This document shows, in pieces, positions 1 to 64,000 of a stretch of 64,000 bases of DNA. The position numbers and the translations under genes are program-made. The notes beneath the pieces are model-generated. The model had not been told where the DNA came from and made no database searches. It saw nothing but the letters and a program-made list of their open reading frames with translations. Location: the NCBI RefSeq assembly GCF_004791695.1, contig NZ_SRSO01000003.1:1-64000 (forward strand). The letters run 5' to 3'. Positions within the stretch are counted from its first letter, which is position 1, and the number at the start of each line of letters is the position of its first letter. The stretch is from Flavivirga rizhaonensis (GTDB taxonomy: Bacteria > Bacteroidota > Bacteroidia > Flavobacteriales > Flavobacteriaceae).

Positions 1-128
1 CACCTTGTCCCCATTAAGCCCAATAGATCTAATCATAGAAATAAAACAAAACGAATCACCAAAAAGCATAAAGTAACTAAAAATCAACGAGATGCTATTT
101 GATGAATCCTTAACTTAATAGCATTGAG

Positions 129-213
129 CCTAAGTTACGGTTTCTTTTTCTATTGAAGTAGAAGGTGAAAAAGGGTGTTTTATTACGGTTATTTCATATG
201 AGAATTGGTATAA
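129..213 (-). repeat. Half copy of MITE-like interspersed repeat
   Basis: Read on the minus strand this matches the first ~85 bases of the repeats at 34899 and 39928 almost base for base, from TTATACCAATTCTCAT to GAAACCGTAACTTAGGC. Beyond that point the sequence diverges, so the second half, including the opposite terminal inverted repeat, is missing or replaced. Confidence 0.8.
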
Positions 214-290
214 TGTGGTTCACAATTAATCTTGACAATTAGTCTTGATCCTTGATCCTTCACTTCTCATTGCTTTCTTCTTAAAACAAA

Positions 291-320
291 AAAATCCTAA
301 AGCAAATACTTTAGGATTTT
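291..320 (-). terminator. Intrinsic terminator after tRNA-Val
   Basis: A perfect 12-bp inverted repeat (291-302 with 309-320, core ATCCTAAAG/CTTTAGGAT) around a 6-base loop. On the minus strand it is followed by a T-rich run and lies directly downstream of the tRNA, as expected for a rho-independent terminator. Confidence 0.85.
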
Positions 321-322
321 GT

Positions 323-396
323 GGGCGCGAAGGGATTCGAACCCCTGACCCCTTGGGTGTAAACCAAGTGCTCTGAACCAACTGAGCTACGCGCCC
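323..396 (-). tRNA. tRNA-Val (anticodon TAC)
   Basis: On the minus strand the 74 bases fold as a tRNA. The acceptor stem is GGGCGCG/CGCGCCC, the D-arm contains GCTCAGTTGGTTCAGAGC, and the anticodon stem CTTGG/CCAAG encloses loop TTTACAC with anticodon TAC (codon GTA, Val). The T-arm contains GGTTCGAATCC. The CCA end is not encoded. It lies between the terminator and folC, oriented like folC. Confidence 0.95.
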
Positions 397-458
397 TCGT
401 AATTGGACTGCAAATATAAAGGAGTTTTTAAAACTGCAAAAACTTTTTCAATAAAAAT

Positions 459-1676
459 TTAAATTATTTCTGCTACAACAAATGTACTACCTCCAATAAA
501 GATAAAATCATTCTTATTAGACTTTTTAAGAGCATTTTTATACGCCTCATTAACAGAACTGTAAACCTCCCCTATCAATCTATACTTAGAAAAAAGGCGT
601 TTTAACACATTAGCATTTAAACCTCGTGGAATATTAGGTTTACAAAAATAATAAGTAGCTTTTTTGGGAAATAAGTCTATAATAGTACTTAAATCTTTAT
701 CATTAACAACACCTAAGACAATATGTAGGTCATTATATTTCTCATTATGTATTTGATTTATAACATAACTCAAGCCTTCTCTATTATGTCCTGTATCACA
801 AACTACCTTAGGAGTTTCATTTATTACTTGCCATCTACCTAATAGCCCCGTATTATTAACTGTTTTGAGCAAACCCTCTTTTAAGCATTGTTCAGAGACT
901 TTAAACTCTTTAATTCTTAATTCTTTAATAGCTTGAATAACCGTTTTAACATTTTTAGATTGATACATTCCTAATAGGTCGGTATCATACACTTTAATAA
1001 TCTCTTGGTCTGCAAATACAATCTTAGAATTGTTCTTACGTGCCAAACCTTTAAAAACAGAAGCCGTTTCCTCCTGAGTTTCTCCAATTACAACAGGTAT
1101 ATTACGCTTTATAATACCTCCTTTTTCAAATGCAATAGCTTCGAGCGTATTTCCTAAAAACTGCGTATGATCTAATCCTATATTAGTAATTACTGAAACT
1201 TCCGGAATTATAATATTTGTGGAATCTAAACGACCACCCAAACCAACTTCTATAACAGCAATATCAACTTTTTCTCTTGAAAAATATTCAAAAGCCATGC
1301 CTACGGTCATTTCAAAAAACGATAAAGAATTCACCTCAAAGAATACTTTATTTCGCTTTATGAAGCCCGTTACAAATTGTTTACTTACAACATTGCCATT
1401 GATTCTAATACGCTCTCGAAAGTCTTTTAAATGTGGAGATGTATACAAGCCAACTTTATACCCTGCTTCCTCTAAAACGGATGCTAGCATATGACTTGTA
1501 GAACCTTTTCCATTGGTCCCCGCAACATGAATAGATTTAAAACGCCGCTCTGGATTATTTAAATAATCTGCTAATATTAAAGTATTCGATAAATCTTCTT
1601 TGAATGCTGCTTTACCTTGCCGCTGATACATTGGTAGTTGAGAAAACATCCAATCTAGTGTATCTTGATACGTCAT
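459..1676 (-). CDS. folC: Dihydrofolate/folylpolyglutamate synthase
   Basis: A 405-residue Mur-ligase-type enzyme that adds glutamate to dihydropteroate and/or folates in the cytoplasm, using ATP. Residues 51-60 (VAGTNGKGST) are the ATP-binding loop of the FolC family. The middle has the conserved EVGLGGRLDSTN segment and the C-terminal lobe has the conserved DTGHN. Length and order are normal for FolC. The start ATG lies 3 bases after the stop of the TonB-like gene, so it is probably the last gene of the exbB-exbD-tonB-folC transcript. Whether it has both FolC activities cannot be told from sequence. Confidence 0.95.
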   Translation of the reverse strand: MTYQDTLDWMFSQLPMYQRQGKAAFKEDLSNTLILADYLNNPERRFKSIHVAGTNGKGSTSHMLASVLEEAGYKVGLYTSPHLKDFRERIRINGNVVSKQFVTGFIKRNKVFFEVNSLSFFEMTVGMAFEYFSREKVDIAVIEVGLGGRLDSTNIIIPEVSVITNIGLDHTQFLGNTLEAIAFEKGGIIKRNIPVVIGETQEETASVFKGLARKNNSKIVFADQEIIKVYDTDLLGMYQSKNVKTVIQAIKELRIKEFKVSEQCLKEGLLKTVNNTGLLGRWQVINETPKVVCDTGHNREGLSYVINQIHNEKYNDLHIVLGVVNDKDLSTIIDLFPKKATYYFCKPNIPRGLNANVLKRLFSKYRLIGEVYSSVNEAYKNALKKSNKNDFIFIGGSTFVVAEII

Positions 1677-1679
1677 TTG

Positions 1680-2567
1680 CTACTGCCCTAGTTTGAAGTT
1701 TACTTTCACAAAACCGATCTGCTTTGCTGGTGCCTTAGAATCTGATCGCCACTTATGGGATAACGCTATTTTTTTTGCAGGTTCTAATAAACATGATGCT
1801 GTATTAGTAGTGCCTTTAACACCTGGAACCGCTTGAATAACATTTCCACTTTGATTAACAATAATCTTAACTATAACAAGCCCAGATTCATTACAATCTT
1901 GTTTAAGTTTTTTATATGATGCCGTACCTCGTCCATTTAAACCATAACCAACACCCCCGCTACCGGTTCCTCGTCCTCCAAAATAACTTGGAGCATAAGG
2001 ATTACCATCTAACTGACCTTTATCTCCTGCTCTATCATCGTTGCCTTCACTACCAGTCTCACTTCCTTCAGATTTACTGACACCTCCTATTAAAGCATCT
2101 AACTTTCTTTTTTTCTCTTCTTGTTCTCGCTTTGCTTTTGCAATCCTTTCTGCTTCTGCCTTTGCCTTAGCTTCTGCAATAGCATCTGCTTTAGCTTTGG
2201 CATCTGCAACGGCTTTCGCTTTTGCCTCCGCTTCTTTTTGTTTTTTAATAGCTATAGATTCATCATTATCTTGAGTCAAGACCTCTTCTTTTGTTTCAGA
2301 AGCTTTTGCTTTTGTAGGCTCGGCTTTAGAAACATCCGGTTGATCTGGTTGATCTATTTTTCGAGGTTCCGATTTAACGGGCTTTAAAGGCTGTACTTTC
2401 CCTTTGCCAAAATTTGTATTTCCAAAATTTACAGCAACACCATACTCCTCTGGAGGATCCATATAAGGTGTTCCTACCACAAACAACAATAACAGCAAAA
2501 TAACAGCAATTAATGTTGTTAATTTTGCTGAATTTTTTTCATGTTTGGTTTTGAAGTATGTCTTCAT
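1680..2567 (-). CDS. TonB-like energy transducer
   Basis: A 295-residue periplasm-spanning protein. One N-terminal membrane helix (about residues 17-36) is followed by a Pro/Lys-rich stretch, then a long Ala/Lys/Glu-rich region (about 95-155) that is probably helical. A Gly-rich linker (about 165-215) leads to a C-terminal TonB/TolA-like domain (about 217-295). It follows exbB and exbD, so it should carry proton-motive energy from the ExbBD motor to outer-membrane receptors. The Ala/Lys/Glu-rich segment is also TolA-like, so a Tol-type role is possible. The low-complexity region creates spurious antisense open frames at 2041-2387, which are not genes. Confidence 0.88.
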   Translation of the reverse strand: MKTYFKTKHEKNSAKLTTLIAVILLLLLFVVGTPYMDPPEEYGVAVNFGNTNFGKGKVQPLKPVKSEPRKIDQPDQPDVSKAEPTKAKASETKEEVLTQDNDESIAIKKQKEAEAKAKAVADAKAKADAIAEAKAKAEAERIAKAKREQEEKKRKLDALIGGVSKSEGSETGSEGNDDRAGDKGQLDGNPYAPSYFGGRGTGSGGVGYGLNGRGTASYKKLKQDCNESGLVIVKIIVNQSGNVIQAVPGVKGTTNTASCLLEPAKKIALSHKWRSDSKAPAKQIGFVKVNFKLGQ

Positions 2568-2582
2568 TAAATAAGCTTATTT

Positions 2583-2975
2583 TTATTTAGGTTTAACTGC
2601 TAATATGACTTTGAATTTATTTCTATTAGCTATATCCATAACCTTAACCACATTTTCTACAGGAACCGATTTCTCAGCTCTTAAAACAATCGTTGGTTTT
2701 TCTTTTGAAGACAATGCTGCTAGTAATTCATTTTCTAAAACACTCTCTCCAACTCGCTTCTGGTCTATATAATAAGTTAAATCCTTTTTTATACTTACTG
2801 CTACAGATTTTTTATTCTCGGTCTTCCCACTTGCTTTTGGCAATACAATATCAATAGCATTAGTTGTTACTAACGTGGAAGCTATCATAAAAAATATGAG
2901 AAGCAAGAATACAATATCTGTCATTGAAGACATATTGAATTCTGGCGTTACTTTATTTCTCCCTCTAAAATTCAT
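2583..2975 (-). CDS. exbD: Biopolymer transporter ExbD/TolR family
   Basis: 130 residues with a short cytoplasmic N-terminus, one transmembrane helix (about 17-38) and a periplasmic domain. The helix begins with the conserved Asp of the family (SSMTDIVFLLLIFFM), the residue thought to take part in proton flow through ExbB/ExbD. The start ATG is one base after the exbB stop and the tonB start is 15 bases after its own stop, so the genes are translationally close. Length is usual for ExbD. Confidence 0.95.
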   Translation of the reverse strand: MNFRGRNKVTPEFNMSSMTDIVFLLLIFFMIASTLVTTNAIDIVLPKASGKTENKKSVAVSIKKDLTYYIDQKRVGESVLENELLAALSSKEKPTIVLRAEKSVPVENVVKVMDIANRNKFKVILAVKPK

Positions 2976-2976
2976 A

Positions 2977-3678
2977 TTATGTAGGTTCGTTTAAGTGATC
3001 TAAGAATTCTAAAGAATTAGCTTCCATTTGATAAACTACTTTATCTGTTTTCACTACCAAGTGATTATATGCTATATAAGCAACAATACCTACAATTAAC
3101 CCTGCTACAGTTGTTGTCATAGCTGTATATAACCCACTTGCTAAAACATCCATTTGTATGGTTCCTCCAGCATTAGCAAGTTCAAATATTGCTAATATCA
3201 TACCAATAACCGTTCCAAGAAACCCAATCATAGGACCAGCTCCTGAGATCGTAGCCAAAATGCTTACATTCTTTTCTAAACCATAAATCTCTAAACGTCC
3301 AGCATTCTCTATAGCTGTATTAATATCTGCTAGTGGTTTTCCTATTCTTGAAATTCCTTTACCTATTAATCTTGAAACTGGAGAATTAACCTGAGCACAT
3401 AACATTTGAGCCGAATCAATTTTTCCATTACTAACATGGTCTTTAATTTGATTCATAAAATTTGAATCTACTTGAGAGGCAGCTTTAATAGCAAAAATGC
3501 GTTCAAAATAAATATAAATGGCTCCAACAAGCAATATAAAAAGTACTCCTATTATAAATTGTCCTGCGGCACCTCCGCTACTTATTAATTCAATAATTGA
3601 AAGCGTTTTTTCAACTGACTCTTCATCGGTAAGTACTTCCGCTCCCTCTTGCGTGGTTTGTAATAATGTGTTAAGCAT
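2977..3678 (-). CDS. exbB: MotA/TolQ/ExbB proton channel family protein
   Basis: A 233-residue inner-membrane protein with three helices (about 40-60, 140-165 and 185-205). The conserved ExbB segment GAGPMIGFLGTVIGM lies before the second helix and the Thr-rich AMTTTVAGLIVGI in the third. With the following ExbD and TonB-like proteins it forms the motor that uses proton-motive force. First gene of the transcript; a clear -7 box lies at 3696-3703. The unusual feature is a ~35-residue acidic N-terminal leader before the first helix. Confidence 0.95.
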   Translation of the reverse strand: MLNTLLQTTQEGAEVLTDEESVEKTLSIIELISSGGAAGQFIIGVLFILLVGAIYIYFERIFAIKAASQVDSNFMNQIKDHVSNGKIDSAQMLCAQVNSPVSRLIGKGISRIGKPLADINTAIENAGRLEIYGLEKNVSILATISGAGPMIGFLGTVIGMILAIFELANAGGTIQMDVLASGLYTAMTTTVAGLIVGIVAYIAYNHLVVKTDKVVYQMEANSLEFLDHLNEPT

Positions 3679-3695
3679 ATAATTTAAATTTATTG

Positions 3696-3703
3696 CAAAT
3701 GTA
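3696..3703 (-). promoter_or_regulatory. Probable -7 box of the exbB-exbD-tonB-folC operon
   Basis: On the minus strand the sequence is TACATTTG, an exact match to the Bacteroidota -7 consensus TAnnTTTG, 17 bases before the exbB start. About 18 bases upstream is a TTTA that could serve as a weak -33 element. Confidence 0.55.
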
Positions 3704-3841
3704 TAACGTTACTTTTTCTACTAAAGTATGCAAAATACTTTTTGCACAGATTCTAACTTTACTTATTTGTATTTATTTCAAATAAATATTTACAAATTTT
3801 AGATGTCATAAAAATGATAATTTTAGGGGCATCCTTTTTTA

Positions 3842-5233
3842 TTAAAATAATGTTCTGGTTACCATAAATGCCAACGAACCTACAAGGAAGCCTATTAAAG
3901 CTAACCATGATATCTTTTTTAAGTACCAGAAAAAATCTATTTTTTCCATTCCCATAGCTACAACACCTGCTGCAGATCCAATAATTAACATACTCCCTCC
4001 TGTTCCTGCTGAAAAGGCAATAAAATGCCATAATTCATGATCTAATGGCTCTGAGAACATTCCTAAACTGGCAGCCACTAATGGTACATTATCTATAACT
4101 GCAGATCCTACACCTAATAATAGCACAACTAAATCTGACACACCTCCTGGATGTATTTCAGTTCCTAATTGAGGCATAGATTCTTGTAATGACGATGCAA
4201 ACCCAAACAAAATCCCTAAAGATTCTAAAGCTGCCACTGCCATTAATATACCTAAAAAGAATAAAATACTTGGTAATTCTATTTTTGATAAGGAATAATG
4301 AACTGGGCTGTGATGTGCATGTGCATCGCTTTCTTCAGAGTCAAGCTCTGTCATACTGAATTTAGAACTGCTATATATTTCAGCAAAAATAGCGACCACA
4401 CCCAGCGATAACATCATACCAACATATGGAGGTAAATGGGTAACCATCTTAAATATTGGTACAAATACAATGGCTCCTAGTCCCAAATAAAGCATCGTAC
4501 TACTAAACCTTGATTTCTTTTTCTCTTCAACCTCTTCGATATCTAAATCACCTTTAAATGCTGGTAAAAATGATGCTATTAATGATGGCACAGCCATACA
4601 CAAGAGAGAAGGGACAAACAAATACCCTATTAAGTGGCCTGTAGTTACTTTTTTACCAATCCATAACATCGTCGTAGTTACATCTCCAATAGGTGACCAA
4701 GCACCTCCGGCATTGGCAGCTATAATAATTAAACCTGCAAACCAAATACGCACATTTCTGTCTTTTACAATTTTTTGAAGTATTGAGATAAGTACAATAG
4801 TGGCCGTAAGATTATCTATTATAGCGGAAAGAATAAACGCCAAAATAGAGAAAATCCATAAAATTTTTGTTTTCTTTTTGGTCTTTATAAAATCTTTAAT
4901 AGTAGAAAAACCATCAAAATAATCAATAATTTCAACAATGGTCATAGCACCTAAAAGAAACACTAATATTTCTGATGTCTTACCTAAATGATGCAGTAAG
5001 GTTTCTTCCATAAGATGTGTCTTTTCTTCTGAAGAAAATGTTCCAAAGCCATCTAATAAAGCGTGTTTTGATGAATCAAACCATTCCGGGAAGCTTTCTA
5101 AACCTAATGCAATTAATGCCCAACAAATAGCCATCATCACTAATGCAGGTATAAGTTTATCAATTTTAATACTGTGTTCTAAAGTAATAGCTAAATAGCC
5201 CATTACAAATACTAGAATAATTGTTGCTTCCAT
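3842..5233 (-). CDS. nhaD: NhaD-type sodium/proton antiporter
   Basis: A 463-residue polytopic inner-membrane protein of the ion-transporter superfamily. It should expel Na+ (or Li+) in exchange for protons. Family signatures are AIIDNLTATIVLISIL and NAGGAWSPIGDVTTTMLW in the first half and GSAVIDNVPLVAASLGMF in the second, matching the inverted-repeat fold of NhaD. A His-rich cytoplasmic loop (DAHAHH) lies in the middle. It starts 10 bases after the amino-acid dehydrogenase gene and is probably cotranscribed with it. An antiporter fits a marine, Na+-handling lifestyle. Confidence 0.92.
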   Translation of the reverse strand: MEATIILVFVMGYLAITLEHSIKIDKLIPALVMMAICWALIALGLESFPEWFDSSKHALLDGFGTFSSEEKTHLMEETLLHHLGKTSEILVFLLGAMTIVEIIDYFDGFSTIKDFIKTKKKTKILWIFSILAFILSAIIDNLTATIVLISILQKIVKDRNVRIWFAGLIIIAANAGGAWSPIGDVTTTMLWIGKKVTTGHLIGYLFVPSLLCMAVPSLIASFLPAFKGDLDIEEVEEKKKSRFSSTMLYLGLGAIVFVPIFKMVTHLPPYVGMMLSLGVVAIFAEIYSSSKFSMTELDSEESDAHAHHSPVHYSLSKIELPSILFFLGILMAVAALESLGILFGFASSLQESMPQLGTEIHPGGVSDLVVLLLGVGSAVIDNVPLVAASLGMFSEPLDHELWHFIAFSAGTGGSMLIIGSAAGVVAMGMEKIDFFWYLKKISWLALIGFLVGSLAFMVTRTLF

Positions 5234-5243
5234 AAATAAAATA

Positions 5244-6470
5244 TTATATTAATTGAGTGAGTGCAATTTCATATGCTGTTGCACTGATCTCTGTTTTTAG
5301 TTTATTTTTATTGTACACTTTCTGGAGTGCCTCTTTTATTATATTTGATGTATCTTTAAATATGGCTTCATCCGTCATTTGCACTTTACGTTCCATAAAA
5401 TAGGCAAAGACACGAGCCATCCCGCAATTAGAAATAAAATCTGGGATTAAGCTTACTCTATAATCGGTATGTTCCATAATAGGTCCAAAGAAGATTTCCT
5501 TATCTGCAAAAGGCACATTGGCCCCACAAGAAATAACTTCTAAGCCACTATCAATCATTTGATCTATTTGATGAAGTGTAATTAAACGTGATGCTGCACA
5601 AGGTGCAAAAATTTCTGTTTCTATAGACCAGATTATTTCATTAACTTCTTCAAAAGGAATTAAATCATTACTAACTAATGTATTCCCTTTTTTTGCAAGA
5701 AATAAACTCGTAATTTCTTCAAAAGTAAATCCTTCCTCATTAATTAAACCTCCTGCGGCATCTATAATTCCAACGATTTTAGCTCCCATTTGCGACAAGT
5801 AAAAAGCTGCAGCTGCACCCACATTTCCAAACCCTTGAATCACGGCTCGCTTTCCTTTAACAGAACCGCCATAGATATCATAATACTGTTTTACAGCTTC
5901 GGCAACACCAAAACCAGTAATCATATCTGCTACTGTATATTTTCTTAAAACATCGGGGGAATATTCAGGGCTTTCTATGACTTTAATAACGCCATGTCTC
6001 AACTGTCCTATTCTATTTATCTTATCTGCTTCGCTTGGTTTAAAATGCCCATTAAACACACCTTCCTGAGGGTGCCAGACACCGCTTTCTTCTGTAATTG
6101 GAATAACCTCATGTATTTCATCTACATTTAAATCACCTCCTGTACCATAATAGCTTTTTAACAATGGAGAAACAGCAGCATACCAGCGTTCCAGCACCTC
6201 TTTTTTTCGAGGGTCTTTAGGATCGAAATTTATTCCTGATTTCGCACCTCCAATGGCAGGCCCGGAAACTGTAAATTTAATCTCCATGGTTTTGGCCAAG
6301 GATAAAACTTCATTCATATCCAAACCATTTCGCATACGTGTTCCGCCTCCAGCAGCTCCTCCACGTAATGAATTTATAACAGTCCAGCCTTCGGCATATG
6401 TTTCTGGATCTTTCCAATTAAAAACAATTTCTGGTTCTTTATTTTCGTACTTTTTTAATAATTCTTTCAT
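5244..6470 (-). CDS. Glu/Leu/Phe/Val dehydrogenase
   Basis: A 408-residue NAD(P)-dependent amino-acid dehydrogenase that interconverts an amino acid and its 2-oxo acid plus ammonia. The N-terminal domain has the Gly-rich GGAAGGGTRM and the catalytic-lysine motif GGAKSGI. The second domain has a Rossmann dinucleotide loop (QGFGNVGAAAA, about 214-224). It is shorter than classical glutamate dehydrogenases (about 450), closer to leucine/valine dehydrogenases, so the substrate is left open. It is the first gene of a likely two-gene operon with nhaD and has a TATATTTG box upstream at 6581. Confidence 0.92.
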   Translation of the reverse strand: MKELLKKYENKEPEIVFNWKDPETYAEGWTVINSLRGGAAGGGTRMRNGLDMNEVLSLAKTMEIKFTVSGPAIGGAKSGINFDPKDPRKKEVLERWYAAVSPLLKSYYGTGGDLNVDEIHEVIPITEESGVWHPQEGVFNGHFKPSEADKINRIGQLRHGVIKVIESPEYSPDVLRKYTVADMITGFGVAEAVKQYYDIYGGSVKGKRAVIQGFGNVGAAAAFYLSQMGAKIVGIIDAAGGLINEEGFTFEEITSLFLAKKGNTLVSNDLIPFEEVNEIIWSIETEIFAPCAASRLITLHQIDQMIDSGLEVISCGANVPFADKEIFFGPIMEHTDYRVSLIPDFISNCGMARVFAYFMERKVQMTDEAIFKDTSNIIKEALQKVYNKNKLKTEISATAYEIALTQLI

Positions 6471-6580
6471 TTCTATTTTTAAGTTGATTCATATTTAGCT
6501 TACATCTAATTTTCCAGAGGGTTTTATTAAGCGTAGCTAAAGCTGATTCATGATAAAAATGATTTAAATTATTATTGCAA

Positions 6581-6588
6581 CAAATATA
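6581..6588 (-). promoter_or_regulatory. Probable -7 box of the dehydrogenase-nhaD operon
   Basis: TATATTTG on the minus strand, an exact TAnnTTTG match, about 110 bases upstream of the dehydrogenase start. This would give a 5' leader of roughly 100 bases. No clear -33 TTTG is visible at the usual spacing. Confidence 0.4.
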
Positions 6589-6598
6589 AAAAACAAAA

Positions 6599-6611
6599 AT
6601 CCTTTAGGATT
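6599..6611 (-). terminator. Short hairpin and T-run after anmK
   Basis: On the minus strand a small stem AATCC/GGATT with a 3-base loop is followed by TTTTTGTTTTTT, just beyond the anmK stop. The stem is short, so termination may be partial, and the T-run overlaps the promoter region of the next gene. Confidence 0.4.
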
Positions 6612-6626
6612 AATTTTTCATTATTT

Positions 6627-7694
6627 TTAAGGTAGATATATTTTGCCCGAACTATGATTTTTTGAAGACCCAGTAACACTTTGTAAGCAATTAACTTCAT
6701 CTCTTAATTTGAGCACTCCTAAAAGCCCGAAAATCAGCGCTTCTTTAAATTCCACAACCGTATTTGAAGGTATTATAATGTTATGCTGCGAATACTGTTT
6801 TAGCCTGTCCACTAAATAATTATTATAGACTCCACCACCAGTAGCGAGTACAGAAGCTTGTTTTTTTTTGTTTATTTCTTTTGCTATTTGAATGGAAATA
6901 TGCTCTATAAATGTTTTTAGAATGTCTTTTGTCTCTAATTGAAAAGCATCAATTAAGGGAAAAATGTTTTTATTGACCCATTCTAGCCCCAAAGATTTAG
7001 GGTAATCTTCTTTATAAAAAGAGAGCGTATTTAATTTGTTTAATAGCTCATTGATCACAGTTCCCGTTTCTGCTATTTTACCTCCATCGTCATAATCAAA
7101 CCCAATTAATTTAGTATAATGATTTAAAACAATGTTCACAGGACAAACATCGTAAGCGATTCTTTCATCATTTAACTCAGTCGAAATATTTGCAAATCCA
7201 CCCAAGTTCAAACAAAAATCATATTCAGAAAATAATAATTTATCTCCTATCGGAACTAAAGGCGCTCCTTGCCCTCCAAGTTCAACATCTTGAACTCTAA
7301 AATCGCAAACCACCATTTTATTCAACAGCGCAGCCATCGTAGGCTTATTTCCTATTTGATATGTAATTCCGGTATCTGGCTGATGTAAAGCAGTATGCCC
7401 ATGCGAACAAATAGCATCTATAATTTTTATATTATTTTTACTGATGAAGTTTTTAATTATACTCGCCAGGTAATTCGTGTAATCTTCATCTATTTGTTGT
7501 AATTCAGTAACATTATATGAAACTAAATTACGAAGTATATTTTCCCAACTTGAATTATAAGAAACCGTTTCTGAATGTACAATTTTAAAATGCCAGACAC
7601 CATTATCTAACTCAAATTGTGAATAAACGACATCTATTCCATCTAATGATGTTCCTGACATAACGCCAACCACACGATACTTGTCTTTTATCAT
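6627..7694 (-). CDS. anmK: Anhydro-N-acetylmuramic acid kinase
   Basis: 355 residues; phosphorylates and opens the 1,6-anhydro ring of anhydro-MurNAc during recycling of cell-wall turnover products in the cytoplasm. The N-terminal VMSGTSLDGID is the AnmK phosphate-binding signature. GQGAPLVP and LNLGGFANIS in the middle and ATGGGVYNNYL near the C-terminus are the other ATPase-fold motifs. Length is normal. It is divergent from the acyl-CoA dehydrogenase with 94 bases between starts, so the two promoters share this gap. Confidence 0.95.
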   Translation of the reverse strand: MIKDKYRVVGVMSGTSLDGIDVVYSQFELDNGVWHFKIVHSETVSYNSSWENILRNLVSYNVTELQQIDEDYTNYLASIIKNFISKNNIKIIDAICSHGHTALHQPDTGITYQIGNKPTMAALLNKMVVCDFRVQDVELGGQGAPLVPIGDKLLFSEYDFCLNLGGFANISTELNDERIAYDVCPVNIVLNHYTKLIGFDYDDGGKIAETGTVINELLNKLNTLSFYKEDYPKSLGLEWVNKNIFPLIDAFQLETKDILKTFIEHISIQIAKEINKKKQASVLATGGGVYNNYLVDRLKQYSQHNIIIPSNTVVEFKEALIFGLLGVLKLRDEVNCLQSVTGSSKNHSSGKIYLP

Positions 7695-7741
7695 ATTATG
7701 TAAAAATAATAATACTTATTAAAAATTTCACACCAAAAAGC

Positions 7742-7749
7742 TATATTTG
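7742..7749 (+). promoter_or_regulatory. Probable -7 box of the acyl-CoA dehydrogenase gene
   Basis: TATATTTG, an exact TAnnTTTG match, 40 bases upstream of the chosen ATG at 7789. It overlaps the upstream extension of the open frame that begins at 7747, which argues against using that earlier start. Confidence 0.5.
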
Positions 7750-7788
7750 TACATATTTTTTATCAAATCAACAATAAATCGAAGAATT

Positions 7789-8931
7789 ATGGATTTTAAT
7801 CTTTCAGAAGAACATATCATGATACGCGATGCTGCTCGCGATTTTGCACAAACCGAATTACTCCCTGGCGTTATTGAACGCGATAATAAACAAAAATTTC
7901 CAAAGGAACTAGTAAAAAAAATGGGAGCATTAGGTTTTATGGGCATCATGGTAGACCCAAAATATGGAGGTAGTGGTATGGATGCTATCTCGTATGTTCT
8001 TATTATGGAAGAGTTATCAAAAATTGACGCGTCAGCATCTGTAATGGTTTCTGTAAACAATTCGTTGGTTTGTTATGGATTAGAAACATATGGATCTGAA
8101 GAACAAAAACAAAAATATTTAACAAAATTAGCAACCGGTGAGTTTCTTGGTGCTTTTTGCCTAAGTGAGCCAGAGGCAGGTAGCGATGCTACTTCACAAA
8201 GAACTACTGCCATCAAAAAAGGGGATCATTACATTATTAATGGTACTAAAAACTGGATTACAAATGGTGGATCTGCTGATGTATATTTAGTAATAGCGCA
8301 AACCGATAGAGATAAAGGCTCTCATGGTATTAATGCCTTTATTCTTGAAAAAAGTATGGAAGGGTTTCATGTTGGACCAAAAGAAGACAAATTAGGTATT
8401 CGTGGAAGTGATACACATACACTACAATTTAATGATGTAAAAGTTCCTAAAGAAAATAGAATAGGAGCTAATGGTTCTGGGTTCAGGTTCGCGATGAAAA
8501 CGTTGTCTGGTGGACGTATTGGAATTGCTTCACAAGCTTTAGGAATTGCATCTGGGGCTTATGAGTTAGCATTAAAATATTCTAAAGAACGAAAAGCTTT
8601 TGGCACAGAAATTTGCAACCATCAGGCTATTGCTTTTAAATTAGCCGATATGTATACAGAAATTGAAGCTGCACGCTATTTGGTTATGAAAGCTGCTTGG
8701 GATAAAGATCAGGGCAATAATTATGACAAATCTAGTGCCATGGCAAAACTTTACGCTTCTAAAGTTGCTATGGAACATACTGTTGAAGCCGTACAAATAC
8801 ATGGCGGGAATGGTTTTGTAAAAGAATATCATGTTGAACGCCTTATGCGTGATGCAAAAATTACACAGATTTACGAAGGAACTTCAGAAATCCAAAAAAT
8901 TGTAATTTCAAGAAGTCTTTTAAGAGATTAA
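7789..8931 (+). CDS. Acyl-CoA dehydrogenase (short-chain/butyryl type)
   Basis: A 380-residue FAD enzyme that oxidises acyl-CoA to 2-enoyl-CoA, passing electrons to ETF. The FAD/substrate signatures are FCLSEPEAGSDA, NGTKNWITNGG and QIHGGNGFVKEYHVER. The catalytic base is probably Glu363 in IYEGTSEIQ, the position used by short-chain and butyryl-CoA dehydrogenases. The open frame extends upstream to 7747, but the family normally begins MDFNLSEEH and the promoter box lies at 7742, so the ATG at 7789 is chosen. A terminator follows at 9012. Confidence 0.95.
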   Translation: MDFNLSEEHIMIRDAARDFAQTELLPGVIERDNKQKFPKELVKKMGALGFMGIMVDPKYGGSGMDAISYVLIMEELSKIDASASVMVSVNNSLVCYGLETYGSEEQKQKYLTKLATGEFLGAFCLSEPEAGSDATSQRTTAIKKGDHYIINGTKNWITNGGSADVYLVIAQTDRDKGSHGINAFILEKSMEGFHVGPKEDKLGIRGSDTHTLQFNDVKVPKENRIGANGSGFRFAMKTLSGGRIGIASQALGIASGAYELALKYSKERKAFGTEICNHQAIAFKLADMYTEIEAARYLVMKAAWDKDQGNNYDKSSAMAKLYASKVAMEHTVEAVQIHGGNGFVKEYHVERLMRDAKITQIYEGTSEIQKIVISRSLLRD

Positions 8932-9011
8932 AATACTTTTTACTTAAAAGACTGACTCTCAAAAGGTTTTATTTCTTTTTTTACATGCAACCAATACATT
9001 AAGATTATATG

Positions 9012-9055
9012 GTTCAACTATTATTTTGGTAAAAATTAATAGTTGAACTTTTTTT
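9012..9055 (+). terminator. Intrinsic terminator after acyl-CoA dehydrogenase
   Basis: An 11-bp perfect stem (GTTCAACTATT at 9012-9022 with AATAGTTGAAC at 9038-9048) followed by seven T residues. It separates the acyl-CoA dehydrogenase from the arsenosugar locus. Confidence 0.85.
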
Positions 9056-9122
9056 GTTAAGTATTTTTTAATTTTCCGACATAACTTCAATAGATTTTTA
9101 TCTTTAGTAAAAATTAAATTTT

Positions 9123-9458
9123 ATGCAAAAAACATATTACGACCCAGCAGATCTTAAAAAATTTGGGAAAATAAGTGAATGGAATCAAGAACTAGGTGAT
9201 AAATTTTTTGAATACTACGGAAAAGTTTTTGAAGAAGGCACACTAACTGCTCGTGAAAAATCTTTAATTGCATTAGCTGTTTCTCATACAGAACAATGCC
9301 CTTACTGCATTGATGCTTACACAAAAGACGGATTACAACGCGGGATTACTAAAGAAGAAATGATGGAAGCACTTCATGTTGGAGCTGCCATAAAAAGTGG
9401 TGCAACATTAGTGCATGGTGTACAGATGATGAATAAAGTGAATAAATTAGAAATGTAA
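9123..9458 (+). CDS. Arsenosugar biosynthesis-associated AhpD/CMD-family protein
   Basis: A 111-residue carboxymuconolactone decarboxylase/AhpD-fold protein. The redox motif CPYC is Cys59-Cys62, followed by the family's IDAYTKDGLQRG helix. AhpD proteins form small helical oligomers with peroxidase-like thiol chemistry. This subgroup is known from arsenosugar gene clusters, and the gene sits just before arsS. A role in reducing an arsenic intermediate or protecting ArsS is inference. A near-consensus -7 box TATCTTTA lies at 9099-9106. It begins the plus-strand locus running to 18280. Confidence 0.88.
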   Translation: MQKTYYDPADLKKFGKISEWNQELGDKFFEYYGKVFEEGTLTAREKSLIALAVSHTEQCPYCIDAYTKDGLQRGITKEEMMEALHVGAAIKSGATLVHGVQMMNKVNKLEM

Positions 9459-9500
9459 GCAGAGAACCAGTTTTGATTTTCAAAATTGTGTGAATCGTTT

Positions 9501-9522
9501 ACCCTGAGCGCAGTCGAAGGGT
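9501..9522. repeat. Short palindromic repeat of the GAGCGCAGTCGA type
   Basis: ACCCT and AGGGT flank the core GAGCGCAGTCGA. The same core recurs at 49179, 56176 and 56218. Its position between the AhpD-like gene and arsS could give a small hairpin in the transcript. Confidence 0.6.
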
Positions 9523-9546
9523 CTATTTATAAATTAGAACAAATTA

Positions 9547-10602
9547 ATGGCAACACAATCATTACACAAACGCGAAAGCGATTTGGCACAAAGTAACCGC
9601 CAACTTGAAATTTTATCGAATGGTATATTTCAAAATGGGGAATTACCAACGTTTAAAAGTAAAATTTCTGAAACAAATCAATTTCCTTTAAAAGCTAAGA
9701 AACTAGAAATTCTTCAGATAAATATAGGATATATGTGCAATCAGGTTTGCGAACATTGCCATGTTGATGCGGGTCCCGATCGCAAGGAAATTATGACCAG
9801 AGAGACTATGCAGCAATGTTTGGATGTTATTAAAAATACAGGAGCTCACACTTTAGATTTAACAGGTGGCGCTCCAGAAATGAATCCAGACTTTAGATGG
9901 TTTGTAGAAGAAGCTGCAAAAGCTGGTATTAAAGACTTTATTGTTCGCTCTAACTTAACCATCATAAGAGCAAATAAAAAATATTACGACTTGCCTGAAT
10001 TCTTTAAAAAACATAATGTACACGTCGTATCATCAATGCCACATTGGACCCGTGGAAAAACAGACAAGCAACGTGGAGATGGCGTTTTTGACAAATCTAT
10101 AAAAGCATTGCTAGAATTAAATGCTATTGGTTATGGTATGCCAGATAGCGGTCTTCGATTAGATTTAGTATATAATCCATCCGGTGCTTTTTTACCAGGA
10201 GATCAAGCTTCTATGGAAAAGGATTTTAAAAAAGCTCTAAAAGAAGATTTTGACATTCAGTTTCACAATTTATTTGCTATTACAAATTTACCAATTAGTC
10301 GGTTTTTAGATTACTTAATAGCTTCCGAAAATTATGAAGATTACATGTATGCTTTAGTAGAAGCATACAATCCCGCCGCAGTAGCCAATGTTATGTGTAC
10401 AAATACACTATCTGTTAGCTGGGATGGTTATTTATTTGATTGTGATTTCAATCAAATGTTAGAATTACCCGTAAATAGTAGAGTAAAACATATATCAGAA
10501 TATAACGAGGAACTACTTGAAGGTCGTAATATTGTTATTTCTCAACACTGCTATGGTTGTACTGCCGGAGCGGGAAGTAGTTGTCAAGGCATTGTAGCTT
10601 GA
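9547..10602 (+). CDS. arsS: Arsenosugar biosynthesis radical SAM protein ArsS
   Basis: A 351-residue radical SAM enzyme. Cys64, Cys68 and Cys71 (CNQVCEHC) form the CxxxCxxC site for the 4Fe-4S cluster, followed by the conserved DLTGGAPEMNP segment. The C-terminal region contains more cysteines (CNVMCTNT-like and HCYGCTAGAGSSC) typical of the ArsS family. The established role is transfer of the 5'-deoxyadenosyl group of SAM to dimethylarsenic, the step that creates the arsenic-sugar bond. Some relatives use selenocysteine in the C-terminal motif; here those codons are ordinary Cys (TGC/TGT). The rhodanese gene starts 3 bases after its stop. Confidence 0.93.
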   Translation: MATQSLHKRESDLAQSNRQLEILSNGIFQNGELPTFKSKISETNQFPLKAKKLEILQINIGYMCNQVCEHCHVDAGPDRKEIMTRETMQQCLDVIKNTGAHTLDLTGGAPEMNPDFRWFVEEAAKAGIKDFIVRSNLTIIRANKKYYDLPEFFKKHNVHVVSSMPHWTRGKTDKQRGDGVFDKSIKALLELNAIGYGMPDSGLRLDLVYNPSGAFLPGDQASMEKDFKKALKEDFDIQFHNLFAITNLPISRFLDYLIASENYEDYMYALVEAYNPAAVANVMCTNTLSVSWDGYLFDCDFNQMLELPVNSRVKHISEYNEELLEGRNIVISQHCYGCTAGAGSSCQGIVA

Positions 10603-10605
10603 TCT

Positions 10606-11100
10606 ATGAATAGATTATTTTTTTACATATTTATATGTTTTGCTGCTTCGGGCTTTTCTCAAAACAACCTTAAATCTTTATTAAAAAAATATAATAAAGA
10701 GCAAGTTCCTTATATTTATGTAAAAGAATTAAAAAAACAAATAATACAACCCATACTTTTAGATGCCAGAGAACTATCTGAATACAACGTAAGTCATCTA
10801 AAAAACGCTATTTATGTTGGTTATAACAAATTCAAAATAGAAAATATTCAGAAAAAAATCCCAAATAAAGACACCAAAATAGTTGTTTACTGCTCCTTAG
10901 GAATTCGCTCAGATTCTATTGCAAATAATCTTAAAAAAGCAGGTTATAATAATGTGGAAAATTTATACGGTAGTATTTTTGAATGGAAAAATAATAATTT
11001 ACCTGTTTACAGTGCTGCAGAAAAAATAACAGATAGTATTCATGCTTTTTCTAAAGCATGGAGTAAATGGGTAAAAAAAGGTGTAAAAGTATATGACTAA
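10606..11100 (+). CDS. Secreted rhodanese-like domain protein
   Basis: 164 residues. An N-terminal signal peptide ends near residue 19 (ASGFSQ), so it is probably periplasmic. One rhodanese domain covers about 45-135, with LLDARELSEY at its start and the active loop CSLGIRS containing Cys96, the residue that carries persulfide in active rhodaneses. It lies 3 bases after arsS and overlaps the next glycosyltransferase by 8 bases, so it is cotranscribed with the arsenosugar genes. A thiol-transfer or arsenic-binding role is inference; some rhodanese-fold proteins are arsenate reductases. Confidence 0.85.
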   Translation: MNRLFFYIFICFAASGFSQNNLKSLLKKYNKEQVPYIYVKELKKQIIQPILLDARELSEYNVSHLKNAIYVGYNKFKIENIQKKIPNKDTKIVVYCSLGIRSDSIANNLKKAGYNNVENLYGSIFEWKNNNLPVYSAAEKITDSIHAFSKAWSKWVKKGVKVYD

Positions 11101-11722
11101 AGAACTCATTATTGTTTTTGTTAAAAATATAAAACTAGGCAAAGTAAAAACAAGGCTAGCCAAAACAATTGGTAATTATGGTGCTTTTGAAGTTTATAGT
11201 GAGTTAGTTAAAGTTACCGAACTTGCTACTAAAAATATGACAACAGATAAGCGAATCTATTTTTCTGATGTTATAATTAGCACCAAATGGAAAAACGATT
11301 ACAAAACAGTACAAGTAGGCGAAAACTTAGGCGAGCGTATGAAAAATGCTTTCATAAAAGGATTTGAAGATGGCTACGAACGCATTTTACTTATAGGTTC
11401 CGATTTACCCGATATTAGTTCAGAACATATCAAAAGCGGACTAAATGCTTTAAATAATAACGAGGTTGTTTTTGGCCCTGCAATTGATGGTGGCTACTAC
11501 TTAGTTGGAATGACAAAAATGCATCATTTTATATTCAACAATAAACCTTGGAGCAAGTCTCATTTATTAGAAGTAACGCTTGAAGAATTAGATCAAGAAA
11601 ACATATCTTATACTTTATTAGAAGCATTAAATGACATAGACACCTTTGAAGATTTAGAAGCATCAGAATTTTATAAATCTAATTTAGAATTACAAGAAAA
11701 AATCAAGCAATTAAGTCTATAA
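11093..11722 (+). CDS. DUF2064/TIGR04282-type arsenosugar glycosyltransferase
   Basis: 209 residues with a GT-A nucleotide-sugar transferase-like fold. The N-terminus has FVKNIKLGKVKTRLA, the conserved nucleotide-binding stretch of DUF2064. LIGSDLPDIS is the metal/nucleotide site and GPAIDGGYYLVGM the conserved mid-domain motif. Members of this group occur with ArsM/ArsS in arsenosugar clusters and are thought to build the sugar or its aglycone. The start overlaps the rhodanese stop by 8 bases (translational coupling). Donor and acceptor cannot be read from sequence. Confidence 0.88.
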   Translation: MTKELIIVFVKNIKLGKVKTRLAKTIGNYGAFEVYSELVKVTELATKNMTTDKRIYFSDVIISTKWKNDYKTVQVGENLGERMKNAFIKGFEDGYERILLIGSDLPDISSEHIKSGLNALNNNEVVFGPAIDGGYYLVGMTKMHHFIFNNKPWSKSHLLEVTLEELDQENISYTLLEALNDIDTFEDLEASEFYKSNLELQEKIKQLSL

Positions 11723-11803
11723 ATAATTATTTTTTAAGATAAATTGAAATTATTTCTAAATGGTAGCGACTTAGTAATGAAATTAGATTCATTATTAAAC
11801 AAT

Positions 11804-11963
11804 GAACTCATTTAGACTTTTTCAATTTGCTAAAAAATTGCTGTTTTCAGCTCTGTTTTTGTCTTTTTTTCCTTCCGTAGCTCTGCTATGCAACTCAAAA
11901 AAGTCTTCAACATAGGCAAAAACTTCTAATTTTCGCTTAAATCCAAAAAGTCTAAATGAGTTC
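11804..11963. repeat. 160-bp fold-back (near-palindromic) element
   Basis: The ends are a perfect 19-bp inverted repeat (GAACTCATTTAGACTTTTT at 11804-11822 and its complement at 11945-11963). The interior is imperfectly self-complementary towards an apex TAGC-TCT-GCTA at about 11879-11889, the exact centre. AAT flanks both ends and could be a 3-base target duplication. It sits between the DUF2064 gene and the DM13/T9SS gene, ending 15 bases before the latter's ATG. No transposase is inside. Confidence 0.7.
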
Positions 11964-11978
11964 AATACTAAAATCGTC

Positions 11979-12710
11979 ATGAAAAAACTTTTACTATTAT
12001 TCATTTTATCTTTAATAACCCAAACAGGCATTTCTCAGTGTACTACATCCGCAAGTAGTTTTGGAAATAACACTAATATTACGTCTTATAATGTATCTGG
12101 TGATGTTACCGTAACTCTCAATAACAACAATACAGTCACCTTAGATTTAGGTACAAATTTTCAAACAGCCGGAGGTCCAGATATTAGAGCTTATCTAGTT
12201 AACTCAAATGGTGCTTCTGATACAGCTTTAAGAAACTCTAAAATTGCAGATTTAGATAATATTGAATTTGGATTAGTTGGATGCACAGGATGTATCCCCG
12301 CTATACCTTCAAACGGAGCAAAGTCATTTACTGTTAATATTCCCAACGGAAAAAATATTGAAGATTTTGATAGGGTATTCTTTTATTGCCTGGCATTCGA
12401 TCAATTCTGGGATTTTGGTAGTTTTGCTTCTTTTAATGCAACTAATTGTAGTAGTGTTTTAAACATTGAAGAAAATGCGTTTAACAAAACCTCTATTTTT
12501 CCAAATCCTGCAAGTAGTATAGTTAGAATTTCCAGTCCAACTGATGCATTAACTCAAATACGTATTTTTAATGCATTGGGGAAAGTTGTTCACCAAAGCG
12601 AAGTGAGATTAAATAATGATATAGATGTATCAAACCTTAAGTCCGGAATTTATATTTTATCTGCAATTTCAGATAGACAAAGCATTTCTAAAAAGCTGGT
12701 AATTAAATAA
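11979..12710 (+). CDS. DM13-like domain protein with T9SS type A sorting tail
   Basis: 243 residues: a signal peptide (about 1-19), a DM13-like domain (about 20-150), and a C-terminal sorting domain (about 165-243). The DM13-like part shows the pattern TLDLGTNFQTAGGPDIRAYL near the start and FFYCLAFDQFW near the end. The tail begins IFPNPASS, contains NALGKVVHQ and LKSGIYIL and ends KKLVIK, as in type IX secretion substrates. It is therefore probably exported through the outer membrane and anchored or released. DM13 domains have been proposed to take part in redox reactions at a conserved Cys; here there are Cys residues in CTGC and FFYC. Its place inside the arsenosugar locus may be coincidental. 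Confidence 0.75.
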   Translation: MKKLLLLFILSLITQTGISQCTTSASSFGNNTNITSYNVSGDVTVTLNNNNTVTLDLGTNFQTAGGPDIRAYLVNSNGASDTALRNSKIADLDNIEFGLVGCTGCIPAIPSNGAKSFTVNIPNGKNIEDFDRVFFYCLAFDQFWDFGSFASFNATNCSSVLNIEENAFNKTSIFPNPASSIVRISSPTDALTQIRIFNALGKVVHQSEVRLNNDIDVSNLKSGIYILSAISDRQSISKKLVIK

Positions 12711-12733
12711 GGAGTTTTTATATAAAAATCATA

Positions 12734-12741
12734 TATTTTTG
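12734..12741 (+). promoter_or_regulatory. Possible -7 box for purine nucleoside phosphorylase-arsM
   Basis: TATTTTTG matches TAnnTTTG exactly, 47 bases before the phosphorylase ATG and 24 bases after the stop of the DM13 gene. No clear -33 element. Confidence 0.35.
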
Positions 12742-12788
12742 AAAGAATAAAACTTATATTCCTCAATTATTAATTCCAAAAGCATAAC

Positions 12789-13601
12789 ATGATAAAATAT
12801 ATAAACGAAACCACTAAATATCTACAAGACAAAGGTTTTGAAAGTCCTGAAATTGGCATTATACTAGGCACAGGATTAGGACAACTCATCAACGAAATAG
12901 ACATTATAAAAGAAGTTAGTTATAATCATATTCCTAATTTCCCAACAGCAACAGTTGAGTTTCATAAAGGAAAGCTGATTTATGGCGAACTTGCCGGTAA
13001 AAAGATTATAGTCATGCAAGGTCGTTTTCATTTATATGAAGGCTACACATTACAAGATGTTACCTACCCTGTTCGCATTATGGAAAAGTTAGGCATCAAG
13101 ACATTACTAGTTTCTAATGCAGCTGGGGCCATTAATTTAGACTTTAAAAAAGGAGAATTGATGCTTATTGAAGATCACATTAATTTACAAGGTAGCTCGC
13201 CTTTAGCATTCAAAGGTGTTGAAGAATTGGGAGAACGCTTTACAGATATGAGTGCGCCTTACGATGCTGAAATCAATTCAAAATTTGAAAGCATTGCAAA
13301 AGCGAATACTATCAAATTGCACAAAGGTGTTTACGCAAGTGTTGTAGGACCGCAATTAGAAACAAAAGCGGAGTACCGGATGCTAAAAATTATTGGGTCG
13401 GACGCAGTTGGCATGAGCACAGTACCTGAAATTATTGTGGCAAATCATTTAAAATTAAAAGTAGCAGCCGTGTCAGTTTTAACAGATGAATGCGACCCAG
13501 ATAGCTTAGAACCTGTTAACATATCTGATATCATTGAAAATGCAGCAAAAGCAGAACCCGATATGATAACCTTATTTAAAGAACTTATTAAGACCTTATA
13601 A
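12789..13601 (+). CDS. Purine-nucleoside phosphorylase (class I)
   Basis: A 270-residue trimeric-type PNP that splits purine nucleosides with phosphate to give base and pentose-1-phosphate. The phosphate loop GTGLG is at 27-31. Other conserved segments are MQGRFHLYEGY, LLVSNAAGAIN and VGMSTVPEIIVA, the latter holding the substrate Met/Thr. The next gene, arsM, starts 3 bases after the stop. In this context the enzyme may remove adenine from 5'-dimethylarsinoyl-5'-deoxyadenosine, the ArsS product, freeing the arsenic-ribose for glycosylation. That is inference; it could equally be the housekeeping enzyme. Confidence 0.93.
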   Translation: MIKYINETTKYLQDKGFESPEIGIILGTGLGQLINEIDIIKEVSYNHIPNFPTATVEFHKGKLIYGELAGKKIIVMQGRFHLYEGYTLQDVTYPVRIMEKLGIKTLLVSNAAGAINLDFKKGELMLIEDHINLQGSSPLAFKGVEELGERFTDMSAPYDAEINSKFESIAKANTIKLHKGVYASVVGPQLETKAEYRMLKIIGSDAVGMSTVPEIIVANHLKLKVAAVSVLTDECDPDSLEPVNISDIIENAAKAEPDMITLFKELIKTL

Positions 13602-13603
13602 TT

Positions 13604-14575
13604 ATGAGTAATTATTTAGAAACCACTCACGATGTATATAAAGAAGCAGCTATAACACCCGATGTTGGATTGTGTTGCACGACAAATCCAATTTGGGAAC
13701 TACCTGGTTTAAAAATACCAAAAATCATGCAAGAGATGAATTATGGCTGTGGAAGCACAGTTCATGCTCGTGATTTAACCAACAACCCAAAAATGCTTTA
13801 TGTTGGTGTTGGTGGCGGTATGGAATTGTTACAATTCGCTTATTTTAATCGTCAAAAAGGAGGTGTTGTAGGTGTTGACATTGTTGACGAAATGTTAGAA
13901 GCATCACGCAAAAATTTCATTGAAGCTGAAACTCAAAATGATTGGTTTAAAAGTGAATTTGTAGACCTTAAAAAGGGAGATGCCATGAATCTTCCTGTAG
14001 AAGATAATAGCATTGACGTGGCTGCCCAAAACTGTTTATTTAATATTTTTAAAGCAGACGATCTTAAAAAAGCCATTGCAGAAATGTATCGCGTTTTAAA
14101 GCCTCATGGTAGATTAGTTATGAGTGACCCAACATGCGAGCAACCTATGAATGATACGTTACGTAATGATGAAAGACTACGTGCTTTATGCTTAAGTGGT
14201 AGTTTACCAATTGCAGAATATGTAAAGGCATTAACGGATGCAGGTTTCGGTACTATCGAAATTAGAGCAAGAAAACCCTATAGAATACTAGACCCTAAAA
14301 ATTACCCAACAGATGAGTTAATTTATATAGAATCTGTTGAAGTTGCCGCCATAAAAGACCCTATGCCAGCTGATGGACCTTGTATATTTACTGGCAAAGC
14401 AGCTATTTATTATGGCGATGAAGATTATTTTGATGATAACGCTGGCCATGTATTATTAAAAAATCAGCCTTTAGCTATTTGTGATAAAACAGCAGGAGCA
14501 CTAAAAGCATTGAATAGAGATGATATTTATTTTTCAGAATCCACATACCATTATGATGGTGGTGGATGTTGTTAA
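13604..14575 (+). CDS. arsM: Arsenosugar biosynthesis arsenite methyltransferase ArsM
   Basis: A 323-residue SAM-dependent methyltransferase. The SAM loop VGVGGGMEL is at about 67-75 and GVDIVDEML follows. Candidate arsenic-binding cysteines are Cys24/Cys25 (GLCCTTNP), Cys49 (NYGCGS) and a Cys in AQNCLFNIF. The protein ends in GGGCC, a Cys-pair tail seen in this group. It methylates As(III), probably to the dimethyl form used by ArsS. It follows the phosphorylase by 3 bases and is followed by the large inverted repeat at 14587, so it ends a transcript. Confidence 0.93.
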   Translation: MSNYLETTHDVYKEAAITPDVGLCCTTNPIWELPGLKIPKIMQEMNYGCGSTVHARDLTNNPKMLYVGVGGGMELLQFAYFNRQKGGVVGVDIVDEMLEASRKNFIEAETQNDWFKSEFVDLKKGDAMNLPVEDNSIDVAAQNCLFNIFKADDLKKAIAEMYRVLKPHGRLVMSDPTCEQPMNDTLRNDERLRALCLSGSLPIAEYVKALTDAGFGTIEIRARKPYRILDPKNYPTDELIYIESVEVAAIKDPMPADGPCIFTGKAAIYYGDEDYFDDNAGHVLLKNQPLAICDKTAGALKALNRDDIYFSESTYHYDGGGCC

Positions 14576-14586
14576 TCAAATTTTTC

Positions 14587-14733
14587 AAAAAAAGGAGGCT
14601 GTCTAAAAAGTGGTTAATCTTGTCATTCAGAGCAACGCGAAGAATTTTATTTCACTCATAATCAGAGTCATATATTTTAAAGAGATTCTTCATTCCATTC
14701 AGAATGACACTTTTTAGACAGCCTCCTTTTTTT
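14587..14733. terminator. 147-bp inverted repeat, probable bidirectional terminator
   Basis: The outer 26 bases are a perfect inverted repeat beginning with seven A and ending with seven T, core GGAGGCTGTCTAAAAAGTG. Inner arms also pair: TGTCATTC with GAATGACA and AAGAAT with ATTCTT. A long stem ending in a T-run just after arsM fits strong termination. The internal TGTCATTC/GAATGACA part belongs to the dispersed palindromic repeats of this genome. Confidence 0.7.
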
Positions 14734-15145
14734 TATTGTAAATCTTCTTTTAAACATTTTAGGATACTTTCTCAAAAACAGGTATCTCCCTACCTCCTTA
14801 TCTTTTTATACAACACCCTGAAAGATAACACCTTTCAATATGTTTTTCTTTTAACAATTTCTTTCAGAATAACAATATCATTTATTAATAACACCTAATT
14901 AATCCCTCTCAGATAATTTTTTATCCCTTAGAGACAACTTTTTTTTTCGAATTTCGCTCATTCATTAAATTGCCCCAAATCTGATTAAAACAATGTTAGA
15001 GCTCTTACTTTCACAAAGTAAAACCAATATAAAATTCACAAGATTCCTACAGCAGAATAGTACAAACCTTCTTATTAAGCAGATAAATTTAGTAACCCCT
15101 TATACGGGTTAGACGATCTACCCCTTATTACCTTAAATAATAGTG

Positions 15146-15292
15146 TAATTTGTGAGTAGTGGCGTTAAGGATTACTATATACAGCCCCCAAAAAGCCTGA
15201 GCAATATCTTTTTAAATTTTAGAATTTAAAAAAAGTGAGCTTAGGCTTTTTCTTTAAACCAGTTAAAACGCGAGACTTACTCACTAAGCAAC
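15146..15292. ncRNA. Rod-like structured element, candidate 6S-type RNA
   Basis: Outer arms GTGAGTAGTGGCGTTAA (15152-15168) and TTAAAACGCGAGACTTACTCAC (about 15263-15285) pair with small bulges. A large internal bubble follows. Inner arms AAAAAGCCTGAGC and GCTTAGGCTTTTT then pair with one mismatch, closed by an A/T stem TTTTTAAATT/AATTTAAAAA. A long rod with a central open bubble is the architecture of 6S RNA. A -7-like TAATTTG lies just at the left edge, favouring plus-strand transcription, but strand is uncertain. It could instead be a fold-back repeat. Confidence 0.4.
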
Positions 15293-15588
15293 AAATCACC
15301 ACAAAACATTTAATTACCCTTTAAATATAAAATTTACTACGTGCATATTAAATCACTAACAATAAACTTTGCATTCTTTTATAATTAGTCAAGATTTATT
15401 AGAAACAAATAGTGATTCATTCTCTATTCATTTTTGTTTTACTTTACAAGACATAAAATCTCATTAACTGGACTTTTAAAAAAAGAGCCTTTAAAACATG
15501 AATACGCTTCTTTTTAGTATTAAAATTTACATTTTTCAGTAAGAACTTCCAATTTATAACGTCAAAATGATAATACAAAAAATATGAT

Positions 15589-16704
15589 ATGATCATTTTA
15601 ATTCTTTTATTCCTTTCTGCTTGTTTTTTAGGTTATAGTAACGGTGCTAATGATAATTTTAAAGGTGTGGCTACGCTTTTTGGTAGTGGTACTACTAGCT
15701 ACAAAAAAGCTATTAGCTGGGCTACGGCAACCACTTTTTTAGGATCTGTAGCCGCTATTTTTTTAGCTAATGAACTTGTAAAAAACTTTTCAGGAAAAGG
15801 ATTAGTCCCCAATGAATTAATAACAATGCCCATATTTGCAATTTCAATTGCGTCTGGAGCTGCTTTAACTGTTTTTATTGCCACAAAAATAGGCATGCCA
15901 ATTTCTACAACACATAGTTTAGTTGGAGGACTATTTGGAGCAGGTGTCATGGCCGTTGGCTCTCAATTTAATTTCGAAAAATTAGGTAGCACTTTTCTAA
16001 TGCCTTTAATAGTGAGTCCTTTAATGGCAGCGATAGCTAGTTTTTTTGCATATCTTATTTTTAGATTCTTCAGAGAAAAGTTAGGTATTACTAAAAAAAC
16101 ACATTTACATATTCACGAAAAACAAACACCAGATATTGCTTCGTTAAATATGGATCATGCAACTTTAAAAACCAAAACAACTATGGAAGCTACAGTTAAC
16201 AATAAAGTAAACACCTATGAGGGGGAGATTTTAGGACTGAGTTCTCAAAAAGTGTTAGATGCCTTACATTACCTAAGTGCCGGTATAGTAAGTTTTGCCC
16301 GAGGTTTAAACGATACTCCTAAAATTGTAGGTTTGTTATTAATAATTAACGTAATAGATATAAAGTTAAGTATGATTATTGTTGCTATTATTATGGCAGC
16401 TGGAGGACTAATAAATGCAAAAAAAGTTGGTGTAACTATGAGTAAAAAAATTACTCCAATGAATTCAGGCCAAGGGTTTACGGCTAATTTAATTACTGGG
16501 TTATTAGTAACAACCGCAAGTGTTCATGGGCTACCAGTCTCCACAACACATGTGTCGGTAGGTTCAATCTTTGGTATTGGAACTGTTACAAAAAAAGCAG
16601 ATTACAAAATGATAGGCAAAATACTACTATCTTGGTTGCTTACATTACCAATAGCAGCCATTATAAGTGCTCTAATATTTAAACTATTAGAAACTTTTTC
16701 ATAA
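15589..16704 (+). CDS. Inorganic phosphate transporter, PiT family
   Basis: A 371-residue polytopic inner-membrane protein with the duplicated PiT signature: NGANDNFKGV near the N-terminus and ARGLNDTPKIVG in the second half. STTHSLVGG and STTHVSVGS also repeat. A hydrophilic loop of about 70 residues (170-240) separates the halves. PiT proteins move phosphate with protons or sodium and generally also accept arsenate. Placement between arsM and an arsenosugar-type glycosyltransferase suggests supply of arsenate/phosphate to the locus (inference). The DUF547 gene starts 24 bases after its stop. Confidence 0.93.
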   Translation: MIILILLFLSACFLGYSNGANDNFKGVATLFGSGTTSYKKAISWATATTFLGSVAAIFLANELVKNFSGKGLVPNELITMPIFAISIASGAALTVFIATKIGMPISTTHSLVGGLFGAGVMAVGSQFNFEKLGSTFLMPLIVSPLMAAIASFFAYLIFRFFREKLGITKKTHLHIHEKQTPDIASLNMDHATLKTKTTMEATVNNKVNTYEGEILGLSSQKVLDALHYLSAGIVSFARGLNDTPKIVGLLLIINVIDIKLSMIIVAIIMAAGGLINAKKVGVTMSKKITPMNSGQGFTANLITGLLVTTASVHGLPVSTTHVSVGSIFGIGTVTKKADYKMIGKILLSWLLTLPIAAIISALIFKLLETFS

Positions 16705-16728
16705 TATTAAGCATTCAAAAATACTATA

Positions 16729-17583
16729 ATGAAGTATCTTATAATTTTATTAGCCCTCATTACTTTATCATCTTGTTCTGGTGCAAAACGTATTACGGAA
16801 AACATGCCAATAAAAGATAAGCAAGTTGATTCAGTAAAAACTGATGAAATTATTCATCAAAAAACAGACACCATAACTCTTCAAAAGAAAAAAACTGAAG
16901 AAGAGAAAAAAGAAGATTTAGAAAAAATAAAGTCGACAAAAACTTTTAATCATTCCACCTGGAATACCCTTTTACAAAAACACGTTTCAAATAAAGGCCA
17001 TGTTAACTACAAGACCTTTAAATCTGATCGAAACGAATTAGTAAATTATATTACTTACTTAGGCAAGCAAACACCACAAGATTCTTGGGCAAAAGAAGCT
17101 AAGCTTGCCTATTGGATTAATGCCTATAATGCTATGACCATCGATTTAATTTTACGTTATTATCCCGTTAAAAGTATTAAAGACATAAAAAAACCCTGGG
17201 AACAACGTTTTTGGAAACTTGGTGAAAAATGGTATAATTTAAACGAAATTGAACATCAGATTTTACGTAAAATGGGGGAACCACGTATTCATTTTGCTAT
17301 TGTTTGCGCTTCTTTTTCCTGTCCTAAATTACAAAACAACGCTTACACTGCATCAAGCATTAATAAACAACTAACTAATGCCACCAAAGAGTTTCTAAAT
17401 GATCCTGAAAGAAATACTATTTCTGAAAATACGCTTGGGCTTTCGAAAATATTTCAATGGTTTGCTAAAGATTTTAAACAAACAGGTACGTTAACCGATT
17501 TTCTTAATCAATACTCAGACATCACTATTTCTGACAAAGCAAAAAAGAATTTTAAAGACTATAACTGGGATTTAAATGAGTAA
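16729..17583 (+). CDS. DUF547 lipoprotein
   Basis: 284 residues. A lipoprotein signal peptide ends in the lipobox LSSC (Cys16), followed by a charged Lys/Glu-rich linker to about residue 65 and a DUF547 domain (about 70-280). The domain has the conserved LAYWINAYNAMTIDLIL, LNEIEHQILR and HFAIVCASFSCPKL segments. DUF547 function is not established; papain-like folds have been suggested, and the conserved Cys/His would fit. A paralogue is at 28152. The stop overlaps the next glycosyltransferase start by 8 bases. This makes three genes (PiT-DUF547-GT2) one transcript. Confidence 0.88.
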   Translation: MKYLIILLALITLSSCSGAKRITENMPIKDKQVDSVKTDEIIHQKTDTITLQKKKTEEEKKEDLEKIKSTKTFNHSTWNTLLQKHVSNKGHVNYKTFKSDRNELVNYITYLGKQTPQDSWAKEAKLAYWINAYNAMTIDLILRYYPVKSIKDIKKPWEQRFWKLGEKWYNLNEIEHQILRKMGEPRIHFAIVCASFSCPKLQNNAYTASSINKQLTNATKEFLNDPERNTISENTLGLSKIFQWFAKDFKQTGTLTDFLNQYSDITISDKAKKNFKDYNWDLNE

Positions 17584-18280
17584 AATATCGATAATTATTC
17601 CTATGCTAAACGAAGCAGATCATATTGGGAATCTGCTCACCCATCTTTTAGATAATTCATATAAAGAAAACATAGCTGAAATAATTATTGCAGATGGCGG
17701 TAGCACTGACGAATCTCTGGACATCATTTCAAAATTTAAATCCGAATCCGTAAAAATAAATCTTCATAATTCATCAAAAGGTCGTGCCAAACAAATGAAT
17801 CTAGGAGCAAAATATGCTACAGGCAGTATTCTTTACTTTTTACATGCCGATTCATTTCCTCCTAAAAACTTTGACACTCTAATTATAAACGAAATTAAAA
17901 AAGATAATAACGCCGGCTGTTTTAGAATGAAATTTAACAGCAATCATTTGTGGCTTAAACTCGCTGGTCAACTAACTCGTTTATCTTGGAAAGCTTGTCG
18001 AGGAGGCGATCAAAGCCAATTTATAACAACGACACTTTTTAATGAGATAGGAGGTTATAATGAAGATTTTACTATTTACGAAGACAATGATTTAATTGCT
18101 AAACTATACGATCGCAAACAATTTGTTGTTATTCAAAAATGGCTAACAACCTCAGCGAGATGTTACTGCAAAAATGGTGTATGGAAATTGCAATATTATT
18201 ATTGGAGAATCCATCTAAAAAAATGGATGGGAGCCGATGCTGGTGAACTAAATCGCTATTATAAAAAGCATGTCTGTTAA
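17576..18280 (+). CDS. TIGR04283-type arsenosugar glycosyltransferase (GT2)
   Basis: A 234-residue GT2 family enzyme. The N-terminal ISIIIPMLNEADHI and ADGGSTDES are the nucleotide-sugar site, and FLHADSFPP carries the DxD-like metal site. RGGDQSQFITTTLF and YEDNDLIAKLY complete the active site. Members of this group occur with the DUF2064-type transferase and ArsM/ArsS. It is the last gene of the locus; a hairpin repeat between it and the convergent phosphatase probably ends transcription. The exact sugar is unknown. Confidence 0.88.
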   Translation: MSKISIIIPMLNEADHIGNLLTHLLDNSYKENIAEIIIADGGSTDESLDIISKFKSESVKINLHNSSKGRAKQMNLGAKYATGSILYFLHADSFPPKNFDTLIINEIKKDNNAGCFRMKFNSNHLWLKLAGQLTRLSWKACRGGDQSQFITTTLFNEIGGYNEDFTIYEDNDLIAKLYDRKQFVVIQKWLTTSARCYCKNGVWKLQYYYWRIHLKKWMGADAGELNRYYKKHVC

Positions 18281-18303
18281 ACGCGACTATTATTACTCGT
18301 TCT

Positions 18304-18393
18304 TGTCATTCCTGCGACTTCTGCTGAACTTGTTTCAGTAAGGCAGGAATTCGAGTTTCAATTTATGAGATCCCTGCTTTCGCAGGGATGACA
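18304..18393. terminator. Palindromic repeat between convergent genes
   Basis: TGTCATTCCTGCG (18304-18316) pairs with CGCAGGGATGACA (18381-18393), 12 of 13 matching. The arms belong to the genome's dispersed TGTCATTC repeat family. Lying between convergent stops at 18280 and 18397, it may end transcription in both directions. Confidence 0.55.
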
Positions 18394-18396
18394 ACA

Positions 18397-19128
18397 TCAA
18401 TTCTTATTTCTTCCCTTTTCATCAGGATACAGGCCCGGTAAATTATCACTTTGAAAAACGGTTTTTGAACTTAAATCCATGGCAGATAACCTTCCTTTAA
18501 ATGCCGCACCCGTATCGACATTCCAAACATTAGCAGCGTGCATTGGAATATCTGAATTAAAATTAGTAGTTGGTGTATGTCCAATAAATATTTCTTTATA
18601 ATGCTTTAAACGATTAGGGTATAAAACAGAATCCTTTTCTATATTATTATCCATCGTTAAAGCCATTTCCCATAGTGTTCTATCAAAATAAAACGTTTCT
18701 TTAAACACTTCTTTCTCTACACCATGCATCGATGTAAAACCTGCATGAACAAACAAACGATTTTCACTATCAATATGATATAACGGCATGTTTTCAAAAA
18801 ATTCTAAATGTTGCTTCTTTTCATCCGCAGAAAAATGAGCATAACTTTCAATAGTTTCTTTTCCTCCGTGTATATACCAAATGGGATTTACATCCTCAGA
18901 TTTCAACCAATTTTCACACCATACATCGTGATTTCCTTTTATGAAAATACAATGTATCTTTTGAGATAATTCTAGTAAAAACTGAATTACCTGTGCCGAT
19001 TCACTCCATCCATCCACATAATCACCCATAAAAATGAGTGTATCTTTATCTTTAACTTCAATTTTATTTAATACTTGAATTAAAGCTTTTAAACCACCAT
19101 GAATGTCTCCGACTGCAAATGTTCTCAT
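18397..19128 (-). CDS. Serine/threonine-type metallophosphatase
   Basis: 243 residues of the calcineurin-like phosphatase fold. The motifs are GDIHGG (7-12), GDYVDGW (about 35-41), KGNHDVW and later GHTPTT, which supply the two-metal site of PPP-type phosphatases and ApaH-like enzymes. The substrate could be a phosphoprotein or a dinucleotide. It is monocistronic, convergent with the arsenosugar locus and divergent from pyruvate carboxylase. Confidence 0.9.
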   Translation of the reverse strand: MRTFAVGDIHGGLKALIQVLNKIEVKDKDTLIFMGDYVDGWSESAQVIQFLLELSQKIHCIFIKGNHDVWCENWLKSEDVNPIWYIHGGKETIESYAHFSADEKKQHLEFFENMPLYHIDSENRLFVHAGFTSMHGVEKEVFKETFYFDRTLWEMALTMDNNIEKDSVLYPNRLKHYKEIFIGHTPTTNFNSDIPMHAANVWNVDTGAAFKGRLSAMDLSSKTVFQSDNLPGLYPDEKGRNKN

Positions 19129-19395
19129 TGAGTATTTTTGGGGGTAAAAGTAATTTTTTTTAAAGGTTTATAAAATATATCACCTAAAAATTCTCGCCTA
19201 TTTTTCTATTATTGATTTAACACGCGAATTAAGCACTCAACAATTTAACATCTTGAACTTTTAAAGCTTCAAATAAAAATTATACAATTAATAGGTAAAT
19301 CAACTTTTTATTATCAATTGTGCAAAAAAAATCTTATTCACTCACAATAATTCATTAAGTTTATAACCTATTGTAACTTGTAATTATCTATATAA

Positions 19396-22300
19396 ATGAA
19401 AATCAAAAAAGTACTGGTTGCTAATCGTGGCGAAATTGCTATAAGAATTTTTAGAGCTTGCTCAGAAATAGGAGTAAGAACCATTGGTATTTACACCTAC
19501 GAAGACAGATATTCTCTTCACAGACACAAATCTGATGAAGCTTATCAAATAGGTGAAGATAATGCCCCTTTAAAACCATACTTAAACATAAATATTATCA
19601 TAAAAATTGCATTAGAAAGTGGTGCTGATGCTATTCATCCTGGTTATGGGTTTCTTTCTGAAAATGCAGATTTTGCACAAGCATGTAAGGATAATGACAT
19701 TATTTTCATTGGTCCAAAAATATCCGTTTTACAATCTCTAGGCGATAAGATTACTGCTAAAAAAGTAGCTATCAATAATAACATACCTATAATAGAAAGT
19801 AATACTAGCCCTTTAAACAATATAAAGACCGCATTAAGTGAAGCTAAAAAAATAGGCTATCCAGTAATGCTTAAAGCAGCCTCCGGTGGTGGCGGTAGAG
19901 GCATGCGTGTTATAAGAAAAGAAGAAGAACTTAAAAGTGCTTTTAATGAAAGTAAGCGCGAAGCTTTAAATGCTTTTGGAGACGATACCGTTTTTTTAGA
20001 AAAATTTGTTGAAAACCCAAAACATATAGAAATACAAATCGTTGCGGACAATTATGGTAATACAGTACATTTATATGAAAGAGATTGTTCTGTACAACGA
20101 CGCTATCAAAAAGTCATAGAATTTGCCCCTTCTTATGGTTTAAAAGAAGAAACAAAAACAGCTTTGTATGAGTATGCCATTAAAATCTGCAAAGCTGTAG
20201 ATTATAATAATATTGGCACCGTGGAGTTTTTAGTCGATGACGATGGTTCGATTTACTTCATCGAAGTTAACCCAAGAATTCAGGTCGAACACACTGTGAC
20301 AGAAGTTGTTACTAATATTGATTTAGTTAAAACTCAATTATTTGTAGCTGGCGGTTATAAACTATCGGATCAGCAAATAAAAATAGAAAATCAGGAAACC
20401 ATAAAAATAACAGGATACGCTTTGCAATGTAGGATAACTACTGAAGATCCTCAAAACGATTTTAAACCTGATTATGGAACTATCTCGGCATACAGAAGTG
20501 CTTCAGGTTTTGGTATCCGATTAGATGCTGGAAGTATTTATCAAGGCGTTACGATTTCTCCTTTTTTCGATTCCATGCTTGTAAAAGTCACTGCTAACAG
20601 TAGAACTTTAGATGGAGCTAGTAGAAAAGTAAGACGTGCTCTAGCCGAATTTAGAATTCGTGGTGTAAAAACGAACATTCCTTTTTTAATTAATATTCTA
20701 AAACACGACACTTTTAAGAAAGGGAAAGTTACCGTAAACTTTATTAAATCAAATCCAGATTTATTTAATTTTAAGGAGTCTAGAAATAGAGCCACAAAAC
20801 TCATTACTTATTTGGGTGACACTATTATTAATGGGAATGATGACGTAAAAAAACTAGATCCGTCAAAAACCTTTGTAAAGCCTAAAATTCCAAAATTCGA
20901 TATCACAGCTAATTACCCTAATGGCACAAAAGACTTATTAACAAAACTTGGTCCGGAAAAGTTTTCTGAATGGTTAAAAAATGAAAAAAAGATTCATTTT
21001 ACAGATACCACGATGCGTGATGCACATCAAAGTTTATTGGCAACCCGCATGCGTACTTTTGATATGATAAAAGTTGCAGAAGGTTATGCAAAAAATCACC
21101 CAGAAATATTTAGTATGGAAGTTTGGGGTGGCGCCACTTTTGATGTTTGTATGCGTTTTTTACAAGAAAACCCTTGGGAACGTCTTCAAATGCTTCGTAA
21201 AGCCATGCCAAACATTTTATTACAAATGCTTATTAGAGGCTCAAATGGAGTAGGCTACAAAGCTTATTCAGATAACTTAATAGAAAAATTTGTAGAGCAA
21301 TCTTGGGAACATGGTGTTGATATCTTTAGAATTTTCGATTCACTAAACTGGATGAAATCCATAGCTCCATGTATAGAGCATGTACGAAACAAAACAAAAG
21401 GACTTGCTGAAGGTTCCATATGTTATACTGGGGATATTTTAAACCCAGAAAATACAAAATACAACTTAAAATACTATACAAAACTTGCTAAGGACATTGA
21501 AAATGCCGGTGCTCATATTCTAGCCATTAAAGATATGGCCGGTTTATTAAAACCGTATGCCGCTTTCGAACTTGTTTCAGCATTAAAACAGGAAGTAAAT
21601 ATCCCTGTTCATTTACATACTCATGATACTTCGTCCATTCAGCCAGCAACTTATTTAAAAGCTATAGAGGCAGGTGTTGATGTGGTGGATGTAGCGTTAG
21701 GTGGCTTATCTGGTTTAACATCGCAGCCTAATTTTAATTCCATAGTAGAAATGTTGAGATTTAATGAAAGAGAGCCTTCTATAAATATAGATTCTTTAAA
21801 TGACTATTCAAACTATTGGGGATCTGTTAGAGAGTATTATTATCCATTTGAATCTGGTTTAAAGGCTGGATCTGGAGAAGTCTTTAAACATGAAATTCCC
21901 GGTGGTCAATATTCTAATTTAAAACCACAAGCACAGGCTTTAGGTTTAGAAGATCGTTTTCATGAAATAACAGATATGTACAGCCAGGTAAATCAGCTTT
22001 TTGGTGATATTATAAAAGTAACACCCAGTTCAAAAGTTGTTGGGGATATGGCCCAATATCTAGTGAGTAATAATTTAACTATTGATGATGTGTTACAACG
22101 TGGAGATACCATCTCATTTCCACAATCTGTTGTAAGTTTCTTTAAAGGAGATTTAGGACAACCCGTTGGAGGTTTTCCAAAAAAGCTTCAAAAGTTAATT
22201 TTAAAAGGTCAAAAATCATACTCAGATAGGCCAAACGCTCATATTCCACCTGTAGATCTTGAAGAAGACTATAAATCCTTTAAAAAAACATTTGAAAAAG

Positions 22301-22848
22301 GTTTAGGCAGACCGATAGACATTACTGACTTTTTATCTTATAATCTTTATCCAAAAGTATTTACAGATGCTTATAACAAGCATTTAAAATATGGTAATCT
22401 CATGCATTTACCTACTAAAAACTTCTTTTATGGTATGGACATAGGCGAAGATATTATAGTAACATTAGATAAAGGGAAATCCATACTCATTACCTTGGAA
22501 TCTGTGGGAGAACCGAATGCAAATGGCATGGTTACGGTATACTTTAGAGTAAATGGGCAAGGCCGTAGTGTTGAAATTAAGAACACATCCATCAAAATAG
22601 ATAAGGTTGAACATGTTAAGGTAGATAAAGCCGATGAGAAACAAATTGGTGCACCTTTACAGGGCATGTTATCTACTATTTTGGTAAAAAAAGGAGAGCA
22701 GGTTGTAAAAAATCAACCCTTATTTATTATTGAAGCTATGAAAATGGAAACTACCATTACTGCCGTTGAAAATGCAACCGTAAAACAAATTGCTTTAAAA
22801 ACCGGTACGATGGTGAATTCTGATGATTTGGTATTGCTGTTAAATTAG
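19396..22848 (+). CDS. pyc: Pyruvate carboxylase
   Basis: 1150 residues, full length for the single-chain enzyme that makes oxaloacetate from pyruvate and bicarbonate. An N-terminal biotin carboxylase domain (about 1-450) has the ATP loop KAASGGGGRGMR and EVNPRIQVEHTVTE. The carboxyltransferase domain (about 530-1000) begins DTTMRDAHQS and contains LIRGSNGVGY and HTHDTS. The C-terminal biotinyl domain has EAMKMET with Lys1116 as the biotin site. Monocistronic with a 267-base upstream gap; it ends 24 bases before the convergent stop of the Omp85 gene. Confidence 0.97.
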   Translation: MKIKKVLVANRGEIAIRIFRACSEIGVRTIGIYTYEDRYSLHRHKSDEAYQIGEDNAPLKPYLNINIIIKIALESGADAIHPGYGFLSENADFAQACKDNDIIFIGPKISVLQSLGDKITAKKVAINNNIPIIESNTSPLNNIKTALSEAKKIGYPVMLKAASGGGGRGMRVIRKEEELKSAFNESKREALNAFGDDTVFLEKFVENPKHIEIQIVADNYGNTVHLYERDCSVQRRYQKVIEFAPSYGLKEETKTALYEYAIKICKAVDYNNIGTVEFLVDDDGSIYFIEVNPRIQVEHTVTEVVTNIDLVKTQLFVAGGYKLSDQQIKIENQETIKITGYALQCRITTEDPQNDFKPDYGTISAYRSASGFGIRLDAGSIYQGVTISPFFDSMLVKVTANSRTLDGASRKVRRALAEFRIRGVKTNIPFLINILKHDTFKKGKVTVNFIKSNPDLFNFKESRNRATKLITYLGDTIINGNDDVKKLDPSKTFVKPKIPKFDITANYPNGTKDLLTKLGPEKFSEWLKNEKKIHFTDTTMRDAHQSLLATRMRTFDMIKVAEGYAKNHPEIFSMEVWGGATFDVCMRFLQENPWERLQMLRKAMPNILLQMLIRGSNGVGYKAYSDNLIEKFVEQSWEHGVDIFRIFDSLNWMKSIAPCIEHVRNKTKGLAEGSICYTGDILNPENTKYNLKYYTKLAKDIENAGAHILAIKDMAGLLKPYAAFELVSALKQEVNIPVHLHTHDTSSIQPATYLKAIEAGVDVVDVALGGLSGLTSQPNFNSIVEMLRFNEREPSINIDSLNDYSNYWGSVREYYYPFESGLKAGSGEVFKHEIPGGQYSNLKPQAQALGLEDRFHEITDMYSQVNQLFGDIIKVTPSSKVVGDMAQYLVSNNLTIDDVLQRGDTISFPQSVVSFFKGDLGQPVGGFPKKLQKLILKGQKSYSDRPNAHIPPVDLEEDYKSFKKTFEKGLGRPIDITDFLSYNLYPKVFTDAYNKHLKYGNLMHLPTKNFFYGMDIGEDIIVTLDKGKSILITLESVGEPNANGMVTVYFRVNGQGRSVEIKNTSIKIDKVEHVKVDKADEKQIGAPLQGMLSTILVKKGEQVVKNQPLFIIEAMKMETTITAVENATVKQIALKTGTMVNSDDLVLLLN

Positions 22849-22872
22849 CATGAGTTCTATATTGAAAAACAA

Positions 22873-24129
22873 TTAAAAATATTGTCCAATACCAAACACA
22901 AAACCTCTGGTAGCATCTTTTGTAATACCATACCCATAATCAATTCTAAAAATGGCATTGTATATTTTTTTATGAATAAAACGGAATCCTAAACCAGGAT
23001 ATACTTTAACGTTATCATCTTTACTGAAATCACCAAAATCACCTCCTGGATTTCTCCAGGTGCCTGAATCTATAAAAGCATTTCCTTGCAAAACAAACCA
23101 GTCTTTTTCATATAAAGTGTGGCGGTATTCTGTATTAAGCACAATAACACCTGTACCCCTATCTATAGTATTACCAACACCTCTAACATTTAAATTATTA
23201 TCTACAGAAAAAGGAGCAAATGGTGTATTATCATTAGTTGATAAGCCCATTCTTAATCTATTTGCCCAATTACCTCGTTCTCCAATACGTTTAAAATAAA
23301 AGAAATCATTCCAACCAATAAAAAAGTCTGGCAGCATATTATTATTAGATGTTACATACTGAAAGTTAAACTGACTTCTAAACCCAGATATGTACTGGTA
23401 ATAATAGTCTAAATTATTATATTCATAAATGCCTTTCACTAACCATTTATGTACTTTTAACTCTGGTCTATTATTAATATTGTCTCCTTTAAATTTATAA
23501 TCTTCAGTAAAATAATTCAGACCCAGTTCAAATCTATTTTTAAAGTTAATTTCATATAACCCTAAAACTTCAAGAGATTTATTATTATACTTATAATCAG
23601 CCGTTTCTTCTTCAAAAAAAACAGGTTCCTGGGTAGTTAAATCCTGATGATTTATTGCTAATCCAAATTTATTAGAAAACAAATAAGGTGCTCTAAAATT
23701 TACAGCGTAGGAACTATAAATATCTTTTTGATAAAAGCCTCCAACAGTTATATTCCTACCTAGTGCATTAAATTCATAGAGACCTGCTCGGTATGCAAAC
23801 TCATCATTATTAGTGGTGTAAATATTTAAAGATGGAATGAGTGTAAAATTTTCTTCAATATTATAAAATACGTTGTATTGATTGTCTTCAGATGGAAATA
23901 CTTGATAATAAGCATGAGAAACTGAAGGTAAACGCTTTAAGCGTAAAATATCTTGTTCTATAATTAAGGTGTCTAATTTACTTCCGGATTTGGTGGTAGA
24001 TATGCTTTTTATAAATGAGGTCTTTAATTTTTTATTACCCTGAACTTTAAGATCATGAACTATTTTCTCTTGCCCATAAGAATATAAACCTGAAATAAGT
24101 AATAAAAATATAATGATTCTTTTAAACAT
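22873..24129 (-). CDS. Small Omp85/TamA-like outer-membrane protein, copy 2
   Basis: 418 residues from the chosen ATG at 24129, which gives a clean signal peptide (MFKRIIIFLLLISG); the frame is open further upstream. The mature protein begins with a single POTRA-like unit (LKVQGNKKLKTSFIKS to about residue 90), then a C-terminal beta-barrel. The barrel includes LNVRGVGNT, similar to the VRG loop of Omp85 proteins, and ends in an aromatic residue (FGIGQYF). It is a close tandem paralogue of the gene upstream, especially over the last 130 residues. Last gene of a six-gene operon. Cargo unknown; insertion or export of an outer-membrane component is inference. Confidence 0.8.
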   Translation of the reverse strand: MFKRIIIFLLLISGLYSYGQEKIVHDLKVQGNKKLKTSFIKSISTTKSGSKLDTLIIEQDILRLKRLPSVSHAYYQVFPSEDNQYNVFYNIEENFTLIPSLNIYTTNNDEFAYRAGLYEFNALGRNITVGGFYQKDIYSSYAVNFRAPYLFSNKFGLAINHQDLTTQEPVFFEEETADYKYNNKSLEVLGLYEINFKNRFELGLNYFTEDYKFKGDNINNRPELKVHKWLVKGIYEYNNLDYYYQYISGFRSQFNFQYVTSNNNMLPDFFIGWNDFFYFKRIGERGNWANRLRMGLSTNDNTPFAPFSVDNNLNVRGVGNTIDRGTGVIVLNTEYRHTLYEKDWFVLQGNAFIDSGTWRNPGGDFGDFSKDDNVKVYPGLGFRFIHKKIYNAIFRIDYGYGITKDATRGFVFGIGQYF

Positions 24130-24171
24130 ATAAAAGGCAAAATTAGGCATTAAAAATAAAACTTTTAAACA

Positions 24172-25443
24172 TTAAAAGTATTGTCCAATTCCAAAAACAA
24201 TTCCGTTGGTAGCGTCATCTCCTATTCCATAGCCATAATCTAACCTGAAAACGGCATTAAAAATTCTTTTGTGTATAAACCTGAACCCTAATCCTGGATA
24301 AAATTTAATCGTACTACCATCAAACAACTCTCCTAAATCACCACCAGGAGTCCTCCAAGACCCTGTATCAACAAAAGCATTGCCCTGTAAAACAAACCAG
24401 CCTTTTTCATATAGCGTCTGTCGGTATTCGGTATTGAGAACTATTGATGCAGTTCCTCTATCTATGGTATTACCTGCTCCCCTGATATTTAATTGATTAT
24501 CTACTGCAAAAGGAGCAAAAGGAGTTTCATCATTAGATGCATAGGCTAACCGCAATCTATTAGCCCAATTACCTCTTTCTCCTACTCTTTTGAAATACTC
24601 AAAATCATTACGCCCAATAAAAAAATTCCTCAAAAGATTATCTTCTCCACTATTTCCTGTAACAAATCTATACGTTAGAATACTCCTAAAACCATTTTGA
24701 TACTGATAAAATATGTTGATATTATTATATTCATATTCACCAATAACAGATACTTTACTAGCATTTAGTTGTGTGGGAATTCCACTTGGCAAATTTCCCT
24801 CTAAAAAACTATAATCTTCTGAATCAATATTCAAACCCAACTCTAATCGGTTATGAAAATTTGGTTCATACTGAAGTTTAATTTCAAATGCTTTGTAATT
24901 AAACTTATAATTTACATCACTACCATTATTAAAAAAAACAGGTTCCTGGGACACCAGATTTTGATAATTCACGCCTATTCCTAGTTTCCGAGTGAATAAG
25001 TTTGGTGCCTCCCAAAAAGCGCCATACGAATTAAATACATCTCTGCTGTAAAACCCGCCTATTATTTGATTTCTACCTAAGAAATTAAAATCGAATATTG
25101 AAGTTCTATAAGCAAACTCCCCATTGTTATCTGTTGATATATTTAACCCGGGAATGATAGCAAAATTCTCTACTATAATATAGGTTAAATGATATTTGCC
25201 TTTATCTAAAGACTCTAATTTATATTCAGCATTTGCTACAGATGGTAATAATTTTAAACGTCTTACATCTGAAGTTATCTTGGCCGAATCTAAAACAGAA
25301 CCTTCTTTTACAAAAGCTAATCTTTTTAAGAATGCTGTCCTAGTTCTTTTGTTTCCTTCTATATCAACTTTGTAAATACTATTTTCCTGTGCGTATGAAA
25401 ATGCAAAAAAGAATATTAAGACTAATGTTATTACTCTTTTCAC
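24172..25443 (-). CDS. Small Omp85/TamA-like outer-membrane protein, copy 1
   Basis: 423 residues with the same layout as its tandem copy: signal peptide (about 1-18), one POTRA-like unit (VDIEGNKRTRTAFLKRL onwards), and a barrel containing LNIRGAGNT and ending FGIGQYF. Shared segments such as LNTEYRQTLYEKGWFVLQGNA and PGLGFRFIHKRI show a tandem duplication. Classical BamA has five POTRAs and TamA three, so this is a reduced form. The start overlaps the preceding lipoprotein stop by 4 bases (ATGA), indicating coupled translation. Confidence 0.8.
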   Translation of the reverse strand: MKRVITLVLIFFFAFSYAQENSIYKVDIEGNKRTRTAFLKRLAFVKEGSVLDSAKITSDVRRLKLLPSVANAEYKLESLDKGKYHLTYIIVENFAIIPGLNISTDNNGEFAYRTSIFDFNFLGRNQIIGGFYSRDVFNSYGAFWEAPNLFTRKLGIGVNYQNLVSQEPVFFNNGSDVNYKFNYKAFEIKLQYEPNFHNRLELGLNIDSEDYSFLEGNLPSGIPTQLNASKVSVIGEYEYNNINIFYQYQNGFRSILTYRFVTGNSGEDNLLRNFFIGRNDFEYFKRVGERGNWANRLRLAYASNDETPFAPFAVDNQLNIRGAGNTIDRGTASIVLNTEYRQTLYEKGWFVLQGNAFVDTGSWRTPGGDLGELFDGSTIKFYPGLGFRFIHKRIFNAVFRLDYGYGIGDDATNGIVFGIGQYF

Positions 25444-26171
25444 TCTGCGATAAAGTTTTTGCTAATTACTAAATTCACCCAATTATCTTCACTTACATCC
25501 ATTAAAGTAAAATTATAAGTATCATTTAAGGTCAAGGTTGGAGGGGTTTCTGTGGTTATATTTAAGACTACATTATCAGTTTTATAATATTGAAAATAGT
25601 TTTCATAAGTATATGTACCAGACAACAACTCGTTTTGAGCAGTAGAAATTACTTGAAAATAAATGGCATTGTCTCTCACAGGATTATCAATCCATGTAAA
25701 CTTCGGCATCCCTGATTCATCCTGATTTATATTAACATCTTCACTCCAAACCGTAGGCTTTGAAATTTGTTTGGTTCTAATAGGATTAGATATTTTTATT
25801 TCTCCTTCCAATTCAAACGTAACAACAATCCATCTTTCAGTAGAAGCTGCTGCTTGTGTAAACTTGCCTAAATAGCCATTAAAAAAAGGATCGCTATTTA
25901 ATAATACTCTGGAATAATTTGAGAAATTACTATTATCAACATTCGCATTATTAGTTTGATAAAACCGTACATTGGTTGCTCCAGGTTCTGGATAATAAAA
26001 CGTTAAAATATCATCACTAATTTCATCACTAGCCGCACATGCAATAACGGCTCCTGTTTCGATTGTTGTTCCTTCAATATAAGCTGATAATGTTGATATT
26101 ATTTCGTCATCATCATTTGAGCAAGAAACTAAAATCAAAAAACATATAATGATGTATTTTATATTATTCAT
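25440..26171 (-). CDS. Hypothetical lipoprotein
   Basis: 243 residues. A signal peptide with lipobox LVSC (Cys17), followed by an acidic SNDDDE, the pattern seen in surface-exported Bacteroidota lipoproteins. The rest looks beta-rich with no domain I recognise; there is a Cys in VIACAAS. It overlaps the Omp85 gene downstream by 4 bases and the GH113-like gene upstream by 4 bases, so all three are tightly coupled. It may be the partner or cargo of the adjacent barrel (inference). Confidence 0.7.
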   Translation of the reverse strand: MNNIKYIIICFLILVSCSNDDDEIISTLSAYIEGTTIETGAVIACAASDEISDDILTFYYPEPGATNVRFYQTNNANVDNSNFSNYSRVLLNSDPFFNGYLGKFTQAAASTERWIVVTFELEGEIKISNPIRTKQISKPTVWSEDVNINQDESGMPKFTWIDNPVRDNAIYFQVISTAQNELLSGTYTYENYFQYYKTDNVVLNITTETPPTLTLNDTYNFTLMDVSEDNWVNLVISKNFIAE

Positions 26172-27172
26172 TTTAAATGATATTGTTTTCGTATTAAAGC
26201 CTCAACAGGCTTATTTTGAGGCGTAAATTGTGAGTTATTATCTCCTCCGGATTTACTATGATTATGAAACCATTTCCAAATGAATCCACCAGCAAACCAA
26301 TCTTCTTTCCAAAATGTTTCAAAAAGCGCCTTTGTTGTATTTGTTTGTGCTTCAAAATTTACTTGATACATACTTCTATCACTTTTCCAAGGTTCTTTTC
26401 CAGAATAATCGACACTTCTATATCCAAATTCCGTAAATAAAATTGGTTTTTTGTTTTTATTTGAAATTTCTGATATCGTTTGTACATGTGTTTTCCAACC
26501 TTTTAAACACTCATTAAACGTTGGTGTTTTACTATGACTCACTGGAAAATAGGCATCAACGCCTATATAATCTAAATCATTCCAAAAAGGCGTGCGTCTA
26601 AACTCATTCCAATTGGCTGCATAGGTCAATTTACCTTTATATATCTTCTTTACTTTAACTATTAATTTTTTCCAATAATTAGGTCTATTTTCAATAAACT
26701 TTTCGAGTTCAGTTCCAATACAAAATATATCAACTTTCATCTCTTGTGCCAATTGAGCATATTCCAAAATAAACTTTGAATATGATGTTTCTAGGACACT
26801 CCAATCTGTTTTATTCTTCATTTCTATATAACCCGTAAATTCTCCATGCCAAACCCAAATTTGAGGTTTTAGCATCACTTTTATATTCGATTTATAAAGT
26901 TCTTCGATATACTGTTTTGCTCCTTCTTTGGTTTCTCCAAACCATTGTCTGTTTGTATTAAATACTATGTCTGGATGGTTCAGATTTTTAATAAACCCAA
27001 AAGGCATTACTGCTGCATAATTTGCATTTAAATTAACAACAGGTTTAATATGACTTTGATTGACTGCTTCTCTTGAGGCCACAAAACTAATACCGTTAAT
27101 TTTTTTAGATTGTGAAGTACAGGATTGAAGAAGTAAAACCGAAAATACAATTAGGAGTTTATTAATTTTCAT
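26168..27172 (-). CDS. GH113-like glycoside hydrolase lipoprotein
   Basis: 334 residues. Lipobox LQSC (Cys18) is followed by a TIM-barrel domain resembling GH113, a family that includes endo-beta-1,4-mannanases. The candidate acid/base is Glu155 in CIGTELEKF and the candidate nucleophile Glu248 in LFTEFGYRS; WVWHGEF and GVDAYFP fit the same barrel. Probably anchored to a membrane face outside the cytoplasm. It is the third gene of the operon and stands opposite a CslA-like glycan synthase operon. A true mannanase activity is not proven by sequence. Confidence 0.82.
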   Translation of the reverse strand: MKINKLLIVFSVLLLQSCTSQSKKINGISFVASREAVNQSHIKPVVNLNANYAAVMPFGFIKNLNHPDIVFNTNRQWFGETKEGAKQYIEELYKSNIKVMLKPQIWVWHGEFTGYIEMKNKTDWSVLETSYSKFILEYAQLAQEMKVDIFCIGTELEKFIENRPNYWKKLIVKVKKIYKGKLTYAANWNEFRRTPFWNDLDYIGVDAYFPVSHSKTPTFNECLKGWKTHVQTISEISNKNKKPILFTEFGYRSVDYSGKEPWKSDRSMYQVNFEAQTNTTKALFETFWKEDWFAGGFIWKWFHNHSKSGGDNNSQFTPQNKPVEALIRKQYHLK

Positions 27173-27211
27173 TTAGCATAAATTTTATAAACTCCTAAAT
27201 TACTATAATCA

Positions 27212-28114
27212 TTAAAACAATGCTCTTAGACCTATGTTAAATGTTTGACCTAAACCTGTATCATTCCCGCGAACAAAGTTCGTATATAATGTTTCAATAT
27301 TTAAAACATCTGTCAACTGGTATTTTATACCACCTCCTAAAGCAGTAAAATCTTGTTCGAAATCATTACCTGTATCAATCAACTGAGAATGTTGTACTAA
27401 AGCTAAAATGGTAAATTTAGAGCTTGGAAAATAACTTAAAAACACACCTGGAGTTAAGCGTAAACTATTGTTTGCAAAACTATCTTCTTTCTTTCCAAAG
27501 TTATACTCCGTATTCAACTCTGAAAATAATTGCCAATCGCCTCCTGCAAAACTATAATCGTAGAAAAATCTATTTTGGAATATAAATCCATTTTGATCTA
27601 AAAATACACCGTTACCATTATTTACTGATAAAAAATCTTCAGATTCATTATCAACTAAAGGAATATGAAAGGCCGTTTGAACAGTAAAATTTGAAACACT
27701 TTTAATAGGATTAAACTTTATCGCTGGAGCAATGGATGTAAATCCTGAACGTGCTGTACCTCGTTCCCCATCAAAAGAGAATACATCCAAAGCATCTCTA
27801 CCTGCTACAACATTAGAACGAAACTCAAGTAATACCCCTACATTAAAGTTGTTTTTACTTGAAACTCCTGTAAAAATATCTACTGTTGATGTAAAATATG
27901 TTTCTCGAGCTTTATCACTTTTAACACCATTAAATTTACTTTTAGTTTCTGTATATAAATTATTAAACCACTTTATATCCCATTGTCCTTTCTTTAAAAG
28001 TTTTGATGGTGTATATGTTTGAATAACACTTCCTTGGTTTTCTTGATCTTCCTGTGAAATACCAGAAAATGATATGCTTGTTATTACTAGTAATGTTAAT
28101 ATGATTCTTTTCAT
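27212..28114 (-). CDS. Hypothetical outer-membrane beta-barrel protein
   Basis: 300 residues. A signal peptide ends near SGISQ (about 20), followed by many alternating amphipathic beta-strands and a C-terminal FNIGLRALF ending in Phe, typical of an outer-membrane barrel. It resembles predicted transporter/porin-like barrels of this phylum but no specific family is recognised. It lies 37 bases after the DUF547 gene and 39 bases before the GH113-like gene, consistent with one operon. Confidence 0.7.
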   Translation of the reverse strand: MKRIILTLLVITSISFSGISQEDQENQGSVIQTYTPSKLLKKGQWDIKWFNNLYTETKSKFNGVKSDKARETYFTSTVDIFTGVSSKNNFNVGVLLEFRSNVVAGRDALDVFSFDGERGTARSGFTSIAPAIKFNPIKSVSNFTVQTAFHIPLVDNESEDFLSVNNGNGVFLDQNGFIFQNRFFYDYSFAGGDWQLFSELNTEYNFGKKEDSFANNSLRLTPGVFLSYFPSSKFTILALVQHSQLIDTGNDFEQDFTALGGGIKYQLTDVLNIETLYTNFVRGNDTGLGQTFNIGLRALF

Positions 28115-28151
28115 CTTATTCTATTTTTTGGTTTGATATTTGTTCTTGTTT

Positions 28152-28865
28152 TTATTGTTTATTTACAGTCCAATTATATGGAAAGTAACTTAATTTAAAG
28201 TTATTAGGTATTTTTTCTGTTCTATAGGTATTAATAAAGTCTATTTCCGTTTTACCCTTCATCGTAAAATCTTTTTTATACCACTCCATTATTTGTGATA
28301 CTTGGACACGTTTCTTTTTAGTATTAACCTTTAAAAAATCACCATTTAATGCTTTCTTAGTTTGTACATCCATTTGTGCATTTAATGTGCTTGGTAAGTA
28401 TGCTTTATTAATTAGAGGAGGACATCCTAACGCACCGCACACTAATACAAAATGGAAACGGGCATCATTAAATTGTGCTCTTAATAGTTTATGTTCAATA
28501 TCATTTAAAGTGATTTTCTTACCGCCTAAGCTGTAAGTTGTTTTATCAAAAAAACCAGCATTGTCTAAAGGTGATTTTGTTGGATAATTGTTTATAATAC
28601 CTTTAATAACTGACAAATTATAAGCATTAATCCAAAATGCCTGATAGTTGTTAGCATCGCTTTTTGATACTGAAATTGTTTCAGCTAATTTCAAAACCTC
28701 ATTGAGAGCTTCTTTATTAGAGTTAATTTTTGAGTATGCCACTTTACCGTTTGCAACATGAGCTTTAAAAAAACTATCCGCCTTTTCAAAAAAAGTATTT
28801 AAATCTTGCGCTGAAAGCGACAGGCTTCCAAAAAACATTAATACTATAATCGTTATATTCTTCAT
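28152..28865 (-). CDS. DUF547 domain protein (secreted)
   Basis: 237 residues from the ATG at 28865; the frame is open to 28910, but this start gives a proper signal peptide (MKNITIIVLMFFGSLSLSAQ). The DUF547 domain contains FWINAYNLSVIKGII, LNDIEHKLLR and HFVLVCGALGCPPL, matching the paralogue at 16729. Here there is no lipobox, so it is likely periplasmic. First gene of the minus-strand six-gene operon, divergent from the oxidoreductase operon with about 290 bases between them. Confidence 0.85.
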   Translation of the reverse strand: MKNITIIVLMFFGSLSLSAQDLNTFFEKADSFFKAHVANGKVAYSKINSNKEALNEVLKLAETISVSKSDANNYQAFWINAYNLSVIKGIINNYPTKSPLDNAGFFDKTTYSLGGKKITLNDIEHKLLRAQFNDARFHFVLVCGALGCPPLINKAYLPSTLNAQMDVQTKKALNGDFLKVNTKKKRVQVSQIMEWYKKDFTMKGKTEIDFINTYRTEKIPNNFKLSYFPYNWTVNKQ

Positions 28866-29156
28866 TTTTATATGTTTATTGATTTTTAACGTTGCTTCAG
28901 TCTGAACCATCTTAACAAACTTTCAAAAAAAACGTAAAATTTTTCGCGTCTGAATTTCATTTTAAAACTTACAATTAAAAATAATTTATATTTATTCTAA
29001 ATATGTCCACTCGCATTAAGTTCTTATCTTTAGTTTCGACATAAACCTCAACGCAATTAGAATTCATAAAATGCTATCTGCCAAATAAACTCAGATAACC
29101 AATTGTGTTTTTTGGCTAATTACATTTCACAATATAAAACAAATAACGACTAACAG

Positions 29157-30455
29157 ATGGAACACATTGTTATTATTGGAAACGGAATTTCGGGCGTAAC
29201 TGCTGCGAGACATATTCGTAAATTATCAGATAAACAAATTACCATTGTATCAGCAGAAACAGATTATTTCTTTTCACGTACTGCGCTTATGTACGTATAC
29301 ATGGGACATATGAAATTTGAACACACACAACCTTATGAAAACTGGTTTTGGGAAAAAAATAGAATTAATCTTAAAAAAGGTTATGTTAAAGATGTTGAAA
29401 CTAAAAGCAAGACATTACACTTTGCAGATGGTGATTCTTTACAATATGACAAACTCATAATTGCCACAGGAAGTAAACCAAACAAATTTGGATGGCCTGG
29501 TCAGGATTTAGATGGTGTTATGGGCATGTATCACAAACAAGATTTAGAGAATTTAGAGAGATATGCACCCAATAATAAAGTATGTAAACGAGCTGTAATA
29601 GTTGGAGGTGGCCTAATAGGTATCGAACTTGCTGAGATGCTAAACAGTCGTAATATTCCTGTTACCTTTTTAGTAAGAGAAGATAGTTTTTGGAATGGTG
29701 TTTTACCAGAAGGAGAATCAGCTATGATTAACAGACATATAAAAAATCATCATATAGATTTAAGATTAGGAAATAATTTAAAAGAGATCATTTCTGATGA
29801 AAATGGTAAAGTAAAATCTGTCATTATACAAGAAACCGGTGAAGAAATTGCATGTGATGTTGTTGGACTTACTGCAGGAGTGTCCCCTAATATTAATTTT
29901 ATTAAAGAATCTGACATCGAAACCGGACGCGGTGTTAAAGTGAATCGATTTTTAGAAACCAACATCCCAAATGTATATGCTATTGGTGATTGTGCCGAAC
30001 AACATGAAGGCATTAATGGCCGTCGCCCTATTGAAGCTGTGTGGTACACAGGCCGTATGATGGGGGAAACAGTAGCGCAAACTATCTGCGATAATCGTAT
30101 TCAATACAATCCTGGACATTGGTTTAACTCTGCCAAGTTTTTAGATATCGAATATCAAACTTACGGATGGGTATTTGCACAACCCAGAGAAAACGAAGCT
30201 CATTTTCACTGGAAACATGCAGACGATACTAAATGTATTACAGTTTGTTATGATAAAAACACTAATGAATTTTTAGGCATAAATACCTTTGGTATTAGAA
30301 TGCGACACGACATATTTGATACATGGCTTACAGAGAAAAGAGATGTTGATTATGTTATAGAACATTTAGCAGAAGCCAATTTTGATCCAGAGTTTTATAA
30401 AACTTATGAAGCTGATATTTATTCTGCATTTAAAAACGAATTACAAACTGTATAA
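29157..30455 (+). CDS. FAD-dependent NAD(P)H oxidoreductase
   Basis: A 432-residue flavoprotein of the rubredoxin/ferredoxin-reductase type. FAD loop IGNGISGVTAA near the N-terminus; LIIATGSKPN; NAD(P) loop IVGGGLIGIELAEML (about 143-157); and NVYAIGDCAEQ for FAD near 280. The C-terminal ~130 residues are not the usual dimerisation domain and have several Trp and His. The next gene, a membrane polyferredoxin, starts 10 bases downstream, suggesting electrons pass from NAD(P)H to it or the reverse. Partner and acceptor are unknown. A possible -7 box TATCTTTA lies at 29025. Confidence 0.88.
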   Translation: MEHIVIIGNGISGVTAARHIRKLSDKQITIVSAETDYFFSRTALMYVYMGHMKFEHTQPYENWFWEKNRINLKKGYVKDVETKSKTLHFADGDSLQYDKLIIATGSKPNKFGWPGQDLDGVMGMYHKQDLENLERYAPNNKVCKRAVIVGGGLIGIELAEMLNSRNIPVTFLVREDSFWNGVLPEGESAMINRHIKNHHIDLRLGNNLKEIISDENGKVKSVIIQETGEEIACDVVGLTAGVSPNINFIKESDIETGRGVKVNRFLETNIPNVYAIGDCAEQHEGINGRRPIEAVWYTGRMMGETVAQTICDNRIQYNPGHWFNSAKFLDIEYQTYGWVFAQPRENEAHFHWKHADDTKCITVCYDKNTNEFLGINTFGIRMRHDIFDTWLTEKRDVDYVIEHLAEANFDPEFYKTYEADIYSAFKNELQTV

Positions 30456-30464
30456 AAATATATC

Positions 30465-32054
30465 ATGAGCAATAAAATAAATCATAGCATGTCTTTAGCA
30501 AAACCAGATGCTGTAGATATTTCGAACAAACAAAAAGTAGCTTTAGCAATTGGTATTTTAGGATTATTCATATTAGCACTCGCTTTATTTAATACTAATT
30601 TCCCTAACAAAGGATTATTCTTAACCTTATCGTTAGGTTTAATTTCTATAGGTATCATAATATATTCAAGAGATGCTTATTTTACCAAATTAGAAGGGAT
30701 AAAAAACGATGGTGTTTGGTTTAAGTCCATATCATCCCGAGGTGTTTGGGGTTGGGTTCTGGGCGTTATTCTAACAGCATTTTACATTGTATTATATTTT
30801 TATCCGCAGTATTTAGGATTAGGTAAAGATGGTGCTTCGAACACAGGCTTAATTTCACTTTTTGATCCTTTAAGCAACTTATTAAGTGGAAGAAATGCCA
30901 GTCAATGGTTTGTTTATGGCACATTATACACGGTAGCTATTCTGGCTTTTGGGTATAAATTCATGCTTAAATACAGACATAATAGGTATCAACAGTTGCG
31001 AACAGCTTCTGTTATGTTTTTCCAATTAGGTTTTGCTTTTTTGATTCCGGAATTTATGTATGTCATGAATTCAGACCTACCTTATTATGATTTAAAAAGT
31101 GTATGGCCTCTTAATTATTATATTTTTGATGAATGGTCTGTTAAAGGATTTCTTTCTAACGGAAATATTGGTTTAGGGCTCATATTATTTGGCATCATTT
31201 CCATTTTTGTCATAACTCCTATTTTAACCTATAAATATGGAAAACGCTGGTATTGCTCCTGGGTTTGTGGTTGTGGTGGATTAGCCGAAACTGCTGGAGA
31301 TTCTTTTAGACAATTATCTTCTAAAAAAATGTCTGCCTGGAAATTAGAGCGCTGGTTAATTCATACAGTTCTCGTATTTTCTGTAGTCATGACAGTTGCC
31401 ATGGTATATACCTATTTAGGTTATGATCATAATGCTTTTTGGTTAACTAAAAGCCTATTTATAAGTTTAGTTATAGGATTCCTAACTTTAGTTTTTGCTG
31501 GCGTTATGTATTTTAAACGCAAAGAACTTGGTAAAGATGCTAAATATGGAGCTATTGGTTATTTTGTCGTGATTGCTTTATTGGTCATTATGCACTTTAC
31601 CGGTACAACAGAAAATGTTTTCTTTATAAAAGGAAGTGCCTTACGTTCTGCATATGGAATCTATATAGGTTCTATTTTCTCTGGGGTTATTGGTACAGGG
31701 TTTTATCCTATTTTAGGAAGTAGATCTTGGTGTCGTTTTGGATGCCCAATGGCTGCTATCTTAGGTTTTCAGCAACGCTTATTCTCTAAATTTAGAATTA
31801 CAACCAACGGCGGACAATGCATTTCATGTGGAAATTGTTCAAACAGTTGTGAAATGGGAATTGATGTTCGTGCTTATGCTCAAAAAGGAGAAAACATTGT
31901 GCGTTCCAGTTGTGTAGGCTGTGGTATTTGTAGTGCGGTATGCCCAAGAGGCGTTTTAAAACTAGAAAATGATGCTATGGAAGGGCGTATCAACCCAACA
32001 GAAATATTATTAGGAAACGATGTTGATTTAATGGATTTAGTTAATAAGAAATAA
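30465..32054 (+). CDS. NapH-like membrane protein with two 4Fe-4S clusters
   Basis: 529 residues with several membrane helices and a NapH/CcoG-type layout. A membrane-proximal motif WYCSWVCGCGG is matched by a second CRFGCPM, and a C-terminal ferredoxin domain has CISCGNCSNSCEMG and CVGCGICSAVCPRG for two 4Fe-4S clusters. It probably carries electrons across or along the inner membrane. Directly follows the FAD oxidoreductase and is likely its redox partner. The terminal electron acceptor is not evident from the neighbours. Confidence 0.88.
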   Translation: MSNKINHSMSLAKPDAVDISNKQKVALAIGILGLFILALALFNTNFPNKGLFLTLSLGLISIGIIIYSRDAYFTKLEGIKNDGVWFKSISSRGVWGWVLGVILTAFYIVLYFYPQYLGLGKDGASNTGLISLFDPLSNLLSGRNASQWFVYGTLYTVAILAFGYKFMLKYRHNRYQQLRTASVMFFQLGFAFLIPEFMYVMNSDLPYYDLKSVWPLNYYIFDEWSVKGFLSNGNIGLGLILFGIISIFVITPILTYKYGKRWYCSWVCGCGGLAETAGDSFRQLSSKKMSAWKLERWLIHTVLVFSVVMTVAMVYTYLGYDHNAFWLTKSLFISLVIGFLTLVFAGVMYFKRKELGKDAKYGAIGYFVVIALLVIMHFTGTTENVFFIKGSALRSAYGIYIGSIFSGVIGTGFYPILGSRSWCRFGCPMAAILGFQQRLFSKFRITTNGGQCISCGNCSNSCEMGIDVRAYAQKGENIVRSSCVGCGICSAVCPRGVLKLENDAMEGRINPTEILLGNDVDLMDLVNKK

Positions 32055-32062
32055 GTAACAGT

Positions 32063-32545
32063 TTGCAGTATTCAGTTGTAGTATTCAGTTTAGCTTTATT
32101 AATCAGTATAAATATTAACGCTCAAAAGTCGTATAAGAAAACATATTACGATAATGGTAATTTAAAATCTGAAGGATGGATACAAAATAATAAGAAAATT
32201 AAATATTGGACGTTTTATTATGAAAATGGTCATATTGAAAAAGAAGGTCACTTTCAACAAGATAAACCTATAAAATATTGGTACTTTTACGGCACAAATG
32301 GTAATAAAAAAACAGAAGGTCATTTTGTTGACGGTAAAAAAAATAGTTGGTGGCTATTTTATGATGATATGGAAAAAATCATTCATAAGTGCCAATTAAA
32401 AGACAATCAAAAAAATGGTTATTGTTTGATGTATAAAAACGAAAAATTGGTTGCTGCAAGAAAATATAAAGCTGGTAAAAGAATTAAAGAATGGACGGAT
32501 TACAAATCCTTCAGGAAAGAAAACAACCTATCTGATCTTCAATGA
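32063..32545 (+). CDS. Secreted YwqK/MORN-like repeat protein
   Basis: 160 residues. The only possible start in frame is TTG at 32063, 8 bases after the previous stop; no ATG is available. A signal peptide ends around INAQK (about 20). It then has tandem repeats of the type YYDNGNLKSEGWIQNNKKI, YENGHIEKEGHF and GTNGNKKTEGHFVDGKK, the MORN-variant/YwqK pattern. YwqK-type proteins are sometimes annotated as antitoxins, but here no toxin is adjacent and a structural surface role is as likely. It overlaps the next GT2 by 4 bases. Confidence 0.72.
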   Translation: MQYSVVVFSLALLISININAQKSYKKTYYDNGNLKSEGWIQNNKKIKYWTFYYENGHIEKEGHFQQDKPIKYWYFYGTNGNKKTEGHFVDGKKNSWWLFYDDMEKIIHKCQLKDNQKNGYCLMYKNEKLVAARKYKAGKRIKEWTDYKSFRKENNLSDLQ

Positions 32546-33234
32546 CTCATATAAAAGTTATCATACCTGCTTATAACGAAGCAGAATCAATTGTCAATGT
32601 AATTAATGATATTCCAACTACTGTCGATGAAGTTATCGTAGTAAGTAACAACTCTACTGATGACACTGGGGTTAATGCAAAAAAAGCTGGTGCAACAGTT
32701 TTAAATGAAGTAAATAAAGGTTATGGTTATGCTTGTTTAAAGGGGATGGATTACATCACAAATCAAGAAAAAAAACCAGATATCATCGTATTTTTAGATG
32801 GTGATTATAGCGATTACCCTGAAGAGCTAACCAAAATTGTCTCTCCTATTATAAATGATGATATAGATTTTGTAATCGGTGCACGAGTAAAGCGACTTAG
32901 AGAACAAGGATCCATGACTGGACCTCAAATTTTTGGTAATTGGTTAGCGACTACTTTAATGACATTATTTTTTAGAGCAAAATTTACAGATTTAGGTCCT
33001 TTTAGAGCCATTAAATATGATAAACTATTAGCGCTTAATATGGAAGACAAAACCTATGGCTGGACGGTAGAAATGCAACTAAAAGTACTAAAACAAAAAT
33101 TTACATACGTCGAAATCCCAGTTAATTATAGAAACAGAATAGGTGTTTCAAAAGTTTCTGGTACGGTAAAAGGTGCTATATTTGCAGGCATAAAAATTTT
33201 AGGTTGGATTTTTAAATACAGTATTAAAAAATGA
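32542..33234 (+). CDS. GT2 glycosyltransferase, polyprenyl-phosphate sugar synthase-like
   Basis: A 230-residue GT2 enzyme. IKVIIPAYNEAESI is the nucleotide-sugar site, FLDGDYSDYPEEL carries the DxD-type metal site, and YGWTVEMQLKVLK the acceptor region. Size and motifs resemble dolichyl-phosphate mannose/glucose synthases, which load a sugar onto a lipid phosphate for GT-C enzymes. It has no C-terminal membrane helices. Overlaps genes on both sides by 4 bases, so it is tightly coupled to the processive GT2 that follows. Confidence 0.85.
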   Translation: MTHIKVIIPAYNEAESIVNVINDIPTTVDEVIVVSNNSTDDTGVNAKKAGATVLNEVNKGYGYACLKGMDYITNQEKKPDIIVFLDGDYSDYPEELTKIVSPIINDDIDFVIGARVKRLREQGSMTGPQIFGNWLATTLMTLFFRAKFTDLGPFRAIKYDKLLALNMEDKTYGWTVEMQLKVLKQKFTYVEIPVNYRNRIGVSKVSGTVKGAIFAGIKILGWIFKYSIKK

Positions 33235-34721
33235 TTTCTCATACTATTGTTATCATAATATATACCACTGCACTTCTGCTTATATTTTTATATGCATTAG
33301 CTCAATTAAATTTACTTTTTAATTATATAAGTGCTCAAAAGAAGTGTGATGATTGTTCTAAATTTGATCTTACTAACTCGGATGAAATTCCATATGTAAC
33401 CATACAACTGCCTGTTTATAACGAAATGTACGTTATGGAACGTCTGTTGGATAATATTGCAGAGATAGATTATCCTAAAGATAAATTAGAGATACAAGTC
33501 TTAGATGATTCCACCGATGAAACTGTAGATACCACATGTCAACAAATAGAAAAATTAAAAGCAACTGGATTAGATATTAGACACATCACCAGAACAGATC
33601 GTAGTGGTTTTAAAGCGGGAGCTCTCAAAGAAGGGTTAGAAATTGCCAAAGGCGAATTTATTGCCATTTTTGATTCTGATTTTCTTCCTAAAAAAGATTG
33701 GTTAAAACGTACTATCCCTTATTTTAAAGATGACAATATTGGTGTCGTACAAACACGTTGGGGGCATATTAACCGTAACTATTCTATTCTTACAAGAATT
33801 CAAGCTTTTGCTTTAGATGCGCATTTTACGTTAGAACAAGTTGGTAGAAACAGTAAAGGGCATTTCATTAACTTTAATGGTACTGCTGGGGTATGGCGTA
33901 AAGCATGTATTATAGATGCTGGTAATTGGGAAGGAGATACACTAACCGAAGATCTCGATTTGAGCTATCGTGCCCAATTAAAGAACTGGAAATTCAAATA
34001 TCTTGAAGATGTAGAAACACCTGCCGAACTTCCTGTGGTTATAAGTGCAGCGCGCTCACAACAATTTAGATGGAATAAAGGAGGAGCAGAAAACTTTAGA
34101 AAAATGATGTGGAAAGTTCTAAAAAACGAAAACATATCAGCTAAAACAAAAGTACATGGGTTATTGCATTTACTTAATAGCACCATGTTTTTAAACATCT
34201 TAATAGTAGCTATATTAAGTATTCCGATGTTATATATAAAAAATGAATATGCTCACTTAAAGCCCTATTTTTATGTAATGAGCTTCTTTGTACTTAGTAC
34301 CCTGATATTTTTTGTTTGTTACTGGATTATGTATAAAAACATCTATGGCAGTGGCGTAAAAAACTTTATAGGCTACACAGGTATGTTCTTTGTCTTTTTC
34401 TCAATAGCTATGGGTTTTTCATTTCATAATTCTATTGCTGTATTAGAAGGGCATTTAGGTAAAAAGAGTGAATTTATACGCACACCAAAATTCAATATCA
34501 ACACATTAAAAGATAGTTGGAAGAAAAACAAATATATTAAAAAGACAGTATCTGTTCACGTTATCTTCGAAGGTTTACTTATGGCTTATTTTGGTTTTGG
34601 TATGTACAGCGCTTTTATTGTAGGTGACCAAGGTGGTGATTTCGGGCTTTTCCCTTTTCACCTGATGTTGTTTTTAGGCTTTGGCTATGTATTTATTACG
34701 TCTTTGACTTCTAAGGTTTAA
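33231..34721 (+). CDS. Processive GT2, CslA/mannan synthase-like
   Basis: 496 residues: one N-terminal membrane helix (about 5-28), a GT2 domain (about 50-300), and four or five C-terminal helices. Active-site residues are the DDS of LDDSTDET, DSD (148-150), TED (239-241) and QQFRW (277-281), the full set for processive beta-glycosyltransferases. Stretches such as IQLPVYNE, GFKAGALKEGL and NGTAGVWR closely resemble plant CslA (glucomannan 4-beta-mannosyltransferase) proteins. Likely polymerises or extends a beta-glycan at the inner membrane; the sugar is inferred, not proven. No BcsB-like or PilZ partner is adjacent. Confidence 0.85.
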   Translation: MISHTIVIIIYTTALLLIFLYALAQLNLLFNYISAQKKCDDCSKFDLTNSDEIPYVTIQLPVYNEMYVMERLLDNIAEIDYPKDKLEIQVLDDSTDETVDTTCQQIEKLKATGLDIRHITRTDRSGFKAGALKEGLEIAKGEFIAIFDSDFLPKKDWLKRTIPYFKDDNIGVVQTRWGHINRNYSILTRIQAFALDAHFTLEQVGRNSKGHFINFNGTAGVWRKACIIDAGNWEGDTLTEDLDLSYRAQLKNWKFKYLEDVETPAELPVVISAARSQQFRWNKGGAENFRKMMWKVLKNENISAKTKVHGLLHLLNSTMFLNILIVAILSIPMLYIKNEYAHLKPYFYVMSFFVLSTLIFFVCYWIMYKNIYGSGVKNFIGYTGMFFVFFSIAMGFSFHNSIAVLEGHLGKKSEFIRTPKFNINTLKDSWKKNKYIKKTVSVHVIFEGLLMAYFGFGMYSAFIVGDQGGDFGLFPFHLMLFLGFGYVFITSLTSKV

Positions 34722-35063
34722 AATTTTTTCTCTATTAATTATAAAAACAGTGTCATTCTGAATGCTTCCAGTGCCACTATAGGATTCCAAAGATCTATAT
34801 ATTTGACAATTTCTCTATCATTATTCATCAGTTACAATCGATACATATTTTTGATCATAAGGCTTTCTTGTAGGGAGCGCTATGCCTTTACATTCATATT
34901 ATACCAATTCTCATTTGAAATAACCTTAATAAAACACCCTTTTTCGCCTTCTACTTCAATAGAAAAAGAAACCGTAACTTATTAGCTATGCTTTATTTTT
35001 ATATTTTGTATAAAGCAAAAAATCATTATTTTATTTTACAGTAATTCCAAACAAGAAATGTTA
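34722..35063. other. Intergenic stretch with repeat
   Basis: No gene. It begins with a half-palindrome of the TGTCATTC type (about 34751-34790), then AT-rich sequence, then the full copy of the MITE-like repeat from 34899. A 60-codon frame at 34803-34985 runs into the repeat and is not credible. Confidence 0.6.
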
Positions 35064-35067
35064 TTAT
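34899..35067 (+). repeat. MITE-like interspersed repeat, copy 2
   Basis: About 169 bases nearly identical to 39928-40097. The two ends are imperfect inverted repeats: AATTCTCATTTGAAATAACC near the left matches the complement of the right end (TTACAGTAATTCCAAACAAG) at about 21 of 29 positions. The middle has a hairpin TGCTTTAT/ATAAAGCA. No coding capacity. Its right edge coincides with the broken end of the NTF2-like fragment. Confidence 0.78.
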
Positions 35068-35246
35068 GCAATTATTAAGTTAGGGTCAGCTGTAGGACGA
35101 AAATACAAGCTACTAAATTCCACCTTAAAATATTCAGGAAAACCTTTCATATACTCATGTAATGCTTCTTTTCCTTCTACTTTATTAGGGAACCCTTTTG
35201 GAGCGTACAGAATTTCCAAAACTCCAGTTTTTGTAAACAGATTCAT
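35064..35246 (-). pseudogene. Truncated NTF2/SnoaL-like gene remnant
   Basis: A 60-codon fragment that resembles the central part of nuclear-transport-factor-2-like (ketosteroid isomerase-fold) proteins: LYAPKGFPNKVEGKEALHEYM and RPTADPNLIIA. Typical members are about 120-140 residues, so roughly 20 residues are missing at the front and about half at the end. The coding match stops exactly at the edge of the repeat copy at 34899-35067, suggesting that insertion or recombination at the repeat removed the 3' half. Confidence 0.6.
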
Positions 35247-35265
35247 CCATTTTAATAAACTACAA

Positions 35266-36258
35266 TTAATTTTTCAAAGTAATAGTTCCTAGCTCAATAA
35301 CCTCAAAATTATCTAAGGTTACCTGTTTTAACTTTTTAAGATCATCATTATCCCATTTTTCATGAGGCGCTCCTGTTATAAACATATCTGACCCTACATC
35401 GGCAAGCATTAATCCATATTTTTTCATAGCGGTAAGAATGATTTGATTTGTTTCGGAAAAACCACTAATATCATAATCAGCTTTTAGGCGCAACCTACCT
35501 CCAAAAGGTAATAATTCATCACTTGTATTTCCAGAAACAAGATGTCTAGCAGGATGTACATAACCTTCATATATCTTACTTCTTGTTATGGTAAAACGTA
35601 TAGGGTGATCTATAACGCCTTTTTCTATCTCTGGATATCTTACTAATAATGGAAATATAGGTAAACCTGCAGCATCTGCTGATGTCCACCCATCTGGTCT
35701 AAATTCTGTTTTCTTTAAATCAAAGACAGCAGCCGAAGAAGCCTCAAATCCATCACCTTCTTGTGAAGCATTATATAACTCGTATAACATGCCATTCTCT
35801 ACATCAACAGAAATAACATGGCTATCGCCTGCTCCGTTGCCCTCAATAGGAGCATTTAAAGGAATAGGAAACGATCCTTGATCACTCTCGCCTCCATAAT
35901 TTTCATCATAGTTATTAGCCCTAAAAGTTATTGATACTTTCGATTGACTACCATCAACACTAACATAAGGAATTCCAATAGGAGCCCCTTCCCACTCACC
36001 ACTACCAAAATCTGGAAAAAGCCCTTTGTTAATACCAATATTATTAATTATTAAATCTGAGTTAACATCAACAGGGCCACTAGATATATCCATATTTAAA
36101 GGATGGGCTACTGGAAAAATTTGAATGTTTTCGACAGAGCCTATATCTCCTGTTAGGTCTGGGTCATCAACTTTATTATTAGAATCATCTGATGAACATG
36201 AGACTATAAAAATTAAGGCAAGACCAAACAGGGCTAAATTAAAGATTGAAGTTTTCAT
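35266..36258 (-). CDS. Conserved secreted lipoprotein of unknown function
   Basis: 330 residues. Lipobox VSC (Cys21) followed by SSDDSNN, then a large globular domain. It has striking conserved blocks: IPYVSVDGSQSKV, SFPIPLNAPIEG, FRPDGWTSADAAGLPIFP, LVRYPEIEKGVIDHPIRFT, MKKYGLMLADVGSDMFITGAP and WDNDDLKKLK. I have seen this block pattern in uncharacterised secreted proteins of several bacterial phyla, but know no function. The high conservation suggests an enzyme. Monocistronic; faces the GT-C gene. Confidence 0.75.
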   Translation of the reverse strand: MKTSIFNLALFGLALIFIVSCSSDDSNNKVDDPDLTGDIGSVENIQIFPVAHPLNMDISSGPVDVNSDLIINNIGINKGLFPDFGSGEWEGAPIGIPYVSVDGSQSKVSITFRANNYDENYGGESDQGSFPIPLNAPIEGNGAGDSHVISVDVENGMLYELYNASQEGDGFEASSAAVFDLKKTEFRPDGWTSADAAGLPIFPLLVRYPEIEKGVIDHPIRFTITRSKIYEGYVHPARHLVSGNTSDELLPFGGRLRLKADYDISGFSETNQIILTAMKKYGLMLADVGSDMFITGAPHEKWDNDDLKKLKQVTLDNFEVIELGTITLKN

Positions 36259-36365
36259 AAGTAGGTTAATTTTTTATTTTGTTAACGTTTTATCTTTTCA
36301 AATATTTTATTGTACCATAAAGTAAACTAATCCATCTTAAAACCGACCAACAAATAATATTATAT

Positions 36366-37841
36366 TTGACTATGCTTTTTAGCTCAGCTTTTTTTAAACT
36401 AAACAAAACACCATTACTCCTCGTCATGGCATGTTTGTTATTTTACTTATCCTTTGCTTATAATTTAACCAGAACAGATTATACAAAGCTAATAACGCTA
36501 TATATGGCTTTGTTTTTTTTGTTTTATAAACTGGTACAAATTCTAAAACACAATATATGGGCTTTAACATGGATTTCTTTTGTATTTCGGGCTATTTTCA
36601 TATTAGCCATACCTAATTTATCACAAGACTTTTATCGTTTTATATGGGATGGTCGTATGATTGTAGAAGGCTTTAACCCATACTTACATACTGTTGAATC
36701 CTTTATGAGCAAAGACCAATTTCCTGTTGCGCAAGCCCAAGAATTATATACTGGTATGGGCCTTTTAAACGCCAGTCATTATACTAATTACCCACCTATA
36801 AATCAACTTTGCTTTGTATTTGCTGGTCTGTTTGCTGGGAAAAGTATTTTGGGATCAGCCATCGTGATGCGCTTACTTATTATTTCTGCCGATTTTGGCA
36901 CACTTTACTTTGGTAAAAAACTACTTAAAAAACTACATATCCCTGCTTATAACATCTTTTGGTATGTTTTAAACCCATTTATTATTATTGAACTCACAGG
37001 AAACTTGCACTTTGAGGGTGTTATGATATTTTTCCTTATTTGGAGCTTATATTTATTATACTCGGGTAAATGGCAATGGGCGGCTATCGTTTTAGCTCTA
37101 TCGGTTTCGGTTAAATTAATTCCACTAATATTTTTGCCTTTGTTTTTTCAGTGGTTTATGAAACGTGATGTCATTTCGACAGAGCGCAGAGACGAGAAAC
37201 CTTATGATGATGAACAGGTTACCAATCCATTAGCTCCTCGCAATGATGTACTTAAGAGAATGATAAGGCTAATTGGGTTTTACGCTATAGTTTTAATAAC
37301 TATTATAGTACTCTTTGCTCCTTTTTACTCCTCAGAATTTATAAATAACTATGCTCAAACTGTTGGTTTATGGTTCCAAAATTTTGAGTTTAATGCCAGT
37401 ATTTATTATGTAGCCAGGGAAATTGGATACTCATTTAGAGGCTATAACGAAATTGCCATTATAGGTAAGGTAACGCCCATTATTGTAATTCTGTTTGTTT
37501 TAATTATAACATTTTTCAGAAAAAATAAAACAATCATTGAACTTATAACTGCTATGCTTTTAGCATTATCTTTTTACTATTTTACCACTACCACTGTACA
37601 TCCATGGTACGTAGCCACGCTTTTAATACTATCTGTATTTACCAAATATAAATTCCCATTAATTTGGAGTTTTGTTATTATACTAAGCTACTTAGCCTAT
37701 ATAAATCTTAATAAAGCAGATAAATCTGAAAACTTGTGGGTTATTGGTTTAGAATACATTATCGTTTACGGAGTTTTTTTATGGGAAGTTTTTATAAAAA
37801 AAGAACAGGCTCAAATTAGTTCTAAACGCTGTATTCTATAA
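36366..37841 (+). CDS. GT-C membrane glycosyltransferase (mannosyltransferase-like)
   Basis: A 491-residue polytopic protein with about 11-12 hydrophobic segments. The first extracytoplasmic loop has SQDFYRFIWDGRMIVEGFNPY, resembling GT-C mannosyltransferases of the ALG/PIG-M/GT87 kind that use polyprenyl-phosphate sugars. Such a donor could come from the GT2 at 32542. Residues about 268-296 (DVISTERRDEKP onwards to NDVL) are a hydrophilic block encoded by a dispersed intergenic palindromic repeat that has inserted in frame. The 3' end overlaps the convergent gene at 37811 by 31 bases. Confidence 0.8.
   Translation: MTMLFSSAFFKLNKTPLLLVMACLLFYLSFAYNLTRTDYTKLITLYMALFFLFYKLVQILKHNIWALTWISFVFRAIFILAIPNLSQDFYRFIWDGRMIVEGFNPYLHTVESFMSKDQFPVAQAQELYTGMGLLNASHYTNYPPINQLCFVFAGLFAGKSILGSAIVMRLLIISADFGTLYFGKKLLKKLHIPAYNIFWYVLNPFIIIELTGNLHFEGVMIFFLIWSLYLLYSGKWQWAAIVLALSVSVKLIPLIFLPLFFQWFMKRDVISTERRDEKPYDDEQVTNPLAPRNDVLKRMIRLIGFYAIVLITIIVLFAPFYSSEFINNYAQTVGLWFQNFEFNASIYYVAREIGYSFRGYNEIAIIGKVTPIIVILFVLIITFFRKNKTIIELITAMLLALSFYYFTTTTVHPWYVATLLILSVFTKYKFPLIWSFVIILSYLAYINLNKADKSENLWVIGLEYIIVYGVFLWEVFIKKEQAQISSKRCIL
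37166..37254 (+). repeat. Intergenic-type palindromic repeat inserted in frame in a gene
   Basis: The left arm GATGTCATTTCGACAGAGCG and right arm CTCCTCGCAATGATGTA match the TCATTTCGACAGAGCG repeat at 38918 and related palindromes elsewhere in this window. Here it is read through without a stop as about 29 residues between two membrane segments of the GT-C protein. Confidence 0.65.
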
Positions 37842-38035
37842 AGTGCTTGATCCCTATCATCAAATACTTCTATGAAGGATAGCTTAAAAGACTTACCGAC
37901 ATAAGAATTATCATTTTTTAAATCGTAATGATAAAGTGCTTTAGGGTGAATTTCTTCAAAATCTAGTTGCACACCATCATCAAACAAAAACGTATAATAA
38001 CCGTCTTTATACTGTTGAAAAATTGCTATTTCCAT
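37811..38035 (-). CDS. Small conserved hypothetical protein
   Basis: 74 residues, acidic and aromatic (MEIAIFQQYKDGYYTFLFDDG), with no signal peptide or membrane helix and no family I recognise. The composition is protein-like and it is followed upstream by another small gene 29 bases away in the same direction. Its 3' end overlaps the convergent GT-C gene by 31 bases. I consider it real on coding character, with moderate certainty. Confidence 0.6.
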   Translation of the reverse strand: MEIAIFQQYKDGYYTFLFDDGVQLDFEEIHPKALYHYDLKNDNSYVGKSFKLSFIEVFDDRDQALYRIQRLELI

Positions 38036-38064
38036 TTATTTACAAATAATTTACTAGATACCTA

Positions 38065-38343
38065 TTATTCTTCTTGATCAAAATTTGCATCTGGTACTGG
38101 CAGGCCTATATTAGGGGTATCTTCTTCATCTCCAAAATCTGCCATAGCTTTTGCTAAATACGTCCCTACTTTTACTAGGTAAATGGTATCCTCTGTTTTC
38201 ACTTCAACAGCTTCAATGAGATCGTTGTGCGCATTTCTAAATGAAATGATGTCATCATCATCATAACCATCAGGGAATTTCTCAACCAAAAGATTTAAAA
38301 TATCTTTATTAAGTTTCTGATAATCTACAATAATTCGTTTCAT
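38065..38343 (-). CDS. Small acidic hypothetical protein
   Basis: 92 residues beginning MKRIIVDYQKLNKDILNLLVEKFPDGYDDDDIISF. Predicted cytoplasmic, with a helical N-terminus and a disordered acidic tail (DANFDQEE). The N-terminal pattern is one I associate with short conserved flavobacterial proteins of unknown role. It probably forms a two-gene unit with the small gene at 37811. Confidence 0.65.
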   Translation of the reverse strand: MKRIIVDYQKLNKDILNLLVEKFPDGYDDDDIISFRNAHNDLIEAVEVKTEDTIYLVKVGTYLAKAMADFGDEEDTPNIGLPVPDANFDQEE

Positions 38344-39215
38344 TTTCTTATAATTGGTTAAGTTTTAATATATTTTGGTAGTGTTAATATACAAATTAAT
38401 TTCTGAATTTTATCAATACAAATTCTAAATAAACACACTTTAAGATGATGCAAATCTGTATCTATATGGGATAGATATTTTGAAATAAAGGAAGGTAGCT
38501 TTAAAGTTCGGTTACCTTTTTTATAAACTGCTTTTGAGTTTGACTTACCAATTTTCAAAAGCCCAAATACATAAACATATTTCATAATGCTCAGCTAAGT
38601 GCTTATACAAATGAAATATAAAAAATTTAATTTAATGTTTTTTTAAAATTATTTTTTACATAAAAAAATTGAATTCATTTGAAAGTTATTCTGTAGATTG
38701 AGCTATTCGTTTCTTTTTGTGCTTAGTGATGCTATGTCTTTCAAAAAATACACATATAAACAAATTTTACTCCATTTTTGGTTAAAAACAAAAAGCCCAG
38801 ATATGTTCAATGTTTTTTAGAGACGTATTTATAACTAAACCACCGAAATATAAATAACGTCAGTTCGATTTAATTTTTTCATAAAAAATAATATTAAATC
38901 AATGATTTTCAAATGTTTGCCATTTCGACAGAGCGAAGCATGAGTGACGAGAAATCTCATAAGGATGGGATTCCTCCTCAATAGCTACGCTATATACGTT
39001 CAAGTAAAATATATTTTACTCTCCGTAGCGTCTGGAATGACATAGTTTCTTTATTAAAACAATTAAACAACTGATTGTTAAGTTTTAATATATCGAGCTC
39101 ACGTTAAAATAATAAATATTGTAAAACTGAATTGGTGTGAATTCGTATCAAAGGTTCATAGAAACTGAAAGCAAAAAGTACTAAAACACTTAGTTTTAGC
39201 TACATTTGAGACCAA
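38344..39215. other. Gene-poor stretch
   Basis: AT-rich. A 75-codon minus-strand frame at 38358-38585 has no recognisable domain and a composition I do not trust. A palindromic repeat lies at 38918-39043. Both sides carry the short shared phrase GTTAAGTTTTAATATAT (about 38357 and 39078). I see nothing else. Confidence 0.5.
38918..39043. repeat. Dispersed palindromic repeat (TCATTTCGACAGAGCG type)
   Basis: The left end TGCCATTTCGACAGAGCGAAG and right end GTCTGGAATGACA are arms of a recurrent flavobacterial-style palindrome. The middle holds GACGAGAAATCTC and a second small palindrome AGTAAAATATATTTTACT. It is the closest intergenic relative of the in-frame insertion at 37166. Confidence 0.6.
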
Positions 39216-39243
39216 TAAAAAAGGCCACCCAAAAGGTAGCCTA
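39216..39243 (-). terminator. Intrinsic terminator after small secreted protein gene
   Basis: On the minus strand AGGCTACC-TTTTG-GGTGGCCT (one mismatch in the stem) is followed by TTTTTTATT, about 24 bases after the stop of the gene at 39267. Confidence 0.7.
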
Positions 39244-39266
39244 AATTATATACTTATTATTGCTGT

Positions 39267-39638
39267 TTACAGCTTTTCCAGTTTGGTAATCGTATTAACT
39301 TCTGTTTCTACGTCATTACCCTCTGCATCTTTGGTGACTGCAATTTCAGTTGTATAAGTCACCTTAAAAACCACACCAACTAAAGCTTCAGAACTCAAAT
39401 CGAAATCACTTAAAACAGTATCATCAACACTCTGAAACAACAACTTATATGTTTCACCATTACTTTGGGCTGTAAAACTATATGCACTACCGTCATAACC
39501 ACCATAAACGGCATCTACTTCCTTAGAATCTTGAATAATGAATTGTACTTCATTTAAAGGCGCTTCTGTTTTAAAACTTGATAATGTAAAAAACAGCATC
39601 ATAAAACTACATAACATAAATAAAAACTTTGTTCTCAT
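39267..39638 (-). CDS. Small secreted hypothetical protein
   Basis: 123 residues. A signal peptide (MRTKFLFMLCSFMMLFFTLSS) is followed by about 100 residues of beta-rich acidic sequence (FIIQDSKEVDAVYGGYDGS, VVFKVTYTTEIAV, TEVNTITKLEKL). No family recognised. It has its own terminator at 39216 and a long upstream gap, so it is a single-gene unit. Confidence 0.7.
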   Translation of the reverse strand: MRTKFLFMLCSFMMLFFTLSSFKTEAPLNEVQFIIQDSKEVDAVYGGYDGSAYSFTAQSNGETYKLLFQSVDDTVLSDFDLSSEALVGVVFKVTYTTEIAVTKDAEGNDVETEVNTITKLEKL

Positions 39639-40195
39639 TTTGATAAAATTTAAAAATTAAAATAAAACAATTTACAGGAATTAACCTGTCGGTTAAGTTC
39701 ATAACACATCAATAGCTTCACGTCTAAAACTATTGGCAGTTATTATATTATTAATTACGCAGCAATATTTTTTTTAGATTTCAAAAAATGGTTTTTAACT
39801 AAAGATTAACAAAAGACTGTTCAAAATGTTTTACAAAACGCTTCTTGCTTAATGTTTTATATATCTGTTTGTCTATTTAAAACAATTAGAAAAACAACTA
39901 TAAGGAGATAATGATGAAGTAAATGATTTATACCAATTCTCATTTGAAATAACCGTAATAAAACACCCTTTTTCGCCTTCTACTTCAATAGAAAAAGAAA
40001 CCGTAACTTAGGCTATGCTTTATTTTTATATTTTGTATAAAGCAAATAATCATTATTTTATTTTACAGTAATTCCAAACAAGAAATAGTATTATTATATG
40101 TTTTCAGCTCAGAAAAGCTAACTAGTTATTATTACTGTATTTATTTAAGATAACCTAAAAACTATTCAAGCGAAAATTATTCTAGATTAAAATGA
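39639..40195. other. Intergenic stretch with repeat copy 3
   Basis: No gene. About 290 AT-rich bases that hold the promoter side of the small secreted gene, then the repeat copy at 39928-40097, then about 100 bases without features to the stop of the pseudouridine synthase. Confidence 0.55.
39928..40097 (+). repeat. MITE-like interspersed repeat, copy 3
   Basis: The best-preserved copy: about 170 bases, imperfect terminal inverted repeats and the internal TGCTTTAT/ATAAAGCA hairpin. It matches the copy at 34899 over its whole length with only scattered differences, and the half copy at 129-213 over its first 85 bases. Confidence 0.78.
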
Positions 40196-41041
40196 CTACA
40201 GCATCTTCAAAGTATTCAATTCCTGCTCAGTAAGATGCTTCCATGAGCCACGAGGAATATCCTTTTTGGTAAGGTGACCAATGGCAACACAGTCTAGGCT
40301 TTCAATCTCATACTTTAAATAATCGAATATGGTACGAATGATTGTGTTTCCTGTATTTTTAACTTTAAGGCCTATTTCTTTTTTTGAAGCACCGTCTATA
40401 TAGCTAATTTCTTCTACAGTTATTAATTTTCCTTCTACTTTAAAACCAGCCTGAATCTTTTTTAAATCTTCCAGCTTTAAGTTTTTATTCAATTCTATAT
40501 GAAATAAACGAGCTACACCGTTTTTAGAATTTGTAAACTTATCTACAATAACATCATCATTGGTAAATAACAATAAGCCTTTAGAATTTCTACCTAAACG
40601 CCCTATAGGTTTTATTCGAGAGGTCGTTGCATTAGCAACTAAGTCCATAACTGTTCTACCCTTCCCTTCGCTCGTTGTCGTTGCAAACCCCTTTGGTTTA
40701 TTAAGCAAGACATAGGCTTTCTTTTCTGGATTAATACGAGCACCGTCATAACGAACTTCATCACCTATTTTAACTTTATACCCCATTTCTGTAACGACTT
40801 TACCGTTCACTGAAACTAAGCCTGTAGCAATATGAACATCGGCTTCTCTACGAGAACATATTCCAGAATTAGCTACATATTTATTCAATCTAATTTCGTC
40901 AGGATTGGATGGTTTTTTATTTTGTTGACCATCGTTCTTTCTAAAAGGCGCATTTCCTTTCACATAACTTTTCTTGAAGTCTTTTCTAGAAGCTCCAGGA
41001 GAAGTCTTTCCTTTTCTTTGTCCGCCTTGTTGTTTACTCAT
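40196..41041 (-). CDS. RluB/RsuA-family pseudouridine synthase homologue lacking catalytic Asp
   Basis: 281 residues: a basic, low-complexity tail (1-48), an S4 RNA-binding domain (about 49-95, RLNKYVANSGICSRREAD), and an RsuA/RluB-type catalytic domain (about 105-281). The family's active-site motif is GRLDxxTxGL. Here residues 147-155 read GRLGRNSKG, so the nucleophilic Asp is replaced by Gly150 (codon GGT). Family members normally modify uridine in rRNA; this one may only bind RNA, or be inactive, unless a nearby acidic residue substitutes. The reading frame is otherwise intact. Confidence 0.85.
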   Translation of the reverse strand: MSKQQGGQRKGKTSPGASRKDFKKSYVKGNAPFRKNDGQQNKKPSNPDEIRLNKYVANSGICSRREADVHIATGLVSVNGKVVTEMGYKVKIGDEVRYDGARINPEKKAYVLLNKPKGFATTTSEGKGRTVMDLVANATTSRIKPIGRLGRNSKGLLLFTNDDVIVDKFTNSKNGVARLFHIELNKNLKLEDLKKIQAGFKVEGKLITVEEISYIDGASKKEIGLKVKNTGNTIIRTIFDYLKYEIESLDCVAIGHLTKKDIPRGSWKHLTEQELNTLKML

Positions 41042-41107
41042 AACTCTAAATTTTTTGCAAAGATATAGCTAAATTTACGATTGACGATTTAAGAATGCTA
41101 ATTTGTT

Positions 41108-42061
41108 TTAATCCTTGAATACGACTGTAGATTGACGTGTTCTATTAACACTAAGCTTAGTAACATCTGGTCTGGAATAATGCCCAACGGGGTCAAAATT
41201 TTGACGTTCTTCTAACACACGATTAAAATCGATTGTTTGTATAATCAAACCTTCTTTATGTAAAACAGGTTCAACAATCCATTCCCCATCTGGTCCTGCA
41301 ATACAGCTACCGCCATTAGCTAAAATATCTGGAGCCTTTTCTATAATCTGATTTAAATGTGGCGTCTCTTTTGGGAAATCACCTTTAGCCATCAAGCTAG
41401 ATGCAGATATGACAAACGAACGCGATTCTCGAGCTATAAACCTTGTAATATCCTTAGTATTATGATCACCTCCCGGCCATACAGCAATATGTAAATCTTC
41501 ACCTAAACCATACAAAGCTGCCCTTGGTAAAGGCATCCAATTTTCCCAACAATTTAATCCGCCAACTGTGAATTTCTTTAACGGATGTACTTGCAAGCCG
41601 TTTCCATCTCCTGGAGACCATGTTAAACGTTCGTCATAAGTTGGTTGTAACTTTCTATGCACCGATTGAATGCTTCCTTCCTGATTTATATATACTAAAG
41701 AAGCATATATGCTATGACCTCCTCTATCTAAGGGGCGTTCTATAATGCCTAAATAAATAGCCATCTTGTGCTTTTTTGATAGCCCACAAATAGATTCTAA
41801 ATCGTCTTTTTCTATACAAATGGCATTAGATACGTAATGCGCATGTAATTCTTTATTTACGGTTTTATCCCATTCGGCACCTCCTGTTAGCGCTAGCCAA
41901 AACGGATAACCTGGCACTAAACCTTCACCAAAAACAATTAATTCCACAGCTTCTTTAGAGACATCTATAATACATTGTTTTACTTTTTTTAAGGTATCGA
42001 TTTTGTTTAGCCAAACAGGTGAGATTTGCGCAAGTGCTACTTTGAGTCTATTTTCTTCCAT
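41108..42061 (-). CDS. Nitrilase-type carbon-nitrogen hydrolase
   Basis: 317 residues with the nitrilase triad: Glu in VFGEGLVPGYP, Lys in HRKLQPTYDER and Cys in GGLNCWENWMPLPR. The CWEN sequence after the Cys and the length point to the true nitrilase branch (nitrile to acid plus ammonia) rather than amidases or NAD synthetase-type relatives. It overlaps the UbiA gene by one base, so it sits at the end of the mevalonate-UbiA operon. A functional link with that operon is not obvious. Confidence 0.9.
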   Translation of the reverse strand: MEENRLKVALAQISPVWLNKIDTLKKVKQCIIDVSKEAVELIVFGEGLVPGYPFWLALTGGAEWDKTVNKELHAHYVSNAICIEKDDLESICGLSKKHKMAIYLGIIERPLDRGGHSIYASLVYINQEGSIQSVHRKLQPTYDERLTWSPGDGNGLQVHPLKKFTVGGLNCWENWMPLPRAALYGLGEDLHIAVWPGGDHNTKDITRFIARESRSFVISASSLMAKGDFPKETPHLNQIIEKAPDILANGGSCIAGPDGEWIVEPVLHKEGLIIQTIDFNRVLEERQNFDPVGHYSRPDVTKLSVNRTRQSTVVFKD

Positions 42062-42963
42062 TAAATTCTATGTAAAACGATTGTAATATCAATCAACAAA
42101 ATACTAAAAACCCCCAATACAATAATAAATTTTAACGTATTATGAAGAATAAGGTAGTGCGTCTTTGTTTTAGACCTCCAAAGTAATACCTGAAACCCAA
42201 GTAATAATAACGTACTTAAGTAAAAATATAAATACATATGACCTATTTCATACTTAAACAACAACAAATAAGTCGGAATTAAAGTTAAAGCACACAATAT
42301 GGTTAACATCAACTTAGAAACTCTTTCACCATAAGCGATTGGAATGGTTTTATAGTTCTGAACCAAATCGCCTTTTATATTTTCTAAATCTTTGGTGAGT
42401 TCCCGCATAGAAATAATTAAAAACAAAAACATAGCGTGCACAAAAATCACTGTTTCGAAATTTTTATAATACATGAAAATGGCAAAAAATGGTGTAATCG
42501 TTAAAATAGCAGATGTTAGATTACCAACAAATGGGAGCTTCTTTAACTTATGGGAATAAAACCAAATACCAAAAATGTAAATAGAAAAGAACACAACTGC
42601 TTTAAAGGATACATAGCTAGCCATAATGGCTGCTAAAAAATTTAAAACAAAATAAAAAGAGAGTTTTGTGTTTTGACTTACTAATCTGTCTAATCTCGAT
42701 TTTATGGGCCTGTTGATTAAATCTTTCTCTGAATCATAAAAGTTATTTATAATATATCCTCCTGCTATAGTAACCGAAGAAGCTAAAACAATCATAAATA
42801 AATTAAGATCAAAAACAACCTGTTTTAATGGTTTATTATGAGCTAGGATGTAGATAGATGTTAAGTATTGCGCAATAACAATAATTAAAATATTATAACC
42901 TCTTACAACAGAAAATAAGCTAAAAAACTTAAGTAGGATATGTTTTTGCTTTCTGTTTAACAT
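42061..42963 (-). CDS. UbiA-family prenyltransferase
   Basis: A 300-residue polytopic membrane protein with the two Asp-rich motifs of UbiA enzymes: NNFYDSEKDLINRP and DLENIKGD. The group next to mevalonate genes in these bacteria is usually annotated as geranylgeranylglycerol-phosphate geranylgeranyltransferase-like; the acceptor is not certain. It lies 53 bases downstream of the GHMP kinase gene and joins the nitrilase gene by a one-base overlap. Confidence 0.88.
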   Translation of the reverse strand: MLNRKQKHILLKFFSLFSVVRGYNILIIVIAQYLTSIYILAHNKPLKQVVFDLNLFMIVLASSVTIAGGYIINNFYDSEKDLINRPIKSRLDRLVSQNTKLSFYFVLNFLAAIMASYVSFKAVVFFSIYIFGIWFYSHKLKKLPFVGNLTSAILTITPFFAIFMYYKNFETVIFVHAMFLFLIISMRELTKDLENIKGDLVQNYKTIPIAYGERVSKLMLTILCALTLIPTYLLLFKYEIGHMYLYFYLSTLLLLGFQVLLWRSKTKTHYLILHNTLKFIIVLGVFSILLIDITIVLHRI

Positions 42964-43016
42964 AAAAACTCAATATTGAAAATCCTGAAATACATTCAGA
43001 ATGATAATCGTGAAGT

Positions 43017-43946
43017 TTAGAAGTTATAAACGACTTCTAATTTATAGTCACTAAGTGCTTGCTTTGCTCTATCGATATCTTCGGTGAAACCTAGAATATA
43101 ACCACCGCCACCAGAACCGCAAAGCTTTAAATAATATTCATTTGTTTCAATACCTTTTTTCCAAAGTTCATGAAATTGCTGCGGAATCATAGGCTTAAAA
43201 TTGCTTAAAACTACTTTCGACAGGCTCTTTGTATTCTTAAATAACGATTTTATATTTCCATTTAAAAAATCATCAATACACGCGTCGGTATGTTTTATAA
43301 ATTGATCTTTAAGCATATTACGGAAACCTTCTTGCTTCATATTCTCCATAAAAATACTCACCATAGGTGCCGTTTCTCCAATGATACCACTATCTAATAA
43401 AAACACCGCATTTTTACCTTCATTTTTTTGAGAAGGTATTCCCGTAGCTTCAATATTATCTTTAGAATTGATAAGGATTGGAATACTTAAATAACTATTT
43501 AACGGGTCCAATCCAGAAGATTTTCCATGGAAGAAAGACTCCATTGCTGAAAAAATTGCTTTTAATTTCAACAGCTTATCACGTGTTAAATTCTCTAGAA
43601 CCGTGATTTTATTCTGAGCATATTTATCATAAATAGCCGCAACTAAAGCGCCACTACTTCCAACACCATAACCTTGAGGGATAGAAGAATCGAAATACAT
43701 ACCAGCGTTAACATGTTGTTTTATCAATGCTATATCAAACGTTACTAATTCAGAGTCAATATTCTCCAAATAATCAACAAAACGCTTTAAACTTTCATTT
43801 GATTCAATGGCTGTATCTGAAGGATTTTCATCAGTCTTTAAAGCACCATTATAGAAATTATAAGGGATGGACAACCCTTTAGAATCTTTAATGATTCCAT
43901 ACTCTCCAAAGAGTAATATTTTTGAGTAAAATAAGGGTCCTTTCAT
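43017..43946 (-). CDS. GHMP kinase, mevalonate kinase-like
   Basis: 309 residues with the GHMP ATP-binding signature PQGYGVGSSGALVAA (about 106-120), an N-terminal KILLFGEYG, and C-terminal KLCGSGGGGYILGF. Position between UbiA and diphosphomevalonate decarboxylase makes it a mevalonate or phosphomevalonate kinase; only one such kinase lies in the window. Cytoplasmic isoprenoid precursor synthesis. It starts 28 bases after the decarboxylase gene. Confidence 0.87.
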   Translation of the reverse strand: MKGPLFYSKILLFGEYGIIKDSKGLSIPYNFYNGALKTDENPSDTAIESNESLKRFVDYLENIDSELVTFDIALIKQHVNAGMYFDSSIPQGYGVGSSGALVAAIYDKYAQNKITVLENLTRDKLLKLKAIFSAMESFFHGKSSGLDPLNSYLSIPILINSKDNIEATGIPSQKNEGKNAVFLLDSGIIGETAPMVSIFMENMKQEGFRNMLKDQFIKHTDACIDDFLNGNIKSLFKNTKSLSKVVLSNFKPMIPQQFHELWKKGIETNEYYLKLCGSGGGGYILGFTEDIDRAKQALSDYKLEVVYNF

Positions 43947-43974
43947 AAGTTACTTTTGATTTGGCTCTTCAAAA

Positions 43975-45084
43975 TTACAATTGTTTTGCTCCAAATCCAA
44001 TTTTATCGTTAATATACTGACCTTTTTGACAAAATGCAACTAATTCATTCTTAACAAATTCACAAACTTGTTCACATTCATTTTCAGGATACAAAAGATG
44101 TACATTGGCACCTGCATCCAGTGTAAAACAGACTTTTGAGTTTGTTGCTTGCCTAAATGACCAAATTTTATTTATAATTTCTAAGGTATTTGGTTTCATT
44201 AAAATAAAATACGGCATGCTAGTCATCATCATGGCATGAAGCGTTAATGCCTCACCTTCAACGATTTCTATAAAGGTGTCTAAATCGCCTTCTTTAAAGA
44301 CCTCTATTAAATTTGATAAATTTTTATGAGCTTGTTTAAAGCGTTCTTGGGCAAACGGGTGACCGTACATTAAATTATGACCGACAGTACTGCTTACTTG
44401 TTTTTCTCCTTTATCAACCAACAAAATAGTGTCTTGGTAATTTTTAAAATTTTCATGTACTTTAAATGGATACTTTATACCAAATAAATCTGAACTCCCA
44501 TCAATCTCGCTATGTTTTCCCCAAACTACTAAATCACCTTCCAAACTTCTACAGGCGCTTCCTGAGCCTAAACGCGCTAAAAAAGATGCTTTTTGAATGA
44601 AAAAATCGTCAGTTAAAGACCTTTCGGCTTTAATCAAAGTACCATAAGGCTCCATCAATAATTTCTCTATACTCATTAGGCACATAGTCAATGCACTCAT
44701 ACCACTTGCAGAAGAGGCTATACCCGAACTATGTGGAAACGTATTAGAGGTTTCAATCTTAAAATGGTAATTTCTTAAAAATGGTAAATAAACTTCAATT
44801 CGTTTAAAAAAGGTTTCAATTTTTGGTTTAAAATCATCTTTTTTATCACCATCTAAAAAAACATCGAAAGAGAAATCATCTTGGTTTTCTTTTTTAGTAA
44901 AACCCAAAGTTGTAGTTGTTTTACAATTATCGAGCGTAAAACTGACAGATGGATTCTCTGGAATTTGATGTTCTTTTTTACCCCAATATTTAATTAAAGC
45001 AATATTACTTGGTGATGACCATGTAAAACTTCCTTTTTCAATAGAATTTGTATAGGTTTTGGGGATAAATTGTACTTCTTGCAT
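43975..45084 (-). CDS. mvaD: Diphosphomevalonate decarboxylase
   Basis: 369 residues. The N-terminal SNIALIKYWGK is the hallmark of this enzyme, and HSSGIASSASGMSALTMCL is its ATP loop. GSGSACRSL and VCFTLDAGANVHLLY complete the family pattern. It makes isopentenyl diphosphate from mevalonate diphosphate with ATP and CO2 release. First gene of the operon mvaD-kinase-UbiA-nitrilase. A TAnnTTTG box lies 67 bases upstream at 45151. Confidence 0.93.
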   Translation of the reverse strand: MQEVQFIPKTYTNSIEKGSFTWSSPSNIALIKYWGKKEHQIPENPSVSFTLDNCKTTTTLGFTKKENQDDFSFDVFLDGDKKDDFKPKIETFFKRIEVYLPFLRNYHFKIETSNTFPHSSGIASSASGMSALTMCLMSIEKLLMEPYGTLIKAERSLTDDFFIQKASFLARLGSGSACRSLEGDLVVWGKHSEIDGSSDLFGIKYPFKVHENFKNYQDTILLVDKGEKQVSSTVGHNLMYGHPFAQERFKQAHKNLSNLIEVFKEGDLDTFIEIVEGEALTLHAMMMTSMPYFILMKPNTLEIINKIWSFRQATNSKVCFTLDAGANVHLLYPENECEQVCEFVKNELVAFCQKGQYINDKIGFGAKQL

Positions 45085-45150
45085 TCTATTTTAAATCCGC
45101 CGACAAAGTCTGTTTTAAACAGGCTTCTATAAATCGATCATTAATATTTG

Positions 45151-45158
45151 CAAAAATA
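45151..45158 (-). promoter_or_regulatory. Probable -7 box of the mvaD operon
   Basis: TATTTTTG on the minus strand, an exact TAnnTTTG match, in the 167-base divergent gap before mvaD. No clear -33 box. Confidence 0.4.
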
Positions 45159-45251
45159 GGAAATATCAAATTGGTCACCTATTTGTTAATTATAATTTGA
45201 CGCAACCAAACAAACACTTTTGTATCTTCTAGTAAACCATGAAAATATACT

Positions 45252-45626
45252 ATGAAAAAAATGATCCTCCTTTTTGCCTTTATTGGATTGATTTCGTCTT
45301 GCTCGAATGATGATGACAACACAAACAAAGACACCTTAAATGGAACTTGGAACCTAATAGATGTTACCTGCGAATGTAAGCCTGTCGATTTTCAGAAAGG
45401 GGAACATGTTTGGAATTTTGATTTATCTAATAATAAGATAAATGTTGTTAACAATCCTGATGAAAATTTACAAATTCTGGATACTGGAAGTTATGTTTTT
45501 TCACTAAAAGAAGGCAAGATAACTATTCTATCTGTTGAATATGATTACTATTTCAAAAATGGAAAACTGTTCTTATCTGATCATCCCGAAGTGGACGGTC
45601 CTTTAATGGAGTTCATAAGAAACTAA
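45252..45626 (+). CDS. Small lipocalin-like lipoprotein
   Basis: 124 residues. Lipobox SSC (Cys17) followed by SNDDDN, then a beta-rich domain starting LNGTWNLIDVTCEC and ending GPLMEFIRN. The opening GTWxL pattern is common in lipocalin-like lipoproteins of this phylum. Single gene, divergent from mvaD, followed by a hairpin at 45716. Confidence 0.7.
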   Translation: MKKMILLFAFIGLISSCSNDDDNTNKDTLNGTWNLIDVTCECKPVDFQKGEHVWNFDLSNNKINVVNNPDENLQILDTGSYVFSLKEGKITILSVEYDYYFKNGKLFLSDHPEVDGPLMEFIRN

Positions 45627-45715
45627 AGATTTTTTTGAAACCAATAATACTCTAGGCAACTATATAATATATAAACTGGTTTAATTTAACCATTGTGAAA
45701 AAATTCTTTATTTAG

Positions 45716-45736
45716 ATTCCCGTTTTTCACGGGAAT
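45716..45736. terminator. Hairpin between convergent genes
   Basis: ATTCCCG/CGGGAAT stem around a short T-rich loop, followed by TGACA, the end of the dispersed TGTCATTCC repeat. It lies between convergent stops at 45626 and 45787. Confidence 0.5.
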
Positions 45737-45786
45737 GACAATTTCAGCGGAAACCTCGACGCACAACATCAAGGAATTCTTTTCGA

Positions 45787-46326
45787 TTAAGACGCATTTG
45801 AAGACAATTCTAAAAGCTTTAGCATCGTTTTATAATTTCTTGCTGTTGATGTTGTTTTTAGTTTACGTTCAAAAAAATTATTACTGTATTTAGCCTTTCC
45901 GTAACCTGTAGAGCAGTAAAAATAAATACAGTTATTCATTATAACGAACTCTTCATTTGGGTATGATAATTTTGCAGCTTCTTTTACTAAATCTTTATCT
46001 GGAATGGTATATAATAATGTAAAATAGCTATTTGTTTTTTTCTCTTCTGGAAATGGACAATCATCAAAGACCTTCTGCAAACCTTCTGGGGTTTTAATAA
46101 GAATCGGGACTTCAAAACCAAAATGCATTTTGATAGCCTCGTGTATTTTTAATTCCAATTTTTGAATGTCTTGTTCTAGTGATCTAAAAATCACATTCCC
46201 GCTTTGGATATAGGTCTGTACATTTTCTAATCCGGAATTAGTAAGTAGCTCTCGTAGCTCCACCATGGGGATTTTCTTTTGTCCGCTAACGTTAATACCT
46301 CTTAAAAGTGCGATGTATGTTTTCAT
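45787..46326 (-). CDS. DUF1697 protein
   Basis: 179 residues of the DUF1697 family: LLRGINVSGQKKIPM at the start, LENVQTYIQSGNVIF, and TARNYKTMLKLLEL near the end. No enzymatic role is established; a possible sugar/phosphate-binding fold has been suggested for relatives. Its ATG follows the stop of the RelE/ParE-like gene with no gap, so it is probably expressed with the toxin-antitoxin pair. Confidence 0.88.
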   Translation of the reverse strand: MKTYIALLRGINVSGQKKIPMVELRELLTNSGLENVQTYIQSGNVIFRSLEQDIQKLELKIHEAIKMHFGFEVPILIKTPEGLQKVFDDCPFPEEKKTNSYFTLLYTIPDKDLVKEAAKLSYPNEEFVIMNNCIYFYCSTGYGKAKYSNNFFERKLKTTSTARNYKTMLKLLELSSNAS

Positions 46327-46599
46327 TTAAAAATTTTGTTTTTGATTGAGAAATCTATAGACCAATATCCCATAAGGCTTTTTAACATAATGAATGGAAT
46401 AATTAAAATTTTCTAAGGAAACAACCCGAATATTCTTGTAGCATACTTGAAAAGCTTCAGGATAATCAACAATTAAATGTAATTGTCTATCAACATCTAG
46501 CCAAAACTCGGCTTCTTTATTTTTAAACTCCATAAAACATTTGGCTTTATGAAATTCAATTCTTGCTTCCTCAGAAAACTCAATATATTTATTTGCCAT
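46327..46599 (-). CDS. RelE/ParE-type toxin
   Basis: 90 residues with the ParE/RelE fold pattern: an N-terminal strand and two helices (YIEFSEEARIEFHKAK, EFWLDVDRQLHLIVDYP), then a beta-sheet (IRVVSLENFNYSIHYV, GILVYRFLNQ). Such proteins cleave ribosome-bound mRNA or act on gyrase. The start overlaps the antitoxin gene by 11 bases, the usual antitoxin-first arrangement. Confidence 0.82.
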   Translation of the reverse strand: MANKYIEFSEEARIEFHKAKCFMEFKNKEAEFWLDVDRQLHLIVDYPEAFQVCYKNIRVVSLENFNYSIHYVKKPYGILVYRFLNQKQNF

Positions 46600-46834
46600 A
46601 TTGTGCTTTTATAGCCTCCCAAGATTGCGTCCTTAAAATTCCTTCATTATCCTTTTTAATCATATCGTCCATCATTGCTTTATAAGCTTCTGAAGGCTCA
46701 GCAAAGCGAGCTGCCGTATCTTCTAACATATATTCAATATAATTTTTAAGCGAACGCTTCTGGATTTTTGCCTGCTTTTCAAGAATTTCAATTGCTTTAT
46801 CATCTAATTCTATTAATTTTTTTGTTTTTCCCAT
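46589..46834 (-). CDS. Antitoxin of RelE/ParE module
   Basis: 81 residues. A short ribbon-helix-helix-like N-terminus (LIELDDKAIEILEKQAKIQKRSLKNYIEYML) should bind DNA. The C-terminal ~40 residues, rich in charged and aromatic residues, would wrap the toxin. It precedes and overlaps the toxin gene. The AT-rich near-palindromic run just upstream (about 46835-46865, repeated ATATATAA) is a candidate autoregulatory operator. Confidence 0.82.
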   Translation of the reverse strand: MGKTKKLIELDDKAIEILEKQAKIQKRSLKNYIEYMLEDTAARFAEPSEAYKAMMDDMIKKDNEGILRTQSWEAIKAQYGK

Positions 46835-46865
46835 AATATATAAATTATATATATCTAATATATAA
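46835..46865. promoter_or_regulatory. Candidate operator of the toxin-antitoxin operon
   Basis: A dense run of AATATATAA-type repeats that is nearly self-complementary, directly before the antitoxin start. Ribbon-helix-helix antitoxins usually bind such sites in their own promoter; this assignment is inference. Confidence 0.35.
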
Positions 46866-47057
46866 AATAAATACTGAATAGATATTTATTTTGACTAATC
46901 TTTTAGTTTTTAGAAAGCCATACAAATCATTTTTTACAATAAACCGATATCATGTTGAGTGAGGAACAATTGAAATATTACACCCTAATAGCTTTTATGT
47001 TATTCTGATTATGTGATTTCTCCTATCGTCGAAATGACTCGAAACTCAAAATAACAA

Positions 47058-48269
47058 CTAACTAACAATCGATTTTGCTGCAATATAAGCTCCAGTCCAG
47101 GCATTCTGAAAATTAAACCCTCCTGTAATAGCATCTATATTTAAAATTTCACCAGCAAAGTATATACCTTCACAAAGTTTACTTTCGAAGGTTTTAAAAT
47201 TAACTTCTTTTAAATCAATGCCTCCGGCAGTAACAAATTCTTCTTTAAAAGTACTTTTACCTGTCACTTTAAATACAGCCTCTGTTAGCTGCAATGCTAA
47301 AGCTTCCAGTTGTTGTTTGTTTATATCTGCCCAAGTCGTAGTCATTGAAATATGTGATGCTAATACTAACTGTTGCCATAACCTTTTAGGCAGTTCGTAT
47401 TGCGTAAATTTAAATACGGTCTTTTTTGCGAACTCTTGTTTGAATTCCTTTAAATCGTCTAAACATTCTTTAAAGGCTAGTTTTATAAAATTGATTTTAA
47501 TTTGAAACTTATAATCACATTTTGCCAATTCTAAAGCTCCAAATGCTGAAAGTTTTAAAATTGCTGGAGCACTCATTCCCACATGCGTAATGAGTAATGG
47601 ACCTTCTGATTCTAAATGGCTATCAACAACTTTAATTTCTACATTTTGAGCCACAACCCCAGGGATATCTTTAATTCGAGTATCTTTGATATCGAAAGTA
47701 AAAAGTGAAGGAACTGGTTGTGAAATAGAATGTCCTAAGTCTTCCAAAAGATTCCATATTTTTGGATTGCTACCTGTTGCTATTAGTACTTTTTTTGAAG
47801 TAAATTGACCTTCTGTTGTTTCTAACTCCCATAAGTCTTGTTTCTTTTTAATAAATTTTACCGAATGATTGTATAAGACTTCTACACGATTTTCTTGCGC
47901 CTCCTTCAAAAAACAATCAATAATGGTTTGTGATGAGTTTGATTCTGGGAACATCCGACCATCCTCTTCAATTTTTAATGGGACGCCACGCTTTTCGAAC
48001 CACTCCATGGTATCACCTGTCATAAACTGATGAAAAGGTCCTAATAATTCTTTTTCACCTCTTGGATAATTCTGCACTAATTCTGAAGGTATAAACTCTG
48101 CATGCGTTACATTACATCGGCCGCCTCCAGATATTTTAACCTTTTGAAGCCCCTCTTTTCCACGTTCTAAAATCGCTACTTTTAAACTAGGGTTTAACTC
48201 AGTAATAGTAATGGCTGCAAAAAAACCTGCTGCGCCTCCTCCAACAATAATAACGTCGTATGTCCTCAT
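47058..48269 (-). CDS. BaiN/HI0933-family NAD(P)/FAD-dependent oxidoreductase
   Basis: A 403-residue flavoprotein. N-terminal FAD loop VGGGAAGFFAAI, KVKISGGGRCNVTH (the family hallmark), LIATGSNPKIW, and a C-terminal EILNIDAITGGFNFQNAWTG that closes the FAD site. The family is widespread in bacteria; reductase roles on varied substrates have been proposed, so the substrate is open. Divergent from the lipoprotein gene at 48318 with 48 bases between starts. Confidence 0.92.
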   Translation of the reverse strand: MRTYDVIIVGGGAAGFFAAITITELNPSLKVAILERGKEGLQKVKISGGGRCNVTHAEFIPSELVQNYPRGEKELLGPFHQFMTGDTMEWFEKRGVPLKIEEDGRMFPESNSSQTIIDCFLKEAQENRVEVLYNHSVKFIKKKQDLWELETTEGQFTSKKVLIATGSNPKIWNLLEDLGHSISQPVPSLFTFDIKDTRIKDIPGVVAQNVEIKVVDSHLESEGPLLITHVGMSAPAILKLSAFGALELAKCDYKFQIKINFIKLAFKECLDDLKEFKQEFAKKTVFKFTQYELPKRLWQQLVLASHISMTTTWADINKQQLEALALQLTEAVFKVTGKSTFKEEFVTAGGIDLKEVNFKTFESKLCEGIYFAGEILNIDAITGGFNFQNAWTGAYIAAKSIVS

Positions 48270-48317
48270 ATCAAAAATTACTGCGTAAATTTAGCATTAT
48301 AAATGATGGCAGCCTAA

Positions 48318-49160
48318 ATGAATAAATTTCTTTTATCAGCAATACTATTAACAGCATCGTGTAACCCAGAAAATAAAAATGTGATTGCTGATTTACCTAA
48401 AGCACTACACGAAGTTTCCGGAACAGAAACAGTACCAAATTCAGATGTAATCTGGATGTTAAACGATGGTGGAAACGCTTCTAAAATTTATGGTTTAAAT
48501 AGAAAAGGAGCTATTGTAAAAACATTAAAAATTAATGCAAAAAATCGTGATTGGGAAGATTTAACAGCAGACAAAGCTGGTAATCTTTATATAGGTGATT
48601 TTGGAAATAATATTAACGACCGTAAAAACCTGAGTATTTTAAAGGTGAATGCAAACGCTTTAAAAAGTTCGAAAAAAATTGATGTTGAACGGATCTCTTT
48701 TACATATTCAAACCAGAAAAAATTTCCTCCAAAAAAGAAAAAATTATATTTTGATTGTGAAGCATTCTTCTATTATAATGACAGCCTTTATTTGTTTACC
48801 AAAAGCCGTGTAAAAAACGATTTCGGCAAAACTCATTTATATAAAATCCCTGCTAAAAAAGGTAATCATATAGCAGAATTAGTTAGTACGTTTAGCTTCT
48901 GTGACGATTTACATTGTTGGGTGACCTCAGCAGATATAAGTGATGATGGCAAACAAATGGTTTTATTAACCCAAAAATCATTTTTGGTTTTTACCGATTT
49001 CAAGTCTGATGATTTCTTTAGCGGTACGCTTAAAACTTATGATTTTAAGAACATATCTCAAAAGGAAAGTATTTGTTTTAAAGATAAAAACACCATTTAT
49101 ATTACTGATGAAAAAGCACATGGAGACGGTGGGAACTTGTATGAATTTAAATTGGAATAA
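48318..49160 (+). CDS. Predicted beta-propeller lipoprotein
   Basis: 280 residues. Lipobox TASC (Cys15), then repeated strand patterns such as IWMLNDGGNASKIYGLN, WEDLTADKAGNLYIGDFGNN and ITDEKAHGDGGNLYEF, resembling NHL/SdiA-regulated type propellers. No catalytic motif recognised. Single gene, followed by a palindromic repeat. Confidence 0.7.
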   Translation: MNKFLLSAILLTASCNPENKNVIADLPKALHEVSGTETVPNSDVIWMLNDGGNASKIYGLNRKGAIVKTLKINAKNRDWEDLTADKAGNLYIGDFGNNINDRKNLSILKVNANALKSSKKIDVERISFTYSNQKKFPPKKKKLYFDCEAFFYYNDSLYLFTKSRVKNDFGKTHLYKIPAKKGNHIAELVSTFSFCDDLHCWVTSADISDDGKQMVLLTQKSFLVFTDFKSDDFFSGTLKTYDFKNISQKESICFKDKNTIYITDEKAHGDGGNLYEFKLE

Positions 49161-49178
49161 CCTTTTATTTGTCTCCTC

Positions 49179-49242
49179 GAGCGCAGTCGAGAGGTTGTTA
49201 ATTTTAAATAAACTAAATAAGTAGGTCTCGACTACGCTTGAC
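49179..49242. repeat. Palindromic repeat between convergent genes
   Basis: CTCGAGCGCAGTCGAGA on the left and TCTCGACTACGCTTGA on the right pair with a few mismatches. Same core as at 9501 and 56168. Lies between convergent stops at 49160 and 49320. Confidence 0.6.
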
Positions 49243-49319
49243 CGGACACAACTTTCAATTAACGTATTAAATTTGGGCAAATCTGGAATAAGTTCTATAC
49301 AAAAGTTCAGGATGATGAG

Positions 49320-52300
49320 TTAAAACCCAAAGCCCATTTTAAAAGCTAAACGCAGACCATCATCACTATTAAATGCCGATAGGTTTAGGGTAACCATATC
49401 TGCTGCATTAGCAAAAATACCACCACCAATAGACGTATTCCAATTATCTGAATGGTCATTTGGATTTAATAAAAAGTCATCATCAACCCAAATGCGTCCA
49501 TAGTCTACTCCGCCATAAAATCCGATATTTAAAGGTAATAATCCTGTTTTTACTTTGCGTAAATTTAATCGAATATCGGTACTTTGTACAAAAGAACTTT
49601 TACCTGTAAATCGTTCGTTCCTATACCCTCTTAAACCATTATTAGCTCCAATATTAGCGCCTTGATAAAATTCAAATTCATCTCCAAAATTAATATGCCC
49701 TTTCAACTTTGTTGCTAACACTAATTGCCCGCTAGGTATTAACTTATAATCGAAGGCTATTTCCGGAATTAGATATGCAAAACCTTTAGATTCATCCAGA
49801 TTATTTTTATATCCTGTTTGAAGTGCTATCATCATGCCTAATGTTGGAAATGCTTCATTATCGTAATTCTCATAATGATATTTAGCATCAATACCGTAAT
49901 AGTCATTATCAATTTCTGTATTATCTCCAATAAATTGATCGTTTATAAACCGTCCTTCAGTTTCTTCTACTTCATAAGATTCATATAATAATCCAATTTT
50001 AAAACTAGCGCCTAAACGACCTCTCCAAACTAAAGATGGTGAAAATTTTAGAGTTTCCAATTTTACACGATTATAATCTAAACCCACATCTAAACCATCA
50101 TTTTCGTCTGCTTCCGGGTTTGGTGTGTTATTACCGAATCCGAAAAAGTTAATAGCATAATTAGGGCTTGTAAATTGAGCCTGCAAATTTAAATTCATAT
50201 TCCCAACAACTTTTGCAAATTCCCCGTTATATCCAAAATCAAATCCTTGTGTTGCAAAATAATAGGCTCCGGAAACAATGTGTTTAGATGTAAAAGGATT
50301 ACGCATAAAACCGTAATTAGTTAAGGTATTAGAAAACCCTATTTTAAGTCCATCGTCTGGATTAGACCCTAAAGTAGGCATTAATTGATTGCTGCTGTTT
50401 TTCAGCTTTTTATAATCATAAACATTTGTTTCATAGTCATCTGTAAGTTGTTTTCGCCCTTTATTTGTAGCAAATGTGTTCTCTTTAGATTTGTAATCAT
50501 AAATATTGACACGCTTACCGTTTTTGATATTATAAGTATCATTATTCTGGCCTCCTATCAATCGTATTTTTATAAGCTTATTACCTGTTCCAAAAATTTC
50601 GAATGTATCGTCATCATCTAATCCATAAATCCATATTTCTTTAGTGTTAATACAGGTATACATTCTTTGATGAAATACATCTGCTTTTTTCCCATCTTTA
50701 ATTCTATAAGCTGTTACTTTAGTATTTCCCTGAGGCATACGTTCTATTTGAAACCAATCGTCTTTATCTGTGCCTTTAATAACGGCGAACTTACTAATAT
50801 GATCGTAATATGTATCAGAAATCGTTTGTAGGTTAGAACGTCTTCCTTTAAGTTTACGCTTAATGTCTTTTATACTTTCCTTGCTAACTTCGGGTGGGAA
50901 ATTTAAAAATGCTTTGTCAATTATGGCATCCGATAGATTCTCTACAATATACTTTACCTGAGCATCCCAAACACTTTTATCAGATTCATTGATTAAAGTC
51001 ATATCTAAAGGGTAAGGTTCTAAATTGAACCATTTTGGGCTTTTTAATTCTTCTTCGTAACTCTGTAATAAACGTAACGAAGGTACTATAGTCGTTGCTA
51101 AACCAAGTAAAATACCGTCTGCCATAATAGAAAATGCTTGATCACGATCTCTTGGTACTGGGCGATACATTCTTTTATCTTCTTCTTTAAATTCTGCCCA
51201 ACGCCATTGATCTTCGTGTCTATCCCAATCACCAATCAGCATATCAAATAAGCGTGCTCTTATGTAAGCGGCTTCATCTAAAACATGATCTTCGTCTTCT
51301 TTTAATTCCTTTAGTAAATCGTCTGTGCTTATGAGTTCATCCGAAAAACCAAAACTAGCTTTATCGCCATGACCAGAACTAGCACGTTCTTCAATCATAT
51401 AAAGTTCGTTTCCAAACTCACTATTAAATTGACCTAGGGTCGATTGCTTTGGCACATAATAAAGCACTGGATTTGTATGGTAAACGCCAACGGCATCAGA
51501 TAACGTTCCTATTGTAAAAGGCGCATAAGGGTGAGATCCTGTAAAAACATCGAGCAGAAGTCCTTCTGTATAAGAATCATTAAATTGGCCTTCTATAAAT
51601 TGATCTTTAAATCCCACTGCTTGTATATATTGAATGGCATTTTTACGAAGTGCTCTCATAACATACTCCCTCCCCTTAGCATCTTTCAATCGTAAAGATT
51701 TTGATTGATGTCCACCTCCTTTTCTAACTGGGGTTAATCCACCAAAAAGAGTATCGAGTCTTACTGCAGGTGCTTTAACTTTGGTACTAAATTCATCTCG
51801 GTAGCGTTTACCCCAAAACATTTTATAAGCACCTCCTTTAGTGGTTTCTTCTTCAGAATAAACAGAGGCCACTACTTCTTTTTCAGTATTATCTTTGTAA
51901 TCTTTAATCGTTTTTATTTCTTCTGCTTCTAAAACCTGTGTTTGAAACACAATAGTATTACCTTCTGCTGAATAAAAGCGAACATGGGATGAACCATCTT
52001 TAAACACATCTAGTCTTGCATACCCTTGAGTACTATAGGAAAATTGACCATTTCCCACATTACGAACGGCCATTTCTTTAGAGCCAGATCCGCTTACAAT
52101 TTGAGGTAAATTATCTTGAACGATGTATTGTAAGTTATGATCGTGTCCAGATACAAAAACAACTTTATTATTTTCCTGAGATAATGTAATGATGCGTTTT
52201 CTAAATTCATTATACATCTTATTTTGCACATCTACAATCGTTACTCCTCCTGTTTTACGGATTAAGTTTTTAAGAGTCCCTAAAACAGGAATAGGTTTCA

Positions 52301-53024
52301 TATGGCTTTTAAAAGAATACTGTCCGCCATGGGAACCATTAGTAAACATAGGATGATGTATAGCTACAATGGTTGTTTTTCCTCTTGCTTTCTTTATTTC
52401 ACTTTCAAATTCATCAAAAAACTTGGTTCTGGTTTTTATTTCGCAATCATCGTTTATTGTCGGGTGCTTGTTCCAGTCTGTTAAATACCACTCCGAATCG
52501 ACCACAATCATAACGATATCATCAGATATCTTTACTTTTTCAATAGGGCACCCATTTTCTGGTAGAAATGTATTCTTACCTAGTTTTTTTTCAACGTATT
52601 TTTCTTGTCTTTTAAGTCCTTTTAACCCATTGTTGTACCAATCATGGTTTCCTGGAATAAAAACCGTTTTCCCTTTAAAACCTTCTACTGCTGCTGTTTG
52701 AATATTTAGTTGATGTTCTGCAAATGCTCTCCCTTCATCTTCTTTTTTTGGTAAACCTTTTGGGTAGATATTATCTCCTAAAAAAAGTGCTGTGCTATTT
52801 TTTGAAGCTTTACTTAAGGCTTCCTTAAATGATTGTAGTGCTTTCGAAGATGTTCCTAAAGATGAATTACCAGCATCTCCAATTAAATAAAACGAATGCA
52901 TAATTTCCTTATCTGGAAAAGAAGAATTTGTATTTGCAGTATTAAATTGTGGTTTATATGTAGCGCAAGCGCTGAATATAAACATGACGACTAAAGTTAG
53001 GACTATTCTATATTTAGTATCCAT
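49320..53024 (-). CDS. Metallophosphatase / kinase-like / Omp85-barrel fusion lipoprotein
   Basis: 1234 residues from the ATG at 53024, which yields a lipoprotein signal (lipobox FSAC); the frame opens at 53069. Calcineurin-like phosphatase domain, about 40-330: GDAG (49-52), GDNIYP (83-88), GNHDW (125-129), IHHP and GHDHN (293-297). Middle domain, about 420-720: it contains LFDMLIGDWDRHEDQW (Asp601) and PRDRDQAF (about 624-631), resembling catalytic and metal-binding loops of FAM20C/HipA-type kinases. A Gly-rich block precedes MRALRK. A short beta stretch with GLDDDD and GGQNNDTYN follows. The last ~340 residues are an Omp85-like barrel (GLRGYRNERFTG, final MGFGF). The phosphatase and barrel are clear; the kinase resemblance is inference. 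Confidence 0.82.
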   Translation of the reverse strand: MDTKYRIVLTLVVMFIFSACATYKPQFNTANTNSSFPDKEIMHSFYLIGDAGNSSLGTSSKALQSFKEALSKASKNSTALFLGDNIYPKGLPKKEDEGRAFAEHQLNIQTAAVEGFKGKTVFIPGNHDWYNNGLKGLKRQEKYVEKKLGKNTFLPENGCPIEKVKISDDIVMIVVDSEWYLTDWNKHPTINDDCEIKTRTKFFDEFESEIKKARGKTTIVAIHHPMFTNGSHGGQYSFKSHMKPIPVLGTLKNLIRKTGGVTIVDVQNKMYNEFRKRIITLSQENNKVVFVSGHDHNLQYIVQDNLPQIVSGSGSKEMAVRNVGNGQFSYSTQGYARLDVFKDGSSHVRFYSAEGNTIVFQTQVLEAEEIKTIKDYKDNTEKEVVASVYSEEETTKGGAYKMFWGKRYRDEFSTKVKAPAVRLDTLFGGLTPVRKGGGHQSKSLRLKDAKGREYVMRALRKNAIQYIQAVGFKDQFIEGQFNDSYTEGLLLDVFTGSHPYAPFTIGTLSDAVGVYHTNPVLYYVPKQSTLGQFNSEFGNELYMIEERASSGHGDKASFGFSDELISTDDLLKELKEDEDHVLDEAAYIRARLFDMLIGDWDRHEDQWRWAEFKEEDKRMYRPVPRDRDQAFSIMADGILLGLATTIVPSLRLLQSYEEELKSPKWFNLEPYPLDMTLINESDKSVWDAQVKYIVENLSDAIIDKAFLNFPPEVSKESIKDIKRKLKGRRSNLQTISDTYYDHISKFAVIKGTDKDDWFQIERMPQGNTKVTAYRIKDGKKADVFHQRMYTCINTKEIWIYGLDDDDTFEIFGTGNKLIKIRLIGGQNNDTYNIKNGKRVNIYDYKSKENTFATNKGRKQLTDDYETNVYDYKKLKNSSNQLMPTLGSNPDDGLKIGFSNTLTNYGFMRNPFTSKHIVSGAYYFATQGFDFGYNGEFAKVVGNMNLNLQAQFTSPNYAINFFGFGNNTPNPEADENDGLDVGLDYNRVKLETLKFSPSLVWRGRLGASFKIGLLYESYEVEETEGRFINDQFIGDNTEIDNDYYGIDAKYHYENYDNEAFPTLGMMIALQTGYKNNLDESKGFAYLIPEIAFDYKLIPSGQLVLATKLKGHINFGDEFEFYQGANIGANNGLRGYRNERFTGKSSFVQSTDIRLNLRKVKTGLLPLNIGFYGGVDYGRIWVDDDFLLNPNDHSDNWNTSIGGGIFANAADMVTLNLSAFNSDDGLRLAFKMGFGF

Positions 53025-53069
53025 AATGAGGGTTTTATGAAGCATTAAAGGTAATAATTTAAATACCAT

Positions 53070-54293
53070 TTAATCATTTACGATTGTTGTATTAAAAACG
53101 ACTTCGCTGGCAATGGTTTTGTGCACCGGACATTTTGAAGCTATTTCTTTTAGGCGTTCTTTTTGTTTTTCATCTAAGTTGCCAACAAATTTCAGCTTTT
53201 TACTAATATGATCCAAGTAAGTCGGAGTTTCTATTTCTAGGCCTAAATCGTCACTATGCTTTCTGGAATGTGTTACATATACAAATACTTCTTGTAAATC
53301 CCATTGCTTACGCTGTGCATACATTTTCAAGGTCATAGCAGTACAAGCAACCAGACCTGCATTGAGATATTCATACGGAGAAGGTCCAAAATCATCACCT
53401 CCAACAGAACTAGGTTCATCTGCAATCATGGTATGCTTTTTAGTTTGAATAGAGGTTGTAAAATTATCTTCAACTAAATTTAAATGTCCTACTAATTGCT
53501 CACCTTTAGTTTCTAGCATTTTATTTTCTTTAAGTTCAAAATATCGCTGAACCCAAGTACCAATTACATTTCCTGCATATTTACTATCATTGGGGTTAGA
53601 TAATAAATGATCTGCATCATCAAGCGTTACAAAACTTTTTGGGTGATGTGCATGATGGTATAACTGTTCTGCATTTTTAATACCCACAACGGTGTCTGTG
53701 GGCGCATGCAGAATTAATAATGGTTTCCGTAATGTCTTTACAATGGCAGGCAAATCTGTTTTATCAAAATCTTCTACAAAGTCTTTATTAATTTTAAAAG
53801 GACGTCCTCCAATATTAACTTCTACTTCACCCTTTGTTTTAACCTCATCAATACCATGAGAAAATAAATGGGTAACATGACCTACTGTTGCAGGTGCTCC
53901 AATGGTTGCTATGGCTTTAATATTATCCAATTGGGAAGCTGCCGACAATACAGCAGCTCCTCCTAACGAATGGCCAACTAATAGTGATGGTGCTTCATAA
54001 TGAGTGTCCATATAATTACTTACGGCTATTAAATCCTCAACATTAGCAGAAAAATGACTTTCTGCAAACTCGCCTTCGCTTCTGCCCAAGCCTGTAAAAT
54101 CGAATCTTACAACTCCAAAACCATGATTTGTTAATGCGCGACTAATATTTTTTACGGCACTTAATGAGCTAGTACATGTAAAACAGTGTGCAAAAATGGC
54201 AAAGTAATTTGGTTTTTGATTTGCTGGTAATTCTAAATATGCCTGAAGTTTTAAGCCTTTGTTATTTTGGATATTTAGTTTTGAACTTTTCAT
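53070..54293 (-). CDS. Bifunctional alpha/beta-hydrolase and OsmC-family protein
   Basis: 407 residues. The N-terminal alpha/beta hydrolase (about 1-255) has HCFTC near the oxyanion region, nucleophile Ser in VGHSLGGAA, Asp in [10 protein letters not shown] and His in DDADHLL. The C-terminal OsmC/Ohr-like domain (about 270-407) has [24 protein letters not shown] and KCPVHKTI, with the two Cys typical of peroxidatic OsmC proteins. The fusion is a known arrangement. Probably detoxifies organic hydroperoxides and cleaves an ester or thioester. It lies next to the methionine sulfoxide reductase genes, supporting a stress role. Confidence 0.9.
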
Positions 54294-54304
54294 CTATAAA
54301 ATCT

Positions 54305-54832
54305 TTATACTGTAGTCGTAACTAAATGTGCTACTTTACTTTGGTTAATTTGACAAGAAAATTTTTGCATTAAGTATTTTAACTTGGGGTCGATAAATGT
54401 TTTACAAAAAGGTTTATTAGGATTCTTTTGATAGTAATTTTGAATAGCTTCTCTTGAGGCTTTGAAGGACTGAAAAGGATATACTTTAGTGATTAACTTA
54501 TACTCAAAATCTTTCTGAAAACTTTTAATAATATCTTCTGATTCCTTTTTTTGTTCTTCTGAAAATGCATAAACAGCAGACCTGTATTTACTTCGCATAG
54601 AGTGATTACTTGTACTTTTATGTGTATGCAAATGAATTTCAATAAGTGTTTTTAATGACATTTCATCCCTATTGAAATGTACAATGATAGCTTCTGAAAA
54701 GTTACTATTTTCTTCTACTGAAGCCACATAACCTTGCTCAACTTTCACGACCCCTTTTAACGATTGAAATACAGCTTCTGTACACCAATGGCAACCACCT
54801 CCCAGGGCTATTTTACTTAGTTTACTGTCCAT
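54305..54832 (-). CDS. Divergent MsrA-like peptide methionine sulfoxide reductase
   Basis: 175 residues from the ATG at 54832; an in-frame ATG at 54844 is also possible. The MsrA active site, normally GCFWC, reads GGCHWC (Cys14 and Cys17), with the methyl-pocket Phe replaced by His. YRSAVYAFSEEQ and PFCKTFIDPKL match the family, but the usual HDPT-type loop is altered (HTHKSTSNHS). It may be a paralogue with changed substrate. Overlaps the glutaredoxin gene by 11 bases. A canonical MsrA is three genes away at 55592. Confidence 0.82.
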   Translation of the reverse strand: MDSKLSKIALGGGCHWCTEAVFQSLKGVVKVEQGYVASVEENSNFSEAIIVHFNRDEMSLKTLIEIHLHTHKSTSNHSMRSKYRSAVYAFSEEQKKESEDIIKSFQKDFEYKLITKVYPFQSFKASREAIQNYYQKNPNKPFCKTFIDPKLKYLMQKFSCQINQSKVAHLVTTTV

Positions 54833-55076
54833 GTAAATTTGCAATACGTTTGTTCAATTCTTTATCAGATGGATTTCTTAGTTTCTTTTTACCAATTGTT
54901 ATTGTTGGAAAATTAAGTTTCCTATTTTCATATAAACCTCGCAATTCTTCAGTGAAAGCATCATTAGTTTCTACATCAAGAAACACGTAATTTAAATTAC
55001 GTGTTTCAAAAAATGCCTTATAATATTGCGTTTTATGGCACCTAGCTGCACCATAAAGTTTAATGACTTTTTTCAT
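54822..55076 (-). CDS. Glutaredoxin-like protein, single active-site Cys
   Basis: 84 residues of glutaredoxin fold: KVIKLYGAARCHKTQYY at the start, FLDVETNDAF, and TITIGKKKLRNPSDKEL. The active site is CHKT, with only the first Cys, so a monothiol-type mechanism is likely. It lies between the redoxin and divergent MsrA genes and could supply electrons to MsrA. It joins the redoxin gene with no gap. Confidence 0.82.
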   Translation of the reverse strand: MKKVIKLYGAARCHKTQYYKAFFETRNLNYVFLDVETNDAFTEELRGLYENRKLNFPTITIGKKKLRNPSDKELNKRIANLHGQ

Positions 55077-55568
55077 TTAATCAATCGTTTTCAAAAAATT
55101 GATTGCTGCATCTGGATTCAAATGAAAATCTGAAAAGACTACATTATCATGTTTGTCAATAAAAATAAACCAAGGGGTTCCTCCTGTTTGATAGTTAGTC
55201 ATCATATTTGATCGTGACTTGCCATCATCTCCCGCATCATGCCCAAATGGTATTTTTAAATCATACTTTTTCTGCGTTTCTAAAATTTTCTGATAGGTAT
55301 TGTCATGATGGCCTTCAAAAACAGTTTGTATAGCCAAAAAAGTAATATTTGGACATTCTTTTAAAGCTTCTACCATTTTTTTAAGATCTGGTAATCCTTT
55401 ACTATGACATCCTGGGCACCAACTTTGAAAACAGTATACTATTTTAAGTTTACCTTTAAAATCTGAAAGTTTTATGGCTTCCGTTTTATTCCCATTAGCG
55501 TCAATCCAATCATTGATATGGAATTCCGGAGCATTAAACACTTGTTCTTGCTCTGTATGACTTGACAT
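55077..55568 (-). CDS. TlpA/AhpC-type redoxin
   Basis: 163 residues of thioredoxin fold with active site SWCPGCHSKGLPDL and conserved cis-Pro segment GGTPWFIFID. There is no signal peptide, so it is cytoplasmic. The CPGC site supports thiol-disulfide exchange, perhaps recycling MsrA/MsrB or OsmC. In the msr operon, 23 bases after msrA. Confidence 0.87.
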   Translation of the reverse strand: MSSHTEQEQVFNAPEFHINDWIDANGNKTEAIKLSDFKGKLKIVYCFQSWCPGCHSKGLPDLKKMVEALKECPNITFLAIQTVFEGHHDNTYQKILETQKKYDLKIPFGHDAGDDGKSRSNMMTNYQTGGTPWFIFIDKHDNVVFSDFHLNPDAAINFLKTID

Positions 55569-55591
55569 TAAAATGGCCCTTTCTTTTTTAA

Positions 55592-56131
55592 TTATTTTAA
55601 TTTATCTGCATGAAGTTTACGCAGTTTTGCCAATTTAGGCGTAATTACAAAGCTACAATATCCTTGTTCCTGATTATTTCTATAGTAATCTTGATGATAG
55701 TCTTCTGCTTCATAAAACACATCTAAAGGGCTAATTTCTGTAACTACTGGATTTTCATAATAAGGAGCTACTTCTTTTAAAACAATCTCTGCAATGTCTT
55801 TTTGCTTTTCATTATGATAATAAATCACCGATCGGTATTGTGTGCCTTTATCTGCTCCTTGTCTGTTCAAAGTTGTGGGATCATGAGTTGTCATAAAAAT
55901 AACTAATATCTCCTCATAAGAAATTACATGAGCATCAAATGTTACTTGAACGACTTCAGCATGTCCTGTTAAACCTGAGCAAATCTCACGATAAGTTGGA
56001 TGTCCGGGGGCATCACCTCCTGAATATCCAGACACCACTTTTTCAACGCCTTTAACTTCTAGAAATACAGCTTCTGTACACCAAAAACAACCACCTCCAA
56101 ATGTGGCTAACTGCATATTTTTATTTGTCAT
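55592..56131 (-). CDS. msrA: Peptide-methionine (S)-S-oxide reductase MsrA
   Basis: 179 residues with the canonical [17 protein letters not shown] (Cys15, Cys18), [30 protein letters not shown] and [10 protein letters not shown]. It reduces S-epimer methionine sulfoxide in proteins. Length and motifs are normal. MsrB lies upstream with a repeat in the gap; redoxin, glutaredoxin and a second MsrA follow. Confidence 0.95.
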
Positions 56132-56167
56132 TCTTTATCCTTCCGTCTAAATATTTAGAAATTAAAT

Positions 56168-56240
56168 GTCACGTTGAGCGCAGTCGAAACGATTTCAAGA
56201 CGGATCTTAATCAACCCTTCGACTGCGCTCAGGGAGACAG
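56168..56240. repeat. Palindromic repeat in the msrB-msrA gap
   Basis: GAGCGCAGTCGAA (56176-56188) and TTCGACTGCGCTC (56218-56230) form a perfect 13-bp inverted repeat around about 29 bases. In transcripts it would form a strong hairpin between msrB and msrA and may affect readthrough or RNA stability. Short open frames over it are not genes. Confidence 0.7.
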
Positions 56241-56356
56241 TAGAACTATCATTTTCAATTACGCCTTTTCATCCGCTAGTTAAAAAATTTAACAAAGGTC
56301 TCGAACTGACATCCAAATACTATTTAGACTATCTCAATTTATTAAACTTTAAATTT

Positions 56357-56818
56357 TTATTTGTCATTAATGGCCTCCTTTTCTAATTGCATAGATTCAG
56401 AATTGATACAATAACGCAAACCGCTAGGCTCTGGTCCATCTGGAAATACATGTCCTAAATGAGCGTCACAAGTATTACACATCACCTCTACACGTACCAT
56501 TCCAAATGCTGTATCTTTTTCATACTTAATGGCATTAGCTTTTATAGGCTGTGTAAAGCTGGGCCAGCCTGTTCCTGAACTAAATTTAATAGTAGAATCG
56601 AACAAAGGTGTATCACAACAGACACAGTTATACTTACCTGCCTCATGTGTACTACAAAGCGCACCACTATGTGGACGCTCTGTTCCTTTTTGTCTGGTGA
56701 TTCTAAATTGCTCCAGGGTTAATTGAGCGCGCCATTCTTCATCTGTCTTTTCAACACGTTTATCTGGAGTAGGGTTTCCTTTTACAGAAAAATTAATGAT
56801 GTCCTTCCAAGTTAGCAT
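56357..56818 (-). CDS. msrB: Peptide-methionine (R)-S-oxide reductase MsrB
   Basis: 153 residues. The zinc-binding pairs CVCCDTPLF-type and CNTCDAHLGH are present, with SSGTGWPSF and the catalytic RYCINS. It repairs the R-epimer of methionine sulfoxide, complementing MsrA downstream. First gene of the minus-strand oxidative-repair cluster; about 213 bases to the divergent HD/PycTM gene. Confidence 0.95.
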   Translation of the reverse strand: MLTWKDIINFSVKGNPTPDKRVEKTDEEWRAQLTLEQFRITRQKGTERPHSGALCSTHEAGKYNCVCCDTPLFDSTIKFSSGTGWPSFTQPIKANAIKYEKDTAFGMVRVEVMCNTCDAHLGHVFPDGPEPSGLRYCINSESMQLEKEAINDK

Positions 56819-57031
56819 AGTAATGTTCCTTTCTTTATTAATTAAATACTCGAAATGAGTCCAGTATTAATATGCTTTTTATCTTAATACTAGTCTAAAT
56901 TAAGTTTAATTCCTTACAGTTTCATTTATCTAAATATCCATGTAAAGTATCATTGAAATATACGACAAAATATAGCGTTTACTTTGCATTAATTAAAGTT
57001 TAGTATTTTTACTAAAAATCATTTCTTTTCT

Positions 57032-58246
57032 ATGGACAATCTTATTGCTGAAGCAGAAAAATATGTTATTAAATATTTAAACGATAACCTTGATAACAAA
57101 TTTATTTATCATAATTTATCTCATACACAAAGTGTAGTAAAAAAAGCGAATGAACTGGCCGAGCTTTCAAATTTAAAAGAAACTGACAAATCACTTTTAC
57201 TATTAAGTGCCTGGTTTCATGATACTGGCTACACCAAAAGCATAGATAATCATGAAGTTGAAAGTGTAAAAATTGCGGAGGCTTTTCTAAAAGATCGTAG
57301 TGTACCTGAAAATGATATAAAAACTATATCTGACTTGATTTTAGCTACTAAAATGAAATACGTACCTAAAAATCAGCTAGAAAAGATAATAAGGGACGCT
57401 GATTGTGCTCATATAGGAAGTAAAAGGTTTATTGACATTACTGAGTTACTTAGAAAAGAATGGGAGATTGCCTGTAATAAAACACTTAGTGAAGAAGAAT
57501 GGTTAAGCATGAACATTGATTTTTTATCTAATGATCATAGGTTTTACACTAATGAAGCTTCTGCAAAATGGGACAAAATGAAGAGTAAAAACCTCTCGCA
57601 ATTATTGAAAGCTCAAAATAAATTAAAGCAAGACAATACAAAACTCAAGCATAAGAAAGAGGAATTACATTTTAAAAAGAATAAAGTGGCACTCCCAGAG
57701 CGTGGTATTGAAACCATGTTTAGGGTGACCCTTAAAAATCACATTACTTTAAGTAATATTGCCGACACGAAGGCTAATATTTTATTATCGGTTAATGCTA
57801 TAATTGTCTCCTTAGTCCTTTCTAATTTAGTTTCAAAACTAGACAATGCTTCAAATCAATATTTAATTGTTCCCACGATTATTTTTGTATTGTTTACAGT
57901 TGTATCTATAGTATTGTCTATTTTAGCTACGCGCCCAAATGTTACAAGTGGCAAGTTTACCAAAGAGGATGTTGCTAATAAAAAAGTAAACTTATTATTT
58001 TTTGGTAACTTTCATAAAATGAGCCTTAAAGATTTTGAATGGGCCATGGGAGAAATGATGCAGGATAGAGACTACCTGTATTCTTCTATGAAAAAAGATT
58101 TATATTTTCTTGGATTGGTTTTAGATAAAAAATATAAAATACTTCGTCTAACTTATAGCGTATTTATGATAGGCATTATAGTGAGTGTTCTTTCTTTTGC
58201 TATTGCTTTTCAGTTTTTTTCTGGTGCTGCTTTTACTTCATTATAA
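57032..58246 (+). CDS. HD-domain and PycTM (Pycsar effector-type) membrane protein
   Basis: 404 residues. An N-terminal HD phosphohydrolase domain (about 1-150) has metal ligands His27, His63-Asp64 (WFHDTGY) and Asp122 (IIRDADCAHIG). A charged, probably coiled linker (about 180-222) leads to a PycTM-type domain (about 223-398). That domain starts ERGIETMFRVTLKNHITLSNIADTKA-like and has helices at about 248-268, 277-299 and 373-397. PycTM domains are membrane-disrupting effectors in Pycsar anti-phage systems, gated by cyclic nucleotides. No cyclase gene is adjacent, so defence is not shown. The pentapeptide-repeat gene follows 17 bases later. Confidence 0.85.
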   Translation: MDNLIAEAEKYVIKYLNDNLDNKFIYHNLSHTQSVVKKANELAELSNLKETDKSLLLLSAWFHDTGYTKSIDNHEVESVKIAEAFLKDRSVPENDIKTISDLILATKMKYVPKNQLEKIIRDADCAHIGSKRFIDITELLRKEWEIACNKTLSEEEWLSMNIDFLSNDHRFYTNEASAKWDKMKSKNLSQLLKAQNKLKQDNTKLKHKKEELHFKKNKVALPERGIETMFRVTLKNHITLSNIADTKANILLSVNAIIVSLVLSNLVSKLDNASNQYLIVPTIIFVLFTVVSIVLSILATRPNVTSGKFTKEDVANKKVNLLFFGNFHKMSLKDFEWAMGEMMQDRDYLYSSMKKDLYFLGLVLDKKYKILRLTYSVFMIGIIVSVLSFAIAFQFFSGAAFTSL

Positions 58247-58263
58247 AATTTTGAAATAGATTG

Positions 58264-58824
58264 ATGATTGAAAATAAAGGCTTTGATAATCTAAATTATT
58301 CCGAAATACCTTTAGATAAAGGGGAATATGAAGATTGTAGATTTACTAACTGTAATTTTGTGAATGCTGATTTATCAAATATATCTCTTACCGATTGCCA
58401 GTTTATCGATTGTCATTTTAGCTTAACTAATATAAATCGCTCGGTGCTTAATGATGTCTCTTTTTCTAATTGTAAGTTATTAGGTATTCATTTTAATAAC
58501 TGTGATGATTTATTTTTATCTGTTTCTTTTGATAATTGCAACATGGAACTATCTGTATTTTATAGCTTAACTTTAAAAAAGACACTTTTTAAAGACTGTA
58601 ATTTAACGAGTGTGGATTTTACCGAAACTGATTTATCTCGCAGTACTTTTCAAAATTGTAATTTAAAGCATGTTCTTTTTCAAAATACGATCCTGGAACA
58701 TGTTGATTTTAAAACATCATATAATCTATCTCTAGATCCTGAAAATAATAAAATAAAACATGCTAAATTTTCAAAAGAAAATGTTGCTGGATTACTTGGG
58801 AAGTATCAAATTAAAATAGCGTGA
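58264..58824 (+). CDS. Pentapeptide-repeat protein
   Basis: 186 residues from the ATG at 58264 (a TTG directly before it is also in frame). About 25 pentapeptide units of A(D/N)LxX type: FTNCNFVNADLSN, FIDCHFS, FSNCKLL, FKDCNLTSVDFTETDLSRS. These form a right-handed quadrilateral beta-helix. The tail SLDPENNKIKHAKFS resembles Qnr/McbG-type proteins, some of which mimic DNA and protect gyrase. Function here is unknown. It follows the HD/PycTM gene closely and is probably cotranscribed. Confidence 0.85.
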   Translation: MIENKGFDNLNYSEIPLDKGEYEDCRFTNCNFVNADLSNISLTDCQFIDCHFSLTNINRSVLNDVSFSNCKLLGIHFNNCDDLFLSVSFDNCNMELSVFYSLTLKKTLFKDCNLTSVDFTETDLSRSTFQNCNLKHVLFQNTILEHVDFKTSYNLSLDPENNKIKHAKFSKENVAGLLGKYQIKIA

Positions 58825-58869
58825 TTTCTAGGGGTTTAAAACTACTTTATTTTTATTAATCTACCAGCC

Positions 58870-58970
58870 ATAAGTCATTTCGACGCAAGGAGAAATCATA
58901 TAATCTGTAATATATAATTTGAGTGATGGGATATCTCAACCATAACTCATTTCGATATGACTCAGAGTCA
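58870..58970. repeat. Degenerate palindromic repeat
   Basis: AGTCATTTCGACGCAAGGAG and a later CTCATTTCGATATGACTC are arms of the dispersed TCATTTCGA family, here degenerate. It lies between the convergent stops of the pentapeptide and GAF genes. Confidence 0.45.
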
Positions 58971-59058
58971 TAATTTAATCTTTTGAATGATGATATATCT
59001 GCTACAACTAATTTATAGTTATAGATCAACAAAGTTATACTGGGATTAAAATTGAAAA

Positions 59059-61431
59059 TTAAGCTCTTATTTCCTTCATTAAGTCATCATAAGTATAAAA
59101 CGCTTTATCGTTTTCATCTTTATGATATAGCACGCTTACTCGAATGGCTTTAAGACCTGTAACAGCTTGTAAATCCTGAAGTTCAACTATTTCAACATCC
59201 GTATCTAAATAGTGTCTAGACTGTAAAAATTTAATATATCTTAAATACTCTTTTTCATCTTGTTTTTGAGAGTATACAATACTTATTTTTCCTTTTTGGG
59301 TAACACGCTCTGTGGTTCCTTTTATATATGCTTTATCAACTCGTTTTTTTACAATTTCGTAACGGGCATTATATGTTCCATCCACATCAAATTGTTTTTC
59401 ATCCATTCTGAAACTTATAGATAATGGCTGATTAAATACTAATATCATAGATGCCACATCTAACGATACCGGAAAATCTGATTGCATTTGGTAGTATGAA
59501 TTTTCCATTTCACACATCACTTGTAATTGCCACAAACGTAAGTTATATAAATAGATAAGATTAAAGCTATCTTCTCTAGTAATGGATTCACCAACATACA
59601 TATTATGCTCTACACCATCTGTTTTAAAACGCTCAAAATAGTGCGGATACATTTGTTGCGCCTCAACTTGTTTTGCATCTAAAAGAGATGCCATTTCTTT
59701 ATTGATCAACGCAATGGTATCGTCATAGTCTTTTCTATGTCTATAAAGCATATTTACTTTATCATCAATACTATCAAAATAGGCATTAATTTGTTCTTTT
59801 AACTCATCTATTGTATATAAGTGTTTAAGAATTGGTTCTATCTCTTTCCTAAAAAAATCAGATATTTGTTGTTCGCTGTCTACCTGAAAATGAGCACTTA
59901 ACCCTTTCAAATAATTATCTGTCTGGTATATAAATTGATCATAAATTGGTAAACTTTCTATTTCTGAAGCTTTTTCTAATATTTTTTTAATGGCCGATAA
60001 TTGCAACGTTAAATCTTGTTGCGTGGCTTTATTTCGCGCTTCCGAAGATCCTTTAATATCAATCTGACCATAAAGCGGATAAATATTTTCAAAAGCTATC
60101 TTTTTAAAGACAGCTTGTTCACCATTCATTTCAGACTTAATAAAATTCTTTGCTTCTCTTTCAAATCGCCAATGTACACTTGGGTGAATTGAAGTACATT
60201 CTTTTTGTATAATCGCTTCTATTAAATTCTCTTCATCGCTTTTGGATCGCTCAACTGCCGATACAATAAACGGCATAACATCTATTAATTTATTGGCATT
60301 TATACTATTAAGCACTTGCGGTTTATTAGACACTATTTCTAATATCCCCATTAAACCTTTATCATTAGCTATAGGTGCAAAAATGGCACTTTTTATACCT
60401 TGTTCATGTAATGAGGCAATGTGTGGTGCTTTACCTTTAGATAGTTCAAACATTTTATCTACATCTGAAACAGAGAAATATTTATTTTCATTTAACAACC
60501 TATTATGTGACCAACCACATAAAGCGCCTTCACAACAAATTTTTTCTGATTTGTTAAGTAAAAAGCTATTCATGCCTACACCATAAACACGTTCAAATGT
60601 TTCTTCTTCTTCATTATAAATTGAAAAACCAACTTTTAGATCGTTTATTCCTAAAAGCGATCTAAAAACTTCATGAAATTCTTCGATAAAACCTTCGTCT
60701 TTTCGCTTGTCTTCACCAATAAGGTTAGACTTTATATTGGATATGGATTGATCGTCTGTAACATCAAAAATATTAGATATGACGAATCCTCTGAATATAT
60801 AACTATTAGGAGGGAATTTCTCTTTCCAAAGATCTATGTTTTCAAAATTATCTAGTAACTCATTATAGTCTTCTTGGGTGATTTTTTTAGCAGCTTCTGT
60901 CGGAACGATTTCACAAAAATCTGCATTATATAATATTTTATAATAACGAAGTATCCCATTAGCGTCAGGTATTTCGTAATAAAACGGTCTTTTGAAATTT
61001 AAATTATAGCCATAACAAAAATTTAAAATGATAGTACATGCTATGATATATCTATCATCCTCTGGCATATTTTTTATTTGAAGTTCAAAATTATCACCCG
61101 CCGTTTTAATAATACTTCTAAATCGTTCTGATGAATTAAATATTAAATTATGAAAAGGAACTGACGCTGTTTTTATTTCATTTTTAGTTAAAACGGGACT
61201 AAATGAATCTTCAAGAATAATTGCTATTTCCTTTTCTCTTTCTTTTAATATTGAAACATCACTAAAACCTTCTTCTAACTCTGGATATGCACGAGCCATA
61301 TCTAAAATACGCTTCGCTCTGGCCGCAACAAATTCATCATCATTTTTAGCCAAAGCTTTATAATGTTTAAGCATGACATTAAAACTCACTTTTAAATTTA
61401 AAGGTGATTCGATGTTATCATTAATATCCAT
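59059..61431 (-). CDS. Large GAF-domain protein
   Basis: 790 residues from the ATG at 61431. The frame extends to a TTG at 61455, but that codon overlaps the -7 box TAACTTTG, so the ATG is preferred. No membrane helix or signal peptide is evident. A central GAF-like domain (about 270-410) contains HEVFRSLLGINDLKVGFS and a block with IKSAIFAPIANDKGLMGILEIVS. The ICCEGALCGWSH segment has three Cys that could bind a ligand. The C-terminal ~350 residues are largely helical and not recognised. No kinase or cyclase output domain is seen, so signalling is inferred from GAF only. Confidence 0.75.
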   Translation of the reverse strand: MDINDNIESPLNLKVSFNVMLKHYKALAKNDDEFVAARAKRILDMARAYPELEEGFSDVSILKEREKEIAIILEDSFSPVLTKNEIKTASVPFHNLIFNSSERFRSIIKTAGDNFELQIKNMPEDDRYIIACTIILNFCYGYNLNFKRPFYYEIPDANGILRYYKILYNADFCEIVPTEAAKKITQEDYNELLDNFENIDLWKEKFPPNSYIFRGFVISNIFDVTDDQSISNIKSNLIGEDKRKDEGFIEEFHEVFRSLLGINDLKVGFSIYNEEEETFERVYGVGMNSFLLNKSEKICCEGALCGWSHNRLLNENKYFSVSDVDKMFELSKGKAPHIASLHEQGIKSAIFAPIANDKGLMGILEIVSNKPQVLNSINANKLIDVMPFIVSAVERSKSDEENLIEAIIQKECTSIHPSVHWRFEREAKNFIKSEMNGEQAVFKKIAFENIYPLYGQIDIKGSSEARNKATQQDLTLQLSAIKKILEKASEIESLPIYDQFIYQTDNYLKGLSAHFQVDSEQQISDFFRKEIEPILKHLYTIDELKEQINAYFDSIDDKVNMLYRHRKDYDDTIALINKEMASLLDAKQVEAQQMYPHYFERFKTDGVEHNMYVGESITREDSFNLIYLYNLRLWQLQVMCEMENSYYQMQSDFPVSLDVASMILVFNQPLSISFRMDEKQFDVDGTYNARYEIVKKRVDKAYIKGTTERVTQKGKISIVYSQKQDEKEYLRYIKFLQSRHYLDTDVEIVELQDLQAVTGLKAIRVSVLYHKDENDKAFYTYDDLMKEIRA

Positions 61432-61452
61432 AATATTAGATCTATTAGAATA

Positions 61453-61460
61453 CAAAGTTA
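61453..61460 (-). promoter_or_regulatory. Probable -7 box of the GAF gene
   Basis: TAACTTTG on the minus strand, an exact TAnnTTTG match 22 bases before the ATG at 61431. It decides the start: the upstream TTG candidate at 61455 lies inside this box. Confidence 0.55.
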
Positions 61461-61672
61461 CAAATTATTGGTTTAGTCGATATAAAATAGACTTGATAAC
61501 ATCAAAAATGTTACAAGTTAAAACGTTAAATTTACTATTGATTTTATCTATTTAAAAGCCTTTTCTCTATAAACAAACTGGATATAATTATACATATTAG
61601 GCTCCTGTTTTTATTCAATATGCCATTTTTTACATACATTTATCTGAATATTAACCAATTAAAACTAATATT

Positions 61673-62095
61673 ATGTTTTCAAAAACAAATTTAATTTCGA
61701 CAATTATTACCACTATTTGGGGGTTTCTTGGTGGATGGTTACTTTGGGGAATTATAGGGGATCCTATGTTAGCAGACCATACTGTTTCTTCTGGTCTGAT
61801 GAAAGAAGTACCAGATATGGCTTTACTAACTATTGGTTGCCTTGTTGTTGGCTTTGCTTTTTCAACTATGTATTCGAAATGGGCTAGAGGTTCACATGGA
61901 ATTTTCCAAGGTGTTCAATTTGGTATCTGGATTGGTATTTTAATAGGCCTAGGAAGTGGATTGATTGATTACTCAACATCTAACCTTTTGGATTTAAGCG
62001 GAACTATTATAAATGCCGCTATTTATATTGTTCACTATTCAATAATGGGCATTCTTGCAAGTCTAATTTATGGAAAATCTACCGTAGAAGGATAA
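61673..62095 (+). CDS. Small four-helix membrane protein
   Basis: 140 residues, mostly hydrophobic, with four predicted helices (about 10-28, 48-66, 80-100 and 112-135). Gly-rich WGFLGGWLLWGIIG and GIWIGILIGLGSGLIDY are the notable segments. I do not recognise the family. Single gene with a near-consensus -7 box TACATTTA at 61635 and a strong terminator at 62122. Confidence 0.75.
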   Translation: MFSKTNLISTIITTIWGFLGGWLLWGIIGDPMLADHTVSSGLMKEVPDMALLTIGCLVVGFAFSTMYSKWARGSHGIFQGVQFGIWIGILIGLGSGLIDYSTSNLLDLSGTIINAAIYIVHYSIMGILASLIYGKSTVEG

Positions 62096-62121
62096 AAGCA
62101 TATACACATATTAATTCAAAC

Positions 62122-62155
62122 AAAAAGCGTCTCAAAATTTTTTGAGACGCTTTTT
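62122..62155. terminator. Bidirectional intrinsic terminator
   Basis: AAAAAGCGTCTCAAAA and TTTTGAGACGCTTTTT form a perfect 16-bp stem around a 2-base loop, with A and T runs at both ends. It lies between convergent genes ending at 62095 and 62179. Confidence 0.92.
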
Positions 62156-62178
62156 AAATTATAAGATTAAAAAGAAAA

Positions 62179-62835
62179 TTATTGATTTCCTTTTTTATAG
62201 TCTTCTAAAAATTTAGCCAAACCAATATCAGTTAATGGGTGCTTAAGCAATCCTTTAATTGAAGATAATGGTCCTGTCATAACATCAGATCCTAATTTAG
62301 CGCAATCTATTACGTGCATTGTATGACGTACAGACGCTGCTAAGATTTGAGTATCAAAAGCATAATTATCATAAATCTGTCTAATTTCAGCTATTAAATT
62401 CAAGCCATCGGTAGAAATATCGTCTAATCTACCAATAAAAGGAGACACATAAGTAGCTCCTGCTTTTGCTGCCAACAACGCTTGTCCAGCAGAAAAAACT
62501 AAGGTTACATTTGTTCTTATTCCTTTATCAGAAAAATATTTACAGGCTTTTATACCATCTGCTATTAATGGTAATTTCACAACTATTTGTGGGTGTAAAG
62601 CTGCTAATTTTTCTCCTTCTTCTACCATACCTTCAAAGTCGGTAGAAATCACTTCAGCACTTACATCGCCATCAACTAAATCACAAATTTTCTGGTAATG
62701 TGCTAAAATATTTTCAGCACCAGTAATACCTTCTTTTGCCATTAATGATGGGTTTGTTGTAACACCATCTAAAACACCTAAAGCCTGTGCTTCTGCAATA
62801 TCACCTAGGTTGGCTGTATCTATAAAAAATTTCAT
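62179..62835 (-). CDS. Transaldolase/fructose-6-phosphate aldolase family protein
   Basis: 218 residues of the short transaldolase type (MipB/TalC, about 215-220 residues). [10 protein letters not shown] and [13 protein letters not shown] are N-terminal motifs; the Schiff-base lysine is probably Lys87 in [21 protein letters not shown] follows. It acts in the pentose phosphate pathway with the transketolase upstream, 71 bases away. Short-type enzymes may be transaldolase or fructose-6-phosphate aldolase; the transketolase partner favours transaldolase. Confidence 0.92.
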
Positions 62836-62906
62836 TCGCTTGTATTTATTGTTTTATCTGTTTTGATTCTAAGGTTAGATTCCATCCATTTAATCATTAC
62901 AAATGA

Positions 62907-64000
62907 TTAAATTTTAGCCATAGATGTTTCATTTAAATATTCGATTACATTTTGGCAAACTTTTTCTCCTGTAAAACCAAATTTTTCATCTAACACACCT
63001 GCTGGAGCTGAATAACCAAAATGATCTACTCCAAAAACCTTACCACTTTCACCTACAAGTCCTTCTAAGTTTACTGGCAAACCTGCTGTTAAGCCATATA
63101 AAGGTTTGTTTTTTGGAATAACATTTTCTTGATAGTCTTTAGGTTGAAGTCTAAACACGCCTTCAGAAATTATTGAAGCTATATTTACCTTAATATTTTC
63201 TTTTTCTTCCAGTAGTTTTGCCGCTTCAATCAAGGTTGAAACTTCTGATCCATTAGCAACTAAAACAACATCTGGATTCTCAACTTCTTTTACTAAATAC
63301 CCCCCTTTTTCTGCTGCTAAAGCTTCTTGATATCTAGATGATCCATTAGCAGGAATATCTTTAATCCCTTGTCTAGATAATATTAAACCTGATGGTGTAT
63401 TGCTATTTTCTAAAGCCATTTTCCATGCTACAGCTGTTTCTGCTGAATCTGCTGGACGTAATGCCAAGAAACTATTTTTACCACTATGGTTTTTAAGTTT
63501 TTCTAATAATCTTATTTGTGCTTCTTGTTCAATTGGTTGGTGTGTAGGACCATCTTCTCCTACTCTAAAAGCGTCATGCGTCCAAACGTATTTCACGCCT
63601 AATTCTTGAATACCACTTAAACGAATCGCTGGTTTCATATAATCTGAAAACACAAAGAATGTTGCGACTACTGGAATAATACCGCCATGAAGCGCGATAC
63701 CGTTTGCAATACATGCCATCGTTAACTCAGCAACACCTGCTTGTAAAAATGATCCACTAAAGTCTCCTTTTTGTAAGGCTTGTGTTTTCTTTAAGAACCC
63801 ATCTGTTTTATCACTATTAGATAAATCTGCCGATGATACGATCATGTTCTCTACATGCTCAGCTAAATACCCAAGCACATTAGAAGATGCGGCTCTTGTA
63901 GCTAGTCCTGCTTTATGCTCAATAGATTCAAAATCTAAATCAGGGAGTTCTCCTGACAAGAAGTGATCTAATTTATCTGAAAGCACTTTATTATCTTGTC
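62907..64000 (-). CDS. tkt: Transketolase, C-terminal part (cut by window end)
   Basis: At least 364 codons; the frame is open to the window edge, so the N-terminal thiamine-binding half lies beyond 64000. A GTG at 63986 is an internal codon, not a start. The pyrimidine-binding domain has GVAELTMACIANGIALHGG and THDAFRVGEDGPTHQPIE, both transketolase hallmarks, and the C-terminal domain has VLVANGSEVS and FGVDHFGYSAPAG. A full-length enzyme is about 660-680 residues. Probably cotranscribed with the transaldolase gene downstream. Confidence 0.95.
   Translation of the reverse strand, partial: QDNKVLSDKLDHFLSGELPDLDFESIEHKAGLATRAASSNVLGYLAEHVENMIVSSADLSNSDKTDGFLKKTQALQKGDFSGSFLQAGVAELTMACIANGIALHGGIIPVVATFFVFSDYMKPAIRLSGIQELGVKYVWTHDAFRVGEDGPTHQPIEQEAQIRLLEKLKNHSGKNSFLALRPADSAETAVAWKMALENSNTPSGLILSRQGIKDIPANGSSRYQEALAAEKGGYLVKEVENPDVVLVANGSEVSTLIEAAKLLEEKENIKVNIASIISEGVFRLQPKDYQENVIPKNKPLYGLTAGLPVNLEGLVGESGKVFGVDHFGYSAPAGVLDEKFGFTGEKVCQNVIEYLNETSMAKI

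Follow-up and report, generated by a model that had tools for sequence, protein, structure and literature searches.

The window (the whole stretch of 64,000 nucleotides that was analysed) encodes an outer-membrane protein in which a predicted phosphatase and a predicted kinase are joined to a barrel. The order of its domains is lipoprotein signal, purple-acid-phosphatase-type domain, kinase-fold domain, beta domain and 16-strand Omp85 barrel without POTRA (Table 1); the AF2 model of residues 35-1234 has a pLDDT of 85.0 and a pTM of 0.84. We tentatively propose, giving it slightly less than even weight, that the protein is a writer/eraser pair at the periplasmic side of the outer membrane. We infer an enzyme anchored by both lipid and barrel, whose two soluble domains would face the periplasm: the atypical kinase (writer) would put phosphate on an envelope substrate, protein or lipid/glycan, the phosphatase (eraser) would take it off the same substrate, and the barrel would serve as anchor or docking site. 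No ATP supply is known in the periplasm, and the phosphate donor is a serious problem for this proposal.

Table 1 Features of the gene and its product.
Feature	Residues	Position in window	Strand	Basis
Whole gene, 1234 aa		49320..53024	(-)	Open frame; AF2 model of residues 35-1234
Signal peptide and lipobox	Cys20	52965..53024	(-)	Sequence and aligned relatives
Purple-acid-phosphatase-type domain	39-370	51915..52910	(-)	PF00149, fold match, conservation
Kinase-fold domain	413-744	50793..51788	(-)	AF2; Foldseek and VIA-align
Gly-rich loop GGLTPVRKGGGHQ	428-440	51705..51743	(-)	G428, G429, G436, G437 conserved
Candidate nucleotide-binding Lys	Lys461	51642..51644	(-)	End of third N-lobe strand; conservation
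Catalytic loop DMLIGDWDRHEDQWRW	594-609 (Asp601)	51198..51245	(-)	D601 conserved; Fam20C match end
Candidate metal-binding motif PRDRDQAF	624-631 (Asp626, Asp628)	51132..51155	(-)	D626/D628 conserved
All-beta linker domain	745-860	50445..50792	(-)	Secondary structure of AF2 models
16-strand Omp85 barrel	877-1234	49323..50396	(-)	16 model strands; BamA match

Three elements named in a first-pass annotation of this DNA, a lipoprotein start, a calcineurin-like phosphatase at the front and an outer-membrane barrel at the back, are borne out. The lipobox (FSAC) has its Cys in a column shared by 157 of 171 aligned rows. Because it fits the Met at 53024, which gives 1234 aa, this start is preferred over an alternative in-frame ATG upstream at 53069 (+15 aa). 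PF00149 matches residues 45-296 (E 1.1e-8) and, among the families compared, the model of this domain matches human purple acid phosphatase 2bq8 over 269 residues (Z 28.9, 20% identity). All five metal-ligand motifs are present, including the Tyr (GDAG, GDNIY, GNHDW, HHP, GHDH), and conservation over 94 rows gives D50, D84, Y87, N126, H127, H224, H294 and H296 as candidate site residues. By fold and motifs the N-terminal domain is a purple-acid-type phosphatase of predicted activity; it shares fold, motifs and Tyr with the mammalian tartrate-resistant (purple) acid phosphatase but is fused to a kinase fold and a barrel. The 16-strand barrel model matches BamA 9cs2 (Z 22.7, again among compared families) and carries the LRGY loop motif (R1132, in 171/171 rows) and a C-terminal Phe, while NCBIfam Omp85_fam scores 45 bits, under its cut-off of 200. 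The RGY/F loop motif has a role in the Omp85 superfamily.

The fusion of phosphatase and Omp85 barrel is already known, and the kinase domain is the new part. The 'Metallo' Omp85 subfamily (Heinz & Lithgow 2014, PMC4104836) likewise joins PF00149 to an Omp85-type barrel and, as defined in the portion of that paper available to us, includes the window protein by architecture. There the PF00149 part is named a metalloprotease domain, whereas here it is of the purple-acid phosphatase type and a kinase fold lies between it and the barrel. The word 'kinase' is absent from the main text of PMC4104836. Of the new phosphatase/kinase/barrel device claimed in the first-pass annotation, the phosphatase-barrel part was thus already listed, and it is the kinase for which that source, as available, holds no mention. 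Likewise, no paper in the literature search results was recognised as a description of the family's kinase domain; term searches within texts covered PMC4104836, PMC10281475, PMC7948968, PMC9758233, PMC12611786, PMC12578637, PMC12045153 and PMC12419801 and stopped short of the Riemerella metallophosphoesterase paper (PMC8208144).

Of the genomes sampled, 110 of 149 from Flavobacteriaceae and 135 of 296 from Bacteroidota contain a homologue in one architecture or another. The modules are separable and recombining. Among 143 module-bearing ORFs, which come from chosen loci and not from a random sample, 39 are middle-barrel proteins without phosphatase, seven are phosphatase alone and four are middle alone. 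Three adjacent genes encode the modules in two genomes (L109, L111); two others (G295, G422) have phosphatase alone and kinase-barrel elsewhere in the genome.

Copies were scored for both sites in 128 genomes, with frames read stop to stop. In 32/32 multi-copy genomes exactly one fetched copy is phosphatase-intact and at least one is kinase-intact; 'exactly one' applies to fetched copies, since nine of the 32 (G007, G013, G027, G031, G075, G078, G097, G101, G125) have one match beyond these. The two intact sites lie on different copies in 10 of the 32. Where one copy was scored, both sites are fully intact in 85 of 89 genomes and three are one residue off; among these 89, G262 additionally encodes a kinase-only protein (L122) and G360 carries a broken fragment. 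The matches in G059, G079, G106, G124, G047 and G099, which were split, edge-cut or weak, were left unfetched, and a second match in seven genomes is without a listed position. The sole exception among examined Flavobacteriaceae genomes is G060, with one copy that has neither site.

Every tandem array fetched (8/8) shows a reciprocal split of the sites. GGGHQ is altered in all eight phosphatase-intact tandem copies, with two Gly remaining in one. Their altered kinase keeps D601 in 8/8 and K461 in 7/8, and may therefore be changed, not dead. Altered kinase sites are found in 12 of 42 middle-barrel or middle-only rows. The tree places four phosphatase-loss and three kinase-loss events, so few that copy counts overstate independence. 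Both sites appear to be under selection, and the pattern suggests that they matter separately and, within Flavobacteriaceae, as a set. Three genomes (G150, G294, G392) have a phosphatase-only protein and no detected kinase domain; G321 and G373, outside Flavobacteriaceae, each carry just one copy, in which the phosphatase site is altered, and a search for another phosphatase homologue in them found none. With one function alone in genomes outside the family, pairing is not obligatory.

These data bear on an alternative in which the substrates differ: the phosphatase would scavenge phosphate or strip nucleotides, the kinase would be unrelated, and the fusion would provide a common anchor only. 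The modules that occur singly and the three phosphatase-only genomes are what it would predict, and purple acid phosphatases can have broad specificity. The same three modules are nevertheless repeatedly fused or adjacent, and both sites are found in every multi-copy genome examined, which makes different substrates unlikely. The paralogue split of the two sites is a natural experiment, and co-retention of both enzymes, usual in the relatives examined, hints at unrecognised on/off switching of molecules in the envelope. A wider proposal is possible but clearly more doubtful than the pair itself, namely a reversible-phosphorylation circuit in the Bacteroidota outer membrane with one shared eraser per genome, one or several barrel-anchored writers and an undiscovered periplasmic donor. 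Should a kinase-fold enzyme indeed be held next to a phosphatase in the outer membrane, a major bacterial phylum would control phosphorylation beyond its cytoplasm. This raises a testable question: does the Bacteroidota periplasm contain a phosphate donor and a phosphorylated substrate?

For the middle region, the first-pass annotation had proposed a FAM20C/HipA-like kinase, to be checked by structure prediction, fold search and conservation of the Asp residues. The AF2 model is confident (pLDDT 89.9, pTM 0.90). Its top PDB matches by Foldseek and VIA-align, in a ranking that covers the compared families, are atypical kinases: PI4KIIbeta 4wtv (Z 15.7, 258 residues, 4.3 A), CotH 5jd9 (Z 14.7), CtkA 3akk (Z 13.6), HipA 4pu5 (Z 11.4) and Fam20 4kqa (Z 10.6). 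Asp601 sits in LFDMLIGDWDRHEDQW; this residue and Asp626/Asp628 in PRDRDQAF are where the annotation had placed them, and its 'Asp624' is Pro624. Over 129 middle regions, taken from chosen loci, K461 is conserved in 123 rows, D594 in 128, D599 in 126, D601 in 121, D626 in 121 and D628 in 119, so that K461, D601, D626 and D628 are each found in 92-95% of homologues; G428, G429, G436 and G437 are present in 118-124 rows. Gly-rich G436/G437, Lys, catalytic Asp and metal Asp follow kinase order, in 91-95% of rows. Conservation figures are drawn from this alignment because alignment A1 (41 of 58 non-redundant regions) omits most altered-site rows and some others, which biases its invariants; A2 holds the window and 70 of 80 regions, and A3 the window and 59 of 63, with rows that begin at the frame start. 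Loss of K461 always comes with loss of D628 (4/4 cases; Fisher p 1.2e-5) and is associated with loss of D601 (Fisher p 4e-4), in both tests with two gapped rows dropped and the remaining rows related.

The site has one departure. Kinases usually have an Asn after the catalytic Asp, and Gln606 stands in its place. This, together with a periplasm that has no obvious ATP supply, would suit a kinase fold that catalyses a different reaction, such as AMP transfer or amino-acid ligation, or that acts just as a sensor binding nucleotide or substrate, leaving the phosphatase as the sole phosphate enzyme. FAM20C, however, is also without that Asn, and the Gly-rich loop, Lys461, Asp601, Asp626 and Asp628 occur together in kinase-intact copies; we regard other chemistry as quite unlikely, although AMPylation and polyglutamylation by pseudokinases are on record in titles cited in PMC7948968.

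The side of the outer membrane on which the enzymes lie was addressed through the barrel, the lipid anchor and the relatives. POTRA, which many Omp85 members have, is absent from the AF2 model, where just an all-beta segment lies ahead of the barrel; a noNterm Omp85 group without N-terminal extension is described in the available part of PMC4104836. An acidic export signal was not found at positions +2 to +6 after the lipid Cys in the 171-row alignment, 156 of 157 Cys-bearing rows having 0-1 acidic residues there. In relative L122 the kinase-only protein is carried on an N-terminal membrane helix. Taken together, these three observations make the periplasmic face likelier for the soluble domains as modelled, and the 'cell-surface' location given in the first-pass annotation finds no support. 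Surface display would follow the patatin-Omp85 protein PlpD (type Vd), which also has an enzyme N-terminal to an Omp85 barrel and is described, in what is available of PMC4104836, as delivering its enzyme domain outward. PlpD combines POTRA with patatin, whereas the window protein has two other enzyme-like domains and in its model lacks the POTRA between passenger and barrel; assignment as a type Vd autotransporter was rejected. In L109, moreover, each module is a gene in its own right and, judged by eye, begins with a signal-like stretch. A type-V-like barrel that displays both enzymes on the cell surface is improbable.

By its modelled fold and conserved site, the middle region represents a new family within the kinase-like superfamily. 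It does not belong to Fam20C or HipA, and PI4K-II and CotH are structurally closer to it than either. Fam20C (PF06702) gives no match for the window protein. Its profile matches in two of 247 genomes, both within relatives of the window protein, at 17.4-20.4 bits against a cut-off of 26.8, and both matches stop at the catalytic loop. Sequence comparison with Fam20 4kqa aligns DxLIGxxDRH (E 0.022), and an unrelated binding protein scores better. Fam20 kinases (FAM20A/B/C) share the kinase fold, this loop and a place outside the cytosol, but have conserved disulfides, whereas residues 413-744 of the window protein contain no Cys. HipA (PF07804) has no Pfam match in the window protein, HipA_C does not figure in the list of 25 families obtained for 41 members, and hhalign against HipA has the catalytic Asp in register at a probability of 1.1% (P 0.047). 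CotH (PF08757) has no Pfam match and an hhalign probability of 0.2%, outside the kinase core. None of the hhalign comparisons with HipA, a HipA-like family and CotH is significant; the Asp is in register in two of the three. PI3/PI4 kinase (PF00454) does not match the window protein, and its five weak family-search matches are in other proteins. PI4K-II, CtkA, HipA and CotH are the nearest folds (Z 11-16), at 8-15% identity and with other partners and another compartment. Of the kinase relation first claimed, the fold stands and FAM20C/HipA membership does not.

Pfam and NCBIfam give no match in the central part of the window protein, and matches resemble chance both in a profile search of this region against PDB sequences and among the families listed in the 41-member scan; profiles by themselves give no significant link to kinases. 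These blanks notwithstanding, an accidental resemblance is very improbable indeed, given that a confidently predicted structure finds kinases as its closest PDB matches among the families compared and that Lys, catalytic Asp and metal Asp lie in kinase order on matching elements and are jointly lost.

A scan for promoters and terminators gave matches no commoner than by chance. Relatives were found on five plasmid records and on no viral contig or phage record. Gene neighbours at 80 loci indicate no clear function. Among these loci, whose lengths differ, an HD-domain membrane protein has homologues at 64 and a propeller-like lipoprotein at 56 (both named by sequence reading), an unidentified 798-aa protein at 54 and the directly upstream gene at 15.

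The gene, an open frame on the minus strand, encodes a protein of 1234 residues that begins, by eye, with a signal peptide and the lipobox FSAC (Cys20). A phosphatase at the front and an outer-membrane barrel at the back had been recognised in the first-pass annotation and both are borne out. PF00149 (calcineurin-like phosphoesterase; residues 45-296, E 1.1e-8) is the sole Pfam match, and the full-length model (residues 35-1234, pLDDT 85.0, pTM 0.84) matches human purple acid phosphatase over 269 residues (Z 28.9, 20% identity); the domain retains all five metal-ligand motifs as well as the Tyr. The barrel, a sub-threshold NCBIfam match to Omp85, has 16 strands in the model, matches BamA (Z 22.7) and has no modelled POTRA domain ahead of it; the Arg of its LRGY motif is present in all 171 aligned homologues. 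The window genome holds one copy, Flavivirga amylovorans is the closest named relative among the matches listed (92% identity across the middle region), and homologues occur in 110 of 149 Flavobacteriaceae and 135 of 296 Bacteroidota genomes.

The region between phosphatase and barrel is predicted with confidence to adopt a kinase fold (AlphaFold2, residues 381-850, 71 sequences, pLDDT 89.9, pTM 0.90), and atypical kinases are its first structural matches. Foldseek placed the Helicobacter kinase CtkA (E 9.6e-6) and CotH (7.6e-5) at the top, then Rio2, ADCK3 and PI4KIIalpha (2.2e-4), with Fam20C lower (3.7e-3) amid ordinary protein kinases. VIA-align, which re-aligns Foldseek's candidates and is not an independent candidate set, gave PI4KIIbeta as best (Z 15.7, 258 residues, 4.3 A), with CotH at 14.7, CtkA 13.6, HipA 11.4 and Fam20 10.6, against a best Z without a clear match of typically 7-8, or 14 for mostly helical models. 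The alignment covers model residues ~33-364, or protein residues 413-744.

The suggested likeness to FAM20C and HipA holds for the fold and a weak Fam20 loop match and fails for family membership. Over 247 phylum genomes the Fam20C Pfam model gave two matches (20.4 and 20.3 bits, cut-off 26.8), both among relatives of the window protein; the match terminates at FDMLIGDWDRHQ. When one of these relatives was searched against the PDB, Fam20 4kqa came second (E 0.022), aligned at the FDMLIGDWDRHQ loop, and FAM20C 5yh3 fourth over the identical stretch (E 0.57); the top match (E 0.0022) is to a binding protein and appears fortuitous. HipA and CotH profile comparisons gave no significant match. Within the kinase-like superfamily the middle region thus forms a new family, close to Fam20, HipA, PI4K and CotH but outside each of them.

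The putative active site is well kept across 129 aligned middle regions: G436 in 118, G437 in 120 and K461 in 123 (N-lobe); D601 in 121, R602 in 124, H603 in 118 and Q606 in 121 (catalytic loop); and the candidate metal ligands D626 in 121 and D628 in 119. The two Asp motifs, previously lined up by eye, are therefore conserved. In the AlphaFold2 model the third N-lobe strand ends at Lys461, the DWDRH loop follows helix 584-597 and the next hairpin leads into PRDRD. With two gapped rows left out, D628 is lost in all four rows without K461 versus 5 of 123 with it (p 1.2e-5), and D601 in three of four versus 4 of 123 (p 4e-4); these p-values are indicative only because the rows share descent. At locus L097, 7 bases separate an intact copy from one whose kinase site is degenerate, recalling the FAM20A/FAM20C pseudokinase-kinase pair. 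Four phylum-level proteins (L123-L126) form a possible separate pseudokinase clade: their loop reads GDGDR[LQM]..QW, and the two metal-Asp positions are occupied by R and Y.

The strongest functional hint is the distribution of the two sites among gene copies. The scoring covered eight residues of the phosphatase site and ten of the kinase site, in 170 copies drawn from 128 genomes that are nearly all Flavobacteriaceae. Both sites are fully intact in 85 of the 89 genomes with one scored copy and one residue off in three; in the other, G060, neither is intact. Seven genomes with an unplaced second match each hold an intact copy. Of the 74 copies from the 32 multi-copy genomes, 40 have an altered phosphatase site and an intact kinase site, 10 the reverse, 21 keep both intact and 3 show other patterns. 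Among the copies fetched, each of the 32 genomes retains the phosphatase site in exactly one and the kinase site in at least one, and ten genomes have the two intact sites on separate copies; shuffled phosphatase labels gave exactly one per genome in 15 genomes on average (maximum 26). Each of the eight tandem arrays fetched holds one copy whose phosphatase ligands are complete but whose catalytic loop reads DWDRE..HW or ..YW, with the Gly loop altered too; in the copies next to it the kinase site is intact and several phosphatase ligands are lost. The altered kinase of these copies may be changed rather than dead, since all eight keep D601 and seven keep K461. On a tree built without the scored columns the phosphatase site is lost only four times and the kinase site three times, so few independent events underlie the one-phosphatase rule. 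Within the family, selection acts on each site by itself and on the pair, which suggests that both are probably catalytic.

Pairing is not a fixed feature of the phylum, as single-module genomes and altered sites outside the family indicate. There, 24 of 29 three-module proteins keep the two sites intact; the phosphatase site is altered at L060 and L090, whose genomes (G321, G373) gave no second phosphatase homologue in a homologue search, and both sites are altered at L095 and L096, whose genomes hold an intact copy elsewhere (L077, L086). No kinase domain was detectable in G150, G294 and G392, which have a phosphatase-only protein. Among 42 middle-barrel or middle-only rows the kinase site is intact in 28, altered in 12 and one residue off in 2.

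Module searches of loci L001-L132 found 87 phosphatase-middle-barrel and 39 middle-barrel proteins, with phosphatase alone in 7, barrel alone in 6 and middle alone in 4. At L109 and L111 each module has a gene of its own, the three lying side by side as middle, phosphatase, barrel; by listed starts, L109 has a 13-base gap at the first junction and a 4-base overlap at the second. Their phosphatases match PF00149 (E 2.3e-8 and 1.6e-6) and their barrels PF01103 Omp85 (7.7e-13 and 2e-11); this phosphatase type only remotely resembles that of the window (E 8.2e-4 in G201, no match in G393). By eye, the middle genes have lipoprotein-like starts (L109, L111), an ordinary signal peptide (L119) or an N-terminal membrane helix (L122). 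The middle region is thus a module that can stand apart, and it is exported in the forms inspected. The genome of L122, G262, also encodes the full protein.

Positions of the features discussed (L, loci with relatives of the window protein; G000, window genome)
Feature	Position	Strand	Basis
Phosphatase-kinase fold-barrel gene	window 49320-53024	minus	
Hydrolase-OsmC-like fusion	window 53070-54293		by eye
Methionine-sulfoxide-reductase-like cluster including the fusion	window 53070-56818		by eye
Methionine-sulfoxide-reductase-like genes	window 54305-54844, 55592-56131, 56357-56818		by eye
HD-domain protein	window 57032-58246		
Three-gene form	L109:5051-9097, L111:4838-8793	one strand each	module searches, Pfam
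Degenerate beside intact kinase site	L097:1876-7090		
Kinase-only relative, 423 aa	L122:6382-7653		
Head-to-tail arrays, two or three copies, sites split between copies	L260-L267		
CotH-type kinase matches	G000:C7:56615-57607, G000:C92:106988-108001		

Surface lipoproteins of Bacteroidota usually bear an acidic patch after the lipid Cys. This patch is absent (0-1 acidic residue at +2 to +6 in 156 of 157 rows with Cys20), which makes a periplasmic face more likely than the cell-surface location first proposed. We infer that the kinase domain, tethered to the outer membrane, would phosphorylate an envelope substrate and the phosphatase domain would remove the phosphate; further gene copies would add writers while a single eraser is retained. 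The substrate may be a protein, by analogy with Fam20C, or a sugar or lipid, by analogy with the xylose kinase Fam20B or with PI4K-II, which phosphorylates lipid. The barrel would most simply be an anchor or docking surface. The main objection is that no ATP supply is known outside the cytoplasm, so that a periplasmic donor would be required.

The PF00149-Omp85 fusion is already known as the 'Metallo' group (Heinz & Lithgow 2014, PMC4104836), where the domain is termed a metalloprotease, the membrane side is left open and the word kinase is absent from the main text. A survey of the Legionella kinome (PMC9758233) illustrates how distant kinase families are recognised and counts FAM20 as one of the clusters confined to eukaryotes or Metazoa. 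The literature searches brought up no description of a kinase domain in 'Metallo' proteins; that domain, the writer/eraser architecture and the splitting of sites between copies are new here.

The methionine-sulfoxide-reductase-like genes and the hydrolase-OsmC-like fusion lie directly upstream of the gene. Beyond them is an HD-domain protein with membrane helices predicted by eye, a homologue of which lies near relatives of the window protein in 64 of 80 loci. Two CotH-type matches suggest that the window genome may encode further exported atypical kinases.
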